From positions 249,017-307,854 of the forward strand of contig NZ_KB290714.1 in NCBI RefSeq assembly GCF_000318095.2: a DNA stretch of 58,838 nucleotides, given 5' to 3'. The notes below the pieces were generated by a model. The model was not told the DNA's origin. It searched no databases and was given only the letters and a program-made list of their open reading frames with translations. This document shows, piece after piece, positions 1 to 58,838 of this stretch. A program made the translations under genes and the position numbers. Every line of letters starts with the position of its first letter. Position 1 is the first letter of the stretch. This DNA comes from Alloprevotella sp. oral taxon 473 str. F0040 (lineage in GTDB: Bacteria; Bacteroidota; Bacteroidia; Bacteroidales; Bacteroidaceae).

Positions 1-586
1 CATCATTCACGGTGATGGCACCTTGGTCGAGCACTAACTCCTTGGTGACGTAGTTGATGGATTGAGGCACATCTTTGAGCAGTGTCGCAGTTTTGGTGCC
101 CACAAATGACACCGTATTTTTATAGGATTGTTCTCTACGTCCCATCACATCGACTGTGGGCAGGTTGCCTTCATGTTCGTGAAGCATGAAATCCACATGA
201 CGATGAGCGTCTTTATTGTCAGAATTTCCGAGAGTGATGGCGCGTTCTTGTGCCACATATCCCATGGCTTGTACACTAAGAATATACTCACCAGCAAGGA
301 GGTTGCCAATCTGGAAGAAACCACTTTTTCCACTATTCACTTTAATCTTTGTTCCTTTCACCGTGATAGAGGCTCCTCCGATAGCATTCCCATTGTTGTC
401 GGTGATTTGTCCGCGCAATTCGAAGAGACGAGTGGTAGAATCGTGTAGTATCACTGAAGCGGGAGAAGAGATGGGGGAAACTGCTGAACTAAACGGTTTA
501 CTCTTTGTTTCGCTATGGGCATGAGCGTTGGAAGGCGTAGCTAAGGCTGTCACCAATAGTGCCACAGGAATGAGTGGGTAAGTCAT
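1..586 (-). CDS. TonB-dependent siderophore receptor, N-terminal part (cut by window edge)
   Basis: Outer-membrane receptor for TonB-driven uptake, probably of an iron-siderophore or similar chelate. About 195 residues are visible: a signal peptide (MTYPLIPVALLVTALATPSNAHA), a Ser/Pro-rich linker, a carboxypeptidase-regulatory-like beta-sandwich (about residues 53-130, ending in a GEYILSVQAMGY-type strand), then the start of the plug (DVPQSINYVTKELVLDQGA). That plug phrase is typical of the FhuA/FepA-like siderophore class rather than of SusC. The start at 586 gives a clean signal peptide. A TAATTTTG box lies upstream at 772-779. The rest of the plug and the barrel lie beyond base 1, so completeness cannot be judged. 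Confidence 0.85.
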   Translation of the reverse strand, partial: MTYPLIPVALLVTALATPSNAHAHSETKSKPFSSAVSPISSPASVILHDSTTRLFELRGQITDNNGNAIGGASITVKGTKIKVNSGKSGFFQIGNLLAGEYILSVQAMGYVAQERAITLGNSDNKDAHRHVDFMLHEHEGNLPTVDVMGRREQSYKNTVSFVGTKTATLLKDVPQSINYVTKELVLDQGAITVND

Positions 587-771
587 AAGAAGTAAGTAGT
601 TTGACGTAGAAAATTAGCATGGGGAGAGCGTTCTGTGTGGTTGTCTCCCCATAGTTCTGTGTAAAATCGATAAGGGAATGTGTCCTTTCCACGACAAAGT
701 AGCCTACACATAGAGGTAACTTTGCCATTTTAGATCAGTCACATCGCATGGTGCACGTACTAAAGCGCACA

Positions 772-779
772 CAAAATTA
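772..779 (-). promoter_or_regulatory. -7 box for the TonB receptor
   Basis: TAATTTTG on the minus strand matches the Bacteroidetes TAnnTTTG -7 element. No clear TTTG -33 element is seen at the usual distance. It implies a leader of about 180 bases. The gap 587-928 holds nothing else recognisable. Confidence 0.45.
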
Positions 780-928
780 CGTGCTTCCCCTTATTTACGA
801 TGAAAATTTTACAATTTTTCTACACCAGTTTCTTATAAAATACTCACATCTAGTGATGAAATGAAGCTCATTTGCCGACCGATGATATTTAATAAATCTA
901 GAGGGCTAGCTCAGCTCTAGTATTATTC

Positions 929-2011
929 CTAATACTTGCTTTTGAGGTTGGGATCAATCGCCTCGATGTTGCGCTTTAACCCCTCGTATTTGGCGCGTTT
1001 CACGGCAGAACCTTTGAAGAGGGTGCGATATTCCTCGATGGTGAGATGGCGCCAGTCTTCCCAAGTCATGGCAAGGAGGGCTGGAGAGGGCTGGAATGCC
1101 TCGATATTCGTGGGACGCGCCAGACGATTCCAAGGGCAGACATCTCCACAACGGTCGCAGCCGTAGAACATTTCTCCCATTTGTTCGCCTGTACCTTCGG
1201 GGAGCGTGTCGCCACGATATTCGATGGTGAGGTAAGAAAGACATTTTCTAGCATCCAATCCTCGTTCGCTGAGGCACTGTGCAGGGCAGGCACGCAAGCA
1301 CTTTGTACATGGACCGCAACGATTCTCCACGGGCTGGTCGTAAGCATCGGCAGGGAGCGTGAGAAAGAGTTCTCCGAGGAAGAAATAACTCCCAGCACCT
1401 GGGATAATTAACTGAGAGTTTTTACCAATCCACCCTAGTCCCGACTTCCATGCCCAATATCGCTCATCGACTGGTGCGGTGTCGGTGAACACGCGTGAAC
1501 CTTCTAGTTGTTCCGCTGCATCTGGATGTCCCGTCTCTATGAGATGTTGACGGATGTTTCCCAGAAACTGGAAAAGGCGCGATTTCATTTCATCGTGATA
1601 GTCCTTGCCTCGGGCATAGCGCGCAAGTGGGATGTAGCGTTCTTGCCGTTGTCTTTTTAGGCGTGGGCTGGGAGACTGAGCAGCTGTTGTGCTATCTTCC
1701 TCTATCGTTTGATCTGCTACGGAGGAGTTGGGGCTTTCCTCAGCGTTCGTCTGTTTTGCTTCTGGAACAAAGGTGTAGTAGTTGAGCGCAACAGAAACGA
1801 TGCACTGCACTCCTTCGACCAGAAGGCGAGGGTCACGGCGTTTCTCTTCATTGCGTTCGAGATAGCTCATCTCTCCGTGCATACCACTGTCGAGCCATTG
1901 CTGACGGCGCGCTGCATGCTCGTCATCCATGGGGAGGGCAGGAGAGATGCCGCAAGCAAAAAAGCCGAGGCGTTGTGCTTCGGCTTTGAGATATTCGGAA
2001 GAAAGAATCAT
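929..2011 (-). CDS. queG: Epoxyqueuosine reductase QueG
   Basis: Cobalamin- and Fe-S-dependent enzyme that reduces epoxyqueuosine to queuosine in tRNA, the last step of queuosine synthesis; cytosolic. Two ferredoxin-like clusters are visible: CGPCTKCLRACP and CDRCGDVCPWN. The DTAPVDERYWAWKSGLGWIGKN stretch before them is the QueG core signature. The open frame begins at 2071, but the family-like N-terminus (MILSSEYLKAEAQRLGF) starts at 2011, so that start is preferred. An unusual hydrophilic Ser/Glu/Thr-rich insertion of about 40 residues lies between the NYYTF motif and the YIPLARYARGKDYH motif. The gene follows the polysaccharide deacetylase closely and is probably co-transcribed with it. 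Confidence 0.93.
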   Translation of the reverse strand: MILSSEYLKAEAQRLGFFACGISPALPMDDEHAARRQQWLDSGMHGEMSYLERNEEKRRDPRLLVEGVQCIVSVALNYYTFVPEAKQTNAEESPNSSVADQTIEEDSTTAAQSPSPRLKRQRQERYIPLARYARGKDYHDEMKSRLFQFLGNIRQHLIETGHPDAAEQLEGSRVFTDTAPVDERYWAWKSGLGWIGKNSQLIIPGAGSYFFLGELFLTLPADAYDQPVENRCGPCTKCLRACPAQCLSERGLDARKCLSYLTIEYRGDTLPEGTGEQMGEMFYGCDRCGDVCPWNRLARPTNIEAFQPSPALLAMTWEDWRHLTIEEYRTLFKGSAVKRAKYEGLKRNIEAIDPNLKSKY

Positions 2012-2090
2012 GTGCTGTGTCTGTGTTGAGAGGGCGGTAGAGCGAACCGCTGAAGTGGGATGAGAAGGCATAGGAAATCGTGGTTATCGG

Positions 2091-2702
2091 TTATGGGAAA
2101 ACCTTGAATTCGTAGCCTTGTTTGAGCAACCATTCTATGGCGCGAGGGAGCGCATATTGGAGTTTCTCGTAGCTCTTGATGCTGTCGTGGAAGGTGATAA
2201 TGCTACCATTGCGTGCATAGTGGCGAACATTGGCCAGTACATCGCGACCATTGAGCCGAGTGGAGTAGTCGCGAGTGACCAAATCCCACATCACGACACG
2301 ATATCTACGAGAGATGGCATGATATTGTGGCCATTTCATCCATCCGTGGGGAGGACGGAAGAGATCAGTATGGAGATATTCATTAGCGCGTTCAACATTG
2401 CGCACATAACTACTGATGCCGTGGAGATGCCCCGAGATGTGGTTGAAGGTGTGGTTGCCGAGTCGGTGTCCGCGACGGCGCACTTCTTCAAAGATTTCTG
2501 GATATTTCCGGATATTATCGCCCACCATGAAAAACGTCGCTTTGACGTTGTATTGATCCAACACATCGAGCACCCACGGCGTCACCTCAGGGATGGGGCC
2601 ATCGTCAAAGGTGAGATAAACCGCATGGTCATTGGGATCCATACGCCAGAGAGCATTTGGATAGAGCCAACGGAGAAAAAAAGCGGGTTGTTCGATAATC
2701 AT
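2091..2702 (-). CDS. Polysaccharide deacetylase family protein (NodB domain)
   Basis: Predicted metal-dependent carbohydrate N- or O-deacetylase of family CE4. The motifs are present: TFDDGP (catalytic Asp plus metal Asp), NHTFNH (the two metal His), RPPHG and a late TFHDS. It is one compact domain of about 203 residues with no clear signal peptide, so it may act in the cytoplasm or at the inner face of the membrane. The start MIIEQPAFFLRWLYP at 2702 is preferred over the ATG three codons upstream because related Bacteroidetes proteins begin this way. It lies between the DUF2723 gene and queG on the same strand. The substrate is unknown. Confidence 0.88.
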   Translation of the reverse strand: MIIEQPAFFLRWLYPNALWRMDPNDHAVYLTFDDGPIPEVTPWVLDVLDQYNVKATFFMVGDNIRKYPEIFEEVRRRGHRLGNHTFNHISGHLHGISSYVRNVERANEYLHTDLFRPPHGWMKWPQYHAISRRYRVVMWDLVTRDYSTRLNGRDVLANVRHYARNGSIITFHDSIKSYEKLQYALPRAIEWLLKQGYEFKVFP

Positions 2703-2754
2703 AGCGTGCACTCAAAAGAGGGGGCAGAAATCGCAGTCAAGAAGATAGAAATCT

Positions 2755-2779
2755 GCCCCAGACTTTGAGAGTCTGGGGC
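2755..2779 (-). terminator. Hairpin after the DUF2723 gene
   Basis: GCCCCAGACT pairs with AGTCTGGGGC, a perfect 10-bp stem with a 5-base loop, just past the DUF2723 stop. The U-tract is weak, so some readthrough into the deacetylase is likely. Confidence 0.5.
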
Positions 2780-2793
2780 GAATTTCGGAGAGA

Positions 2794-5700
2794 TTATTCA
2801 GCTTCGTCAAGCATTGCAGGCATAGCATTTTGCTGTTGCTGCATTTGCATTTGGCGTTCGCGCTCCATCATGCGCTGGATGATCACTTGTCCAGCAGGAG
2901 TGCGCTCGAGATTTTTCAAGAAATTGTCGTAAACCTTCGCTTCAGGAGCCTTGATTTCTGTAAGTCCTTCGAGAGCTATTTGCAGCACTTGTATCTTCTG
3001 CATGAGCGTGTTGCCATAAGAGGCGAGACGACTCTCGGGAAGGGTGCTTGCCCAGTTCATATATTGCATGGTGTTTTTAGCAACCGCGGTGAGGATGCGA
3101 CGAGCATCGGCATCACGACCAAGCTCGTGATAGAGCTGTGGCATGAGGAACTGGCGACCGTTGGGGCTAAAGCCAAGCGAGAAGAAGTCGTAAGGCACTT
3201 GTTGAGCAGGGAATACTTGTTCGCACTTGTTGAGCACTTCTAAAGCCTCCTTCTTGCGGCCTTCCTTCGCCAATTGGGCGGCGAGCTGCACCATACGCAT
3301 ACGATGGGTGTAGCACATGCGCATAATCGTTTGGTCAACATAAACATTGGGATCAGCAATGTTGCCAAAGCGGAACTTCTTCATGAAGTTGTCATACATG
3401 CGCTGTGTATCAACCATCTCATTCTGAGAAGCAAAAGGAGTGATGCGCGCGGCAAGTCCTTCGAGCATGAGGAACTTCTCAAGTCCTGCTTGTGAATCGC
3501 TACCCAGTGTCGTGCTCATGTAGAGTGGACGAGTCCAGTTGTGGCGAGCGAGCATCTCATACATCATGATGTCGTTCTTGAAGAGTTTGCGCTTTCCTTT
3601 GAGGGAAATCACCATCTTGTCGGGGATGCTGTCTTTTCCGTTAGGCAATTTCATTCCGCTGCGCAAAACGGCGGCTTTGTCTACGGTCATTACGAGCGAG
3701 TCGGTGGGGATGATGCCGAAGTCTTTGTTGCGCACGAAGTTGTCCATCACATAGGAGAGTTCAAATGGATCGACTTTTTTGCCTTCTGCTGCGAATTGCT
3801 TCTTGAGTTCTTCCAACTTGTCGTTCATCGGCTCAATGAGAATGAGGTCGTGTCCACCCACATTGTCCACATATTCCCAACGATTCCAAGTGATGGGGAG
3901 TGCAGGACTGTTCCAAGCTGGACGACGCATTTGGTCGATATACCAGTCGGTGGAGAGATAGGAAAGGTTGCAGACACGAGCATCTGTGCGATTGCCTTCT
4001 ACATCTTGGTTGTACCAGAGAGGGAAGGTGTCGTTGTCACCATTGGTGAAGATAACTGGATTTCCCTTTTCGTCGAGCGAGTTGAGGTAGTTCAAACCGA
4101 AATCGCGTGCGGCAGTGCGGCCAGAACGATCGTGGTCATCCCAAGTTTGGCTCACCATTTGCAGCGGAACAGCGATGGCAATGACAGAAGCAATGCCGGC
4201 AGCTGCGAGATGAGGCACTTTTACACGGCGAAGACCTTCGACGATAGCGGCTACACCCAAACCAATCCAAATGGAGAAGGCATAGAACGAGCCTGCATAA
4301 GCGTAGTCGCGCTCACGAGGTTCGCTAGGTGTTTGGTTGAGGTAAAGCACAATGGCGAGACCTGTCATGAAGAACAGGAAGAAGACCACCCAAAACTGTT
4401 GGATACCTTTCTTTCCCCGGTAGGCTTGCCAGAAGAGGCCCGCCAAACCAAGCAACAAGGGCAAGCAGAAGAATACGTTATGTCCCTTGTTGTTTTTCAA
4501 ATCATCGGGCAGGAGTGATTGATCGCCGTAGAGAGCATTGTCAATGAAGGGGATACCAGTGATCCATTGTCCATGTTCCACTTCTCCATAGCTTTGAACA
4601 TCATTTTGTCTACCAGCAAAGTTCCACATGAAGTAGCGCCAGTACATGAAATTCACCTGATAAGAGAGGAAGAATCGGAGGTTGTCCATCTGTGTGGGCA
4701 TCTCTCCTGTAAAGCTATAAGGCTGTCCTTCGTATTCGCCAGAAACATCTACAGTCTTAGTGTCTACACCACCGAGCCATTCATTGTAAAGGCCTGCATG
4801 CTTGCGTGAGTGCATGCGAGGGAAGAGCATCTTTTGTGCGCTGGGGAACACAGGTTGTGTCGTCACCTCCACCACATCATAGCGGTCGGGTTCGTTAGCA
4901 TTTTGCTTTTCGTGGCGTTGCACAGTCTCTTCCTTGGAATATCCAAGAGCTTGTGAGGTATAGGCCTCCCCATAGAATAAGGGTTTTGTGCCATACTGTT
5001 CACGATTGAGATAAGTGCCGAGGGAGAAAATGTCTTCAGGAGAGTTTTGGTCCATGGGAGGATTGGCGACAGAGCGGATGACAATCACCGCATAGGTGGA
5101 GTAGCCAATCATGAGCATGAGCATGCACAAGAGAGAGGTGTTGAGTGCGCGTTTGCGTACCACGTATTCTCCATCGCGCTTCCAGAAGAGGAGAGCCCCT
5201 AAGAGTGCCAATACCACAATACCAATGAAGAGAGGGCCAGCGATTCCTTTGCCATAGAAGGGAATACCCAACATGGCAACACTAGCAAGGTAGAGAGAAA
5301 CGGCAGTAGTGCGGTTGTGCTGTGTGGTGCTCCAAATGGCAGCACCTACCACGCCGATGAGGGCAAGGATGTAGATTACCAAACCGGTGTTGAATGGCAG
5401 GCCGACGGTGTTCACGAAGAACAATTCAAACCAGCCACCGACTTTCACGATGCCTGGTACCACGCCATAGAGCACTGCGGCAACGAGCACCACGCTCAAG
5501 CCAAGTGCAAGGAGAGAACCTTTGAGGTTGGCGTTGGGATACTTCTTGTAGTAGTACACCAACACGATAGCGGGCAAGCAAAGGAGGTTGAGCAGGTGGA
5601 CACCGATGGAGAGTCCTGTGAGGTAAAAAATGAGGACGAGCCAGCGGTCGGAGTGTGGCGCATCGGCATTGTCTTCCCACTTGAGAATCAACCAGAACAC

Positions 5701-6168
5701 CAAGGCAGTGAACATGGAAGAATAGGCATATACTTCGCCTTCTACAGCAGAGAACCAGAAAGTGTCGCTCCAAGTGTAAGCCAAAGCACCAGCCACACCA
5801 CAGGCAATAATCGTAACAGTCTGCGCCATATTTTCTACCACACCCTCAGTGCAGATGAGTTTGCGTGCCAAGTGGGTGATACTCCAAAAGAGGAACAAGA
5901 TGCAGAATGCCGAGAGGGTGGCACTCATCACATTGATCCAATATGCCACTTGCTCAGGGCCAGAGGCAAAGAGGGAGAAAAACTTGCCGGTGAGCATGAA
6001 GAAAGGTGCACCAGGTGGGTGTCCCACTTCAAGGCGATAGGCAGTAGTGATGAACTCGGGGCAGTCCCAGAACGAAGCCGTGGGCTCTACGGTCGAGATG
6101 TAGGTAAAGGCTGCGATGAGAAATACGAGCCAACCTGTGATGTTGTTGATAAGTTTGAACTGTTTCAT
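2794..6168 (-). CDS. DUF2723 family membrane protein with TPR-like C-terminus
   Basis: Very large (1124 residues) integral membrane protein. The N-terminus holds the DUF2723 signature (TASFWDCPEFITTAYRLEVGHPPGAP), in which the acidic pair and the HPPG turn resemble GT-C fold glycosyltransferases that use lipid-linked sugars. About a dozen hydrophobic segments fill roughly residues 10-360 and 560-690. The rest is hydrophilic, with helical TPR-like repeats around residues 950-1080 and a Gln/Met-rich tail. The eukaryotic DUF2723 protein TMEM260 is a protein O-mannosyltransferase, so a role in O-glycosylation of exported proteins is a reasonable inference, not shown here. It is transcribed alone from the promoter at 6310 and ends at the 2755 hairpin. 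Confidence 0.85.
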   Translation of the reverse strand: MKQFKLINNITGWLVFLIAAFTYISTVEPTASFWDCPEFITTAYRLEVGHPPGAPFFMLTGKFFSLFASGPEQVAYWINVMSATLSAFCILFLFWSITHLARKLICTEGVVENMAQTVTIIACGVAGALAYTWSDTFWFSAVEGEVYAYSSMFTALVFWLILKWEDNADAPHSDRWLVLIFYLTGLSIGVHLLNLLCLPAIVLVYYYKKYPNANLKGSLLALGLSVVLVAAVLYGVVPGIVKVGGWFELFFVNTVGLPFNTGLVIYILALIGVVGAAIWSTTQHNRTTAVSLYLASVAMLGIPFYGKGIAGPLFIGIVVLALLGALLFWKRDGEYVVRKRALNTSLLCMLMLMIGYSTYAVIVIRSVANPPMDQNSPEDIFSLGTYLNREQYGTKPLFYGEAYTSQALGYSKEETVQRHEKQNANEPDRYDVVEVTTQPVFPSAQKMLFPRMHSRKHAGLYNEWLGGVDTKTVDVSGEYEGQPYSFTGEMPTQMDNLRFFLSYQVNFMYWRYFMWNFAGRQNDVQSYGEVEHGQWITGIPFIDNALYGDQSLLPDDLKNNKGHNVFFCLPLLLGLAGLFWQAYRGKKGIQQFWVVFFLFFMTGLAIVLYLNQTPSEPRERDYAYAGSFYAFSIWIGLGVAAIVEGLRRVKVPHLAAAGIASVIAIAVPLQMVSQTWDDHDRSGRTAARDFGLNYLNSLDEKGNPVIFTNGDNDTFPLWYNQDVEGNRTDARVCNLSYLSTDWYIDQMRRPAWNSPALPITWNRWEYVDNVGGHDLILIEPMNDKLEELKKQFAAEGKKVDPFELSYVMDNFVRNKDFGIIPTDSLVMTVDKAAVLRSGMKLPNGKDSIPDKMVISLKGKRKLFKNDIMMYEMLARHNWTRPLYMSTTLGSDSQAGLEKFLMLEGLAARITPFASQNEMVDTQRMYDNFMKKFRFGNIADPNVYVDQTIMRMCYTHRMRMVQLAAQLAKEGRKKEALEVLNKCEQVFPAQQVPYDFFSLGFSPNGRQFLMPQLYHELGRDADARRILTAVAKNTMQYMNWASTLPESRLASYGNTLMQKIQVLQIALEGLTEIKAPEAKVYDNFLKNLERTPAGQVIIQRMMERERQMQMQQQQNAMPAMLDEAE

Positions 6169-6309
6169 TGTGGCACGGATGTGGTTACACCTGTTGCTAA
6201 TAGAGATTACAGCAGAAGAAAGGGTAGTGATGCACTGCGTGTTGCGGCTTTTGCCTACGTCGCCGTAGGGGGCTGCGATACATTAGAGCACTAACTACCT
6301 AGTATCTTG

Positions 6310-6317
6310 CAAAAGTA
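6310..6317 (-). promoter_or_regulatory. -7 box for the DUF2723 gene
   Basis: TACTTTTG on the minus strand, fitting TAnnTTTG. The leader would be about 135 bases and includes a small perfect hairpin at 6254-6269 (CCTACG/CGTAGG). Confidence 0.5.
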
Positions 6318-6485
6318 CAAAGTTTTTTTTGTTTTCCTCCCACGTTTATGTTAGAATATCGCAAACCCCTTATTTTTTCATGCTTCGTAGTATTGACAAG
6401 CAAGTCGAAAAGCGCAGGATACATACGTTGTTGTCTTCGTTTTCTGGTTCAGTAGCGTGCGATTTCCGTATAAAAGGAAGACGCC

Positions 6486-6513
6486 CGCGTCAAAACAAGG
6501 TTGTTTTGATGCG
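6486..6513 (-). terminator. Probable terminator of the small beta-barrel gene
   Basis: A 13-bp stem (CGCGTCAAAACAA with TTGTTTTGATGCG, one G-U pair) with a 2-base loop, about 115 bases past the stop at 6628. The U-tract is weak. The rest of the 6169-6627 gap holds only the DUF2723 promoter and leader. Confidence 0.4.
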
Positions 6514-6627
6514 AGCGTTGTATGATAGAGGAAGGGCATTTAACAGGAATCTTCATAAATTCTTGTTTCTGGTGCCGTCTGAGTGAACCGAAAATGATGG
6601 AAGATTAGATGCCCCAAGAATGTAGGC

Positions 6628-7083
6628 TTAGAAGCGATAGTGCATACCTACGGTGAGGCGACCAGAACTTGCTCTGCTAATGAGGCCAGTGACTTCGGTG
6701 GTAAGGAAAATGTCATCTGTGAGTTCTAGTTGCATTCCACCACCAAAATTTGCTCCGATGTAGCCAGTTTCCCAGCCCACCCCAGCTTCAATACCAATGA
6801 GAGGGTACAAAGTGATGTGTTGGTTCATGGGGAAGAGGTAGTGCCCATTCACACCAATGATGAGACTGGGGAAAAAAGCGGGCATGGTAGATGCGCGACC
6901 TTCGAGACGGATGGGGGAGTCAAGATGATATTGCGCTTGAACACCAAGCATCAAACCATCTCCAGCCGAGATATGTGCACCAAAAGTTGCCAATTGATTT
7001 TCCTTGAAGGTGTTCCTCTGCTGTGCCATGCTGGGAAGAAGCGTAAGCATGGCTGCGATTGCTAAGAAAAGACGTTTTTTCAT
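6628..7083 (-). CDS. Small outer-membrane beta-barrel protein
   Basis: A 151-residue secreted protein with signal peptide MKKRLFLAIAAMLTLLPSMAQ followed by alternating amphipathic strands and a C-terminal aromatic residue (VGMHYRF), the usual form of an 8-stranded barrel recognised by BAM. The open frame extends 60 codons further upstream, but that part is low-complexity and lies across the promoter at 7116-7123, so the start at 7083 is chosen. It resembles the porin/opacity family in size. No specific function can be assigned. Confidence 0.75.
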   Translation of the reverse strand: MKKRLFLAIAAMLTLLPSMAQQRNTFKENQLATFGAHISAGDGLMLGVQAQYHLDSPIRLEGRASTMPAFFPSLIIGVNGHYLFPMNQHITLYPLIGIEAGVGWETGYIGANFGGGMQLELTDDIFLTTEVTGLISRASSGRLTVGMHYRF

Positions 7084-7115
7084 ACAGGGTTTTGTTTGTT
7101 GTAAAATAATGGATA

Positions 7116-7123
7116 CAAAGTTA
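7116..7123 (-). promoter_or_regulatory. -7 box for the small barrel gene
   Basis: TAACTTTG on the minus strand, about 30 bases before the ATG at 7083. It overlaps the last codons of the DUF1634 gene (stop at 7121). Confidence 0.45.
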
Positions 7124-7498
7124 GTGGTGTACACCACCCAGAGAATTACTGATGATGACCGTGAGCACGATGGCGGTGATGGCCACGTAGAGCCAATCTT
7201 GCTCCACGATGAAGTCAAAAAACGAGAGAACCACACGGGCGATTGGTGTGAGGATGAGGACAATCACGCCTACTTGTATGCAACTTGCGGCATCGCCATG
7301 GAGGATGCCTTGCCACAATCCACCGAGTGTGGTGAAGTTAAATTGCGCTGCTGCGTTAGCGGCTTCAAAATGTCGATAATCTGGCACGGGGTCTAGGCCA
7401 TGCTGTATGAGATAATAGACGCCGCCAATGGTAGCAAGGAGACAAGCGAGAATGACTCCCCAACGGAGCGTGTTGCCTATGAGTTGTTGGATGTCCAT
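7121..7498 (-). CDS. DUF1634 domain membrane protein
   Basis: A 125-residue protein with three hydrophobic segments (about residues 12-32, 75-95 and 100-120). The N-terminal pattern LRWGVILACLLATIGGVYYL and the PIARVVLSFFDFIVEQDWLYV stretch are typical of DUF1634. This family is regularly found beside TauE/SafE permeases and probably acts as their small partner. Here it follows the permease by 27 bases, consistent with one operon. The transported substrate is unknown. Confidence 0.85.
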   Translation of the reverse strand: MDIQQLIGNTLRWGVILACLLATIGGVYYLIQHGLDPVPDYRHFEAANAAAQFNFTTLGGLWQGILHGDAASCIQVGVIVLILTPIARVVLSFFDFIVEQDWLYVAITAIVLTVIISNSLGGVHH

Positions 7499-7525
7499 AT
7501 ACGAATGCTTTGAAGCGTCTTTGGG

Positions 7526-8368
7526 TTAGTGATTGAGTCCTCCTGTGAGTCCCATGTAAATCATATTTATAGCTACGGCGAGAATGGCATAGAAAAATAT
7601 CTTGCGAAGCAACTTTACGTCTAATTTCTTGAGTAGTCTTGCTCCAGTAAGTGCTCCAAGTAGCACGCCAATCATCACAGGGAAGGCGATGCCTGGCACG
7701 ATGATGCCGCGCTGGATGTAGACCACAGCTGAGGCGCAGGCGGTGACACCAATCATAAAGTTGGAGGTGGTGGTGCTGACTTTGAAGGGAACCTTCATGC
7801 AACCATCCATCGCAATGACTTTGAGTGCGCCAGAACCGATGCCCAAAATGCCAGAGAGGAATCCTGCTAAAGCCATCACCGAGAAACCACCTGCTACGTT
7901 GGTGAGTTGGTAAGCCTGTTTGGTGCCATCCTTTAGGGGATATTCGCCATAGAGTTTGAGTTTTTGAGCCATGGCACTGCCTTTCACATCCGTGTGGTCG
8001 GCATGTTTGCGACGTTGTGCGAGTGCTGTTGTGGTGAGTGCCAATCCGAAGATGATGGCCAGTACACTATTATTGAAATATAAGGCTACGGCAGCTCCAA
8101 TCACAGCCCCAATGGTGGTGGCAATCTCGAGCAACATCCCCAAACGAATGTTGGTGATGCCTTCTTTCACGTAGGCAGAGCCCGAACCGCTAGAAGTGGC
8201 AATGGAAGCAACTAAGGCTGCTCCTACGGCATAGTGAAAGTCGATGCCAAAACAAAGAGTGAGTAGGGGGATAACTACCACACCACCTCCGAGTCCTGTG
8301 AGCGAGCCTAGTAGTCCTGCAGCATAAGCTCCAATGAGAAGGATGAGTGTAAAAGCTAATACAGTCAT
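7526..8368 (-). CDS. TauE/SafE family permease (sulfite/sulfonate exporter-like)
   Basis: A 280-residue inner-membrane permease with two repeated halves, each starting with a glycine-rich helix (GLLGSLTGLGGGVVVIPLL and GFLSGILGIGSGALKV), the hallmark of TauE/SafE. Family members export organic sulfur or sulfite compounds or act as anion permeases; the substrate here is not known. The open frame continues upstream to a TTG at 8422, but that codon lies inside the -7 box, so the ATG at 8368 is the real start. It forms an operon with the DUF1634 gene. Confidence 0.88.
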   Translation of the reverse strand: MTVLAFTLILLIGAYAAGLLGSLTGLGGGVVVIPLLTLCFGIDFHYAVGAALVASIATSSGSGSAYVKEGITNIRLGMLLEIATTIGAVIGAAVALYFNNSVLAIIFGLALTTTALAQRRKHADHTDVKGSAMAQKLKLYGEYPLKDGTKQAYQLTNVAGGFSVMALAGFLSGILGIGSGALKVIAMDGCMKVPFKVSTTTSNFMIGVTACASAVVYIQRGIIVPGIAFPVMIGVLLGALTGARLLKKLDVKLLRKIFFYAILAVAINMIYMGLTGGLNH

Positions 8369-8419
8369 ACTGTGTAGAAATCTTGTGGCTACGCTATTGG
8401 AAGCGTGCGTGTTCGCTTG

Positions 8420-8427
8420 CAAAATTA
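8420..8427 (-). promoter_or_regulatory. -7 box for the TauE/DUF1634 operon
   Basis: TAATTTTG on the minus strand. It places the transcript start near 8414, about 45 bases before the ATG at 8368, and rules out the longer open frame. Confidence 0.5.
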
Positions 8428-8462
8428 CGACTTTGAATGAGTTCGTTGGCTTTTAGTGCGTT

Positions 8463-8499
8463 AAAAAAAGCCCCTTGCTGTGCTGCAAGAGGCTTTTTT
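8463..8499. terminator. Bidirectional-looking terminator after the biotin carrier gene
   Basis: A-tract, then a stem (GCC-CTTGC with GCAAG-GGC and small bulges), then a T-tract. It lies 50 bases past the biotin carrier stop and ends the minus-strand carboxyltransferase operon. Confidence 0.75.
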
Positions 8500-8549
8500 C
8501 GTATAAAGAACGCAAAAAACTGCGTATAGTCAAAGGAAGTATCAGTGGA

Positions 8550-9005
8550 TTAACCGATGGTGAGGAGGGTAGTGCCTTCGAGCACGCTGTCGCCAGCGGC
8601 TACGCAAACACCAGTCACCGTACCGTCGCACTCAGCCGTGATGTTGTTCTCCATCTTCATGGCTTCGAGCACCACCACAGTGTCGCCCTTCTTCACGGCT
8701 TGACCAGCAGCCACAAGCACTTGGGTCACTACACCAGGGAGGGGAGCATTCACAGGTTCGCCAGCACCAGCGGCACCTTTAGCTACAGGAGCAGGAGCGG
8801 CTTCAGCTTTAGGCGCAGCAGCTACGGGAGCTGCAGGTGCAGCAGCGGCTGCTACTTCGGGCAAATCGCCTTCAGTGAGGGGAGCTCCGAGGATTTCCAC
8901 GTCGAAGGCCACGCCATTCACGTTGAGTTTGGCCACTTGGTCGCGGAGCGATTCGATGGTCACGTCGTAGCGTGCGCCATTGACCGTATAACTATATGTT
9001 CTCAT
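8550..9005 (-). CDS. Biotin carboxyl carrier protein (decarboxylase gamma-type)
   Basis: A 151-residue carrier subunit. An N-terminal beta domain (about 1-45) is followed by a flexible Ala/Pro linker (about 50-82) and a biotinyl domain (83-151) with the biotinylation motif EAMKM (Lys117). The carrier shuttles CO2 between carboxyltransferase and carboxylase or decarboxylase sites on acyl-CoA. It is the last gene of the operon, 6 bases after the small subunit gene, and a terminator follows. Size and context match the gamma subunit of methylmalonyl-CoA decarboxylase or the carrier of a propionyl-CoA carboxylase. Confidence 0.9.
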   Translation of the reverse strand: MRTYSYTVNGARYDVTIESLRDQVAKLNVNGVAFDVEILGAPLTEGDLPEVAAAAAPAAPVAAAPKAEAAPAPVAKGAAGAGEPVNAPLPGVVTQVLVAAGQAVKKGDTVVVLEAMKMENNITAECDGTVTGVCVAAGDSVLEGTTLLTIG

Positions 9006-9011
9006 TGCGGA

Positions 9012-9290
9012 TTATCTATTGGAAAAAGGGTCTTGAGTGAACTGCAATGCGGGGTTGTTCCACGCAAAGTTTTGATTGGTGAGGGTGAGCACATCGTGTT
9101 CTTCATCGTGCACTTCCTCACATTCATACTGGGCAAGGGCAAGACTGATGAGACCTGCGTAGATGGGCATCTCCGCTTCTGTGGGGTGATAGCTTGCGCC
9201 ATCTTCTTCCACCGAAACGATGGTGCCGCGATGCTCACTCAGCGAGATGCGCACCGTGCGTCCACCAAAGTTATATTGAAATATTTTCAT
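9012..9290 (-). CDS. Small conserved subunit of the biotin carboxyltransferase operon
   Basis: A 92-residue acidic protein, largely beta in the first half (IFQYNFGGRTVRISLSEHRG), without a signal peptide or membrane helix. A gene of this size sits between the alpha (carboxyltransferase) and biotin carrier genes in Bacteroidales methylmalonyl-CoA decarboxylase clusters, so it is probably an accessory or delta-like subunit. Unlike OadG or MmdD it has no hydrophobic anchor. The spacing (35 bases after alpha, 6 bases before the carrier) supports translational coupling. The function is inferred from position only. Confidence 0.65.
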   Translation of the reverse strand: MKIFQYNFGGRTVRISLSEHRGTIVSVEEDGASYHPTEAEMPIYAGLISLALAQYECEEVHDEEHDVLTLTNQNFAWNNPALQFTQDPFSNR

Positions 9291-9325
9291 ATTGTCGTCT
9301 AAGAATTTAGAGCGGTTGTGCCCGA

Positions 9326-10879
9326 TTAGAGAGGCTCGTTACCGTGCTTCTTGGCAGGACGGCTATCGTTCTTACTAGCGATTTGCTCGAGAGCGCGACA
9401 AACGCGGAAACGAGTGTTGCGAGGCTCGATCACATCGTCGATGTAACCTTCAGCAGCTGCCTTGTAGGGGTTGGTAAATAGCTCGTTGTATTCCTTTTCC
9501 TTCTGAGCGAGGAAAGCTTTGGGGTCAGCTTCTGCTTTAGCAGCCTTTGCACTGAGGATGGCCACTGCACCACTTGCACCCATTACTGCGATCTCTGCAG
9601 AAGGCCAAGCGTAGTTCACGTCGGTCTTGAGTTGTTTGCTACCCATCACGATGTGCGAACCACCATAGCTCTTGCGGAGGGTTACAGTCACCTTGGGCAC
9701 AGTAGCTTCACCATAAGCGTAGAGCAACTTAGCACCATGAGAGATAACGGCGTTGTATTCTTGGCCCGTACCAGGCAAGAAACCAGGAACGTCTACAAGG
9801 CTCACGATGGGGATGTTGAAGGAGTCGCAGAAACGTACGAAGCGCGCTGCTTTGCGGCTAGCGTTCACATCGAGCACACCAGCGTAAACCTTAGGTTGGT
9901 TAGCCACGATACCCACGCTTTGACCATTGAAGCGAGCGAAACCGATGATGATGTTTTGAGCGAAGTCGCGTTGTACTTCGAGGAATTCACCATTATCCAC
10001 CACAGCACCGATCACTTCATACATGTCATAGGCCATGTTGGGGTTGTCGGGGATGATTTCGTTCAAGAGGTCTTCCTTGCGGTCGATGGGATCGAGGCAT
10101 TCCAAACGAGGAGCGCGCTCGCGGTTGTTTTGGGGGAGGTAAGAGAGCAAGCGACGGATGAGACCAGCAAACTCTTCTTCGGTCTTAGCACTGAAGTGTG
10201 CCACACCACTCTTCTTGGTGTGCACGCTGGCACCACCGAGGTCTTCTTGTGAAACGTCCTCGCCTGTCACGGTCTTCACCACTTTAGGGCCAGTGAGGAA
10301 CATGTAGCTCACGCCTTCGAGCATGACAATGAAGTCGGTCAAGGCAGGAGAGTAAACCGCACCACCAGCGCAAGGGCCGCAGATGCCCGAAATCTGGGGC
10401 ACTACGCCAGAGGCTTCGATGTTGCGTTGGAAAATGTCGGCAAAACCAGCCAAAGAGTTGATACCCTCTTGGATGCGTGCACCGCCAGAGTCGTTGAGGC
10501 CGATGCAGGGTGCGCCCATTTTCACAGCGAGATCCTGCACTTTGCAGATCTTCTCGGCCATTGTCTTAGAGAGCGAACCACCATTGACGGTGAAATCTTG
10601 AGCATAGAGATACACCAAACGGCCGTTGATGGTGGCACTACCGCACACCACGCCATCACCGTAGAAATGTTTCTTGTCCATTCCGAAGTCGTGGCAGCGA
10701 TGTAGCTTAAACATGTCGAGTTCTTCGAAGCTACCTTCGTCTACGAGGAGGGCGATGCGTTCGCGTGCCGTGGCTTTGCCCTTGGCATGCTGCTTGTCGA
10801 TTGCTATTTCGCCACCGCCGAGACGGGCTTTTGCGCGAAGCTCTACAAGCTGCTTGATTTTCTTTTGTTGTTCACTCAT
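9326..10879 (-). CDS. mmdA: Acyl-CoA carboxyltransferase (methylmalonyl-CoA decarboxylase alpha / propionyl-CoA carboxylase beta)
   Basis: A 517-residue carboxyltransferase of the crotonase-like superfamily. Visible signatures: [19 protein letters not shown] near residue 32, the glycine-rich [15 protein letters not shown] and [14 protein letters not shown] oxyanion-hole regions of the N-domain, and [13 protein letters not shown] with [11 protein letters not shown] of the C-domain. It transfers CO2 between methylmalonyl- (or propionyl-) CoA and biotin on the carrier subunit, part of the succinate-propionate route common in this phylum. It is first in its operon. The symbol is by family and context; propionyl-CoA carboxylase is the alternative because no membrane beta subunit follows. 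Confidence 0.9.
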
Positions 10880-11055
10880 ATTTTTAGTGCGTTTATTTTA
10901 GAGTTATGGATTGCAAATCTATCTGAATTCTAGTCTGATAAAGCCTTGTGAGTGCAGTCGCATTGATAGGCTGCACCGTGCTGTTGGGCTGGCTATATAG
11001 GTGACCATCCTTTAGGTTGGCTCAAAATAGAAGAAAGTGTGCAATCTTTGCGCAG

Positions 11056-11086
11056 CAAAATTACAGATTTATTTTGAGGTGACCAA
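11056..11086 (-). promoter_or_regulatory. Promoter of the carboxyltransferase operon
   Basis: TAATTTTG (11056-11063) with TTGG 19 bases upstream (11083-11086), close to the TTTG-N19-TAnnTTTG consensus. It leaves a leader of about 170 bases before the ATG at 10879, with no riboswitch that I recognise. Confidence 0.5.
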
Positions 11087-11174
11087 TGATTTCCCCACTT
11101 CCTGTGAGATAAATACGCATTATTGCCTTGCGCTTGTGGCGAGGGGACTATGTACAAATCTGTGAGGGTAGATT

Positions 11175-11293
11175 GAAATCTCCGACCTACACAAAAAAAT
11201 CTCCGACATTTCAGAAAGAAACTCGGAGATTTTTCCTAAAAAGTCGGAGAAGATTTCAAAACTCTCGGAGTTTTTTAGAGTGACTCTCTGAGA
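11175..11293. repeat. Phased TCTCCGAC motif array
   Basis: Copies of TCTCCGAC or its reverse complement start at 11179, 11200, 11222, 11243 and 11264, with a weaker sixth at 11286, so the spacing is 21 or 22 bases throughout. The first two face one way and the rest the other, so the array is also a nested inverted repeat (1 pairs with 4, 2 with 3). It lies between the stop of the first tandem barrel gene and the carboxyltransferase promoter. The 10880-11381 gap holds no gene. Confidence 0.7.
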
Positions 11294-11381
11294 GTTTTAT
11301 GACAATGCTCACAGAGATGTTGAAATCACTGCGTTGTCGCGACACAATGCACTAGAGGGTAGTGAGCATTGTCCCGCAGAT

Positions 11382-12080
11382 TTAGAACTTCATACCGAAA
11401 CGGAGGGTAAGACTCTCGTTGGATGAGTAATCGTAAATGTCGCCAAATAAGTACTCTCCGTAATAATGGAAATACCTCTCTCTCACGGTTTGGACAGAAA
11501 AACCGAGGCCGACGACGAATTGCTTGATTTGTACACCTGCTCCAATGCTCCAATACGTGCTATGGCTATGGGTAACGGCAAGCCCTGTTTTGAAATCAAT
11601 GTATGGGGTTACAATGGATGGTGTGGGAATCTCAAAACGAGGGTTGATGATAAGGTTTACATCAGTGTGATTGCCTTCTTTATCGATTCCATCGTACCAA
11701 TAAGTTGTGTTAAGACCTCCTCCCAAGTAGAAAAAACGGAAGAGTTGCGCGCCCAAAGTAGCGTTCATGTCAAATGCGCCTCCAATACCGATGTCTGCCA
11801 AGGCGGCAAAGCGTGGAGAAAAACTACGACGAGGAGCGTAGCGTTGACGACTACGTGGTGCTTCTGCTTTAGTAGTGCTCTCTAGGTTATAAGGCGCATC
11901 CAGCGTAGTAGCCTCTTGGGTGGAGATTGTAGCAGGGAACCCGAGCGTATTTGCCGAAGGAGCAGCTGGGTTTTCGCTGGTGAATGCCACTAGTTCTGAG
12001 TTGAGCACATGTTGCGCTGAAGCTTCCATTGTGCCTAGACAGACCAAGACTAGCGAAAAGAGGATTTTGTTCATGTTCAT
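11382..12080 (-). CDS. Outer-membrane beta-barrel protein, paralogue 1
   Basis: A 232-residue secreted protein: signal peptide (NKILFSLVLVCLGTMEASAQ), a Ser/Ala/Thr-rich low-complexity region (about 25-75), a basic RSRQRYAPRRSFSPRF patch, then barrel strands ending in LTLRFGMKF, a BAM-type C-terminal signal. It is equal in length and clearly similar to the next gene upstream (shared FAALA(D/E)IG(I/L)G, GGGLN(T/V)TYW, NPRFEIPT and TGLAVTH), so the pair is a tandem duplication. Function unknown. Confidence 0.75.
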   Translation of the reverse strand: MNMNKILFSLVLVCLGTMEASAQHVLNSELVAFTSENPAAPSANTLGFPATISTQEATTLDAPYNLESTTKAEAPRSRQRYAPRRSFSPRFAALADIGIGGAFDMNATLGAQLFRFFYLGGGLNTTYWYDGIDKEGNHTDVNLIINPRFEIPTPSIVTPYIDFKTGLAVTHSHSTYWSIGAGVQIKQFVVGLGFSVQTVRERYFHYYGEYLFGDIYDYSSNESLTLRFGMKF

Positions 12081-12306
12081 TGTTAGTTTAGTTAAACGAA
12101 TCGTGAAGGCTCAACAAGGTTTAGTCTTCTCGACCGCTAGCACTTTGCGATGAAAGTCTATCAATATCCAAGATTTACGATGTAGTTTCGTAGCACTTTG
12201 GCAGTGTGTTACGAATACTATTGAGGAATCTATTATTGATGTGTTGAGAAGTTCTGTGTTATTGTGTTACCACGCGTTGATGAAGGCCGAAACCTTCTCC
12301 TATTGA

Positions 12307-13005
12307 TTAGAATTTAATACCCAATCGAAAGGTAACTCCATCGTAAATGTAGTTGGGGTAATAGGATCCTATGCAGCCCCCCCCATCTGGGCCGGTGTAA
12401 TCTTCGTTGGTGACTTGCATGGTATATCCGATGCCAAGAATGAGATTCTCGAGTTGAACACCAGTGCTGAAGGCAAAATAGGGGCCATGTTTGTGGGTGA
12501 CCGCCAAGCCCGACTTGATATCGATGAAGGGTGTCACGATGGAGCGCGTGGGAATCTCAAAACGTGGATTGATGACGATGTTGATATCGGCGCGATCGTG
12601 GTCGCTGATGAATCCATCATGCCAATAAGTTACGTTGAGACCTCCGCCCATATAGTAGAAGGGGAGGAGCTGCGCACCCACAGTGGCGTTGATGTCTATC
12701 TCGCTTCCGAGACCGATTTCTGCCAAGGCGGCAAAATGTGGTCTGAATCTGTGGAGTGGACCGCGATAGTGGCGACCGCGTGGCGCTTCGGCAGTAGTTG
12801 CGGTGCTCAAAGTCGTAGGAGTGGGCAGGATAGTGGCTTCGATGGTGGAGGACTGCGCAGTAAAATCGAATAGACTAGTGGCAATTACTCCAGATGCCTC
12901 GTGAGTGAGGGCTGTGGCTTGGGGAGTAGGCACATACTGTGCGGAAGCTGTCATCATGCCTAGGCAAGAGGAGATGATAGAAAATAGAAGTTTCTTCATA
13001 ATCAT
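12307..13005 (-). CDS. Outer-membrane beta-barrel protein, paralogue 2
   Basis: A 232-residue paralogue of the preceding gene with the same plan: signal peptide (KKLLFSIISSCLGMMTASAQ), Thr-rich spacer, basic patch (RGRHYRGPLHRFRPHF), then barrel strands ending in VTFRLGIKF. Close to the 3' end the coding strand has a run of eight G (12377-12384) encoding consecutive glycines, only 22 residues before the stop. Slippage there would remove the terminal barrel strand, so the gene could be phase-variable (inference). A -7 box lies at 13075-13082. Confidence 0.75.
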   Translation of the reverse strand: MIMKKLLFSIISSCLGMMTASAQYVPTPQATALTHEASGVIATSLFDFTAQSSTIEATILPTPTTLSTATTAEAPRGRHYRGPLHRFRPHFAALAEIGLGSEIDINATVGAQLLPFYYMGGGLNVTYWHDGFISDHDRADINIVINPRFEIPTRSIVTPFIDIKSGLAVTHKHGPYFAFSTGVQLENLILGIGYTMQVTNEDYTGPDGGGCIGSYYPNYIYDGVTFRLGIKF

Positions 13006-13074
13006 TGCGTTTGTGAATCTTGTAAGTCAAGATGAGTAAGTGAGAAATATAGTTTTCAAGAATAACTTCTGCGA

Positions 13075-13082
13075 CAAAGGTA
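13075..13082 (-). promoter_or_regulatory. -7 box for paralogue 2
   Basis: TACCTTTG on the minus strand, about 70 bases before the ATG at 13005. No clear -33 box was seen. Confidence 0.45.
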
Positions 13083-13183
13083 TGTAAAAAAAACGGAAAA
13101 CACTGCTTGATTGCTGTATAATTTACGATTTTTCTAGAGATTTTCTCTAGCCATTACGCCTATTATTTTAGGACTTAACTCTC

Positions 13184-13223
13184 TATTTCCTAAGACTTCT
13201 TCGTGTAGTCGTCTTAGGAAATA
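13184..13223 (-). terminator. Hairpin overlapping the yeiH stop codon
   Basis: TATTTCCTAAGAC pairs with GTCTTAGGAAATA, a perfect 13-bp stem with a 14-base loop. The stop codon lies inside the stem. There is no clear U-tract, so it could protect the 3' end rather than terminate. Confidence 0.4.
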
Positions 13224-14245
13224 AAGCCAGCCATAGAAAGTCCTTTCACAATAAAGAAGCCACCAGCCACGAGCCAAATGTAGAGCACCAAGGCGAGGAC
13301 GAAAGGACGCCAGCCCGCTTGTCGAAATTTGTCGAAACTTGTTTCGCAACCCAAGGCAGTCATCGCCATGGTGAGGGCGAATGTATCGAGGGTGTTGATG
13401 GTGCTAGACACGGAATCAGGAAGGGAGAGGAGAGAATTAAGCCCGATGGCAAGGAGAAAGAGGAAGGCAAACCATGGAATGACGACTTTGCGCTCGCCCG
13501 ATGCAGAGGTGTTGTTGTGTGTGCGCGCAAACCATCCGAAACTCAGCAGGACGGGAACGAGCATAATCACACGAATCATCTTGACAATCACTGCCACGTC
13601 TGCCACTTCTTTGCCCATGGCGTTGGAAGCTCCCACCACATGGGCCACTTCATGCACGGTGGCTCCTGTGAACAAGCCCATTTCACTCGTGGAGAGTGGG
13701 AAAAAGCCATTGCGATATAAGACGGGATAGAGAAACATGGAGAGTGTGCCGAAGAGCACTACGGTGGATACGGCTACCGCAGTCTTGTAGGCTTCGGATC
13801 TGAGCGTGGCTTCTGCTCCCAGCACGGCTGCTGCACCACAAATAGCACTACCTGCGGAGGTGAGTAAGGTGGTTTCGCGGTCCATCTTGAGCCATTTGCC
13901 CACGAAAATCCCTAGCACCAGGGTGCCGCAGACGACTATGAGGTCGAGACCTATGGCGGGCAGCCCCACTTGTGCGACATCAGCGAGCGTGAGACGGAAT
14001 CCAAAGAAAATGATACCGATGCGCAAAATCCGTTTGCTGCAAAATTTCAGCCCACTACGCCAGGACTCGGGGAGAAATCGGCCAAGTGTGTTGGCGAAGA
14101 GCATACCGATGAGGATGCCGATGATGAGAGGAGAGAGAGAAAGATGCTGAAAGAGAGGAAGGGTGCTCAAGGCGGTGGCAGCTCCAGCAAAGAGAGCGAC
14201 GAGGAGAATGCCGGGAATAGATGGGAGAGAGGAGGCGAAGTTCAT
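13214..14245 (-). CDS. yeiH: YeiH family putative sulfate exporter (UPF0324)
   Basis: A 343-residue inner-membrane protein with about ten hydrophobic segments. The GLKFCSKRILRIGIIFFGFRLTL stretch, the SAGSAICGAAAV motif and the GATVHEVAHVVGA motif mark the YeiH/UPF0324 family. The family is annotated as putative sulfate exporters on weak experimental grounds. The product keeps the usual family length. It is preceded by gpmA and separated from it by a strong terminator, so it probably has its own promoter, which I could not locate in the short gap. Confidence 0.88.
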   Translation of the reverse strand: MNFASSLPSIPGILLVALFAGAATALSTLPLFQHLSLSPLIIGILIGMLFANTLGRFLPESWRSGLKFCSKRILRIGIIFFGFRLTLADVAQVGLPAIGLDLIVVCGTLVLGIFVGKWLKMDRETTLLTSAGSAICGAAAVLGAEATLRSEAYKTAVAVSTVVLFGTLSMFLYPVLYRNGFFPLSTSEMGLFTGATVHEVAHVVGASNAMGKEVADVAVIVKMIRVIMLVPVLLSFGWFARTHNNTSASGERKVVIPWFAFLFLLAIGLNSLLSLPDSVSSTINTLDTFALTMAMTALGCETSFDKFRQAGWRPFVLALVLYIWLVAGGFFIVKGLSMAGFIS

Positions 14246-14269
14246 ACTATCGTGGGGTGCTCAAAAGAA

Positions 14270-14300
14270 ACTCGGCTTGAGTGCAAGACCCAAGCCGAGT
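14270..14300 (-). terminator. Rho-independent terminator of gpmA
   Basis: ACTCGGCTTG pairs with CAAGCCGAGT (10 bp, perfect), followed on the minus strand by TTTCTTTTG. Confidence 0.8.
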
Positions 14301-14388
14301 GTGTAAAAGTCAAATGCTGCTTCTCCTAACTATACATCTAGTAGGGAGTAGCCTGAGTGTGCTCAGTGCAGCAAGCGGCAACTTAGGT

Positions 14389-15135
14389 TTATTTCTTACC
14401 TTGGTTGGCTACTGCTTCTTGGAGCTTCTTGATTTCTTCGGGATCGCCGAGGAAGTAGTCCTTCACGAGGTTGAGGTCATCGTCGAACTCAAATACGTAA
14501 GGAAGAGCAGTGGGGAGGTTGAGGCTGATGATGTCCTTGTCGCTGATGCCCTTGAGGTGCTTGATCACACCGCGGAGGCTATTACCATGAGCAACTACGA
14601 GGAGGTCGTCTACCTTCTTGAGAGTGGGGAAGATAACCGCAGTCCAGTAGGGGAGCGTGCGACCGATGCAGTCCTTCAAAGACTCCGTGCGGGGGAGTTC
14701 TGCATCAGCTACTTCAGCATAGCGAGCCTCATATTTGGGGTTGCGTTCTTTGTCGTCTTCAGCGATAGCATCGGGAGCGATGTCAAAGCTACGACGCCAT
14801 ACGAGCACTTGCTCCTCACCATACTTAGCAGCAGTCTCGCTCTTGTTGAGACCTTGGAGCATGCCGTAGTGCTTTTCGTTCAAGCGCCAGCTCTTTTGTA
14901 CGGGGATCCAATCCTCGTTCATGGAGTCGAGCACGTTGTTGAGGGTCTTGATGGCGCGCTTGAGGTAGGAAGTGTAAGCCATACCGAATTTGAAGCCTTC
15001 CTTCTTGAGGAGTTCGCCAGCCTTGCGAGCTTCACCCATACCTTTTTCGGTGAGGTCTACGTCGGTCCAACCCGTGAAACGGTTTTCGAGGTTCCATTGG
15101 CTTTCGCCATGACGGAGGAGTACGATTCTTTTCAT
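14389..15135 (-). CDS. gpmA: 2,3-bisphosphoglycerate-dependent phosphoglycerate mutase
   Basis: Glycolytic and gluconeogenic enzyme interconverting 3- and 2-phosphoglycerate, cytosolic. At 248 residues it has the usual length. Visible are the phospho-His motif [17 protein letters not shown] near the start, the [12 protein letters not shown] region with the acid/base Glu, and the second catalytic His in VAHGNSLRG. It is a single-gene unit with a -7 box at 15268 and a terminator at 14270. Confidence 0.96.
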
Positions 15136-15267
15136 AAGAGTAAATATGATGTGTTTATGAGATTGTTGCTATCAGATGTCTCAGCATTGCTGAGAGATGA
15201 GGGAGTGTGCGGAGCTTTCGCCCAAGGCTAGACAACCTTATGAACTACTGCGCTCAATACCACGTTG

Positions 15268-15275
15268 CAAAGATA
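15268..15275 (-). promoter_or_regulatory. -7 box for gpmA
   Basis: TATCTTTG on the minus strand, giving a leader of about 125 bases before the ATG at 15135. Confidence 0.5.
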
Positions 15276-15390
15276 CTGCCAACGGCGGACATAGCCAAGA
15301 TGTTTTACGGATTTTCTAGCAGATGCTTTGCCTATTTGCTGCACTATGAGGGGAAGATACTACGCTTGCGTGTGTGCTTTCAGCCTATCC

Positions 15391-15801
15391 TTAGCGGAGG
15401 GCAAGGGCTGCATCTTCAGCAGCTTCCATGATTTCTCGCTCACCAGGGCCTTTGTCGTTGATGCCCACGAGGTGGAGCACGCCATGCACGAGCACGCGAT
15501 GGAGTTCGTCGTCATAGTTTTTGCCCAGCATCTCGGCATTGGTGCGCACGGTGTCGAGGGAGATGTAGAGATCACCTGCCAGCACTGTGCCAGCACTATA
15601 GTCGAAGGTGATGATGTCGGTGTAGTAGTCGTGCTGGAGATACTGCCGATTGGTAGCGAGGATTTCCTCGTCGTTGCAGAAGATATAGTTGATTTCCCCT
15701 AGTCTGCGGTCGTGCTGCGCAGCGACACGGCGCAACCAGGCTTCTTCGGTGCGAAGGTCGAGCGTGGGAAGGGGAAGGGAAAGACTATTGAAAGTGATCA
15801 T
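15391..15801 (-). CDS. ybeY: Endoribonuclease YbeY (rRNA maturation)
   Basis: Single-strand-specific metallo-endoribonuclease needed for 16S rRNA 3'-end maturation and ribosome quality control. The 136 residues are of family size. The metal motif is HGVLHLVGINDKGPGE: the first two His are kept, while the third ligand position carries Asp in an ND pair instead of the usual His, a form I associate with Bacteroidetes members. The upstream IITFDYSAGTVLAGDLYIS is also typical. It lies downstream of ruvB on the same strand across a 170-base gap that holds copies of the TTAGACATTAG-type repeat. Confidence 0.93.
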   Translation of the reverse strand: MITFNSLSLPLPTLDLRTEEAWLRRVAAQHDRRLGEINYIFCNDEEILATNRQYLQHDYYTDIITFDYSAGTVLAGDLYISLDTVRTNAEMLGKNYDDELHRVLVHGVLHLVGINDKGPGEREIMEAAEDAALALR

Positions 15802-15817
15802 TGTGGGGAGTCAGACT

Positions 15818-15890
15818 TTAGACATTAGGGGGCGCAGACCTTTTTTTGCTCGCCGCGGTAAGCGTGGCTCGAGCTATTTAGACGTTAGAC
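15818..15890. repeat. CTAATGTCTAA-type repeat copies upstream of ybeY
   Basis: TTAGACATTAG at 15818-15828 and TTTAGACGTTAGAC at 15877-15890. Read in the direction of ybeY these are CTAATGTCTAA and GTCTAACGTCTAAA, the same motif that forms the tandem array before bcp at 53.7 kb. Confidence 0.55.
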
Positions 15891-15974
15891 ACCCTAGCGG
15901 TTCTGGTGCTTGTGGTATTTCTGTTCTTGCTTCTAGTCATTCGCGAACTTTCGGCTAGAGTTACAGCCACTTTG

Positions 15975-17021
15975 TTAGAACAACGTGGGTTCCGCTGCGG
16001 CTGGACTGCCATATTCAGGGGTGCGACCGAGGTGGATGTAGGCTTGTTCGGTGACTTCGCGTCCGCGAGGGGTGCGGCGGATAAAGCCTTCTTTGATGAG
16101 GAAGGGCTCATAGACTTCCTCCACGGTGCCAGCATCTTCCCCAATAGCCGTGGCGATGGTGCTGATGCCTACAGGGCCGCCCTTGAATTTGTCGATGATG
16201 GTGAGCAAAATCTTGTTGTCGATTTCGTCCAGGCCATACTTGTCGATGTTGAGTGCCTCGAGAGCATAGCGGGCTATGGGCACATCAATGCTGCCATTAC
16301 CTTTGACTTGAGCAAAGTCGCGCACACGGCGCAAAAGAGCGTTGGCGATACGCGGAGTGCCACGCGAACGTCCTGCTATTTCTGCAGCAGCCTTGGGAAC
16401 AATCATCACGCCCATCAGGTGTGCCGAACGTTGGATGATGTCTTTGAGTGTGGACGAATCGTAATACTCCAAGTGGAGATTGATGCCGAAACGTGCACGG
16501 AGGGGAGCGGTGAGCAGACCACTGCGTGTGGTAGCTCCCACGAGGGTGAAGGGGTTGAGGTCAATCTGTATGGAACGTGCCGCGGGACCTTTGTCGATCA
16601 TGATGTCGATGCGGTAGTCTTCCATGGCAGAATAGAGATATTCCTCAACAACGGGCGAAAGACGATGGATTTCGTCGATGAACAAGACGTCATTCGGTTC
16701 GAGAGCGGTGAGCAATCCCGCCAAATCTCCAGGCTTGTCGAGCACAGGCCCAGAGGTGAGTTTGAATCCCACCTGTAGTTCGTTGGCAATGATGTTGGAG
16801 AGGGTGGTTTTGCCCAGCCCTGGAGGGCCATGCAATAAAGAGTGGTCGAGAGGTTCTCCACGACGGCGGGCGGCTTCTACGAAGATACGCAAGTTTTCCA
16901 CCACCTTGGTCTGCCCCGTGAAATCGTCGAACGATAGGGGACGTAAGGCGTTTTCAAACTCGCGCTCGGTTACTGCCGGTGTATGTTGCTCTGATCGGAT
17001 GTCGAAGGTGTCTTCTGTCAT
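15975..17021 (-). CDS. ruvB: Holliday junction branch migration ATPase RuvB
   Basis: AAA+ motor that, with RuvA, drives branch migration of Holliday junctions in recombinational repair. Motifs: [14 protein letters not shown] (Walker A), LFIDEIHRL (Walker B), [18 protein letters not shown] (sensor 1 and arginine finger region), and the C-terminal winged helix with [13 protein letters not shown]. The product has 348 residues. The open frame extends 19 codons upstream, but that part reads through the -7 box at 17026-17033. Starting at 17021 gives the family-like [12 protein letters not shown] and makes the message leaderless or nearly so. Confidence 0.96.
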
Positions 17022-17025
17022 ACTG

Positions 17026-17033
17026 CAAAGGTA
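17026..17033 (-). promoter_or_regulatory. -7 box directly abutting the ruvB start
   Basis: TACCTTTG on the minus strand ends four bases before the ATG at 17021. Since transcription normally starts about six bases after this box, the mRNA would begin at or within a base or two of the start codon. Confidence 0.5.
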
Positions 17034-17200
17034 ATGATTTTTTGGGGGATAGGCACAAAAAGGGTGGTGCAATCGCACATGTTGGCGATGACACCACCCG
17101 AAAGAGTGAAGATTTGAAAGAACGGAACACGAAGACTCCTTAATGGTGATTACGCATCAAAAGGAGTTGGTGAATTGTTCTTCCTTTCGTATAGGTTTTG

Positions 17201-18163
17201 CTACAATCCCCAAGCTGAGAGAGTCAAGTTGTTTTCCACGCGCTGCTCCACATTGTCGGGAAGATTGTGGAAGAAGTTGATGCCAGTGAGCTTTTCCAGA
17301 GACGAAACACTCACGGCGTGTTTACCCATCTCCTTGGCTTTGCCTGTTTTACCATAATTTTTGTGTTCCATCCAGAAACCAATGCTGCTATATACACCAT
17401 TTTTTACCTTGAGCAGTGCCATAAAATAGTGGTGAGGAATGGGCATTCTACCATTGGCAGCGTAGCCGTAGGACGAAAGTGGGGAGAGTGCGCCACCTTT
17501 CACCACGTAGAGGGTGTCGGCAAAGGAGGAACTGCGGCCTAAATCTTGTACGAGTGTTTCCAGCCCTGTCCAGTATTGCTGGTTGAAACTAGCTAGTTGC
17601 GGACTCATATTGCCCATGTAGAAGGTTTGGTCGTTGGCTTCTCGGGAGAAAAGGCGGTCGGCTGAGGCGACTAAATGGCCGTGGTCGTAGCCGCGTCCGA
17701 AAGAAAGGTCGCTCGGAATGGCCCATGCTGTGGGGAGTTTGGGGTCGCGCGGATACTGAGGTTTGATTTTGTAGTCCTTACGTCCCACGGCCTTTAGACG
17801 GGTCTGGGCATCAAAGCGAAAGGCAACCCAGCGCGAATGGAAAGACTGTGGGAGATAAGCGTAGGCATAGTTGAGGATGGAGTCGCGTCCATGAGGATTG
17901 ATCACTCTGTGTACGATGAAGAGTTCGCCATTTTCTCCTGTGAGTGCAGGCATCTCTAAGCGTGCAGCATCGGCACGGCCTTGAGCATCTAGTTGTGGAG
18001 AAGGCTGAGGCGTGGGCTGGTCTGGAGTAGGATTGGGTTTTGGTTTGGGCTGGTCTGTGCCACCACCCCAGTTGATGTTGGGATTGTCTTCCTTTTCACA
18101 AGCGGTGAAGGTGAGACAGAGAGTGCAGAAGAGGGGAAGGATGAGACGAAAGTATCGAGTCAT
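17201..18163 (-). CDS. DNA/RNA non-specific endonuclease, lipoprotein
   Basis: Secreted, lipid-anchored nuclease of the NUC (beta-beta-alpha metal) family. The signal peptide ends in a lipobox (LTFTAC, Cys21), followed by an acidic start and a Pro-rich linker (about 35-60). The catalytic motif reads GYDHGHLVASADR: the family's DRGH has His in place of Arg but keeps the general-base His. The metal-binding Asn lies in MGNMSPQLASFNQQYW. It probably degrades extracellular DNA and RNA at the cell surface. It is the last gene of the TonB receptor-lipoprotein-nuclease run. The lipoprotein gene just upstream ends in a strong terminator, so this gene may be expressed at a lower level or by readthrough. 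Confidence 0.9.
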   Translation of the reverse strand: MTRYFRLILPLFCTLCLTFTACEKEDNPNINWGGGTDQPKPKPNPTPDQPTPQPSPQLDAQGRADAARLEMPALTGENGELFIVHRVINPHGRDSILNYAYAYLPQSFHSRWVAFRFDAQTRLKAVGRKDYKIKPQYPRDPKLPTAWAIPSDLSFGRGYDHGHLVASADRLFSREANDQTFYMGNMSPQLASFNQQYWTGLETLVQDLGRSSSFADTLYVVKGGALSPLSSYGYAANGRMPIPHHYFMALLKVKNGVYSSIGFWMEHKNYGKTGKAKEMGKHAVSVSSLEKLTGINFFHNLPDNVEQRVENNLTLSAWGL

Positions 18164-18251
18164 AGTTGAAGGGGTTGTGCTGTCCTGTGAAAATGTAGAG
18201 GAACTGGAGCGATTTCTGTAGTCTAAGTGCAGGTCGTGCCTAAGAAAAAGG

Positions 18252-18307
18252 CACGCAGGTGTGCCATAACATCAACTTTTAAGGTTGTTGCATGGCACAT
18301 CTGCGTG
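18252..18307 (-). terminator. Strong terminator between the lipoprotein and nuclease genes
   Basis: CACGCAGATGTGCCAT pairs with ATGGCACACCTGCGTG (16 bp, one G-U/mismatch) around a 24-base loop. On the minus strand it is followed by CCTTTTTCTT, a U-tract. Confidence 0.8.
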
Positions 18308-18330
18308 AGAGTACGGGAGAAGAGGTGGAA

Positions 18331-19470
18331 TTACTTCTTCATCAAAGTCGCGTTGTCAAGCAAGAATGCAGACTTACCTTTAGGAATCATTACTACGAGA
18401 CTGAGTGTAGTAGTGGCTTTGAGATCGAAAGTGTAGCTCACGAGTGTCCATTCTGAGGTGGAAAGATTGTCGTGGTAGCCCTTTTCATAGATGTAACTCT
18501 TGCTGTCTGCCTTGCCATCCTTGACAGGTACATAACCCAAACGGCAAGAAGAACCTGCGGCTGTGCCACGTACATAGGCAGAGAAGGTGTAGGTGCCAGC
18601 CTCGAGAGTGAGGTCTGCTGAACCTAAACGCTTGTTGAACTTATCTTCTCCACTTACTTCTACAGAATACTTACCTTCTTGTGCAGTGGTGCTTTGTTTC
18701 AATGTGGCATTGCCTGAGCCAGAAGTAGGTGACCAGTGCTCGGGTTTTCCATCGACCCAAGTCTCAAAGTTGCCATTTTGTAAGGCTTTTGCTGTGCCTG
18801 GGTTTGCAGGATTGTCTGGTTTGGGCGTGTCGGGTTTAGGAGCTTGTGTAGCCTTACCAGTAGCGACGGTGAGATTCTTGATTTCCCAGGTAGAACCGCT
18901 TTCGGCATTGGTGTTGTAGCGGAAGGCGATGCGTACCTTTTTACCCATCCAGGCAGCAGGGATGTCGAGGTCTGCCTTGGTAAAGGTCTTCCAATCGCGG
19001 CCTTCTGTCCATTGTTGGTTGAGCAATGTCCAACCTTCAGCAGCCTTTTGAGCATCGTATTTGTCGGTGATCAAGAGTTGCTGATTCTCGTCGCCCTTGT
19101 TGTAGCGGAACACATACTCAAAAGCTATGTGTGCTTCCTTCACCTTCGTGAGGTCGATTTCAGGGCTTACAAGGTAGTAAGTGCCGGCAGTAGTCTTCTT
19201 CGTTGCATTGTCGTAGCCCGAAGCCTTGGCTGTTTTGAAGTCAATCTTCCATTCACCTGCCCCTGCTGTGGTCACTGTAGTGAAAGCACCGAGTGAAGTG
19301 CTGAAACTCTCGCTCAGGAGCGTTCCGTCTTGTGGCGTGGTGGGGTTTGTAGGATTGGTTGGGTTTGTGGGCTGGTCAGGCTTCACATAAGGAGCTTCCA
19401 CCTTGGAACAAGCTGTGAAAGCGAGGCTGCATGCAGCGATAGCAACCAGGAACAGTGCGTTCTTTTTCAT
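18331..19470 (-). CDS. Choice-of-anchor/carbohydrate-binding-like lipoprotein
   Basis: A 379-residue lipoprotein (lipobox FTAC, Cys20) with a NPTNPTNPTTP spacer, a first jelly-roll domain (about 50-205; LLSESFSTSLGAFTTV start, YYLVSPEIDLTKVKEAHIAFEY, VRIAFRYNTNAESGSTWEI) of the choice-of-anchor J type, a second Pro-rich linker (DTPKPDNPANPG) and a second jelly-roll domain (about 228-379; LQNGNFETWVDGKPEHW). Such proteins sit on the cell surface and bind polymeric ligands. Its place between the DUF5689 lipoprotein and two nucleases suggests nucleic-acid binding here (inference). Confidence 0.8.
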   Translation of the reverse strand: MKKNALFLVAIAACSLAFTACSKVEAPYVKPDQPTNPTNPTNPTTPQDGTLLSESFSTSLGAFTTVTTAGAGEWKIDFKTAKASGYDNATKKTTAGTYYLVSPEIDLTKVKEAHIAFEYVFRYNKGDENQQLLITDKYDAQKAAEGWTLLNQQWTEGRDWKTFTKADLDIPAAWMGKKVRIAFRYNTNAESGSTWEIKNLTVATGKATQAPKPDTPKPDNPANPGTAKALQNGNFETWVDGKPEHWSPTSGSGNATLKQSTTAQEGKYSVEVSGEDKFNKRLGSADLTLEAGTYTFSAYVRGTAAGSSCRLGYVPVKDGKADSKSYIYEKGYHDNLSTSEWTLVSYTFDLKATTTLSLVVMIPKGKSAFLLDNATLMKK

Positions 19471-19511
19471 GTTTATAAGAGGTATTGAGGGTTATGATGT
19501 TGGAAGATGAA

Positions 19512-20498
19512 CTATTTGATGTCTTTGACATCGCGGAGTTGCAACTGCCAACCTGTATAATAGGTCATGACACCGGTATAGGTCTTTGCTACTTCTGGAA
19601 TCGGAAGGAAGGAAATAGCATTGCGCACGGAGGTGCGGAGGGAGAGGCTCACGGGATTGCTAGAATCTTGTGGCAGAAGCTGGAGAGGACGATCCACTCC
19701 AAAACCTGCATCATAGAGTTCTTTAGGGGCAAAAATCTTAGGTAGAGGTTCTTTTTTACCAGAGAGTTGTCCTGTAGCAGCCTTGTTTTTCTCTGCACCC
19801 ATCACGTCAGTGGCAATACCTCGCACAGACACGAGCATAGGATTAACAAGGTAGGATTGGTTGGCTCGATTGCTCAACCATTCCACACCCTCTTCAGAGG
19901 TGAAATCTCGCGGGGTAAGTTCAGGAGCCTGAGGGTTGGGGGTACCTACCAAGGTGATGTTGGTGGCCACATCATCCAAAAACATAGGACCGAGTCGGAG
20001 ATTGCCACTTGAGGTGTAGTAAGGACGTCCCACTTTAGGAGTCTTGCTGTAGTTGCCGATATAGAGATTCTTGAGGTTTACTCGAATGCGCTGCCCAAGT
20101 GGGAAGTAAGGATAGAGTTGAGAACTCTTAACACCTAGAGAAATGCACTGGTCATCGAGCTCTCCAGCCTTAGAACCAATGTGGCGTACGATGAGGGTTT
20201 GGTAGAGATTACCCGAAATGTCGTTGGCCACTACCACACCTTCAAAGAGGAGGTCTTCATTGACTTGTTTGAAAGTGTTGTTCTGGGTAAGCACAGAGCT
20301 AAACTTCTGTTTTACACTCAAAATATTAGTGTTGGCAGCTGGTAGCGATTGTGCTGTGATTTGAGGATGATGGGTAGCATCTTGGTTGTCTACACAGGCT
20401 GTGAAAGAAAGCACCATAGTAACGATGGAGCAAATGAGTGCTGCCATGCGAAACGACTGCCTAGCGATGTGAGCGAAGGGAGCATATATGTGATTCAT
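19512..20498 (-). CDS. DUF5689 domain lipoprotein
   Basis: A 328-residue lipoprotein. A hydrophobic segment (MAALICSIVTMVLSFTAC) ends in a lipobox Cys at about residue 35; a start at 20447 would give a shorter, more usual signal peptide. The body has the DUF5689 pattern (FEGVVVANDISGNLYQTLIVRH, then LGQRIRVNLKNLYIGNYSK), an OB-fold-like domain typically encoded next to extracellular nucleases and TonB receptors in Bacteroidetes. It lies 13 bases after the TonB receptor gene and probably is its surface partner, in the position a SusD protein takes in a glycan locus. Ligand unproven. Confidence 0.8.
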   Translation of the reverse strand: MNHIYAPFAHIARQSFRMAALICSIVTMVLSFTACVDNQDATHHPQITAQSLPAANTNILSVKQKFSSVLTQNNTFKQVNEDLLFEGVVVANDISGNLYQTLIVRHIGSKAGELDDQCISLGVKSSQLYPYFPLGQRIRVNLKNLYIGNYSKTPKVGRPYYTSSGNLRLGPMFLDDVATNITLVGTPNPQAPELTPRDFTSEEGVEWLSNRANQSYLVNPMLVSVRGIATDVMGAEKNKAATGQLSGKKEPLPKIFAPKELYDAGFGVDRPLQLLPQDSSNPVSLSLRTSVRNAISFLPIPEVAKTYTGVMTYYTGWQLQLRDVKDIK

Positions 20499-20511
20499 AA
20501 TGAACTATGCT

Positions 20512-23241
20512 TTAGAATTTGAAACCGAGGTTGAGGAAGAAGTTGAAAGCATTGGCATAATAGTACTTGGAATTGCGAGAGAACTTATAAGCCTTGCCTT
20601 CGCCTTTGGTGTAGACACCGCCACTTTCTCTGTAGTAGAAGTCCGAACGGTTTTGCTCGTAGCCACCTGTGCGTAGGTTGCTATTGTTGTTGATGTTCTG
20701 AAGAGAGAGGTTGATGCTCAAACTGCGGCCGTGTTTCAAGCGGATGAAGCGACCAATAGAAGCATCAATCATGATGCCACCCTTAAACTTCTCTTGAGCA
20801 GCAGCATAGCTAGCTACTTCCTGGCCTTGTGCATCGAAGAGTACGCCTCCATCTCGTTTCACATCAGCTTGCGCCACATCGAAGGCAGGGCGTCCTGCTC
20901 CGTCTGTGCCAGTAGCGGTGTAGAAGTGTCCATCGCCAGCATACGTGCTGTTGAGGCGACGATAGGGAGAAAAGTCTACATAAACTCGGTCATAATAGTT
21001 GGCCGAAGCCTCAAAGAACCACTGACCGAGGTTGTAGCGTGCGCCAAAACTCAAAGCAGTGAGAGGAGTGTTGCCCACGCGCATGTCTTTGGCTATCACA
21101 CGCAAGGGCATAGCCTGCTTGGTCACAGGGTTTACCACCGAATTGAGTTTTTCCAACTCTGCGGGATTCATACCCTCATAGCTCACTTGAGCATAAGGAT
21201 TGTTGGTGTAGTAGGCATCGCCCACTGAGGCCAATACTTGGAAAGAGAGGTTGGTCGTAGCTTGCCAGTTGAGGGCTGCCTCCACTCCGTAGTGCAACTT
21301 CTCCACATTGCTCATGGTGAGATAAGTGAAGGTAGATTGTTGGTCGTTGTAGAAAGCTGTTTGTTCCACCTGTCGGCCGAAGCGTGCATAGTATCCACTC
21401 ACTTTACCGACCACATTGCCAAAACGGAAAGCATAGCTAAGGTCAGCGTCATAAATATCCTCGTTAGTGAGATTATTGACAAAGTTGTTTTGTGCGCGTG
21501 GAGCGACAAAAGCGTTGCGTGAGAGAGGAGCTTGAGAAGCGGCACTGAGTCCAAGCGCGAATCGGTGATTGCGTGTGAGGTAGTAGGCCAATTCAGCCTT
21601 ACCACCGCCACCTAGGAATTGTGCATTGCCACTCTTACCGGAGCTATTATTCTAATAGCGACCATTCTCCATCAAGCCTTCACGTTCCATCGTAGTGCCA
21701 TCCACATGACCGCTCAAGTGCATTGTCCAATGGAGCGTAGAATATTGGTATTGTCCCCAAAGGTTGGCCTTGCGCACATTGATGTTGTAGTCATAACCAA
21801 AGCGGTCTCCCTTTTGGATCTGTCGATTTGGATGACGAAGGTCATTTTGTGCTTCAGGAGACTGCGCTCCATAGTCGTTCACCGCAAATTTATCGATGTC
21901 GGTGTAGCGTTCGCCGCCCAAAAGATCCGCCATCGTCTTGTAGTGCATGCCGTGAGTGCTGTTGAGCTGAACACCAAGGGCAACCTTCTGACGGGCATTG
22001 ATTGTATGGTTGAGCGTACTGCTCAGTGCAAATACATTCTGATCATTGTGACGACGTTCTTGATAGTAGAGAGCATCTCCGCCAATTGCGTTCTGCTGAC
22101 GATTCACGAAGTACATCTCGTCCCAATTTACCTGACGTGCAGCTTTACTGCCCGTCCAGCGGTTGTAAAGCAGCTGCCATTGCTCATAGAGGAAGGGTTC
22201 TTCGTCTACATTATGCTCCACACCTTGCTTCGTGCTGCGGCTGTCTTTCCACACGTTGCCCACACTCGAAGGAAGGTTCTTGTAGTAGTCTGGACGTGGG
22301 TCGGCAGCATTGCCATTCCAGCCTAGGGCTGTGTTGCTATACATATTATAGGTGTGCCCGATGCTGGTGGTCAAGCGCGAAGTGTGCTTGTCATTTTCCC
22401 AGTCCCAAGTCAAAATCGTGGTGGGTGAAAAGGCATGTACTATGCGGCTGTTGCGCACTTCTCCTCCCTGGTAGCCCCAGTTGGGGTTGTAGTAGTGCGA
22501 ATTAGCCAGCCAATAAGCCTCTTCTGTCGAAGCACCTTGTTGAGCACGGTCAGTGGGTGCACCATAGGTGACGAGAGAGAGTGAGTGATTAGCGTTGAAA
22601 CGCTTTTCTGCAGCCAAGAAATATGCAGCAGAGTTGTAGTAAGTACCCTCGATATATCCGCGAGTGGCTCCGCGATAGCCCACACTAGCTGCCCATGCCC
22701 AACCATTATTATTTAGTCCAGAAGCATAGGTGAAGAGTGCGCGACCGACATAGCTGCGATTAGCAGCAGAGAGAGAAATCTTGCGACCTTGTGCAAACTG
22801 CGAGGCACGTGTGTTGTAGCTCTGACCACCTCCGATGCCTACCACGCCAAAGGTGGCAAACTCATAGGGATCTACACCTTCGCGGTTGCGGGTGGCATCG
22901 TTCAAACCTCCGAGCGAAGCATAGTTGAAGCGTCCCATCTCCACATCGTTGAGGAGCAGACCATTCATGTAAGTCTGTGCATAACGATTGTCGTAGGCAC
23001 GAACGCGGAAACGCATCGGGCTAAAGCGGAATCCCACCTCGCTAAGGAAGGGATCGTTTTTAGCCACGATGGAAGACACCGCTTGCGAGGTGTTTACTTC
23101 GTCGTCAAGTTGTGATTCTGTGAAAGTGAAATCAGCATTATCATCATGTCCACTGATGGAGTCAGTGACCGCTGATTGAGCAAAACTTGTAGCGCCAGCC
23201 ACGCACCATGCACTCACTAGCAGGAATACTCCTTTTTTCAT
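20512..23241 (-). pseudogene. TonB-dependent receptor interrupted by one in-frame TAG
   Basis: An outer-membrane receptor that would be 909 residues long. Codons 1-529 (23241 to 21655) encode a signal peptide (ending ATSFAQ), a plug with RFRVRAYDNRYAQTYMNGL, and the first half of the barrel. Codon 530 (21654-21652) is TAG, and the same frame continues without any shift (NNSSGKSGNAQFLGGGG, then AYYLTRNHRFALGL) to a proper barrel end FFLNLGFKF. The C-terminal half has its own ATG only at 21591. TAG is the normal stop of dapB, lepB and the WYL gene here, so the code is not reassigned. Explanations are a nonsense mutation (for example CAG to TAG), a base error, or readthrough. It heads the nuclease/lipoprotein operon. 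Confidence 0.85.
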
Positions 23242-23353
23242 ATAATTGGGGAGGATAAATTGTGAGGTTTGTCTATACGTTTTCGTGAGAACTTATCACC
23301 TTTCAGGTCATATCTCAAGTAAAAGCTGCAAAGAGCAGCAAAATAGCATAGGG

Positions 23354-23361
23354 CAAAGATA
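23354..23361 (-). promoter_or_regulatory. -7 box for the TonB receptor/lipoprotein operon
   Basis: TATCTTTG on the minus strand, about 110 bases before the receptor ATG. It is back to back with the promoter of the EEP nuclease at 23489. Confidence 0.45.
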
Positions 23362-23488
23362 GAAAAAAAAGCAATATCCGCCGTCACTCCGTACTGATTT
23401 CGCACCTTTAGCAGGCGTTTTTTAATGTTTCCTCATATTTTCAGCAATTTCGCAGCCTGCAAAAGGCGTGTGTTCCAACAATCTTCCG

Positions 23489-23496
23489 TAATTTTG
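23489..23496 (+). promoter_or_regulatory. -7 box for the EEP nuclease gene
   Basis: TAATTTTG on the plus strand, 27 bases before the preferred ATG at 23524. It lies inside the longer open frame that begins at 23425 and therefore argues against that start. Confidence 0.5.
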
Positions 23497-23523
23497 CTGC
23501 GTAAACTATCCCTTTACTTCACA

Positions 23524-24663
23524 ATGAAGCAATTTATATTGGCTCTTTTTGTCCTCATCTTTGCAGGGCAACTCAGCTCCGCAGCACAAAAGAAGGTGCT
23601 CTATGGAGTGGCTTTCTACAATGTGGAAAACCTGTTTGACACCACCCATGATCCTGGTAAGAACGACCACGAGTTTCTGCCCACGGGTTCCTACCAATGG
23701 ACAGAACAAAAGTATCAATCTAAGCTCCGCAATATGGCACAGGTCATCAGCGAACTGTGCACAGAAATGGGAACTACCAAGTGCCCTGCGGGTGCTGCCG
23801 TAGTTGGATTGAGCGAAGTGGAGAACGAACACGTGCTCCGCGACCTTTTACAACAACCCTCATTGGTGAATCGTGGCTACAAAGCCATTCATTTTGAAGG
23901 TCCTGACCGTCGTGGCATTGATGTGGCTTTGCTCTACAACCCCAAGGCGTTTCAAGTGGAAAGCGCGATGCTCGTGCCTTTCGTTTATCGCGATTCATTG
24001 CAGCCCAATGTAGATTTAGGTTTCTATCAAGGAGCTGATGGGAAAATTCAGCCCTATTCCAATAAGAATGGTGAACTCATTGGCGATACCACCTATATCA
24101 CCCGCGGTTTCCTCACCGTCGGTGGTCGTCTAGGGGGTGAGAAGTTCTATTTTATTGTCAATCACTGGCCTTCTCGTGGTGCGCAAAGTCCTGTGCGTGA
24201 ACGTGCGGGCTACCAAGTGCGCAAGTTGAAAGAAGCCCTTTTGACACAAGATCCTGGTGCGCGCATCGTCATCATGGGCGACCTCAACGATGACCCCAAC
24301 AATGCCTCTGTAGATGCACCCGAATCGCTCGGAGCGAAGCACAAGGAGTCGGACATCACTTCGCCCGATGATTTGTACAATCCTTGGTGGGATATGCTCT
24401 ATCATAAAGGTATCGGCACACTCCACTATCGTGGCAAGTGGAATCTCTTCGATCAAATTATCTTCTCTGCAGGCCTTCTCGACAAGTCTCAGCCTGAACG
24501 TTTGCATCTGCTCACCCATGCTGTGTTCTCGCGCGACTATCTTCTTCAGCAGGAAGGTAAATATAAGGGAACTCCTAAGCGCACCACCGCTGGTGGCGTA
24601 TGGATCAATGGCTACTCCGACCACCTTCCCACGCAAATTTTCTTGGTGAAAGACGTGAAGTAA
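23524..24663 (+). CDS. Secreted endonuclease/exonuclease/phosphatase family nuclease
   Basis: A 379-residue exported nuclease-type hydrolase of the EEP superfamily. The signal peptide is MKQFILALFVLIFAGQLSSA. Motifs run in the expected order: VAFYNVENLFDT, GLSEVENE (metal Glu), RRGIDVALLYNP, NHWPSR, VIMGDLNDDP (catalytic Asp/Asn) and SDHLPTQIF (C-terminal Asp-His). The open frame extends upstream to 23425, but the start at 23524 gives the signal peptide and follows the promoter at 23489. It is divergent from the TonB receptor operon, which carries a second nuclease, so a joint role in extracellular nucleic-acid breakdown is inferred. Confidence 0.88.
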   Translation: MKQFILALFVLIFAGQLSSAAQKKVLYGVAFYNVENLFDTTHDPGKNDHEFLPTGSYQWTEQKYQSKLRNMAQVISELCTEMGTTKCPAGAAVVGLSEVENEHVLRDLLQQPSLVNRGYKAIHFEGPDRRGIDVALLYNPKAFQVESAMLVPFVYRDSLQPNVDLGFYQGADGKIQPYSNKNGELIGDTTYITRGFLTVGGRLGGEKFYFIVNHWPSRGAQSPVRERAGYQVRKLKEALLTQDPGARIVIMGDLNDDPNNASVDAPESLGAKHKESDITSPDDLYNPWWDMLYHKGIGTLHYRGKWNLFDQIIFSAGLLDKSQPERLHLLTHAVFSRDYLLQQEGKYKGTPKRTTAGGVWINGYSDHLPTQIFLVKDVK

Positions 24664-24836
24664 ATCGCCATTATTTCTAGCTCTTTGGTGAATCATGAGC
24701 TGCATAAGGCTCGTCTTCGTCCGAGTGATTGGCTAGAATTTCAATATACTGCAAGAGCACGATGGAGTAGGAAGGCATGCACTTTTCACTTCGCTCTTCT
24801 AACTTTTAATTTAATAGTCCAAGGCCTACATATATT

Positions 24837-26201
24837 ATGGCACAGAAACCCTCGGTACCCAAAGGAACCCGCGATTTCGGCTTTGTCGAGATGGCGCGTC
24901 GCAACTATATTTTTGACACCATTCGTAGTGTCTATCGTCTCTACGGCTTCTCTCAAATCGAAACTCCAGCTATGGAGAATCTTTCCACCCTGATGGGTAA
25001 GTATGGAGAAGAAGGTGATAAACTCCTCTTTAAGATTCTCAATAGCGGTGACTTCACGCGTTCTGTTTCTACTGAGCAATATGAAGCTGACTCCGCAGCA
25101 GCTCTCGCTGCCAAGTTTTGTGAGAAAGGTTTGCGCTATGATCTCACCGTACCTTTCGCACGCTATGTGGTGCAACATCGCGAGGAACTCCAACTCCCCT
25201 TCAAGCGTTTCCAAATCCAACCCGTATGGCGCGCCGATCGTCCGCAGAAAGGCCGTTATCGTGAGTTTTATCAGTGTGATGCCGACGTAGTGGGTAGCGA
25301 CTCCCTTCTCAATGAAGTCGAATTGATGCAGATAGTGGATGAAGTGTTCACGCGTTTCGGCATCCGTGTTGCCATCAAAATCAATAACCGCAAGCTCCTC
25401 ACGGGTATCGCAGAAGTCCTAGGTGCGGCAGATAAAATCATAGATATTACCGTAGCCATCGACAAACTCGACAAAATCGGCCTCGACAAGGTGAATGAAG
25501 AATTGATGGCTGCCGGACTTTCTGCCGAACAAGTGGAAACGCTCCAGCCCATCATTTCCCTCTCTGGTACGAATGCGGAGAAAATCGCTACCATGCGCCA
25601 GGTGTTAGCTGCGAGCGAAGTGGGCTTGAAGGGGTGCGATGAACTCGAGTTTGTGCTCAATACACTGGGTGATTCTTTGAAGAATGTCCTCGAACTCGAC
25701 CTCACCCTTGCTCGTGGTCTGAACTACTACACTGGTTGCATCTTTGAGGTGAAGGCCCTCGATGTAGAAATTGGTTCTATCACGGGTGGTGGTCGCTACG
25801 ACAACCTCACTGGTATCTTCGGCCTTCCTGGCCTTTCCGGTGTGGGCATCTCTTTTGGTGCCGACCGCATCTACGATGTGCTTAATCAGCTTGAACTCTA
25901 TCCTGCAACCACCGCAGCAAGTGTCGACCTCCTCTTCATCAATTTCGGTGAGAAGGAAGCTGCGCACTGCTTGAAGTGGGCACGCGCCACTCGCGAAGCA
26001 GGCATCTCCACCGAGGTGTTCCCCGATGCAACGAAGATGAAGAAGCAGATGAACTATGCCAACGCTCGTCAAATCCCCTTCGTCGCTCTCGTGGGAGAAA
26101 GCGAAATGGAGCAGAATCTCATCGCGCTCAAGAATATGACTACGGGCGAACAGCAACAGGTGTCGCTCGAACAACTGATTCAGCTCATCCAAGCTCAATA
26201 A
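24837..26201 (+). CDS. hisS: Histidyl-tRNA synthetase
   Basis: Class II aminoacyl-tRNA synthetase charging tRNA-His, 454 residues. Visible: the N-terminal KGTRDF motif, motif 2 ([19 protein letters not shown]), the histidine-binding [14 protein letters not shown] (HisA motif with Asn where Asp is common), [11 protein letters not shown], motif 3 ([15 protein letters not shown]), and the C-terminal anticodon-binding domain (about 360-454). It is followed at 70 bases by prfB, with a GC-rich hairpin (26218-26253) in the gap. Confidence 0.97.
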
Positions 26202-26217
26202 TTTAAAACCTAATCTT

Positions 26218-26253
26218 TGTCGCTGCAAGGGGAAACTCTCCTTTGCAGCGACA
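26218..26253. terminator. Hairpin between hisS and prfB
   Basis: TGTCGCTGCAA pairs with TTGCAGCGACA around a 14-base loop. No T-tract follows on the plus strand, so it may only attenuate or stabilise the message. Confidence 0.35.
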
Positions 26254-26271
26254 ATTGGCACAAGATATTGC

Positions 26272-27387
26272 ATGATCACTGCAGAACAACTCAAAGCCCT
26301 CCAAGACCGTGTGGAGCAGCTCCACCGCTATCTCGACATCGAAGCTAAGACGATGCAGCTTGCCGAGGAGCAGATTCGCACCCAAGACCCTTCGTTTTGG
26401 GACGACCGCGCTCGCGCTGAGGAACAAATGAAGCTCGTGAAAGGGCTAGAAAAATGGATCAATGGCTATAAAGAAGCCAAGTCTATGACAGACGAATTGC
26501 AGTTGGCCTTCGAGTTCTACAAAGACGAGATGGTGACTGAGGAGGAAGTGGATGAGGCCTACACCCGTGCGCTGACGTCTATCGAAGATTTGGAGTTGAA
26601 GAATATGCTTCGCCAAGAGGAAGATGCGATGTCGTGCGTCGTAAAAATCAATTCCGGTGCAGGCGGCACGGAGGCGCAAGACTGGGCTTCTATGCTCATG
26701 CGCATGTATCTCCGTTATGCTGAGGCGAATGGCTACAAAACTACTATTGCCAACCTTCAAGATGGCGATGAAGCAGGCATCAAGACTGTGACTTTCGAGG
26801 TGGAAGGCGATATGGCTTATGGCTTCCTCAAGAGCGAAAACGGAGTGCATCGCTTGGTGCGTGTGAGTCCTTATAATGCTCAGGGCAAGCGCATGACTTC
26901 CTTTGCCTCTGTATTTGTGACTCCTTTGGTGGATGACACGATAGAAGTTTATGTGGATCCTTCCAAAATCAGCTGGGACCTCTTCCGCTCAGGTGGAGCT
27001 GGTGGACAGAATGTGAACAAGGTGGAGACTGGTGTGCGTTTGCGCTACCAATATGTAGATCCTGATACAGGCGAAGAGGAAGAAATCCTCATCGAAAACA
27101 CGGAAAGCCGTAAGCAGCTAGAAAACCGTGAGAATGCGATGCGTTTGCTTCGTTCTCAACTCTACGACCGCGAACTGCAAAAGCGCAAGGCAGCGCAAGC
27201 TAAGATTGAAGCTGGTAAGAAGAAAATCGAATGGGGTTCGCAAATTCGCTCCTATGTCTTCGATGATCGCCGTGTGAAAGACCACCGCACAAACTTCCAA
27301 ACTTCGGATGTGAATGGAGTGATGGATGGCAAAATCGACGGTTTCATCAAGGCCTACCTCATGGAATTTGCAGAGAATCCAGAATAA
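26272..27387 (+). CDS. prfB: Peptide chain release factor 2
   Basis: Recognises UGA and UAA and triggers peptide release. The product has 371 residues. The GGQ catalytic loop is in RSGGAGGQNVNKVETGVRL. The codon-recognition tripeptide reads SPY (VRVSPYNAQGKRMTSF) where E. coli has SPF. At the place where most prfB genes carry the autoregulatory CTT-TGA-C frameshift, this gene reads straight through (CGC TAT CTC GAC, RYLD), so the programmed frameshift is absent and RF2 is not self-limited that way. The coiled-coil N-terminal domain occupies about 1-110. Confidence 0.96.
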   Translation: MITAEQLKALQDRVEQLHRYLDIEAKTMQLAEEQIRTQDPSFWDDRARAEEQMKLVKGLEKWINGYKEAKSMTDELQLAFEFYKDEMVTEEEVDEAYTRALTSIEDLELKNMLRQEEDAMSCVVKINSGAGGTEAQDWASMLMRMYLRYAEANGYKTTIANLQDGDEAGIKTVTFEVEGDMAYGFLKSENGVHRLVRVSPYNAQGKRMTSFASVFVTPLVDDTIEVYVDPSKISWDLFRSGGAGGQNVNKVETGVRLRYQYVDPDTGEEEEILIENTESRKQLENRENAMRLLRSQLYDRELQKRKAAQAKIEAGKKKIEWGSQIRSYVFDDRRVKDHRTNFQTSDVNGVMDGKIDGFIKAYLMEFAENPE

Positions 27388-27396
27388 TAGGCTACT

Positions 27397-27442
27397 GCTC
27401 CTTCATCGTCACATCTATTGCGGATGATTGTCGAGAAGGAGC
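27397..27442 (+). terminator. Probable prfB terminator
   Basis: GCTCCTTC pairs with GAAGGAGC, with partial pairing inside the 30-base loop, followed by GGTTTGTTTC. It lies 10 bases past the prfB stop. Confidence 0.5.
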
Positions 27443-27556
27443 GGTTTGTTTCGTGGAATAAACGCCCTCTTGCGTACGCATGCGCGCGATGTAAAAGGTA
27501 AGCGGTTTCTCTCTCATTCTGTCCCTTTCTTTTTGACTACATGATTATTTCTGCTT

Positions 27557-28036
27557 ATGGCTCTCGAAATAGAACGTAAATTCTTAGTCGTTGGCGACTA
27601 TCAGTCCGCTGCTACTCACCAAGTGCGTATTACACAAGGTTATCTTTCGGTAGATACGGGCCGTACCGTGCGCATCCGTCGTTGGGGAGATAGTGGTTTT
27701 CTCACTATCAAAGGCGCTTCCACAGACAATGGTCTTTCGCGCTTGGAGTGGGAAAAAGAAATCACCCTTGAAGAAGTGGAACTACTCCTTCCTTTATGTC
27801 TGCCGGGTATCATCGACAAGACGCGTTGGCTTGTGCCGTGTGGCGATTTTACCTTTGAAGTAGATGAGTTCCATGGGGATAATGCTGGTTTGGTGGTGGC
27901 AGAAATCGAACTTCCCTCAGTGGATGTCACCTTTGAAAAGCCCGAATGGCTCGGGCCAGAAGTGACTGGCGACAGACGTTACTATAACAGCCAGCTCACT
28001 AAATCCCCTTATTGCACATGGCAAACAAAGGAGTAG
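27557..28036 (+). CDS. CYTH domain protein (triphosphate tunnel metalloenzyme)
   Basis: A 159-residue single-domain protein with the family signature EIERKF at residues 4-9, then the alternating acidic/basic strand residues of the tunnel (VRIRRWGD, FLTIKG, EWEKEI, KTRWLV, FEVDEFHG, AEIELPS). Members hydrolyse inorganic triphosphate or related phosphoryl substrates with Mg or Mn. Short bacterial members like this are usually triphosphatases, but adenylate cyclase and other roles exist in the family, so the substrate is open. It is a single gene between prfB and the convergent nrdG. Confidence 0.88.
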   Translation: MALEIERKFLVVGDYQSAATHQVRITQGYLSVDTGRTVRIRRWGDSGFLTIKGASTDNGLSRLEWEKEITLEEVELLLPLCLPGIIDKTRWLVPCGDFTFEVDEFHGDNAGLVVAEIELPSVDVTFEKPEWLGPEVTGDRRYYNSQLTKSPYCTWQTKE

Positions 28037-28135
28037 TCATAGGCGAATAGTTACGCGTAGGAGGCCTTCTCTGAGGAGGGTACATCTTGTGTGGATTATA
28101 TTGTCTCAACTGACTCTTTTAGTAATGAAGATTCA

Positions 28136-28205
28136 AACAAGCGATGCTTGAAGATCAGGTCTGGATGAGGATTCCAGATACCTACCTCTTCAAGCATCGC
28201 TTGTT
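28136..28205. terminator. Long perfect hairpin between CYTH gene and nrdG
   Basis: A 19-bp perfect stem, AACAAGCGATGCTTGAAGA (28136-28154) with its complement at 28187-28205. The 32-base loop can pair further (GGTCTGGA with TCCAGATACC). It lies between convergent genes and is followed by TGTTTTGT on the plus strand. It is probably a shared terminator, though it is longer than needed. Confidence 0.6.
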
Positions 28206-28287
28206 GTTTTGTCTATCTTTCTATTGGAGGGTGTGGAGTCGTGAATGAAAAGACCATCTTCCGCCATCCACATAGGGAAACTTATTC

Positions 28288-28758
28288 TCATTTCTTCCAA
28301 AAGCGGTGGGTGATGTCTTCGCTTTCACCATCTTCGTCATAGCGATACAATCGCTGATTGGTGGAAGGGCTGCTCAAAGGGCCTAATTCGGCGCGCCAAG
28401 CTCCTATCTTGACGTAGGTGGGAGGAGTATATTCCGAGAAGAAAAGAGGCAGTTGGTCGCGACCACTGTACCATCCTGTGTGGAGGTGGGGATATTCTTC
28501 ACGAATCGTGGCTAGGAGTTCCAAAACACTTCGTGGATCGTTGTCTCCTCCCATGAGCGAAAGACACGTGATGGTTGTACCATAGTGTTCGGCTAAGGCG
28601 CGCAGACGATCGAGGGTGAGTTCTTCTCCATTGTCTCCCCAAAGATAAGTGCTGTGGCAGCCAGGACAAGCGCATGGGCAGCGGGATAGGTTGATGGCAA
28701 GGGTGACTTCGTCGGGAAATTCTTGGAAAACGATGTCGTGATTGACGTATTTGAGCAT
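28288..28758 (-). CDS. nrdG: Anaerobic ribonucleotide reductase activating protein (radical SAM)
   Basis: Radical SAM activase that makes the glycyl radical on NrdD. The 156 residues include the CxxxCxxC cluster motif (RCPCACPGCHS, residues about 26-36) and a GGDNDP stretch matching the GGE-type SAM-binding region. It is downstream of nrdD on the same strand but separated by 190 bases with a hairpin terminator at 28859-28891, so expression may be partly uncoupled from nrdD. Confidence 0.93.
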   Translation of the reverse strand: MLKYVNHDIVFQEFPDEVTLAINLSRCPCACPGCHSTYLWGDNGEELTLDRLRALAEHYGTTITCLSLMGGDNDPRSVLELLATIREEYPHLHTGWYSGRDQLPLFFSEYTPPTYVKIGAWRAELGPLSSPSTNQRLYRYDEDGESEDITHRFWKK

Positions 28759-28858
28759 CTGATTATTGGGAAGTCAAAGGAAAAAGATATCTACAGGAAG
28801 GAAGATACCCTTAATCGGATGGAAGTATATCTGAGACTAAGGGAAAATCGTCCTACAA

Positions 28859-28891
28859 AATAAGCCACGCTCTACCATAGCGTGGCTTATT
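28859..28891 (-). terminator. nrdD terminator
   Basis: AATAAGCCACGCT pairs with AGCGTGGCTTATT (13 bp, perfect, 7-base loop), with TTATTTTG on the minus-strand side. Confidence 0.7.
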
Positions 28892-28950
28892 GATTGAGAT
28901 TTGGCTAGATCATTATGAGATGAAATAGAGAAGCATTGCACGCTGGCAAC

Positions 28951-31050
28951 TTACTTCTTGGGCATCACTGCATAATATCTGCGTTCTGCTTCGCGCTGGC
29001 GGTCGATGGAGAAGTTTGACACGCGCTTCAGATAGCCGATGATGCGTGTGAGATAGTCTACATCTTGGCTCTCGCAGTGAGGGCACTTCGAGAGATAACG
29101 CTTGTCGATGTGTCCGCAGCTGTTGCAGAGCGTGTTGGGGATGTTGAACGTGAAATAATTGCAGCCCTCTTGTGCGGCAACGCGGAGAAGATGACGATAT
29201 TGCGCCTGTGAAAGATGTTCCTCGAGGTTGCAGTGTAGCGCACTTCCACCCGTGAGGTGGTCGATGTAGCGACGGCCGTGGAGACGGAACTTCTCGATGG
29301 GGTCGATGTTCTTGTTTTCAACTACATAGAAGTAGCTGTTGTAGCAATCGCGAGGCACATAGTAGCCATCCTCGCGATCCCAACGGGCATGTTTCACGCC
29401 TACGTTTTCGGCAGGAATCATTTCGCAGTTGAAGAGCAAGTCTTTAGAGCGATATTTCTTGTTGTAATGTTCGATGAGCGAGAGGATGCGTTCCACAAAG
29501 TTGGCATATTCTTCGTTGTCGCTGATGGTGATGCCCAAACTTTCTGCAGCTTCTACAATGCCGTTCACGCCAATGGTGAGGTATTGACGTTTAATGTTGA
29601 TGTAGCCAGCATCGAAGAGAGGGAGCAAGCCACGTTCGCGCATCCAGTCGAGATTGGCGTTGTAGGCCATCTGCACCTTGTGCATGAGGTCGATGATGCT
29701 GTCGAGATATTCCACATAGTCGCGACCCTCACGTGTAGCTTGTTGTACGCAGCGGTTGATATTCACCGTGAGCACAGACTTAGAACCTGTGCTTACACCG
29801 CCTGCTCCGAGGGAGTAGGAGAAACCGTTGTCTTGGATTTCATTGCGCAGACGGCAGCAGCTCGCGAGAGAGTCGGCGTTGTCACTCATGTAGGTGAAGA
29901 AGGAATGTCCCTTCGCATACATTTCTGCGGTGAAATCGCCATATTCTTTGTCTATCACATCGCCATCTTTGCAGAGCAAGGCCATTGTTTCCACGGGGAA
30001 GGTCAAAACAGTCTTCGTGCGCTCGGCATTAAACCAGTTCATGAAACGTTTTTGCAACCATGAAAGAGGTTCCCACTGTGGGCGAGAGCCATCGGGGAAG
30101 ATAAATTCTCCGAAGAGCGATTCAAAATAAGGACGGTCGTAGTAGGAGATGTTCCAGAACACCGACTGGAAGTTGCGTGCGCCTGTGGGTTGGTTGATGG
30201 AGTAGACGATTTGTTCAAAACAGTCGGTGATGACCTTGTCGAGGGTGCGCTGGCGTTTAGAGAGGTCTACCACCTCATCTGCGCGGAGATGGTAGTTTTC
30301 ACCATATTCCTTCTCAAGGAAGTGGCTCATGTACATCAAAAACTCCACAGTAGCAATTGCACCACTGAGCATAGAGCTCACGATGAAGACCATGTTGATG
30401 AATCCACCGCAGAAAGATTTCAGATTGGTAGGCGCAGAGGAGTTGCCACCGATGGACTTCGTGCCGTTGAGCAACCAAGGGTACATCGTGATAGAGGCAC
30501 AATAGTTTGCCAAAGACGTTTCGTCGTTCTTGTAAATAAAGTGGTGGTTGAGCAAATCAAGGTAGCGATCGGCTGCTTCCTTGCCATACATGTCTTTGAG
30601 GCGGTCGCAGAGTAAACGACGGTTCAGACGAATAAAGTCGCCCTTGGGGATTTCGCCGATGAGTGTCGCCAAGTTTTTGTTCTCTACATTGGCGTTAGAG
30701 TCGAACTTTGAGCCAGTGGCAGCATTCGCCGCGTTGCAGTAGTCCACCAAGAAGCGGAGCTTTTGCAGTGTTTGGCGATCTTCGGTGTGTTGGTTGCGAT
30801 AGACGATAAAGGCTTTTGCTGTAGCAAAGAATCCTTCCGCCATGAGTGCCATTTCCACCTGGTTCTGAATTTCCTCCACACTCATATTTTCGGTAAAGAG
30901 CAATCGACGGATGAGCCCCTCCATTTGTGTGGCACTGAGTGAAGTGCCTGTGGCAGCGGCTGCTTTGAGAATTGCGTTCTTGATTTTGTCGAGTGAGAAA
31001 GCCTCAGGCTTTCCATTACGCTTCGTGATGGTGTGAGGGAGTGAGTACAT
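28951..31050 (-). CDS. nrdD: Anaerobic (class III) ribonucleoside-triphosphate reductase
   Basis: Oxygen-sensitive glycyl radical enzyme that makes deoxyribonucleotides under anaerobiosis. The 699 residues comprise an N-terminal ATP-cone (about 5-95; ITKRNGKPEAFSLDKIKNAIL), the barrel core (NGTKSIGGNSSAPTNLKSFCGG), a C-terminal Zn site (CNSCGHIDKRYLSKCPHC) and the glycyl radical region TRIIGYLKRVSNFS about 30 residues from the end. The activase nrdG follows. Two direct repeats (31286-31315 and 31347-31380) lie upstream of the promoter and could bind a regulator. Confidence 0.96.
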   Translation of the reverse strand: MYSLPHTITKRNGKPEAFSLDKIKNAILKAAAATGTSLSATQMEGLIRRLLFTENMSVEEIQNQVEMALMAEGFFATAKAFIVYRNQHTEDRQTLQKLRFLVDYCNAANAATGSKFDSNANVENKNLATLIGEIPKGDFIRLNRRLLCDRLKDMYGKEAADRYLDLLNHHFIYKNDETSLANYCASITMYPWLLNGTKSIGGNSSAPTNLKSFCGGFINMVFIVSSMLSGAIATVEFLMYMSHFLEKEYGENYHLRADEVVDLSKRQRTLDKVITDCFEQIVYSINQPTGARNFQSVFWNISYYDRPYFESLFGEFIFPDGSRPQWEPLSWLQKRFMNWFNAERTKTVLTFPVETMALLCKDGDVIDKEYGDFTAEMYAKGHSFFTYMSDNADSLASCCRLRNEIQDNGFSYSLGAGGVSTGSKSVLTVNINRCVQQATREGRDYVEYLDSIIDLMHKVQMAYNANLDWMRERGLLPLFDAGYINIKRQYLTIGVNGIVEAAESLGITISDNEEYANFVERILSLIEHYNKKYRSKDLLFNCEMIPAENVGVKHARWDREDGYYVPRDCYNSYFYVVENKNIDPIEKFRLHGRRYIDHLTGGSALHCNLEEHLSQAQYRHLLRVAAQEGCNYFTFNIPNTLCNSCGHIDKRYLSKCPHCESQDVDYLTRIIGYLKRVSNFSIDRQREAERRYYAVMPKK

Positions 31051-31199
31051 GGCAGGAGAGGGGGATTGGGGTTAGGTGAGATTGGTTTTATACGGAACGA
31101 AGGCAGCAATACGACCATTTAGCCGTAGTTATTGCGTTCTAAGAAATCTGTGATGAAAAATCTGTGGATAGAATTTCCTCGTTGCGTGGATTTTCATGG

Positions 31200-31207
31200 C
31201 AAAAGTA
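31200..31207 (-). promoter_or_regulatory. -7 box for nrdD
   Basis: TACTTTTG on the minus strand, giving a leader of about 145 bases before the ATG at 31050. Confidence 0.45.
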
Positions 31208-31285
31208 AGAGGATTTTTTTACATGTCCAATTATTTTGAAGACAATTTTCGGATTATTTTTCGGCATATTTTGGAAGTGCTTAAT

Positions 31286-31380
31286 AATCAGTGTGTTTTC
31301 AAAATGGAAAACTTTTCTCACTACTTTATTTTCTTTTGCTGTTGAAAATCAGTGTGTTATGATTTTATTTGGAAAACTTT
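31286..31380. repeat. Two direct repeats upstream of nrdD
   Basis: AATCAGTGTGTT followed a few bases later by TGGAAAACTTT occurs at 31286-31315 and again at 31347-31380. Starts are 61 bases apart. They lie 80-180 bases upstream of the expected nrdD transcript start, in an AT-rich gap (31051-31441) without genes. A tandem operator is possible. Confidence 0.5.
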
Positions 31381-31441
31381 AGATTTAAGGTTTGGATATT
31401 TGTGTGTAGTAATGGGTAACTTTGTCGTGCTCGATTGAAAA

Positions 31442-33010
31442 TTAATATTTCTTGCGAAAGCGTGCAAGGAATCTAGAGAAAAGGCTTGTAGATTCGAGAA
31501 GGAAGCGCAGGGAATAGCACAACGAAATCGCAAAAAATAGTGTTCCAAAGCCATATCGAACTACGTAGTTTTCGTGTCCTAGTGAAAACCATCCTCCCAA
31601 AAGTAGAAAACTCTGGGTGAGCGTACGACGAAGGGTTGCTTTATCCATCGAAAAGCCAAATTGGTGAGCGTAGACCACCCAAGCAACGATGAGGTAAAGC
31701 AAATCGGCCAAAGAGAGTGCTGCTCCTGCTCCGGTGAAGCTCCATAGTGAGTAGCATACCGCCATGAGCGTGACAAAAAATAAGGTGTAGCTGCTCTCAA
31801 CTAGCAGATATAGCCGGCTGCGTGCATGAGCCAGCGCAAGATAGCCTATGGGTACAGCAATGGCTTTGAAAAAGAGATAAGGTAGTGCCCAGTGCGCCAT
31901 AGTCACCGCTGTGGCAAAATCCGAAGTATAGAGTAGGCGCACCAGCCAAGGCAATGTAGCGGCAAAGAGGAGAATGCTAGGAGTGGCCAACTGCACCAGC
32001 ACATCAATCTGTCGATTGACTGCGACATTTTGATGCGAACGTTCTAGGGTTGCCGCGGACAGACGAGGGAAGTAATCTGCATCCATAGCTCTGAAGAGCA
32101 AGCGCGAATAAGAAACGGTGACTGCAAAGCCAGCAGCATAGATCCCCACAGCTTCGAGACGTTGTAGAGGTTCGCTATTCGGCGAAAACTGCATGATAAT
32201 CATGCGTACCAACCATTCTCCCCCCATCATGATAAAGCCTGCAATGGCGTAAGCAAGTCCGAGATGTATGAAGCGCCAGCCCCTTTTTAAGAAAGACCAT
32301 GAGCGCAATCGTATACGGTAGCTTACGGCGCGATGGCTCATGCGAAGTGTGAGCAGCAGTTGTGCTAGGGAGGAAAGGCATAAAGCAGGGAGAACACCCG
32401 ATAGCCCCCACAGTACATAAGCAGTGGTGGTGATGAGCAGCGTGGTCACAGCTGTGAGGAGTGAAAGCAATGCGATGCTCTTCACACGTCCCACCCCTTT
32501 GAGTATGGCCATTTCACCGCCACTCAGCGTGCTGCAAGCCACGATGGGAGCCACAGCTGCGATGGTGAGCACGTTGCGCCAATCATCCCACAAGAAAGCT
32601 GAGAGTAGTGGAGCAAAGAAGAGTGTGATGAAAAAGCCTAAACATGCTGCCAGCAGAGTCCAGCTGCGCACCAATGTAGAGAAATGCTCGATGGCGCGCG
32701 TGTGGCCTAAACGATGCAGTCGTGCTAAATGTTGCACTGCACTAAACGATAGGCCAAGATTGGTGCTTGCTCCTAGAAACTCAGCAGTGCGATTATAGTT
32801 ATCGATGAGTCCCATACCAGCAAGTCCCAAGAGCACGGCGGTAATTTTATTGCGTACAATTGCAATGAGCGCGTAAATCACTTGCACACCACCAAAAAGT
32901 CCCGTATACTTGAGTACACGAGCGATAGAGGCTTCCTCATGACGATTCTTGTTATCTTCATGATCTTGAGCAACCTCGTTGCGATCTTGGGAAGTGGAGT
33001 TGGGCATCAT
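31442..33010 (-). CDS. Polysaccharide/oligosaccharide flippase (Wzx/MATE-like)
   Basis: Inner-membrane protein of about 522 residues with some 12-14 hydrophobic helices, beginning after a hydrophilic 30-residue N-terminus with GLFGGVQVIYALIAIVRNKITAVLLGLAGMGL. This is the pattern of O-antigen translocases of the MOP superfamily. It would flip an undecaprenyl-linked oligosaccharide. The open frame starts at 33070, but its first codons lie in a hairpin (33069-33104), so MMPNSTSQ at 33010 is preferred. No other glycan genes are nearby, which is unusual for a flippase. Confidence 0.82.
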   Translation of the reverse strand: MMPNSTSQDRNEVAQDHEDNKNRHEEASIARVLKYTGLFGGVQVIYALIAIVRNKITAVLLGLAGMGLIDNYNRTAEFLGASTNLGLSFSAVQHLARLHRLGHTRAIEHFSTLVRSWTLLAACLGFFITLFFAPLLSAFLWDDWRNVLTIAAVAPIVACSTLSGGEMAILKGVGRVKSIALLSLLTAVTTLLITTTAYVLWGLSGVLPALCLSSLAQLLLTLRMSHRAVSYRIRLRSWSFLKRGWRFIHLGLAYAIAGFIMMGGEWLVRMIIMQFSPNSEPLQRLEAVGIYAAGFAVTVSYSRLLFRAMDADYFPRLSAATLERSHQNVAVNRQIDVLVQLATPSILLFAATLPWLVRLLYTSDFATAVTMAHWALPYLFFKAIAVPIGYLALAHARSRLYLLVESSYTLFFVTLMAVCYSLWSFTGAGAALSLADLLYLIVAWVVYAHQFGFSMDKATLRRTLTQSFLLLGGWFSLGHENYVVRYGFGTLFFAISLCYSLRFLLESTSLFSRFLARFRKKY

Positions 33011-33068
33011 CTGATTTTGGGAAGTTATCGAGCTGAACGGAGCAAGGAAGTCTCGACTGAGAAATAGC

Positions 33069-33104
33069 ATTCAGCCCAGCAACTAAACGGTTACTGGGCT
33101 GAAT
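33069..33104 (-). terminator. Hairpin between the repeat element and the flippase gene
   Basis: ATTCAGCCCAG pairs with CTGGGCTGAAT (11 bp, perfect) with a 14-base loop. It is probably the end of the kbl transcript after the 193-bp element. The U-tract is weak. Confidence 0.5.
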
Positions 33105-33160
33105 AATTATAGTAAATGAGAAGAAAAATCGTTCTTCTCAGTGTAGAAAGTGATTGTTTA

Positions 33161-33353
33161 CCCCAAATTGGTCATTAGATCCTGAACAGATTTTATTTGA
33201 TTGTTGAGCAGATGCTTTGTCGTTGGCTCGAAGGCGTAGCGGGCTACGTCGAGGACGAATGATAAACAAGATGCCAACAAGAAAATAAAAGATGACAGGA
33301 AGTTATCTTCTCAATATCGAGCTGCACTATAACGGTCTAATGACCGATTGGGG
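33161..33353. repeat. 193-bp element with terminal inverted repeats, copy A
   Basis: It begins CCCCAAATTGGTCATTAG and ends CTAATGACCGATTGGGG, which are near-perfect inverted repeats. TTTA lies immediately outside both ends (33157-33160 and 33354-33357) and may be a target duplication. It is gene-free and has a small central palindrome CGTAGCGGGCTACG. A second, inverted copy lies at 58653-58838 with about 16 mismatches in 186 bases and no indels by eye. It sits directly against the kbl stop codon. The form is that of a miniature inverted-repeat element. Confidence 0.8.
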
Positions 33354-33354
33354 T

Positions 33355-34542
33355 TTACTTCAACACACCGAGTTCTTTGCCCACCTTTACGAAAGCCTCG
33401 ATGCAGCGATCAAGATGTTCGCGAGTGTGACCAGCAGAGATTTGTACTCTGATGCGCGCTTCGCCCTTGGGCACTACTGGATAGTAGAAACCAGTCACGT
33501 AGATGCCTTCATCTTGCAAACGTGCAGCGTAGTCTTGTGAAAGTTTCGCATCATAGAGCATCACAGCGCAGATAGCACTTTGTGTAGGTTTGATGTCGAA
33601 GCCAGCGGCCAACATCTTTGTACGGAAATACTCCACATTTTCTACGAGGCGGTCGTGAATCTCATTGCTTTCATCGAGTATCTTAAACATTTCGATGCCC
33701 GCACCCACCACTGAAGGGGGAATAGAGTTAGAGAAGAGGTAAGGACGGCTGCGTTGGCGGAGCATGTCGATAATCTCTTGGCGTGCTGTAGTGAAACCAC
33801 CCACAGCACCACCGAAAGCTTTACCGAGTGTACCTGTGTAGATGTCTACACGTCCGTAAGTGTTGAAGAATTCAGAAACACCACGACCAGTAGCACCAAC
33901 GACACCGGCAGAGTGACTTTCGTCTACCATCACCAGCGCGTCATACTTTTCTGCGAGATCGCAAATTTTGTCGATGGGAGCCACGTTGCCGTCCATAGAG
34001 AACACACCATCAGTCACGATGATACGGAAGCGTTGCTCTTGTGCAGCTTGCAATTGGCGTTCGAGATCTTCCATATCTGCGTTGGCATAACGATAACGCT
34101 TAGCCTTGCAAAGGCGCACACCATCAATGATAGAAGCATGGTTGAGGGCGTCGGAGATGATGGCATCTTCTGCTGTGAGCAGAGGTTCAAACACACCACC
34201 GTTTGCATCGAAGCAAGCAGCATAGAGGATAGCATCGTCTGTCTTGAAGAAACGTGAGATAGCCGCTTCAAGCTCCTTGTGCATATCTTGCGTACCGCAG
34301 ATAAAACGCACAGAAGACATGCCATAACCACGGGCATCCATAGCATCCTTTGCCGCTTGGATGAGGCGAGGATGATTGGAAAGGCCAAGATAGTTGTTGG
34401 CACAGAAGTTGAGCACTGTCTTTCCGCCCACGTTGATCTCGGCTTGTTGAGGACCTTCGATGAGACGTTCGTTCTTGTAGAGGCCAGCTTCGCGGATGGC
34501 AGCTAGCTCAGATTGGAGGTGTTGCTGAAATTTACCGTACAT
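33355..34542 (-). CDS. kbl: 2-amino-3-ketobutyrate CoA ligase (glycine C-acetyltransferase)
   Basis: PLP enzyme that cleaves 2-amino-3-ketobutyrate with CoA into glycine and acetyl-CoA, the second step of threonine breakdown. The preferred start ([20 protein letters not shown]) at 34542 gives 395 residues, the family length; the open frame runs 105 codons further through the intergenic promoters and is not coding. Motifs: [36 protein letters not shown] and the PLP lysine in [12 protein letters not shown]. It is divergent from tdh. Its stop codon abuts the 193-bp element. Confidence 0.96.
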
Positions 34543-34594
34543 AGTTTGAGATTGGGCGGAACACTCCGTCACATTGGTTGATTGAATGATGTGA

Positions 34595-34602
34595 CAAAGG
34601 TA
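34595..34602 (-). promoter_or_regulatory. -7 box for kbl
   Basis: TACCTTTG on the minus strand, about 50 bases before the kbl ATG. The -33 region does not match well. Confidence 0.5.
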
Positions 34603-34748
34603 ATGAAAATCTCTAGATATCGCCCCCTCTTCCTGGGAAAATCTTGCATGTATCCTATTTTTGCCAAAGAAAAGAAGGAATATATTGCATAAAAGTTGCA
34701 TATTTCCTAAGAATGAGCGGATTTCTGAAAAAAAATGCCGTATTTTCT

Positions 34749-34779
34749 TTTGAATATTTATGGGCAATCTGTAACTTTG
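34749..34779 (+). promoter_or_regulatory. Consensus promoter for the threonine dehydrogenase gene
   Basis: TTTG (34749-34752), a 19-base gap, then TAACTTTG (34772-34779): an exact Bacteroidetes -33/-7 promoter. The leader is about 95 bases. Confidence 0.75.
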
Positions 34780-34879
34780 CCTTTGCAAAAATGAAATATG
34801 CTCATCCTTTCTGCGCTCTTTAAGGCAGAAAGCACGACAATATCTCACACTTCTCATATTTTATCACAAATAAGTCTCA

Positions 34880-35833
34880 ATGAAAAAGATTTTGGTCATT
34901 GGTGCCACTGGGCAAATCGGCTCTGAACTCACCATGAAACTACGCAGCATTTACGGTAATGATGCTGTGGTGTGTGGCTACATCAAGGGTGCTGAGCCCA
35001 AAGGTGTACTCCTCGAATCAGGCCCTGCTGCCATTTGCGACGTCACTGACGCTGCTTGTTTGGATGCGGTAGTGAAGAAGTATGAGATTGATGCAATGTT
35101 CAACCTTGCCGCCCTGCTTTCTGTAGTGGCCGAAGGCAAACCCCAGTTGGCTTGGAAGATTGGCGTAGATGGCCTTTGGAACGTGCTCGAAGTAGCGCGC
35201 CAAAACGGTTGCTCTGTCTTCACTCCCTCTTCCATTGCTTGCTTTGGCCCTGAGACCCCTGCTGATAACACTCCACAAGACACCATCCAGCGTCCACGTA
35301 GCATTTACGGAGTCACTAAGGTGACCACTGAGCTGCTCTCCGACTACTATTTCCGCAAGTATGGCGTAGACACTCGTTCAGTGCGTTTCCCAGGCCTAAT
35401 CTCCTACGTCACCCCTCCTGGAGGCGGCACCACAGACTATGCAGTTGATATCTACTATTCTGCTGTGAAGGGCGAAAAGTTCATCTGCCCCATCGGTGCT
35501 GGCACCTACATGGACATGATGTACATGCCCGATGCTTTGAATGCTTGCGTACAACTCATGGAAGCCAACCCCGATCGTCTCATTCACCGCAATAGCTTCA
35601 ACATCGCAGCCATGAGCTTTGAACCTAACCAAATCCTCGCTGCCATCCAAAAGCAAGTGCCAGGCTTTGAAATGGAATACCAAGTGGATGCGCTCAAGCA
35701 ATCTATTGCTAACTCATGGCCTAACAGCCTCGACGATTCTGCCGCTCGTGCAGAGTGGGACTGGAAACCTCAGTTCGACCTCGACACCATGACCACAGAT
35801 ATGCTTAAGAATCTCCGCGCCAAATTAGGCTAA
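34880..35833 (+). CDS. tdh: L-threonine 3-dehydrogenase (short-chain, epimerase-like type)
   Basis: NAD-dependent enzyme of the extended SDR/UDP-galactose epimerase-like class that oxidises threonine to 2-amino-3-ketobutyrate. Motifs: GATGQIGSEL (Rossmann loop), FNLAALLS, the Ser in FTPSSIACFG, the YGVTK catalytic Tyr-Lys, and RFPGLISY. The 317 residues match the SDR-type threonine dehydrogenases, not the zinc MDR type. The divergent neighbour kbl performs the next step, which strongly supports this substrate over a sugar nucleotide. Confidence 0.93.
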   Translation: MKKILVIGATGQIGSELTMKLRSIYGNDAVVCGYIKGAEPKGVLLESGPAAICDVTDAACLDAVVKKYEIDAMFNLAALLSVVAEGKPQLAWKIGVDGLWNVLEVARQNGCSVFTPSSIACFGPETPADNTPQDTIQRPRSIYGVTKVTTELLSDYYFRKYGVDTRSVRFPGLISYVTPPGGGTTDYAVDIYYSAVKGEKFICPIGAGTYMDMMYMPDALNACVQLMEANPDRLIHRNSFNIAAMSFEPNQILAAIQKQVPGFEMEYQVDALKQSIANSWPNSLDDSAARAEWDWKPQFDLDTMTTDMLKNLRAKLG

Positions 35834-35865
35834 AGGTTACTTCAGCTTTTTTCTGTTGAAATACG

Positions 35866-35896
35866 ACAACGCAGCTCCTTTTGGGGGCTGCGTTGT
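35866..35896 (+). terminator. tdh terminator hairpin
   Basis: ACAACGCAGC pairs with GCTGCGTTGT with further pairing inside, 32 bases past the stop. It is between convergent genes and may serve both. Confidence 0.6.
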
Positions 35897-35936
35897 GTGC
35901 ATTATAGGAGATTGATTTTTAAGTTTTCGGCTTTGC

Positions 35937-38579
35937 CTAAAGATTGATGTGAGCAGTGAGGGTGATGGACAATGGACGGAGATGATAAATCGTGTGAACT
36001 TCTTCTAGTTCCTCGAGCGAATGCGTGATCAATGAGCGCGTGTTAGAGAGATTATCCCCATTGAGATGTAGTTCTATTGACTTAGATAGTTTAAATTTCA
36101 GTTCCCCTCCTATAAAATAAAAGTCTTTCTGCTCAGTTCCTAAATGATTGTTATGTGTATGACTGATATGTAGCTTTAGAAACATGCGCGAAGGCCAAAG
36201 CCTCAGATGGAGGTGTGCGCGTTGTTCTAAATCACTAGTAGTGAAGGTGTGGAGAGTAGCCTTTGAACGATGGTGTTGCCATGTGGCATTGTAGTCCATA
36301 CGGCAGCCATTGAAGAGGTCAAAACTGAGCGCACCTCTCAGTGCATAATGGGTGGTGTGGTAGGTGAGGAGCGATGATTGCCGCAGCATTCCCCTTTCTC
36401 CTCGACCAGCAGTAGCTGATAGTTCGCATTGAAGCGTTTGCCAATCTATATCTTTGCGCCCATAAGCCGTAATTGAGTATTGATGGCTATGATTAGGACT
36501 GTAGGCAGCTTCAACCACCGTATGCGCCTGCGCATCTAAGGTAGTGCCATAGGCGATGTTGCTCCACATGCGATTCCAATTGCCCTTAAGATGTGCAAAG
36601 AAACCGTTGAAAAGATCTTTATAAGCCATGTCAAACTGTGCACTCGCCTTGTGGTTGTCATGGAGTAGTGCACGATAGCGAGACAAATTTTTGTAATTCT
36701 GCATCACATTGGCCGTCAATAATCTATCCCAACTCGTTTCTTGCGCAGCATAGTCTGCTTTAGCGTTGAGAGTCGTCTCGTTTGTAATCTTCCATAATAA
36801 TGACCATGAAGGAAGACACCTCGCTTGTAGACGATGAGCATCAGTGGTTTCTTCGACAATCTGGCTATTGTCTAAAGCTGTGTAGTGAAAGGTAAAGGGA
36901 AGTTTCAGCGTAGATTGAAAACTCCCTTTGGTGTAGTTGACCACTGGGCCAACACCCACGATAGCCTGTATGTGAGTCAAGTGTCCATTAGGAGCGATGA
37001 GCGCATCGGGGTGTGATAGAGAAGTGGTGGCTGTCGTATAGGTTGCATCAAAATGCGCCGTCCCAGACAATGTCCAATTTTGGGTGCGGAGGTTTTGTAG
37101 TAGTTCCACCTTGTTTGACGTGGAAATTGTGGTTAAATCCACGTCCTGTCTTGCCCGCATGTCGCCACCGATGGTGAGTGCCTGAGGAGATGATGAAAAG
37201 CTCTGGGTGGAGTTCCATTCAAATCCTCCTCCCTTAGAGGTGCGATGCACCCAGCGTGTGCGATTGAGCAGCCCTAGTGATCGATAGTGCAGAGCTTGTT
37301 GGATAGCCGTAGCCTTCGGAGTCCCTAATGATAGTGGTACAGACTTTCTATTCTCAGATAGAATCTCCCCTTTCCCTTCTTCCCATTGTCCGAAAATGGA
37401 GAGCGAATTATTGAGATAGTGGCGTTGGAGATTCTTCTCGTAGGTGAGTTGTAAATCAGCCGTATGTGTGTGCGTGCGGTCGGCTATGTTTTCACGGAGC
37501 AACAACTGTGAGGCATCAGGCAATAGATAACGAGTTTGTGCGAAAGAGCTTCCTCTCGATAGGTTGTAGCCATAATTGAAATTATATTTTATAGTTGCAC
37601 TGTCTGTGAGCTTTGCCAGATTGTTGAGATGTAGCCCATGTTGGTAGCCCAACCAGCTATTACCGATGGCTGGAGTTGCGTGTTTCACCAAATCCATCAT
37701 GTGCCGGTTAGTGTTAGCTGAAATCCCATAGTGCACTAATGCAGCATTGAGTCCATGCCCCATGTTGTCGCCGCTGTATTGCAAGAGGTGTTGCTGAGCT
37801 TTGCCAAAGTACATAGCTCGTGCGGTTCCCTTCCATAGCAGTCCCTCACCGTAAACACCGCTCCCTACTTCGACCGATTGGCTCCAAATGCCTTTGGCCT
37901 TATTCTTGAGCTTTAGATTGATGGCAGCATTGGCAGAGGGCATTTGATCTCGTAGAGCATGGGCATGTTCGTGATTCTCCAACACTTGTACCGTGGCCAC
38001 ATCTTCCGCCTTGATGCTCTGTGTAGCAAGGTTATAGCGACCTTGCAGCATATCTAGATTTTCAATGTAGAAATGGTTGATGGGAGTGCCTTGATATTTT
38101 ATATTGCCATTGTCTTCTATGGTGATGCCTGGCAGCTTGCGGAGTACATCAGCAATAGTTCGATCATAGTCCTTGAGATAAGCCGAAACTAGATAGTTGA
38201 GGGTATCTCTATTGCTCCACATTTTTTGCGATCTCACCACAGCTTCTCGCAACTTGATGTCTTCTTTCTCGACTGAAAAATCGAAAGTTTGTGTTTGGTT
38301 TTTAATGGGAGATAGCTGCCTCTTAATGCCAAATCCTGTCACCTTAATCAAGAGCTCACTAAGCGAGGTTGTCGTTTGTAGTTGATAGTAGCCTAGTTTG
38401 TTGGTCATTGCATAGGCTACTACCGAAGAGTCGGAAGGTTGAAGCAGAGCCACGATGCTTCCTTCCACAGGAGTTTTTCCGCAGCGCACAATCCCCTTTA
38501 TACTTGTGGGGAGGGACTGAGCAAAAGCTGTGAATTGACTTAAAGTCAAGAGCATCGCCAACAAGAGTCTTTGCATCAT
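35937..38579 (-). CDS. Outer-membrane beta-barrel / TonB receptor-like protein paired with GLPGLI
   Basis: An 880-residue outer-membrane protein. After the signal peptide (QRLLLAMLLTLSQFTAFAQ) comes a carboxypeptidase-regulatory-like domain (about 25-100; GIVRCGKTPVEGSIVALLQ), a plug-like domain (about 110-220; RTIADVLRKLPGITIEDNGNIKYQG, FYIENLDMLQGRY) and a large barrel ending in PLSITLTAHINL. Unlike SusC, it has the short plug pattern of the class always met next to GLPGLI proteins. It lies 6 bases after the GLPGLI gene, so translation is probably coupled. Cargo unknown. Confidence 0.8.
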   Translation of the reverse strand: MMQRLLLAMLLTLSQFTAFAQSLPTSIKGIVRCGKTPVEGSIVALLQPSDSSVVAYAMTNKLGYYQLQTTTSLSELLIKVTGFGIKRQLSPIKNQTQTFDFSVEKEDIKLREAVVRSQKMWSNRDTLNYLVSAYLKDYDRTIADVLRKLPGITIEDNGNIKYQGTPINHFYIENLDMLQGRYNLATQSIKAEDVATVQVLENHEHAHALRDQMPSANAAINLKLKNKAKGIWSQSVEVGSGVYGEGLLWKGTARAMYFGKAQQHLLQYSGDNMGHGLNAALVHYGISANTNRHMMDLVKHATPAIGNSWLGYQHGLHLNNLAKLTDSATIKYNFNYGYNLSRGSSFAQTRYLLPDASQLLLRENIADRTHTHTADLQLTYEKNLQRHYLNNSLSIFGQWEEGKGEILSENRKSVPLSLGTPKATAIQQALHYRSLGLLNRTRWVHRTSKGGGFEWNSTQSFSSSPQALTIGGDMRARQDVDLTTISTSNKVELLQNLRTQNWTLSGTAHFDATYTTATTSLSHPDALIAPNGHLTHIQAIVGVGPVVNYTKGSFQSTLKLPFTFHYTALDNSQIVEETTDAHRLQARCLPSWSLLWKITNETTLNAKADYAAQETSWDRLLTANVMQNYKNLSRYRALLHDNHKASAQFDMAYKDLFNGFFAHLKGNWNRMWSNIAYGTTLDAQAHTVVEAAYSPNHSHQYSITAYGRKDIDWQTLQCELSATAGRGERGMLRQSSLLTYHTTHYALRGALSFDLFNGCRMDYNATWQHHRSKATLHTFTTSDLEQRAHLHLRLWPSRMFLKLHISHTHNNHLGTEQKDFYFIGGELKFKLSKSIELHLNGDNLSNTRSLITHSLEELEEVHTIYHLRPLSITLTAHINL

Positions 38580-38585
38580 GCCTAA

Positions 38586-39380
38586 TCAGAAGTCTAATGG
38601 TTGAAATTGGGCAGGTTTCATGTCTATGGGCAAAGTACCTATCATCATAGTACCATTCATAACCGTAACACTTTCTATTTCTTCTGCTTTGATGTAGTAA
38701 GCTGGGTTACTAAGATAATTCGGGTTGCCAAACAATCGATTGCGCAGTTTGACAAATTTGTTGCGCCCACATTTGATGCTGCGTTCTGGCACAATATAGC
38801 TCACCTTTTCCTTGACAGCCTCTACCTTGCGACACTCAAAATGATGAATACCATCGTCCGACACAGCCCGTAAAATCAATCCTGGTAGACCTTGGAGTCG
38901 CCAAGGCCCAAAATGGCTGGGGAGTTGCTCAGTAAACCATGCCACCCACTTTCTTCCACCATATTGGGCTTCTGCTTTTTGGCAGATGTAGCCGCAAACC
39001 GTGTCGCGATCAGTAAGAAGCTGCCACTTCATGGATGGCATCTTTTCAGTAGTAAGATATTGATAAGGAGGAATAGTTTCCACTGAGGTTATTTGCCCTT
39101 GTGGGTAGTTTTGCCAAGTGGTGGGTACATACAGCAATTGTTCGCTTTTGTCGTTTTCACTCTTGTGCCGCTTGTAGCCCATGGTGCAAGCCAGGTGTTG
39201 AGCTATTTGGGTCGTAATCCCATATTTCACTTCGACTTTTCTTCCCTGGGCGTTGAGGGTATGACAGGTATAGTCATAGTCTGCCACCAGTAGAGTATGC
39301 GCTATGCTATCTTGAGATTGTCCATGAATCCATAAGGAAAAGATGAAGTTGATAGCCAAAAAGATGAGTTTCTTTTTCAT
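38586..39380 (-). CDS. GLPGLI family secreted protein
   Basis: A 264-residue exported protein of the GLPGLI family, named after the motif seen here as LQGLPGLILRA. The start at 39380 gives a signal peptide (MKKKLIFLAINFIFSLWIHGQ); the open frame continues 38 codons upstream, but the transcript start predicted from the -7 box at 39482 leaves that part as untranslated leader. The family is restricted to Bacteroidetes and has no established function. The immediate outer-membrane partner downstream suggests a two-component surface or periplasmic system. Confidence 0.85.
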   Translation of the reverse strand: MKKKLIFLAINFIFSLWIHGQSQDSIAHTLLVADYDYTCHTLNAQGRKVEVKYGITTQIAQHLACTMGYKRHKSENDKSEQLLYVPTTWQNYPQGQITSVETIPPYQYLTTEKMPSMKWQLLTDRDTVCGYICQKAEAQYGGRKWVAWFTEQLPSHFGPWRLQGLPGLILRAVSDDGIHHFECRKVEAVKEKVSYIVPERSIKCGRNKFVKLRNRLFGNPNYLSNPAYYIKAEEIESVTVMNGTMMIGTLPIDMKPAQFQPLDF

Positions 39381-39481
39381 GATAGATGGATTTTTCAGAA
39401 AGGTCGTTTTTTGGGGGGATTCCCCATTAAGGAGTACAATAAGTAGTGCCGATTTGTGGCTTTTTAAAAAAGTCTCCAAGG

Positions 39482-39489
39482 CAAAGATA
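39482..39489 (-). promoter_or_regulatory. -7 box for the GLPGLI/barrel operon
   Basis: TATCTTTG on the minus strand, giving a leader of about 95 bases before the ATG at 39380. Confidence 0.45.
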
Positions 39490-39616
39490 ATCATTTCAGC
39501 TTAAATAATGATTGTCTTGCTCTTTTTTTAGAAAGAACAGCGCAGAAGGTCTAGGTGGAGAGGCTAAGGGACACCATCATAGTTGGTAGAATTTCTCGAA
39601 GCATGGCATCAAACTG

Positions 39617-39695
39617 TTGGAGAAAATGAAAAAGTTCTCCTAGTTTTTAGAGATTTTCTCCCACGAAATTTCAAAAGTCTCCGACGTTTTGGAGC
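39617..39695. repeat. Second phased TCTCC array
   Basis: TCTCC cores start at 39636, 39657 and 39678, exactly 21 bases apart, the last within the full motif TCTCCGAC. Inverted GGAG(A) copies flank them at 39619 and 39689. The unit resembles the array at 11.2 kb and lies in the gene-free gap 39381-40422. Confidence 0.6.
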
Positions 39696-39750
39696 AGGGC
39701 AAGGAGAGGGAGCAAAAGACAAAGTCTGACGATTTGTGAAAATAGCTCTC

Positions 39751-40043
39751 TCACGCGTGCGCGTACGCGCGCACTACACCAATTTCTCACTTTTTGCTTT
39801 CACAACCTTCACAGAAATCTTTGTAACTTCCTTATATCTAGTGATATACAAGGGGTTTTCGGACACTTTTTAACAGTGTGCGCTGAAAGTCGTCTTTTTG
39901 TTGCCATTTTTGGGGCGAAATAGGGAGGAAAATGAAGGGAGTGTTGCAAAATCTGAAATTCTAGCTTTTAGAGCGGGGGTGTGAAGGTTGTGAAGGTTTT
40001 TTGTTCAAAATCCCAGGGAAGGCGCGTGTACGTGCGCGCGTGA
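39751..40043. repeat. Nested inverted repeats with alternating CG arms
   Basis: Outer arms rich in alternating purine-pyrimidine CG: TCACGCGTGCGCGTACGCGC at 39751 and GCGCGTGTACGTGCGCGCGT at 40022. Inner arms: CACAACCTTCAC (near 39801) and GTGAAGGTTGTG (39980). Between them is an AT-rich centre with TATATC-TAGT-GATATA. No coding frame is supported inside. It may be the remains of a mobile element or a structural or replication-type site. Confidence 0.5.
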
Positions 40044-40347
40044 GCATCGGCTTGGGAAAGACTCTTTCTCGGGGGAGAAAGGGATTGGAAGAATGGATTG
40101 AATTCGTGATGTCCGATAAAAGGGATTTATCTATTTATTTTGCTAAGTACATTTTGCAAAATTATGGGTGTTCAAAGTTTTTTCGTCACTTTTTTGCTGT
40201 TTTTTCTCACTTAGGGGAGATATCTACCCCTATATGTGTAGAGGGCATTAGTTGATGGAGCATGCCACTGCTAGAAAAAGTAGCGGAAAATCGAAGTATG
40301 GGAGACTTTTCCAGAAATGGGGATTTCTAGGGAAGAGGGCACAAAAA

Positions 40348-40380
40348 TCCCCCATGACTGGAAAGTCCAATCATGGGGGA
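40348..40380 (-). terminator. Terminator of the thiol-redox operon
   Basis: TCCCCCATGA-TGGA stem with its complement (15 bp, one mismatch), followed on the minus strand by TTTTTG. It lies 43 bases past the dsbD stop. Confidence 0.8.
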
Positions 40381-40422
40381 ACAAACTCAATCTGATATAT
40401 TCGAGTGAAGAACAGACGGTCT

Positions 40423-42501
40423 CTATTCTGCCGTCTTTTTGTAGGCCTTGATGCCGTTGTTGAGGAAGTCTACATATTCCGAGATATTCTCGTTGTAGCT
40501 ACGGCTAGGCCCTAAGGGCTGACCTTCGCCATCGAGAGCAATGTAGAAGGGCTGAGCATTTGCACCAAACTTGTTGCGCTGAAGATAGCTCCAACGGTCA
40601 CCTACGGTACGGAGAGTGGTGATTTTACCATTTTCTTCCACTTCTATGGGTGCAGGAAGTGCGGTCTTGTCGTCTACATAGAGCGAGATGAGCACATAGT
40701 CCTTGTTGATGAGGTCGCGTACTCGTGCATCGCGCCATACTGCAGTCTCCATCTTGCGGCAGTTGACACAGCCAAATCCGGTGAAATCTAGGAGCACAGG
40801 TTTGCCCGTTTGGCGAGCATAAGCCATACCCTTTTCGTAGTCCGTGAATTTGGCTTCTACCTTCACCACATCAAGGTTGAAATCCTGTGTGCTCATGGGA
40901 GGAGCAAAGGCACTGACAGCCTTGGTGGGTGCACCCCAGAGGCCAGGAATCATGTAGATGGCGAAGGCGAGAGAGGCGATGCCAAGGAAGAAGGAAGGCA
41001 CGGTGGTCTTGCGCTCTGTTTCATCATCGTGGGGAAACTTGATAAATCCGAAGAGATAGCAAGCCAAGAGGGCGAAGAGGGCAATCCAAAGGGCAAGGAA
41101 GGTTTCGCGATCGAGCAAACGCCAACCATAAGCCAAGTCGGCTACGGAGAAGAACTTGAGGGCGAACGCCAATTCCAAGAAACCGAGGGTCACTTTGATC
41201 TTGTTCATCCACGAACCGCCACGGCTGGTCTTCTTCAAGAGGGTGGGGAAGAGAGCGAAGAGGGTGAAGGGAAGTGCCAGTGCAATGGCGAAACCGAGCA
41301 TGCCGATGGTGGGAGCGATGGCGCCACCGCCAGAGGTGCTGACACCCACGAGGAGAAATCCGATGATGGGACCGGTGCAAGAGAAGCTCACCAAAGCCAA
41401 GGTGAAGGCCATGAGGAAGATGCTCAGCAAACCAGTGGTGCTGGATGCTTTAGAGTCGATGGCGTTGTTCCACTTGGAAGGGAGGGTAATCTCAAACCCG
41501 CCTAAGAACGAAGCACCAAAGGCTACAAGCATGGCGAAGAAGAGAAGATTGAAGATGGCATTGGTGGAGAGGTCGTTCAAAGCTGAGGCTCCGAAGATGG
41601 AAGTCACGATGACGCCAAGTGCCACGTAGATGATCACAATGGAGAGGCCGTATGTGAAGGCATCGCGAAGGGCTTTGCGACGATCGCCACTGCGCTTGAG
41701 GAAGAAGCTCACCGTCATGGGGATGATGGGCCACACGCAGGGAGTGGCGAGTGCTATAAGACCGCCGATGAATCCCAGCCCGAAGATGACCCAAAGGCTT
41801 TGGTTCAAGTGATTGCCATCACCAAAAGCCTTGAGTGCCTCGATAGAAGGCTCGTAAATCTTACGAAGTGTAGCACTATCGAGTTCGGCTACACTAGCCT
41901 CGTTGGCTGTTAATTCAGGAAGGAGATCTGAGCTTTCGCCAGTGACAGAGATGGTGTCTACCAGTCCGTCAATAGGATCGTTATCAGCGTTGTTTGCTGC
42001 TATGGCTTCCTCTTCTGCTGCTTTTTTTTTATCAGCAGCGGCAGACTTAGCAGGGCCATCGGCACCTTTCACGGAGCAGTCCACGCTGGTGGGTGGTAAG
42101 CAGTTCTCATCGTTGCAGGCACCATATTTGAGATAGCCTTTGAGGCTGTAGTCCTTTTCGAGGAGTTCTACGCGCTGAGTGAATAGTGCTGAGCCTTCAA
42201 AGTAGGTGACAGGCATGTCAAAGATGGGGTCTTGTTTGTGTTTCAAACCAGGGCCTTCTTTGAGTTTGCCTACGAGACGAACTCCTTTGAGGTTGTCTGT
42301 GCCGAAAGTGGCAGCCGTTGGGCCACCAGGGCCTATGTTGGCACCATAGACGTGCCAACCTTTGTCCATTTTACCTGTGAAGACAATGTCAATCTCAGTG
42401 GGACTAACGCGCTTGTACGACACGTTGAAGGTCACCTGTGCCGCAACAGAGAGTATGCTAGCCACGAAGGTGAGTAGGAGAAGGGTGAGTTTATGTTTCA
42501 T
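40423..42501 (-). CDS. dsbD: Thiol:disulfide interchange protein DsbD
   Basis: Inner-membrane protein that carries electrons from cytosolic thioredoxin to periplasmic thiol proteins. Order: signal peptide (to about 21), N-terminal periplasmic domain (about 22-150, with CNDENC as the Cys pair), acidic linker, eight hydrophobic segments (about 230-520) with the paired membrane Cys in ATPCVWPIIPM and SFSCTGPIIG, and a C-terminal thioredoxin domain with FGCVNCRKME. The 692 residues are somewhat longer than E. coli DsbD because of the linker. It is preceded on the same strand by a TlpA-type thiol reductase, its likely electron acceptor. Confidence 0.92.
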   Translation of the reverse strand: MKHKLTLLLLTFVASILSVAAQVTFNVSYKRVSPTEIDIVFTGKMDKGWHVYGANIGPGGPTAATFGTDNLKGVRLVGKLKEGPGLKHKQDPIFDMPVTYFEGSALFTQRVELLEKDYSLKGYLKYGACNDENCLPPTSVDCSVKGADGPAKSAAADKKKAAEEEAIAANNADNDPIDGLVDTISVTGESSDLLPELTANEASVAELDSATLRKIYEPSIEALKAFGDGNHLNQSLWVIFGLGFIGGLIALATPCVWPIIPMTVSFFLKRSGDRRKALRDAFTYGLSIVIIYVALGVIVTSIFGASALNDLSTNAIFNLLFFAMLVAFGASFLGGFEITLPSKWNNAIDSKASSTTGLLSIFLMAFTLALVSFSCTGPIIGFLLVGVSTSGGGAIAPTIGMLGFAIALALPFTLFALFPTLLKKTSRGGSWMNKIKVTLGFLELAFALKFFSVADLAYGWRLLDRETFLALWIALFALLACYLFGFIKFPHDDETERKTTVPSFFLGIASLAFAIYMIPGLWGAPTKAVSAFAPPMSTQDFNLDVVKVEAKFTDYEKGMAYARQTGKPVLLDFTGFGCVNCRKMETAVWRDARVRDLINKDYVLISLYVDDKTALPAPIEVEENGKITTLRTVGDRWSYLQRNKFGANAQPFYIALDGEGQPLGPSRSYNENISEYVDFLNNGIKAYKKTAE

Positions 42502-42595
42502 CGTGTAGTTTTAGTGGAGTGAATGAGAAGTATTTCAGAAGTCTTGAGTCAGGAAGGCGTTGCTTGCTGAAGCAATCAAGAAAAACTTCTCGCTA

Positions 42596-43681
42596 TTATT
42601 TGAGGAGTTCGGCCACCTTAGCTTCGAGTTCTGCACCGCGCAGACCGAAGGCTACGATTTTACCTTGCTTGTCGATAAGGAGAGTGGCAGGGATGCTGCG
42701 GATACCGTAGATTTGTCCAGCTTCGCATTGCCAGCCTTTGAGATCGGAGAGTTGAGGCCACTTGAGACCCATGCTAGCGATGGCACCTGTCCAAGCCTCT
42801 TTGCTCTCATCGAAGCTCACACCCACAATTTCCAAACCCTTGCTGTGGAAGTCTTCATAGAGTTTCTTCACATGGGGCATCTCTTTGCGGCATGGGCCAC
42901 ACCATGAAGCCCAGAAGTCTACGAGGGTGAGTTTATTGTTCTTGACGAAGCTAGAGAGAGACTTCATTGCGCCAGTGGGAGTGGCCATCTTGAAGTCGGT
43001 GAAATCCTTGCCTGGTGCGCGGAGAGCTTCAAGTTCCACCTCTTTACCAAGTTGCTCCATGATGGGCTTGAGGAGGTCGGTTTGGAAGCAAGCTGGTTTG
43101 CTGGCGATGAGTTCCTTGATATCGCTTTCTTCCATCACTCCAAGATATTGGTAGACGAGGGCAGCATTGTACATCGCCTCTGGATGAGTCTTTACGCTTT
43201 GTTTGACAGTAGAAGAAATCTTGCCGAGATCTTGCAGGTATTGTTCATAGAGCTTGTTGAACTCTTGAGTCTCGGTCTTTCCAGCTTGTTTGAGTGTCAT
43301 GAGCTCACGAGTGTAGCCCAAAATCTGAGGTACAAGTGGGGTGATTTTGCTCTGCACTTCGTTGAGCAGATGGTTTTCAGTTGTACCGCTCACAGTATTG
43401 GTGGGTAAGTCTACGCGCACGTCACCATTGAGTACGGCAGCAATGGCATTGTCAAATCCACTTTTCTCAGTGAGGAGGATAAAGGGCTTGTTGTCTGCTG
43501 TGCCAGAGAGTGAAAATTTACCATTGGCATCCACTTTGAGAGAGTCAACTCCAGAACCTTGAAGATTTTTATAGTAGACAGTCTTTACGCCTGGTGAAGC
43601 TTTTCCTTCAAGGACAAAGCGTTGTGCGAAACTAGTGCCGAAAGCCGACAAAAGTGCGAGGGTGCAGAGCATTTTCTTCAT
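42596..43681 (-). CDS. TlpA-like thiol-disulfide oxidoreductase with DUF4369 domain
   Basis: A 361-residue exported protein. Signal peptide MKKMLCTLALLSAFGTSFAQ, then a DUF4369-like beta domain (about 21-120), a helical region, and a C-terminal thioredoxin fold (about 228-361) with DFWASWCGPCRKEMPHV as active site and a cis-proline in RSIPATLLI. It probably reduces periplasmic disulfides and is itself kept reduced by the DsbD product encoded 94 bases downstream. Confidence 0.9.
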   Translation of the reverse strand: MKKMLCTLALLSAFGTSFAQRFVLEGKASPGVKTVYYKNLQGSGVDSLKVDANGKFSLSGTADNKPFILLTEKSGFDNAIAAVLNGDVRVDLPTNTVSGTTENHLLNEVQSKITPLVPQILGYTRELMTLKQAGKTETQEFNKLYEQYLQDLGKISSTVKQSVKTHPEAMYNAALVYQYLGVMEESDIKELIASKPACFQTDLLKPIMEQLGKEVELEALRAPGKDFTDFKMATPTGAMKSLSSFVKNNKLTLVDFWASWCGPCRKEMPHVKKLYEDFHSKGLEIVGVSFDESKEAWTGAIASMGLKWPQLSDLKGWQCEAGQIYGIRSIPATLLIDKQGKIVAFGLRGAELEAKVAELLK

Positions 43682-43822
43682 ACGTGTACTATGGGAATAA
43701 TGGGTGAGGTGTCTGTGTTTCTCGGGAGAAAACTTTAGATAGGGAATCGTTTGTTCTAATTATAGGAGAACTCACGGACAAAAAATGTGACGTTTCGAGA
43801 CAGAAACGTACTACTATTGTTG

Positions 43823-43854
43823 CAAAAATAATGATTCCTTGCCATTGGAACAAA
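43823..43854 (-). promoter_or_regulatory. Consensus promoter of the TlpA-like/dsbD operon
   Basis: TTTG (43851-43854 on the minus strand), a 20-base gap, then TATTTTTG (43823-43830): an exact -33/-7 pair. The leader is about 135 bases. Confidence 0.7.
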
Positions 43855-43990
43855 TGTTTTGTATCTTTTCGCGTAAATTCTAGTTTGAAATTGCTAGTTA
43901 CGAAAGTTGAAAGGACGTGCACGAGCTAAATGCGTGAAAGTAGCTATCGGGATGAGCCGTGAACTGGTGGAAGAGTGGTGATTACCCTAT

Positions 43991-44034
43991 ATAAAACGAA
44001 AGTAGCCATCTTCCACTGAAGACGGCCATCTTTC
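43991..44034 (-). terminator. Terminator of the candidate small RNA
   Basis: GAAAG...GCCGTCTTC pairs with GAAGATGGC...CTTTC around a short AGTG loop, followed on the minus strand by GTTTTAT. Confidence 0.65.
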
Positions 44035-44115
44035 GAACATAGACATAACAATTTAAATTCTTACTCTGATGGGCAACAAGCTTGATTTGAACCAAGCGGC
44101 CTTGCTATCAGATTG
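43992..44115 (-). ncRNA. Candidate structured small RNA
   Basis: Minus-strand transcript of about 125 bases inferred from a good promoter (44121-44128 with ATTG 20 bases upstream) and a terminator hairpin (43998-44034). The 5' half folds well: CTGAT pairs with ATCAG, GCAA with TTGC, and GCTTG with CAAGC around an 8-base loop containing TTCAAAT. No coding frame fits. The loop resembles a tRNA T-arm, but its loop has 8 bases and no acceptor stem exists. I do not recognise the RNA family. Confidence 0.5.
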
Positions 44116-44120
44116 CACTG

Positions 44121-44151
44121 CAAAGGTAGACACTTTTTGAACCTTGCACAA
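44121..44151 (-). promoter_or_regulatory. Promoter of the candidate small RNA
   Basis: TACCTTTG at 44121-44128 with TTG 20 bases upstream, fitting the -33/-7 pattern. No gene starts downstream on this strand before the terminator. Confidence 0.6.
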
Positions 44152-44397
44152 TACTCACTTGCAGTGATTTTGTGTAATCCACTATGAGAGTAGGGGCGAA
44201 ATCACTAGTTGTAGTGAGCGAAAATCCTGAAATCACGTTGTTTTGTAATTTCAAATTTGCAAAAATGGAGTTTATGGTGGTTGAACCTCTTTGATTTTCA
44301 TCATTTTGATGAGTTCTTTTTGCTACTGACACAGTGGTGAGTCGGAGAATAACGCTATGAAATGTCTATATTGTTGGCTTTTTTGCTCTAGGGCATA

Positions 44398-44445
44398 CCT
44401 ACTTTTATGTGATTGGGGATCTTGACCTACCTACTTTTAGGTGAT
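44398..44445 (+). repeat. Short direct repeat
   Basis: CCTACTTTTATGTGAT at 44398-44413 and CCTACTTTTAGGTGAT at 44430-44445, one mismatch, 32 bases apart. It lies in the otherwise empty stretch 44152-44476. Confidence 0.45.
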
Positions 44446-44476
44446 GCCTCTGTTGTTGGGCTGCCCGAAAATGCAT

Positions 44477-44514
44477 CAAAGTGGTGAAAATGCCGAAGCA
44501 AATTCACCACTTTG
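44477..44514 (-). terminator. Hairpin after the DEAD-box helicase gene
   Basis: CAAAGTGGTGAA pairs with TTCACCACTTTG (12 bp, perfect, 14-base loop), 8 bases past the stop at 44522. Confidence 0.65.
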
Positions 44515-44521
44515 GTTGAAA

Positions 44522-46747
44522 TTAGCGACTGAAGAATTGCATCCAGTCATCTTTTTTGTATTGACTGTCTTGACGGTTGCTGGAAGAGTCGTAACCACCC
44601 TTTTTGCCTTTCTTGTATGAGGGTTTGGCATCATAGCCCCCGCGGTCGGATTTGCGACTTCCTTTGCCGTAGGATTTTGTGCCGCGGTCTGAGTAGCGGT
44701 CTGATTTGTCGCGGTTGCGGTCTGATTTCTCGTAGCTGCGTTCTGATTTTCCGCGCTTACCTTCGCGACCACGAAGACGTTGGCTTGGGTCGGCATCGCT
44801 GCGGTCGGCATCGTCTACGACAACACGGCGTTCACCTACTTTGGCTTTCGCCATCTTGGCCTTCACCAGTTCTGCATCTTCCTCGGGCACTTCAAAGAAG
44901 GAACAAGTGGGCAGGAGGTCGATGCGACCAATCTCTACTTTGCCCTTGACATAGCGATTGACGAGGTTGATGATTTCGCGCGCGAAGAAGTTGTCTTTCT
45001 TACCGAAATTGAGGAAGAGACGCTTATAGCCTTCTTCTGCTTCTTGTGTGCTACCTCCTTGTTTGGCGCGCTCTTTGCGCTGTGCGCGACGTTCTGCAGC
45101 GGCTTCACCCTTTTTGTCGGGGCGATCGGTGGGCTGTACGATCTCGGGAGCATTGGCATAGTAGGAAAGGAAGCGGCCAAACTCGTTTTGTACAAGACGT
45201 TTCACGAGTTCTTCCTTGCTCAACCACTCGAGTTTGTGCATCACTTCGAGGAGGAAAGGAGCGATTTGCTCTTCGTCCACCTCGGTGTGTTCGAGTTCGT
45301 CGATGACTTTGTAGAGTTGTTTGCTGCAAATCTCTTGAGGTTCGGGGAGGATGCCGACTTCAAACTTCTTGCCAATGACGCGTTCGATGAGGCGCACTTT
45401 GCCCTTTTCGCGGATGTGGATGATGGAGATAGATGTGCCTCGCTTGCCTGCGCGACCGGTGCGGCCAGAACGGTGAGTGTAGTTTTCGACATCATCGGGC
45501 AAACCGTAGTTGATGACGTGGGTGAGTTCGTTGACATCAAGTCCACGTGCGGCAACGTCGGTAGCTACAAGGAGTTGGGTGCGGTGTTGGCGGAACTTCT
45601 GCATCGTCAAATCGCGTTGGGCTTGGGCTAAATCGCCGTGCAACGCTTCTGCGCTATAACCGTCTTTGATGAGCTGGTTGGCTACCTCTTGAGTTTCGAG
45701 GCGCGTGCGGCAGAAGATGATGCCATAGATGCGGGGGTAGTAGTCGACAATGCGCTTGAGGGCTGCATATTTGTCTTGTGCCTTGACGAGATAGTAGGTG
45801 TGATTCACGTGTTCTGCACCTTCGTTGCGGCTACCGACTACAATCTCTTGGTAGTCTTTGAGATAGCTCTTGGCGATGCGCTCAATCTCTGGTCCCATGG
45901 TGGCAGAGAAGAGGAGAGTCTGACGCTTTTCGGGGAGCGCAGCAAGAATCTCGTCGATGCTGTCGGTGAAGCCCATGTTGAGCATTTCGTCAGCTTCGTC
46001 GAGGACGATGTTGCGGACACTGTGAAGTTGCGCTACCTTGCGGTGCATCAAGTCGATGAGACGGCCTGGAGTGGCTACAATAATCTGGCAACCCTTTTTG
46101 AGTTGACGGATTTGTCCTTCAATACTCGTACCACCATAAACGGCTACGACGTGGAGTCCGTCGATGTAGCGGCTATAGTCTTTCAAGTCATCGGCAATTT
46201 GCAAGCAAAGTTCGCGTGTGGGACTGAGGATGACGACTTGGGTGGTGCGGTCTTTAGGATTGATATTTTGCAAAACGGGAAGACCATAAGCTGCGGTCTT
46301 ACCAGTGCCAGTTTGTGCCAAAGCGATGATGTCGCGATGACGTTGGCTTTCGGCAAGTGCTTCGGTGTCGAAGTCGGCATCGGCGGTCATCTCTGCGATG
46401 ACTTCGGTGCTTTCTTCGGCAGCCTCTGTGATATCGGCACCTTCTGCTGAAATAGCTGAAGCTTCTTCAGACATTACTGATGCTTCTTCAGAAGTGTGTT
46501 CGCTATCGTTAGCCGTGGGAATAAATGTGTTGGGGAATGAGGGGTTGTGGAGGAGGACGGGAATCACAGCCTCTTGGACGGGAGTGGGGTTTTCGTAGCC
46601 CATCTCGCTAATCGCGGTGAGGAGTTCTTCTCGCAAACCGAGTTCTGAAAAACTTTTCAAGGAGTAAAGGGGATAAATAAATGAGAAACTACGGTGTTTT
46701 CTCGTAAGAAATAATAGATCGGAGCGTTCTGTTCCGATTTCACCCAA
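44522..46747 (-). CDS. DEAD-box RNA helicase with acidic heptad insertion (DeaD/DbpA-like)
   Basis: ATP-dependent RNA helicase for RNA unwinding and ribosome assembly. Motifs: Q motif (GYENPTPVQ), AQTGTGKT (I), PTREL (Ia), VLDEADEML (II), SATM (III), ATDVAARGLDV (V) and HRSGRTGRAG (VI). The C-terminal part has a DbpA-type RNA-binding domain (about 590-665) and an Arg/Lys/Gly/Ser tail. A striking acidic insertion of about 70 residues (67-137) separates the Q motif from motif I. The start is uncertain: homologues usually begin at the equivalent of KSFSELGL, where a TTG at 46660 could serve. Confidence 0.93.
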   Translation of the reverse strand: MGEIGTERSDLLFLTRKHRSFSFIYPLYSLKSFSELGLREELLTAISEMGYENPTPVQEAVIPVLLHNPSFPNTFIPTANDSEHTSEEASVMSEEASAISAEGADITEAAEESTEVIAEMTADADFDTEALAESQRHRDIIALAQTGTGKTAAYGLPVLQNINPKDRTTQVVILSPTRELCLQIADDLKDYSRYIDGLHVVAVYGGTSIEGQIRQLKKGCQIIVATPGRLIDLMHRKVAQLHSVRNIVLDEADEMLNMGFTDSIDEILAALPEKRQTLLFSATMGPEIERIAKSYLKDYQEIVVGSRNEGAEHVNHTYYLVKAQDKYAALKRIVDYYPRIYGIIFCRTRLETQEVANQLIKDGYSAEALHGDLAQAQRDLTMQKFRQHRTQLLVATDVAARGLDVNELTHVINYGLPDDVENYTHRSGRTGRAGKRGTSISIIHIREKGKVRLIERVIGKKFEVGILPEPQEICSKQLYKVIDELEHTEVDEEQIAPFLLEVMHKLEWLSKEELVKRLVQNEFGRFLSYYANAPEIVQPTDRPDKKGEAAAERRAQRKERAKQGGSTQEAEEGYKRLFLNFGKKDNFFAREIINLVNRYVKGKVEIGRIDLLPTCSFFEVPEEDAELVKAKMAKAKVGERRVVVDDADRSDADPSQRLRGREGKRGKSERSYEKSDRNRDKSDRYSDRGTKSYGKGSRKSDRGGYDAKPSYKKGKKGGYDSSSNRQDSQYKKDDWMQFFSR

Positions 46748-46986
46748 ATTGTCTCCACTAAGTCGCGGAGGGGGAGCACTGCAACCAGGCTCTGCTATGG
46801 AAGAAAAAACACCAAACTTGAGAACAACAATAAGCGTTTGGGCGCGTTAGCCATATTGATTCCAATCAATCCTGCGCAATATTTCGGCTTAACTCCAAAA
46901 ATAGGGGAGTGTCTGTGACTGCTCTTGAACTGCGCAACACCATTGTTGTCTCGTCCGTTTAGCTCATTGTCGTGCTTTACACGCTG

Positions 46987-46994
46987 CAAAGGTA
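46987..46994 (-). promoter_or_regulatory. -7 box for the DEAD-box helicase
   Basis: TACCTTTG on the minus strand, implying a leader of 230-320 bases, long as in cold-regulated helicase genes. Nothing else was recognised in 46748-47036 apart from this leader. Confidence 0.5.
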
Positions 46995-47036
46995 CGGTTT
47001 TCTGTTGAGATACTCGGCTTTTGCTGGTACAATCTC

Positions 47037-47065
47037 TTGATATTCATTCTTTTTTCGTAGCTTTG
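47037..47065 (+). promoter_or_regulatory. Promoter for the WYL regulator gene
   Basis: TAGCTTTG (47058-47065) with TTG 18 bases upstream (47037-47039). It is about 95 bases before the ATG at 47161 and is divergent from the helicase promoter. Confidence 0.5.
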
Positions 47066-47160
47066 TAGAGTATCTGCTATGTCGGCTTGCGCATTGACCC
47101 TTTGCTTTGAGGCGGTGTAGATGTTTTTATTTTTGATTTTGTGACTCAAATCATTGTGCT

Positions 47161-48066
47161 ATGGAATATGACTCTCTTACTCGTGCTTTGCAATTGGCAG
47201 AAATTTTAGCTGAAGGTCAGTTCTTGACTGTGGCTCAAATGGCCGAACGCAGTCATTTGCATCCTAGAAGGGTGTATCGCTTGTTGGAGACCTTTCCGAG
47301 GGTGGGGTTGACTCTTGAGCAGCAGAGGCATAGCTACCGACTGAGAGCTGATGCTCCTTTCTTGAAACGAGTGACTTCTTTTTTGCATTTTACGCCAGAC
47401 GAGGTGCTGACCCTCCGACAGATTCTTACAGCGGTGCCGAATAGTTCGGTGCAGGCTCGGCTGTTGCGTGAGAAATTGGAACGGTCTACGAGTGAGAGCT
47501 TGTTTATTCCGCCTGATGTGGACGAGGTGACAGGTCGCAACATCCGCACTATGTTTGAGGCTATCGAAGGGGAGCGTATTGTGGTGTTGCGCGGATATAG
47601 TTCTTCGCGCAGTCAGAAGCGTGATCGCTATGTCGAGCCTTATGCTTTCTTACCTGGTAATCGGGATGTGCGTTGCTTTGAAATTAGTACGCGTACGAAC
47701 AAAACCTTTAATCTCTCCCGAGCGGAATCGGTGGAAATGGTGGATTTGCGTTGGACTTATCGAGATGAGCATCGCCCGCTGTTGGTCGATTTGTTTCACT
47801 TTTCAGGAGAAAGTACGACATTGGTGACGTTGCGTCTTGGAGTGTTGGCGAAGAGTGTGCTGCTCGATGAGTATCCGCAGGCAGAGCGCAGATTGACTCA
47901 AGAAGACGATTCACATTGGTTATGGGTGGATGAGTTTTGTTCGATGAAGGGTGTGGGGCGTTTTGTGATGGGGCTCCTTGAGGATATTGAGATTGTCGAT
48001 GCACCAGAGCTAGAGGCGTATATTGTGGAGCAAGTGTCTCGAGCTGCCTCTCGATTTGTGCAGTAG
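47161..48066 (+). CDS. WYL domain transcriptional regulator
   Basis: A 301-residue regulator with an N-terminal helix-turn-helix (about 5-60; QFLTVAQMAERSHLHPRRVYRLLETF) and a WYL domain (about 130-215) in which RDRYVEPYAFLPGNRDVRCFE is the ligand-binding core. WYL proteins sense small molecules, often nucleotides or single-stranded nucleic acid, and control stress or defence genes. No defence genes are adjacent. The divergent helicase could be a target (inference). No signal peptide or membrane segment. Confidence 0.88.
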   Translation: MEYDSLTRALQLAEILAEGQFLTVAQMAERSHLHPRRVYRLLETFPRVGLTLEQQRHSYRLRADAPFLKRVTSFLHFTPDEVLTLRQILTAVPNSSVQARLLREKLERSTSESLFIPPDVDEVTGRNIRTMFEAIEGERIVVLRGYSSSRSQKRDRYVEPYAFLPGNRDVRCFEISTRTNKTFNLSRAESVEMVDLRWTYRDEHRPLLVDLFHFSGESTTLVTLRLGVLAKSVLLDEYPQAERRLTQEDDSHWLWVDEFCSMKGVGRFVMGLLEDIEIVDAPELEAYIVEQVSRAASRFVQ

Positions 48067-48279
48067 AGGAAGGTGGTGTTGCGATAGAATGGGGGGCTGT
48101 GGTTGAGTTTGGATGGAGTTTTCTTCCTGTTTATCCACTTGAATTAAGTGTGAGAGATAGACACAAGGATTAGACAGGGGGAGTTCCGTTTTATAGTATA
48201 GGGCTTTTAATTCACCCCTGGCCATGAAAGTCGCTGCTAAGCCTTAGGTCTAAAGAGAGTCAGGGCATAAAGCGCAAAA

Positions 48280-48306
48280 AAGCCGTTCCTTTGATAGGAA
48301 CGGCTT
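48280..48306. terminator. rpsT terminator
   Basis: AAGCCGTTCCT pairs with AGGAACGGCTT (11 bp, 5-base loop), with A-tract and T-tract sides, between convergent genes. Confidence 0.8.
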
Positions 48307-48334
48307 TTAAATTCTAATTAAAGAAGGCGGAAGT

Positions 48335-48589
48335 TTAAGCCAACTTGCTTACGTGAAGCATGAGGCTAGACTTGATGTTAGCGGCCTTGTTCTTGTGGAT
48401 GATGTTCGTCTTAGCGAGCTTATCGAGCATCTTCTGTACTTTAGGAAGAAGTTCAACTGCTACAGCTTTGTCGGTAGTAGCGCGGAGCTTGCGAACTGCG
48501 TTACGCATAGTCTTAGCGTAGTAACGATTGTGCAAGCGACGAGTGGCGGTCTGACGAATTCTCTTTACCGAAGATTTGTGGTTTGCCAT
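48335..48589 (-). CDS. rpsT: 30S ribosomal protein S20
   Basis: An 84-residue basic helical protein that binds 16S rRNA near the 5' domain. The start [21 protein letters not shown] and the [22 protein letters not shown] and [13 protein letters not shown] segments are characteristic. It is monocistronic, with tRNA-Glu upstream on the same strand and a strong terminator downstream. Confidence 0.97.
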
Positions 48590-48714
48590 GTGAAATGGAG
48601 TTGTTTGATTGATTAAAACTTAGAATTGACTGCCGGCACTCTTCAGCAGGAGGAATTTAGAACGTCTCACGACGGTGCTGCTTCAGACGTAGCCATTGCG
48701 AACGTAAAAGAATT

Positions 48715-48738
48715 GGGGAATTCTTTGCAGAACTCCCC
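48715..48738 (-). terminator. Terminator of the tRNA-Glu transcript
   Basis: GGGG-ATTCT/AGAA-CCCC-type hairpin with a TTGC loop, followed on the minus strand by TTCTTTT. Confidence 0.65.
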
Positions 48739-48750
48739 ACTTCGATTACT

Positions 48751-48825
48751 TGGTAGTCCCTAGGAGAGTCGAACTCCTCTTTAGAGAATGAAAATCTCTC
48801 GTCCTAACCGATAGACGAAGGGACC
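48751..48825 (-). tRNA. tRNA-Glu (TTC)
   Basis: 75 bases with encoded CCA. Acceptor GGTCCCT pairs with AGGGACT (one G-U), the T-arm has GTTCGACTC, the D-loop reads CGGTTAGGACG, and the anticodon loop TTTTCAT, closed by AGAGA/TCTCT, gives anticodon TTC. A -7 box lies at 48883-48890 on the same strand. Confidence 0.95.
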
Positions 48826-48882
48826 GTGCATGTGGGGCAGCGTCGCATCATTTAAGTGTGCCGTTGTTTCCCGATTGCGATG

Positions 48883-48890
48883 CAAAGGTA
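48883..48890 (-). promoter_or_regulatory. -7 box for tRNA-Glu
   Basis: TACCTTTG on the minus strand with CTTG 20 bases upstream, about 58 bases before the tRNA 5' end. Confidence 0.55.
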
Positions 48891-49102
48891 GAGACTTTTT
48901 CTGAAACTACCAAGTCTTTCTCCGACTTTTTTTCGTTTTTGCGCGTTTTTTCTTTGTTTTCCTCGTTTTTTGCCCATAAAAGAGCCTTTTTTCTTTGGAC
49001 TTTCGCCTAAATCAACTTTTCAATGTACCTTTGTCTTCGTTGAAAAGAAACGCTCTTTTGAGGGCGAAAGATGAAGATAGATATGACTATTGACGACTAT
49101 AT

Positions 49103-49825
49103 ATGATTATTGACGACGAAATACTGATTTTTCACGCACTTCGATATAGCGACGACCAACTCATTGTGGAAGGCTTGGCGCGAAATTATGGAAGGGTTTC
49201 TTTCGTGGTGCGTATTTCTCATGCTCCGCGAGCCAAAGTGCGGCATGTGATTTTCCAGCCGATGGCTGTGCTGGAAGTGCAATGGGAAGAAAAGCCACGT
49301 GCTAAGTTGATGCGACCGATAGCGGCTCGTGTGTCGCAACCTTGGAGTTCGCTGCATACATCTCCCATAAAGGCTGCAATCACGCTTTTTCTCGCAGAGT
49401 TTTTGTTGCAGGTCTGTCGTCACGAACAGTCTGGCGAGCTTTTCTTCGATTATCTCTTGCATAGTCTCACATGGTTGGATACCGCGGAGGAGGGTTTTGC
49501 TAATTTCCATTTGCTCTTTCTCATGCGCTTGGCGCAGTTCTTAGGTATTGCTCCGAATACGTCGGACACAGGATTGCCTTTCTTTGACCTTATGGCAGCT
49601 GAGTTTGTCTCACGCGCGCCCGCGCACGCATATTATATATATGGTGATGAGGCTAGAGCTTTCGAGCAACTCTTGCGTATGAATTTTTCAACGATGCATC
49701 TTTTTCAACTCACGCGGACGCAGCGAAATCGCATTCTAGAACTCATTCTTACCTATTATAGACTACATATTCCCTCTTTGCCAGAGTTAAAGAGCTGGGA
49801 GGTATTGCGAGAAATTTTTACGTAG
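49103..49825 (+). CDS. recO: DNA repair protein RecO
   Basis: Recombination mediator that, with RecR, loads RecA on SSB-coated DNA. The 240 residues comprise an N-terminal OB fold (about 1-80; DEILIFHALRYSDDQLIVEGLARNYGRVSFVVR) and a helical C-terminal region (TSPIKAAITLFLAEFLLQV, FFDYLLHSL, NFHLLFLMRLAQFLGI), the Bacteroidetes RecO form without the Cys zinc motif. A run of alternating GC bases (49612-49628) codes for the SRAPAHA part. Bases before the start partly repeat the first codons (ATGACTATTGACGAC). Confidence 0.9.
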   Translation: MIIDDEILIFHALRYSDDQLIVEGLARNYGRVSFVVRISHAPRAKVRHVIFQPMAVLEVQWEEKPRAKLMRPIAARVSQPWSSLHTSPIKAAITLFLAEFLLQVCRHEQSGELFFDYLLHSLTWLDTAEEGFANFHLLFLMRLAQFLGIAPNTSDTGLPFFDLMAAEFVSRAPAHAYYIYGDEARAFEQLLRMNFSTMHLFQLTRTQRNRILELILTYYRLHIPSLPELKSWEVLREIFT

Positions 49826-49851
49826 TTATTCAGGCTAAAATCAAAGAAAGA

Positions 49852-49883
49852 TTTGCGACAGTCGGCAGAAAACTGTATTTTTG
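49852..49883 (+). promoter_or_regulatory. Consensus promoter for dapB
   Basis: TTTG (49852-49855), a 20-base gap, then TATTTTTG (49876-49883). The leader is about 35 bases before the ATG at 49925. It excludes the longer open frame beginning at 49853. Confidence 0.75.
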
Positions 49884-49924
49884 TCCTTGAATCTATAATA
49901 AATAAGCAGATAAATCAGCAAAAT

Positions 49925-50680
49925 ATGAAGATAGCACTCATAGGATATGGCAAAATGGGGCACATGATTGAAGACATCGCTAAACAGCGTGGCCATGAGA
50001 TTGTGTCGATCATTGATGTCAATAATGTCAATGACTTCGAGAGTGAAGCCTTTCGTTCGGCAGAAGTAGCCATCGAATTTACAAATCCCACTGCGGCTTA
50101 TGGCAATCTGCAAAAGGCTTGGGCGCAAGGTGTAAAGGTGGTGAGTGGAAGTACGGGTTGGATTGCTGAGCATGAAGCAGAACTCAAAGCTGCTTGTGCG
50201 AACGAAGGAAAGACCCTTCTTTGGGCTTCTAACTTCTCCCTCGGAGTTGCTATCTTTGGTGCGGTCAATAAGTATTTGGCGCATATCATGAACCAGTATT
50301 CTGACTACGAAGTGAGCGTGACAGAAACTCACCATGTTCACAAACTGGATGCTCCTTCGGGCACTGCCATTACGCTTGCTGAACAAATCGTGGATCGCAT
50401 GCAGCGCAAGACGCATTGGACGAAAGGTGAGGTGCAGGAAGCTGATGGCACGATAACAGGTAGCCAAGAGAACGCTCCTGATGCACTTCGCATTGATGCT
50501 ATCCGACGTGATGAGGTGCCTGGTATTCACACGGTGAAATATGATTCGTTGGCAGACTGCATCAGCATCACCCATGATGCTCACTCGCGACAAGGTTTTG
50601 CTCTAGGTGCTGTTCTTGCTGCTGAATATGTGGCTAAGCACGAAGGTTGGCTCACTGCTGAGGATCTCTTCAATTTCTAG
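49925..50680 (+). CDS. dapB: 4-hydroxy-tetrahydrodipicolinate reductase
   Basis: NAD(P)H-dependent step of the diaminopimelate and lysine pathway. The 251 residues show the Rossmann start MKIALIGYGKMGHMIE, VVSGSTGW, the substrate-binding ETHHVHKLDAPSGTA motif with the catalytic His pair and Lys, and a C-terminal HDAHSRQGFALGAVLAAEY. Like other Bacteroidetes forms it is shorter than the E. coli enzyme. It is followed at 125 bases by lepB on the same strand and is probably co-transcribed. It ends in TAG. Confidence 0.96.
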   Translation: MKIALIGYGKMGHMIEDIAKQRGHEIVSIIDVNNVNDFESEAFRSAEVAIEFTNPTAAYGNLQKAWAQGVKVVSGSTGWIAEHEAELKAACANEGKTLLWASNFSLGVAIFGAVNKYLAHIMNQYSDYEVSVTETHHVHKLDAPSGTAITLAEQIVDRMQRKTHWTKGEVQEADGTITGSQENAPDALRIDAIRRDEVPGIHTVKYDSLADCISITHDAHSRQGFALGAVLAAEYVAKHEGWLTAEDLFNF

Positions 50681-50805
50681 AATAATATGTGTGAATCTTA
50701 TTATGGGAGTCTTGCAGATTGCAGATGATGCTTGCAAAAAGTAGGACTTCGTTGCCAAAGATTCTACCTTCTATTTCCTTACTATCCATCATAAATCCTT
50801 GATTT

Positions 50806-52239
50806 ATGCTCAAAATGCCTAAAGTCACGCGCCGTCAATGGGTACTCTTTGGAGTGGTTACTGCGCTTTATCTTCTTTTCCTTCTCTGGGTTGAGTCTTG
50901 GTGGGGACTCCTTGTTGTGCCCTTCATCTATGATCTCTACATCAGTCGTAAAATCAACTGGGGATGGTGGCGCACTAGTCCTGACCCCATTGTGAGAACG
51001 GTGATGAGTTGGGTGGATGCGATTGTTTTTGCACTCGTGGCTATCTACTTTATCAATCAATACTTCTTCCAAAACTTCGTCATCCCCTCTTCCTCGCTCG
51101 AGAAGACTTTGTTGACTGGGGATTATCTCCTGGTGTCTAAGCTAAGTTATGGCCCTCGTATTCCACAAACTCCCCTCACGATGCCCCTCACTCAGCACAA
51201 CCTTCCAGTGTGGCTAGGAGGTGGTAAGAGCTATATCGAATGGCCACAATGGGATTACCGTCGTGTCAAAGGCTTGGGACGAGTGCAGGTGGGAGACATT
51301 GTGGTTTTCAACTATCCTTCGGGAGACACCGTAGCCAGCAACTTCCAGAATCAAGACTATTATGGGCTTGTGTATTCCACGGGTGCGCAGGCGCTCGGTA
51401 TCAACGAACCCAGTGACTCGCTTTCTCCTCAAGAGCAACGCGCAGCCTTTGCCAAGATTTATGGTATAGGGCAGCAGATACTCAAGCAAAATGCAGAAGT
51501 GGGAGAAATAATTTCTCGTCCTGTTGATCGTCGTGAGAACTATGTTAAGCGTTGTGTGGCGATAGCTGGCCAAACGCTCCAAATCAAAAACAACGACATC
51601 TATGTGAATGGTAAGAAACAAGCTCGACCAGAACACATGCAGCTCGTCTATAACGTGCGTTTCAAGCAAGCTCCTAGCGTAGATTTCTTGAAAGATAATG
51701 GCGTAACGCGTGAAGACTTGTCTCGTGCAACAGATGGCCAGGTTATTAGCATGCCGCTCACTGCTCAACTCTACAACTACTTCAAGCAGCATCCCGAGGT
51801 AGCTACGATTGATGGTAAGGAACCTAGCTGGAATCACTGGCTCTTTCCGCTCAATATGGCCAAGAATTGGACAACTTCTGATTATGGTCCTGTTTGGGTT
51901 CCACAAAAAGGGGCAACTATTCAGCTCACGCTTGAGAATCTCCCCTTATATGAACGTTGCATCGCCATTTATGAAGGCAATAAATTGCAGGTGAAAGACG
52001 ATAAAATCATTATCAATGACAAGGTAGCTAATAGTTACACCTTCAAGATGGACTATTATTGGATGATGGGTGACAACCGTGACCTCTCTGCCGACTCCCG
52101 ATTCTGGGGATTTGTTCCTGAAGATCATATTGTGGGCAAACCTCTTATGGTGTGGCTCTCCCTTGATTCCGACTATGGTTTGTTCGATGGCAAAATCCGA
52201 TGGAATCGCACCTTTAAGTGGGTAGGTGATATTCAATAG
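50806..52239 (+). CDS. lepB: Signal peptidase I
   Basis: Membrane serine protease that removes Sec signal peptides. Hydrophobic segments lie at about 13-30, 33-45 and 65-85. The catalytic Ser is in VIPSSSLEKTLLTGDYLLVSK, the catalytic Lys in RRENYVKRCVAIAG, and the C-terminal box is GDNRDLSADSR. The 477 residues are far more than the E. coli enzyme, with a long insert between the Ser and Lys boxes and another after the Lys box, the usual Bacteroidales form. Start at 50806 or three codons later (MPKVTRR). Confidence 0.95.
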   Translation: MLKMPKVTRRQWVLFGVVTALYLLFLLWVESWWGLLVVPFIYDLYISRKINWGWWRTSPDPIVRTVMSWVDAIVFALVAIYFINQYFFQNFVIPSSSLEKTLLTGDYLLVSKLSYGPRIPQTPLTMPLTQHNLPVWLGGGKSYIEWPQWDYRRVKGLGRVQVGDIVVFNYPSGDTVASNFQNQDYYGLVYSTGAQALGINEPSDSLSPQEQRAAFAKIYGIGQQILKQNAEVGEIISRPVDRRENYVKRCVAIAGQTLQIKNNDIYVNGKKQARPEHMQLVYNVRFKQAPSVDFLKDNGVTREDLSRATDGQVISMPLTAQLYNYFKQHPEVATIDGKEPSWNHWLFPLNMAKNWTTSDYGPVWVPQKGATIQLTLENLPLYERCIAIYEGNKLQVKDDKIIINDKVANSYTFKMDYYWMMGDNRDLSADSRFWGFVPEDHIVGKPLMVWLSLDSDYGLFDGKIRWNRTFKWVGDIQ

Positions 52240-52323
52240 TCGGAAAGTATCACCCCAAGGCTTGATAAATTCACGTTTAGGTAGGAGCAACGTTGTTGCT
52301 ACTCTCCATAGATTAAAAAAGAA

Positions 52324-52365
52324 ATGGGATGCACCGCTTATTAAAGATAAGGAAGTGCATCCCAT
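52324..52365 (+). terminator. lepB terminator
   Basis: ATGGGATGCAC pairs with GTGCATCCCAT (11 bp, extended inside), followed by ACTTATTTTTA. It is only 28 bases before the next start. Confidence 0.75.
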
Positions 52366-52392
52366 ACTTATTTTTATACCTACGATATTGCT

Positions 52393-53178
52393 ATGATTCC
52401 GATTCTTACCTCGGCTTATCTCGCACCTGTTCACTATTATACAAAACTGGTTTCTGCGCCCTGCGTTATAGAAGAACGCAGTGAACACTATGTGAAACAG
52501 ACTTTCCGCAATCGGTGTGTCATAGCCACAGCCGATGGTGTGCAATCACTCACCATTCCCGTTCAAGGGCGTAAGGAGTTGGGTGGCGATCATAAGACGC
52601 CCACCCGAGACATGCGCATTATTGATCATAATCGTTGGAGACAGCTTCATTGGAATGCCCTCGTTGCAGCTTATGATCGCACACCTTTCTTTGAGTATTT
52701 TGCTGATGATTTTTCCGCCATCTATCAAGGTGAGTACGAGTATCTAGTAGATTTCAATGCAGACCTTCAGCGGTTGGTGCTCAAACTACTCGATCTTCAT
52801 CCTAAGATAATCGTAAATCAAGACGAGTATCTGATGTTGGACGATGAAGGGAAGTTGGTTAATGAGGGCCATCGAGATGAAGATGTGATGAGCTTTCTCT
52901 GTGAGAGTGCATCAACTGCCCCCTCTTTTTCAGAGGGAATTTTGGGAGATCTAGATGAGTATAATAAAAAACAATCCCCCTCAATAGGTAAGTTCTTAGA
53001 TTTTCGTGAGAATATCCGTCCCAAGATAGACTATCGGTTCGATACTACTTTTAGTCCTGCGCCCTATTATCAAGTCTTTGCTCAACGTCATGGTTTTCTT
53101 CCGAATCTAAGTATCGTAGACCTCCTCTTTAATATGGGGCCTGAAAGTAGAATCGTGCTTAGGAATTCCATCGTTTAA
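52393..53178 (+). CDS. WbqC-like family protein
   Basis: A 261-residue cytosolic protein of the WbqC family: an SAYLAPVHYYTKL start, then CVIEERSEHYVKQTFRNRCVIA, LTIPVQGR, IDHNRWRQLHWNALVAAYDRTPFFEYF and a C-terminal YYQVFAQRHGFLPNLSIVDLLFNMGPES. In other bacteria wbqC lies in O-antigen gene clusters, and it may help form modified sugars, but the biochemistry is not settled. In Bacteroidetes it commonly follows lepB, as here, so it may be a household gene. Confidence 0.88.
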   Translation: MIPILTSAYLAPVHYYTKLVSAPCVIEERSEHYVKQTFRNRCVIATADGVQSLTIPVQGRKELGGDHKTPTRDMRIIDHNRWRQLHWNALVAAYDRTPFFEYFADDFSAIYQGEYEYLVDFNADLQRLVLKLLDLHPKIIVNQDEYLMLDDEGKLVNEGHRDEDVMSFLCESASTAPSFSEGILGDLDEYNKKQSPSIGKFLDFRENIRPKIDYRFDTTFSPAPYYQVFAQRHGFLPNLSIVDLLFNMGPESRIVLRNSIV

Positions 53179-53283
53179 GTCGAAAAAAACGACGTCTTAG
53201 GAGAGATATAAGCTCAAAATCTTAACCCCAAGTGATAAAATAATCGCAAACGACATAAGTTTGCGATTTTTTGTAGGAAAACA

Positions 53284-53315
53284 TTTGGGAGAATGAAAAT
53301 ATTTTTCCAACTTTG
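53284..53315 (+). promoter_or_regulatory. Promoter for the rubredoxin gene
   Basis: TTTG (53284-53287), a 20-base gap, then CAACTTTG (53308-53315), one base off TAnnTTTG. The leader is about 75 bases. Confidence 0.55.
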
Positions 53316-53395
53316 CAGTGAAGGTTATGAGTTGCCGTCGCGGGCACTCCTCCTTTATCTCAACATAAACTTAACAATTTAACGATAGAACAACT

Positions 53396-53560
53396 ATGCA
53401 AAAGTATCTTTGCGAGCCTTGTGGCTATATTTACGATCCCGCTGAGGGAGATCCCGATTCTGGTATTGCTCCAGGCACTGCATTTGAAGACATTCCAGAA
53501 GATTGGTGCTGCCCCATCTGTGGTGTTACGAAGGAAGATTTCGTACCCTACGAAGACTAA
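53396..53560 (+). CDS. Rubredoxin
   Basis: A 54-residue iron protein for single-electron transfer. The two CxxC iron-binding knuckles are CEPCGYIYD and [12 protein letters not shown], with the conserved Gly/Asp-rich middle ([20 protein letters not shown]). In anaerobes it often feeds electrons to peroxide- and oxygen-detoxifying enzymes, which fits the peroxiredoxin gene 280 bases downstream. It has its own promoter (53284) and terminator (53592). Confidence 0.96.
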
Positions 53561-53591
53561 TACATAGCCTCCATCGGAGGTAATTCTACAT

Positions 53592-53631
53592 CATTCCCCG
53601 ATTTGCACGGCAAGTTGGGGAATGTCTTTTT
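53592..53631 (+). terminator. Rubredoxin terminator
   Basis: CATTCCCC pairs with GGGGAATG, with TTG/CAA extension inside, followed by TCTTTTT. Confidence 0.75.
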
Positions 53632-53712
53632 CGGAAGCTGTGAGATGTGGTGACTCTTGGTTCTCTTCAGACCTCAGTCTCCTTAAAGTCAGTCTCCCAA
53701 CATCTACAGTCT

Positions 53713-53841
53713 ATTCTCTGACGTCTAACATCTATTCTCTAATGTCTAACATCTATTCTCTAATGTCTAACGTCTAGGCTCTAATGTCTAATTTTTATTT
53801 TCTAACATCTAATCTCTAATCTCTAATCTCTAACGTCTAAT
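53713..53841 (+). repeat. 21-bp (three heptamer) tandem repeat running into the bcp start codon
   Basis: Units made of the heptamers TCTCTAA, TGTCTAA and CATCTAT repeat about four times with drift, then decay into plain TCTAATC/TCTCTAA heptamers up to the ATG at 53842. It replaces any recognisable promoter or ribosome-binding site in the last 130 bases. The motif CTAATGTCTAA also occurs upstream of ybeY. Confidence 0.75.
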
Positions 53842-54303
53842 ATGAATATCGGCGACAAACTCCCCGAAGTACTCGGTATTGATCAGAATGGTCAAGAAGT
53901 GCGCACCAGCGAATATGCAGGTCGCAAAGTTATTCTATATTTCTATCCCAAAGACCAAACCCCAGGTTGCACAGCAGAGGCTTGTTCTCTTCGCGACCAT
54001 TATAGTGATCTCACTCAGTTGGGATATGAAGTTATCGGCGTAAGTGCTGATAGTGTAGAGAGTCATCAGAAATTTATTGAAGCACACCAGTTGCCATTCC
54101 GTCTCATTGCCGACACAGAGAAGACACTCATCAATGCTATGGGAGTTTGGGGAGAAAAGAATCGTTATGGTAAGATTACTATAGGTCTTTTGCGCACCAC
54201 CTTCCTCATTGATGAAGAAGGGAAAGTAGAAAGCATCTTTACCCCAGGTCAGATTCGCACTAAGGAGCATGCTGCGCAGATTATTAAGCGTGTGAATGGA
54301 TAG
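53842..54303 (+). CDS. bcp: Thioredoxin-dependent peroxiredoxin (BCP/PrxQ type)
   Basis: A 153-residue peroxiredoxin that reduces hydrogen peroxide and organic peroxides with thioredoxin as donor. The peroxidatic Cys is in YPKDQTPGCTAEACSLRD, where the second Cys five residues on is the BCP-type resolving Cys. FLIDEEGKV and the final HAAQIIKRV helix are typical. The start follows directly on the heptamer repeat array, so its expression could change with repeat number (inference). Confidence 0.95.
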   Translation: MNIGDKLPEVLGIDQNGQEVRTSEYAGRKVILYFYPKDQTPGCTAEACSLRDHYSDLTQLGYEVIGVSADSVESHQKFIEAHQLPFRLIADTEKTLINAMGVWGEKNRYGKITIGLLRTTFLIDEEGKVESIFTPGQIRTKEHAAQIIKRVNG

Positions 54304-54490
54304 CTTCACCTTTGTGTCGTGCATAAACTTGTGAATAAGATAAGCAACTTGTGCCACGAATGTGAATATTATTTCTATAAAAATGGACAGGCAGTAGGCG
54401 AAAAATCGTCATTTGAGTGCGATTTTGCCGTGTGGAGTTGAAAAAACATTATCATAGGCGTTTTTTCTCCCCCAAAACTGCTATGTCCAG

Positions 54491-54509
54491 TTTTTTTTTT
54501 ATACCTTTG
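54491..54509 (+). promoter_or_regulatory. Promoter with T10 spacer run before the large surface protein
   Basis: TACCTTTG (54502-54509) is a good -7 box. The spacer upstream contains ten consecutive T (54491-54500). There is no correct TTTG at 19-21 bases; the nearest candidate (TATG at 54482) is only 16 bases away. The leader is about 130 bases. The rest of 54304-54645 holds no gene. Confidence 0.5.
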
Positions 54510-54645
54510 TCGGCAGATATGTCGTGCTTTCGTGAAAGAGTGAGTTTTTGCATTTTGTAAAACTTGGGAAAATGCGTCTGTACCCCATGCCTATTTTTCT
54601 AAAGCAAATCCCAAACAATCGTTTAATTCTTAATTTAATCATTCA

Positions 54646-57600
54646 ATGAAACAGGTTTACAAATTGCTCGCTTCGGCTGCCGTTGTGCTCGTCGGTGTGA
54701 CTAATTTGTCAGCTCGTAACTGGTCGCCCACCACAGAGGCTGTGACCCAGATTGAAGCTGGCAAGAAGTATGCCCTGCAAGGTATTGTTTCTTCGGGTGG
54801 AAGCAACCGTTACCTCCAAGGTACGTCCTTCACCGAGAAATCTTACCTCTCCCCCGATGGAGTCTTTGAGTTCGTTCCCGTTGAGGGAGTCAAAGATGCA
54901 GCGGACAATCAAGTTTACTACTTGAAGGTATCTGGCAAGACCAAAGACCAATATGTGTCTGCTCCAGGCAATACAACATTCTACACCTCTTCTACTAACC
55001 GTGCATGGAAAGTAGTCGTAAAAAGTGCTGAGAAAAGAGAAAGGGAGCATACTTACAACTGGGAGACAAAGAAGGATAATGGTGATGACACCACTATCGT
55101 GCTCAAGGGTAAGGATGCTTATGTTCGCGAATCTATGGTTGAAAATGGTGGTGTCAACAAGTTCGACTTGAGCACCTTCACTTTCGCAGATCGCAACGAT
55201 GCAGTGGTCATTGTTTCTTACCAGTCTAAGAACCCCAAGAAGAAGGAGCAAGATGCAGAATTCAACTTCTTCCTCACCAATGAAGCAGGCAACCTTTCAG
55301 TAGGTAAGGGTACCAACTACAACAACAACGTTTGGAACATCTTCGCAGTTGAAGAGAACGATGCTAAGGCATCTCTCAACAACGTTATGGATGCTACATT
55401 CGGCGAAGGTTTCAACATCGAAGACTTAGTAGATCCAACTAAGAAGGATTCTTATGTGCTGGGTAATGACATCGGTCAGTACGATGCTGCTAAGTATAAG
55501 GTTCTTAAAGAACTTTACACTAAGGCTAAGAAGGCTGTAGATGAAGAAGTGACTCTCACTGCAGACGAGATGGACAAGCTCGCAGAAGATCTTCCTAAGG
55601 CTTATGACGATTTCAAGGCATCTGGTAAGCCCTTGACCGAAGGTTACTACATCGTAGAGTCTTACCGTGCTCATAAGGAAACTGGTTATGACGGTGGTGC
55701 TCTCTATGACGAAGGTGCTGTGAAGAACGGTGCTAAGCGTTTGCTCTGGACCTACAAGGGTGGTACCACCACTTACAAGAAAGAGGATGAGCTTAACCAC
55801 AAGTCTTTGAAGTTTATCTGGAAGGTAGAGAAGGATAATTCAAATCCTGGTTTCTTCTTCTTCAAGAACATGCAAACTGATCGTTACATCAACGAATCAG
55901 AAGTTGCAGGCTTCAACCAAACGGTAGAAATGAGCGACAAGCCTTTGGCTTCTTACAACATCGTAGCTAACATCCGCCAAGCAGGCTTCTTTACTTTCTA
56001 TTCTCCTAAACTTTGGAGAGGTAAAGGCTTCCAAGGTGCAGCTAAAGACCTTTGGGAATTTGGTGGCTTGCACCCTGGTGGTGACCACGAGCGTGTCGTA
56101 GTTTGGGATTGGCAAGCTCCTGCTTCTGCTTTCTATGCTCGCACGATCACAAAAGAACAGGTTGATAAAATCCTTAGCGTTGCTAAGCAAGGCATCAACA
56201 ACGATAAGGCCAATGCACTTGTGAACCAAGCGCAAGCTGCTCTCGACAAAGGCTACACTTACATGGCTGTAGACGGAAATGGTGTACGTCTTGAAAAGGC
56301 TAACTCTGGTGACTTCTCTACCGATGAACCTGGTCTCGTTACTGAAGCTGATAAGCTCAAGTCTCCTATGGCTGACAAGGATGAAGGCCAAAACATCGGA
56401 GCTTTCCTTGATGGCGATGCTAATAGCTATTTCCACTCTTCTTGGCACAATGGTGCTGATGCTTGGCTTGGTAGCCACTTCCTCCAATTCCAACTTGGTG
56501 AAGCTCAAAAAGAACTTTACCTCAAATGGGTGAAGCGTATCAATTCTAATGGTAGCATCAACAACAATGGTGCTCCTGCTAAGGTTACTCTTTGGGGTGC
56601 TAAAGACGATGCAGCCCTCGATAAGAATAAGGATAACAAGAAGGACGAGGCTGGCGCTGATGTAGTTGGTGAAGACGGCAACGTCGTTGTTGACTACGAT
56701 GCTTGGAAGAAGCAAGGTTGGGATTCTCTCTCTGTTGCTACCTTCAGCTATCCTTATGATATTGAAGTTGGCGGCGCTACTAAGAAGAATGCTGCTGGTT
56801 ACGCTTACTTCAAAGTGCCTGAAGGTTACAAGAACTTCCGTTTGGAAGTTGTGACTCGTGTGGACAATAGCGACAAGCCTAACGGTAATGCTTATTTCCA
56901 CGGTTCTGAATTCCGTGTTTACCAAGGTAAGTTTGACGGAGTTAACTCTCTCATCTCTTCTGTTCCTACTCAAGACGTGAAGGCTCTCACCGATGCTATC
57001 GCTAAGTTGAAGGAAGAAGTAAAGGCTGAAAAGGCTACTCAAGAAAGTATCGACGCCCTCCAAAAGGCTTACGAACAATTCTTGAAGAACTATCCCGAAC
57101 CTAAGCGTGTGACTGATGCCCTCGCTGAAGCAGAAAAGCTTTCTAAGTCATCTGTAGAAGGAACTGACGTTGGTTACTACAAGGATGGTGCTAAGGCTAA
57201 GCTTGCTGAAGTTATTGCTTCTGTGAAGACTAAGCTCGAAGCTCAAGTGAAGACTAAGGCTCCTAACGTAGATCAAATCAATGCTTATCTCGCTGAACTC
57301 AACGCAGGTCTTGCAGAGTTTGCTAAGCAACTCATCATGCCTGCAGCTGGTGTTTACCGCATCCAAAGTGCATCTGCAGAAAAGACTCGTGAAGGTCGCA
57401 TGATGACTGCTATCAACTCTTCACGCGAAAGTCACTTGAAGATGTGGGGTCGTATCAGTGATCCTGATGTCAAGGGTGCTTATAAGGACGAACCTGGTTT
57501 CTCTTCTGTTCTCGGTGCATACTGGGATGTTCAGAAGGTGGACAATGGTTACACTCTCAAGAACGTCTACACTGGTCTCTACGCTGCTCCTAAGTCAGGT

Positions 57601-58449
57601 CAAGCTATGATGACTCAGAGCGAAAAGCCCTATACCTTCGACGTTGTATTTGCTAAGACTCCTGGTTGCTTCAACTTTGTGATCAAGGCTGAAGATGCAG
57701 AAGCTAAGAAGATCTATGTAAATGCTGAGTCTGACAACCTCGTGCTTTGGAACTCTGCTGAAGGTCAAGACAACTCTGCCTTCAAGTTCCTCCCTGCAAC
57801 TGAACAACTCCAAAATGCTCTTGATCCTGATAATGGCTTCAAGGTGTATGTTCAAGCTAAGGTAACTCAAATCATCACTCTTCCTGTAAGTGCTGAATTT
57901 GATGCTGATAATGGTAAGTTCTTCACTGTAATTGGTCAAGATGCTGATTCTTATATCCAACTTGATGATGTTGAAGGTACAACGCTTAAGGCTGGTCAAG
58001 CTTATGTTTATATACCTGCTGAGAAGAACGAAAGCAATTTCGTGACTCTCTATCCTACTAAGGAAGTGAATAAGGATTACACTAAGCTCAATCCTACTCA
58101 CACTCCAGGAGAAGCTGTAAATGGTTTGACTCCTGTCTTCGAAAACACTCGTTTGAAGGAAGATAGCGGTATCTTCAATGGTGACCACAGCCTCGTGCTC
58201 CTCTCTATCCAAAACGAAGGAGTTTCTGCTAACACTGGTTACTTCGATAAGATGCCTAAGACAGACAAGAAGGGTGATGCTGCAATTCAAGCTGAAGCTA
58301 CTATCACTTCTCTCGGTCGTGTTGTTGTTCTCAACGACGCAACTGCTAAGTCTGGCGTTTACACCCTCTCTGGTGTACGTGTGAACAACACGAAGCACCT
58401 CCCTGCTGGTGTTTACGTTGTAAACGGTAAGAAGCAAGTAGTGAAATAA
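54646..58449 (+). CDS. Large secreted surface protein with discoidin-like and helical repeat regions
   Basis: A 1267-residue exported protein (signal peptide KLLASAAVVLVGVTNLSA). Beta-rich modules fill about 25-540. A discoidin/F5-8C-like region follows (about 575-760; FLDGDANSYFHSSW, HFLQFQLGE), typical of glycan binding. Residues about 775-900 form Lys/Glu/Ala-rich helices like FIVAR repeats (VKALTDAIAKLKEEVKAEKA). A second beta region leads to the C-terminus GVYTLSGVRVNN...LPAGVYVVNGKKQVVK, which resembles a Bacteroidetes sorting tail. Strongly biased codons (GCT, AAG, GAA, CTC/CTT) suggest high expression. Function unknown; adhesin or host-glycan binder is plausible. Confidence 0.75.
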   Translation: MKQVYKLLASAAVVLVGVTNLSARNWSPTTEAVTQIEAGKKYALQGIVSSGGSNRYLQGTSFTEKSYLSPDGVFEFVPVEGVKDAADNQVYYLKVSGKTKDQYVSAPGNTTFYTSSTNRAWKVVVKSAEKREREHTYNWETKKDNGDDTTIVLKGKDAYVRESMVENGGVNKFDLSTFTFADRNDAVVIVSYQSKNPKKKEQDAEFNFFLTNEAGNLSVGKGTNYNNNVWNIFAVEENDAKASLNNVMDATFGEGFNIEDLVDPTKKDSYVLGNDIGQYDAAKYKVLKELYTKAKKAVDEEVTLTADEMDKLAEDLPKAYDDFKASGKPLTEGYYIVESYRAHKETGYDGGALYDEGAVKNGAKRLLWTYKGGTTTYKKEDELNHKSLKFIWKVEKDNSNPGFFFFKNMQTDRYINESEVAGFNQTVEMSDKPLASYNIVANIRQAGFFTFYSPKLWRGKGFQGAAKDLWEFGGLHPGGDHERVVVWDWQAPASAFYARTITKEQVDKILSVAKQGINNDKANALVNQAQAALDKGYTYMAVDGNGVRLEKANSGDFSTDEPGLVTEADKLKSPMADKDEGQNIGAFLDGDANSYFHSSWHNGADAWLGSHFLQFQLGEAQKELYLKWVKRINSNGSINNNGAPAKVTLWGAKDDAALDKNKDNKKDEAGADVVGEDGNVVVDYDAWKKQGWDSLSVATFSYPYDIEVGGATKKNAAGYAYFKVPEGYKNFRLEVVTRVDNSDKPNGNAYFHGSEFRVYQGKFDGVNSLISSVPTQDVKALTDAIAKLKEEVKAEKATQESIDALQKAYEQFLKNYPEPKRVTDALAEAEKLSKSSVEGTDVGYYKDGAKAKLAEVIASVKTKLEAQVKTKAPNVDQINAYLAELNAGLAEFAKQLIMPAAGVYRIQSASAEKTREGRMMTAINSSRESHLKMWGRISDPDVKGAYKDEPGFSSVLGAYWDVQKVDNGYTLKNVYTGLYAAPKSGQAMMTQSEKPYTFDVVFAKTPGCFNFVIKAEDAEAKKIYVNAESDNLVLWNSAEGQDNSAFKFLPATEQLQNALDPDNGFKVYVQAKVTQIITLPVSAEFDADNGKFFTVIGQDADSYIQLDDVEGTTLKAGQAYVYIPAEKNESNFVTLYPTKEVNKDYTKLNPTHTPGEAVNGLTPVFENTRLKEDSGIFNGDHSLVLLSIQNEGVSANTGYFDKMPKTDKKGDAAIQAEATITSLGRVVVLNDATAKSGVYTLSGVRVNNTKHLPAGVYVVNGKKQVVK

Positions 58450-58502
58450 GTTTAGCCTCGTGCTAACTCATCACAACATCACGAGCTAGTCTCGTGCATA
58501 TC

Positions 58503-58545
58503 GCACCCCATCTCTACATTAGAGGTGGGGTGCTTCTTGTTTTTA
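58503..58545 (+). terminator. Terminator of the large surface protein gene
   Basis: GCACCCCATCTCT pairs with AGAGGTGGGGTGC (13 bp, one G-U), followed by TTCTTGTTTTT. Confidence 0.8.
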
Positions 58546-58652
58546 GGTCGATGCTTCTGAAGCTGTCGTTGTACATCTTGATTGTCTTTATGCTTAGCTT
58601 TACATTCGCATTAGCCTGTTTAATGCGCTATATGGTGCAGCACACGCTTGAA

Positions 58653-58838
58653 CCCCAATCGGTCATTAGACCGTGATAGTGCAGATTGTTATGGAGAAGA
58701 TAACTTCCTGTCATCTTTCGTTTTCTTGTTGGCATCTTGTTTCTCGTTTGTTCTCGACGTAGCCCGCTACGCCTTCAAACCAACGACAAACCATCTGCTC
58801 AACCATCAAATAAAATCTGTTCAGGATCTAATGACCGA
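58653..58838. repeat. 193-bp element with terminal inverted repeats, copy B (cut by window edge)
   Basis: Reverse-complement match to 33161-33353, beginning CCCCAATCGGTCATTAGACC and reaching ATCTAATGACCGA at the last base, so only about the outer 7-8 bases are missing. As at copy A, the same end of the element faces the 3' end of the nearest gene (54646-58449), beyond that gene's terminator. Confidence 0.8.

Follow-up and report, generated by a model that had tools for sequence, protein, structure and literature searches.

A conserved receptor, DUF5689 lipoprotein and nuclease locus in Alloprevotella, a candidate TonB-dependent DNA importer related to Riemerella transformation genes

Introduction

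Competent Gram-negative bacteria are generally thought to pass DNA through the outer membrane by means of a type IV pilus and a secretin. Polymer import in the Bacteroidota is laid out as a TonB receptor paired with a surface lipoprotein. For Porphyromonas gingivalis, a competent member of the Bacteroidales, the outer-membrane route of DNA is stated to be unclear and the pilus-like fibre to be uninvolved (PMC11532111).

The closest described system comes from Riemerella anatipestifer. Markerless deletions of the adjacent genes RA0C_RS04915 (annotated as a carboxypeptidase regulatory-like protein) and RA0C_RS04920 (DUF5689) abolish natural transformation to below the detection limit, and a DUF1343 protein is also essential for transformation, as found in a 2021 screen (PMC8459023). 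The screen describes homologues as widely distributed in Bacteroidetes, yet it also gives Flavobacteriaceae as the only family with a homologue of the receptor, and in the sections consulted the nuclease adjoining the Riemerella receptor is not discussed (PMC8459023). A locus-tag search for later papers on the pair returned PMC8459023 alone, and broader searches showed none among the papers listed. In R. anatipestifer, transformation is reported to be reduced by mutation of either tonBA or tonBB, in the former case without reduced iron uptake, whereas iron supply confounds the tonBB effect. Flavobacterium johnsoniae is described as not competent in the laboratory.

Organisation of the locus

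The window analysed here is a stretch of 58,838 nucleotides from Alloprevotella sp. oral taxon 473 str. F0040 (contig NZ_KB290714.1). A Bacteroidales placement is also indicated by the hisS protein of the genome, which is 67-74% identical to four Bacteroidales records and at most 39% to the rest of the 12 records listed out of 100 matches. The window's minus strand carries genes for a NUC lipoprotein, a choice-of-anchor J lipoprotein, a DUF5689 lipoprotein and a receptor-like outer-membrane protein, and a secreted EEP (endonuclease/exonuclease/phosphatase) protein is encoded divergently (Table 1). The original prediction had described these genes and their strands as they are found here, but it treated the receptor as a single intact gene and missed the in-frame TAG.

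Table 1. Positions of the features in the window, with supporting model matches
Feature	Position	Strand	Evidence or remark
Divergent TonB-dependent-type outer-membrane receptor, interrupted	20512-23241	-	529-aa N part 21655-23241 + 379-aa C part 20512-21651
In-frame TAG in receptor gene	21652-21654	-	Intact copies in relatives
DUF5689 lipoprotein	19512-20498	-	PF18942, E 1.7e-25
Choice-of-anchor J + CBM_4_9-like lipoprotein	18331-19470	-	NF038128, E 2.8e-9; PF02018, E 1.1e-11
DNA/RNA non-specific endonuclease lipoprotein, NUC family	17201-18163	-	PF01223, E 3.8e-36
Secreted EEP protein	23524-24663	+	PF19580, E 5.7e-98
Intergenic region between receptor and EEP genes	23242-23523	both	One TAnnTTTG -7-like element per strand

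The NUC protein matches the solved nucleases 1zm8/2o3b, EXOG and Endonuclease G, and at least 93% of 29 sequences, the window's among them, keep its residues H163, N185, N194 and E202, including what we take to be the catalytic His and Asn. Among solved structures, none matched the EEP protein at E 0.001. Its residues E100, D128, R130, H214, D253, N255, S365, D366 and H367 are shared by at least 97% of 135 sequences, again counting the window's, with the catalytic ones presumably among these active-site positions. Its gene likely starts at ATG 23524 and not at 23425, as the former yields a signal peptide. The protein shares 31% identity (E 6e-53) with the EEP protein adjoining the R. anatipestifer receptor. 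Between the divergent receptor and EEP genes, -7-like elements were located by match to the consensus alone at 23354-23361 (minus) and 23489-23496 (plus). They are compatible with the back-to-back promoters that had been proposed for the two genes, without being proof of them.

The lipobox of the DUF5689 protein ends at Cys35, and at E 0.001 no other protein of the genome matches DUF5689. Its gene directly follows that of the receptor on the same strand, which places it, as anticipated, in the position of SusD. Against the profile of the Riemerella-type family it scores E 1.4e-46 over residues 17-328. The anchor-J protein carries a lipobox, FTAC, at Cys21 (by eye). This domain type is fused behind DUF5689 in many relatives (L052-L056, L060 and the R. 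anatipestifer locus L166), and Flammeovirga has a DUF5689-Endonuclease I fusion. Traces of an OB-fold, namely one DUF5689 member matching PF01336 at E 7e-4 and one of 45 matching an OB-domain family at E 0.023, provide hints only.

Relationship to the Riemerella pair

At E 0.01, Pfam and NCBIfam have no model that matches either piece of the receptor, and Pfam recognised no Plug or barrel domain in the protein. SusD/RagB, SusC and Plug models of Pfam and NCBIfam also had no match among the window proteins, and SusCD membership was rejected on that basis. The receptor family profile retrieves paralogues at E 1e-20 or better, two scanned examples of which carry a Pfam Plug, and such profile comparisons identify the receptor as a member of a divergent branch related to TonB receptors. 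Solved structures were rejected as a guide to either protein, the matches being weak or short throughout: the receptor profile gave partial matches at E 0.0016-0.0063 (a SusC homologue fragment; scaffoldins and NOMO2); for the R. anatipestifer DUF5689 protein the best value was E 1.6, and a DUF5689 profile built from 45 sequences aligned with an antifreeze protein over just 19 residues (E 0.0018).

Against a profile of 45 Weeksellaceae/Flavobacteriaceae-type receptors, the N part of the window receptor scored E 2.2e-62 and the C part E 3e-29. Window and Riemerella receptors are each other's best match in both directions. With the R. anatipestifer receptor as query in this genome, the window receptor led with 193 bits, ahead of a canonical paralogue in second place at 88.6 bits; the forward search into G351, where the receptor shares 93% identity with the L166 one, yielded a single match at E 1e-80. 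By profile comparison (E 3e-29 to 2e-62), the window receptor and DUF5689 protein are homologous to RA0C_RS04915/RS04920, with identities of only about 20-30%. A carboxypeptidase regulatory-like domain had no match in the window receptor or its sibling L046 and was found in L060, L065, L103 and L245; the name is an annotation label, and the homology does not need that domain.

In L166, considering ORFs of at least 120 aa, the order is comEC, two genes, EEP, receptor (935 aa) and DUF5689 (469 aa), with three genes between comEC and the receptor. This spacing is the one required by the locus tags RS04895, RS04915 and RS04920, from which we infer that the R. anatipestifer EEP gene is RS04910. The window's genome (96.7% complete) contains ComEC and DprA and had no match to DUF1343 (PF07075). 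It also encodes a 258-aa HhH (ComEA-like) protein with an N-terminal hydrophobic stretch, judged by eye to be a counterpart of RS02645 or ComEA.

Conservation of the cluster

A search of genomes for DUF5689, nucleases and this receptor class together had been suggested with the original prediction, and the outcome agrees with it: the absence of conserved clustering that would have refuted the prediction was not seen, and the receptor-DUF5689 clustering is conserved well beyond chance. Among loci gathered by the receptor alone, DUF5689 lies within 1.5 kb in 37/38 of a phylum sample, 20/20 from Weeksellaceae (loci from 20 of the 119 matches listed), 63/63 of a named scan, mostly Weeksellaceae, and 4/4 loci fetched from six plasmid-collection records; these four sets overlap in part. 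The named-scan count leaves out one of 64 loci, a receptor fragment (L227), and L120 is without DUF5689. Near five paralogous receptors DUF5689 was found in 0/5. One phylum-sample genome, G287, which at 227.6 bits falls between the two groups, was counted as a paralogue, and its locus is without DUF5689. Named Bacteroidales and Cytophagales have orthologues as well. Since DUF5689 was the criterion for choosing genus and order loci, adjacency there is no independent count; 42 other genomes had DUF5689, regions were obtained from 39 (without G011, G025 and G032), and three of the 40 fetched DUF5689 loci (L068-L070) had no such receptor.

Genes for secreted EEP and NUC nucleases turn up repeatedly next to the receptor-DUF5689 pair, and receptor-gathered loci usually include an EEP nuclease. 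It is absent within 6 kb in 15/38 phylum-sample loci, 12 of them from one genus (g31), and in 9/21 window-type loci of the genus, three of which have short flanks; the EEP protein is therefore not a universal part. EEP near paralogues (3/5) was rejected as a control, as the three regions concerned had been extracted around the true locus itself. At the chosen threshold, the receptor was absent from 208 of 247 sampled genomes. ComEC is present in 39/39 locus-bearing genomes, and its co-occurrence was rejected as a test, being near-universal (243/247) and without discrimination.

Interpretation of the locus

Nucleic acid is probably the polymer handled, as had been predicted, given the recurring EEP and NUC genes, the Endonuclease I gene beside receptor and DUF5689 in two Cytophagales loci, and the Flammeovirga fusion. 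With modest confidence, we read the locus as a TonB-dependent importer that brings DNA through the outer membrane for natural transformation, in the form it takes in Bacteroidales, on the basis of homology, conserved gene order, the presence of ComEC, DprA and ComEA-like genes, and the deletion and tonB phenotypes of Riemerella. Surface lipoproteins would bind free DNA and hold it at the TonB-dependent receptor, with the DUF5689 lipoprotein as the proposed DNA-binding partner and the anchor-J protein as its possible split-off partner domain. The EEP and NUC nucleases would cut or trim the DNA at the surface, TonB energy would move it into the periplasm, and the ComEA-like protein, ComEC and DprA/RecA would then pull in one strand and recombine it. 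It is inferred that DUF5689 binds DNA, that DNA passes through the barrel, that both nucleases have the roles given here and that function carries over from Riemerella to Bacteroidales. Weighing against the importer are the broken receptor, the identity of about 20-30%, the missing DUF1343, the sampled genomes without the receptor, the inconstant EEP gene, the lack of laboratory competence in F. johnsoniae and the confounding of the tonBB effect by iron supply.

The main rival, which we regard as unlikely, is nutrient scavenging, in which environmental DNA or RNA would be cut by surface nucleases and its fragments bound by lipoproteins, with the receptor importing oligonucleotides to supply phosphate, nucleosides or carbon. 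The two exported nucleases with their conserved catalytic residues and the polymer-import layout of the phylum are in keeping with it, as is the response of Riemerella transformation to phosphate and peptone, although the directions reported for R. anatipestifer and R. columbina are opposite. The phenotype established for the homologues is loss of transformation. In an all-against-all comparison of 40 related loci, with families read from ORF starts and not from Pfam, no nucleotidase, nucleoside permease or transporter, phosphatase, SusD or other catabolic gene was seen among the best 40 shared families, a limited look, and no glycan-active enzyme or dedicated regulator among families common to many loci. 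The PUL-like, nutritional purpose originally assigned to the locus is not supported on these two grounds. Scavenging and transformation are not exclusive, and a single importer could serve both.

It is quite improbable that the receptor-lipoprotein pair imports a metal complex, peptide or glycan, with an indirect effect in Riemerella and the nucleases as neighbours for biofilm DNA turnover or neutrophil-net defence. Such cargo would fit the roughly 100-fold drop in R. anatipestifer transformation reported with an iron chelator, and the CBM_4_9-like domain of the anchor-J protein. Work on M949_1556 in relation to antigenicity and pathogenicity is cited in a review, and the DUF5689 protein of R. 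anatipestifer scores above the cut-off of the NCBIfam model so named; the mutants may therefore be pleiotropic. Against this reading stand the fall of transformation below detection in both deletions, compared with the decrease described for tonB mutants, and the fusion of DUF5689 to a nuclease in Flammeovirga.

The 529-aa and 379-aa parts of the window receptor (the latter including the stop) share one frame around the TAG, and the N part carries a signal peptide. Recoding of TAG as an amino acid was rejected because it is an ordinary stop here, ending 10 of 30 non-overlapping window ORFs with 250 aa or more; the broken receptor and at least one antisense ORF are among those counted. The receptor is intact in most relatives seen, for example L046 (91-93% identical), and is split into two frames in L116, L215 and L071; L071 is the single split case among 29 receptor loci fetched from the genus, where three others are cut by contig ends. 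Non-synonymous codons relative to the sibling amount to 28/380 after the stop and 49/529 before it, and this similar conservation on both sides argues for a recent stop or a sequence error. A decaying or strain-specific remnant without present function in this organism, for which the stop and the other split receptors would speak, is very improbable given this conservation, the rarity of split loci in the genus and a DUF5689 match in 33/37 of its genomes. As the stop lies in the sequenced receptor, the proposed importer is probably inactive in this genome unless the stop is a sequence error.

A broader proposal, to which we give slightly less than even weight, is that the TonB transporter, DUF5689 lid and surface nucleases form a general Bacteroidota outer-membrane DNA-uptake machine that replaces pilus and secretin. 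It would extend across Bacteroidales, Flavobacteriales and Cytophagales, be exchanged between lineages and supply the missing outer-membrane step of Bacteroidales competence. The conserved surface gene set suggests how a large bacterial group may get DNA through the outer membrane, and an importer of this kind would bear on gene spread within communities of these bacteria. With the receptor-DUF5689 pair and its nucleases conserved in both Bacteroidales and Cytophagales, the question of the outer-membrane route comes down to a few gene deletions.

Comparison with known systems

EndA of Streptococcus pneumoniae is a surface beta-beta-alpha-metal nuclease in DNA uptake. It is likened to the window NUC protein by nuclease type and proposed uptake role, although EndA is membrane-bound and belongs to a Gram-positive organism. 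The extracellular DNases ExeM/NucH (NF033681) are, like the window EEP protein, exported EEP-fold nucleases, but the latter scores 19 bits against that model's cut-off of 300 and belongs to PF19580. SusC/SusD-type loci (PULs, RagAB) share the order of a TonB-type receptor followed by a surface lipoprotein, and differ in that DUF5689 is another family than SusD. The P. gingivalis competence genes comEA, comEC and comF act at or behind the inner membrane (PMC11532111), and the window's genome likewise has ComEC and a ComEA-like gene, whereas the locus described here would act at the outer membrane.

The Riemerella pair is the nearest relative. In the window, the receptor is interrupted and without a recognisable carboxypeptidase-regulatory domain, DUF5689 and anchor-J are separate proteins where Riemerella has a single one, there is an additional NUC lipoprotein, comEC lies on another contig and DUF1343 has no match. 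In both, a homologous receptor gene is followed directly by that of a DUF5689 lipoprotein, with the EEP gene divergent upstream, and both genomes encode ComEC, DprA and an HhH protein.

Gene content of the locus

The cluster at 17201-24663 comprises five genes (table below), and the gene list of the original prediction was right. The cluster is flanked by genes for a putative RuvB and for HisS, the name of the latter being borne out by sequence comparison. Both nucleases, the secreted endonuclease/exonuclease/phosphatase (EEP) protein and the DNA/RNA non-specific endonuclease (NUC) lipoprotein, retain the residues conserved among their relatives, including the catalytic ones. Across the whole genome, one DUF5689 gene, two PF19580 proteins and two PF01223 proteins were counted, with one of each at the locus. 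In a control search, the DUF5689 model (PF18942) also matched a Bacillus subtilis protein above cut-off. The motif TAnnTTTG, the Bacteroidota -7 element, was seen 53 times in the whole window where 32 would be expected, a count that one shuffle in 100 reached; such an excess is in line with an element of this kind.

Features of the window locus, in window positions, and a related fusion protein in a Flammeovirga locus
Feature	Position	Strand or orientation	Remark
Outer-membrane receptor	20512-23241	minus	first in transcription order
DUF5689 lipoprotein	19512-20498	minus	second in transcription order
Choice-of-anchor J/CBM_4_9 lipoprotein	18331-19470	minus	third in transcription order
PF01223 nuclease lipoprotein	17201-18163	minus	fourth in transcription order
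Secreted PF19580 EEP protein	23524-24663	divergent from receptor	
DUF5689-Endonuclease I fusion	L244 11774-13966		Flammeovirga kamogawensis

The original prediction was mostly right in what it observed, but it overlooked an in-frame TAG at 21652-21654, a serious omission, as this codon interrupts the reading frame of the receptor. TAG is a normal stop elsewhere in the window. Because the receptor is intact in the sibling genome G033 (locus L046; pieces 91-93% identical to those of the window) and sequence conservation is still about the same on both sides of the TAG, the stop is either recent or a sequence error. Receptor genes in two reading frames were also observed in L116, L215 (Chryseobacterium angstadtii) and L071, so loss of the receptor, or sequence error at this gene, recurs in other genomes. 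In genome G175, which has the receptor locus, the sequence matching ComEC (contig 1, 162198-162944) contains two TAA codons.

Conservation of the cluster

A receptor profile built from 15 sequences was searched against a sample of 247 Bacteroidota genomes. With a threshold that we set between 390 bits for the receptor and 230 bits for paralogues, the receptor scored above 390 bits in 39 of the 247, the window's own genome included, and paralogues remained below 230 bits, the nearest (G287) reaching 227.6. Our unbiased counts refer to loci gathered by receptor similarity alone. Of the 38 other genomes of the phylum sample, 37 have a DUF5689 gene no more than 1.5 kb from the receptor, and 23 have an EEP gene no more than 6 kb away. 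The family of G072, taken as Weeksellaceae, had the receptor in 116 of 119 genomes, and the 20 loci fetched from 19 of these encoded DUF5689 in every case and EEP in 19. The corresponding values for named loci with a usable receptor, a set that shares at least one locus with the previous one (L152 and L201), were 63/63 and 61/63. Paralogous receptors had DUF5689 nearby in 0 of 5 cases. The clustering of receptor and DUF5689 is thus conserved.

In the window's genus, where loci were chosen by DUF5689 and not by receptor, all 21 window-type loci had the receptor beside DUF5689, with a NUC gene in 17 and an EEP gene in 12 within 6 kb. The EEP gene is not always at the locus, being absent within 6 kb from 15 of the 38 phylum-sample loci (12 of these from one genus) and from 9 of the 21 window-type loci, 3 of which have short flanks. 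L105, L112 and L127 each have an additional EEP gene of shorter length (322-324 aa), at most about 4 kb from the receptor.

Relationship to the Riemerella transformation genes

Among the papers searched, DUF5689 is named only in a study that screened transposon mutants of Riemerella anatipestifer for natural transformation (PMC8459023). According to this screen, two adjacent genes are each indispensable, their markerless deletions transforming below the detection limit: RA0C_RS04915, whose annotation is carboxypeptidase regulatory-like protein, and RA0C_RS04920, which carries DUF5689 and DUF5017. RS04910 is named once in the main text, as the upstream gene. The R. anatipestifer record L166, from strain CCUG25054 and thus a different strain from that of the screen, has the order comEC, two genes, EEP gene, receptor and DUF5689 gene. 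As this spacing agrees with that required by the locus tags RS04895, RS04915 and RS04920, we infer that RS04910 is the EEP nuclease.

Judged by sequence, the EEP, receptor and DUF5689 genes of the window are homologous to this R. anatipestifer set. Profile comparison with the Riemerella-type families gave E 1.4e-46 for DUF5689 and E 2.2e-62 and 3e-29 for the N and C parts of the receptor; the two EEP proteins share 31% identity (E 6e-53). When the R. anatipestifer receptor was used as query in the window genome, the window receptor was the best match and a canonical paralogue came next. In a tree of 111 receptors, from which the broken window receptor was left out, the family formed a single clade, separate from five paralogues (support 0.987). 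Within it, the Flavobacterium and Chryseobacterium/Riemerella groups lay to one side, and the window's genus, among others, lay to the opposite side.

In addition, the DUF5689 protein of R. anatipestifer (L166 12840-14249) passes the NCBIfam model that bears the name of M949_1556. This gene is cited in a review in connection with antigenicity and pathogenicity, and work on one gene family may have appeared under both names.

Architectures and possible cassette replacement

DUF5689 and the choice-of-anchor J domain form one protein in Riemerella and many others, whereas the window has two neighbouring lipoproteins; fusion elsewhere and adjacency here suggest that the two act together. In Flammeovirga, DUF5689 is fused to Endonuclease I, and in L244 the fusion has beside it another protein, which combines DUF5689, DUF6359 and a lamin-tail domain. 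NUC is fused to a fimbrillin-like domain in Bacteroides finegoldii and L055. Within Bacteroidales, Prevotella sp. oral taxon 299 has the receptor, DUF5689, a further lipoprotein (identified by eye) and a NUC protein, with EEP not found within 6 kb; B. finegoldii is a second named example, and Aureibacter and Flammeovirga represent Cytophagales. One place in PMC8459023 describes the homologues as widely distributed in Bacteroidetes, and another confines the RS04915 homologue to Flavobacteriaceae. The Bacteroidales and Cytophagales receptors described here therefore go beyond at least the latter statement.

At one hisS-linked site in the window's genus, two very different cassette types were observed (L035-L047 and L052-L058, respectively). 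The window type has split lipoproteins and a divergent EEP gene; the second has a fused lipoprotein, EEP downstream and NUC upstream. Receptors share 36.5% identity between types and 64-69% within them (9 and 5 sequences), while for hisS the values are 72.9% between types and 74-76% within them. On the hisS tree, which has some weak nodes, the two types intermingle. Together this suggests replacement of the whole cassette. In genus g164, 3 of 6 sampled genomes carry a second cassette besides the native one. Its receptor scores about 1130 bits against a mainly window-order profile, and two such cassettes (L150, L151) group on the tree with the second type of the window's genus; this looks like transfer between orders. 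The cassette also occurs, with proteins of fimbrillin-NUC and fimbrillin-CBM type, on L245, a small circular record (Bacteroides finegoldii plasmid 46, 27 kb); this could be a mobile copy or else an artefact of assembly.

Proposed role in DNA import

The locus most likely serves natural transformation by importing DNA across the outer membrane. At the cell surface, DNA would be bound by the DUF5689 and choice-of-anchor J lipoproteins; TonB would power its passage through the receptor, and the two nucleases would cut or trim it. In support, R. anatipestifer tonBA and tonBB mutants both transform less, with iron uptake reduced only in tonBB (PMC8383284). In Porphyromonas gingivalis, ComEA and ComEC are described as essential, the outer-membrane step is called unclear and a pilus-like fibre is described as not involved (PMC11532111). 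For the steps past the outer membrane, the window genome carries ComEC, DprA and a ComEA-like protein of 258 aa, which has helix-hairpin-helix motifs and is hydrophobic over a stretch near its N terminus; ComEC occurs in 243 of the 247 sampled genomes, so its presence is uninformative. Some observations count against this reading. A DUF1343 protein is also essential in Riemerella, and DUF1343 had no match in the window genome; the EEP gene, moreover, is not present at every locus. In laboratory tests Flavobacterium johnsoniae failed to transform (PMC7965970), and PMC8459023 lists Flavobacterium homologues; the locus genes alone may therefore not make a strain competent.

The original prediction was of a nucleic-acid scavenging locus. 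Its nucleic-acid idea was a good one; as to purpose, DNA uptake for transformation accounts for the locus better than feeding does, although both roles could coexist. As a transformation importer, the system would be a variant of the machine first seen genetically in Riemerella, which we have traced here to Bacteroidales and Cytophagales and linked with nucleases.
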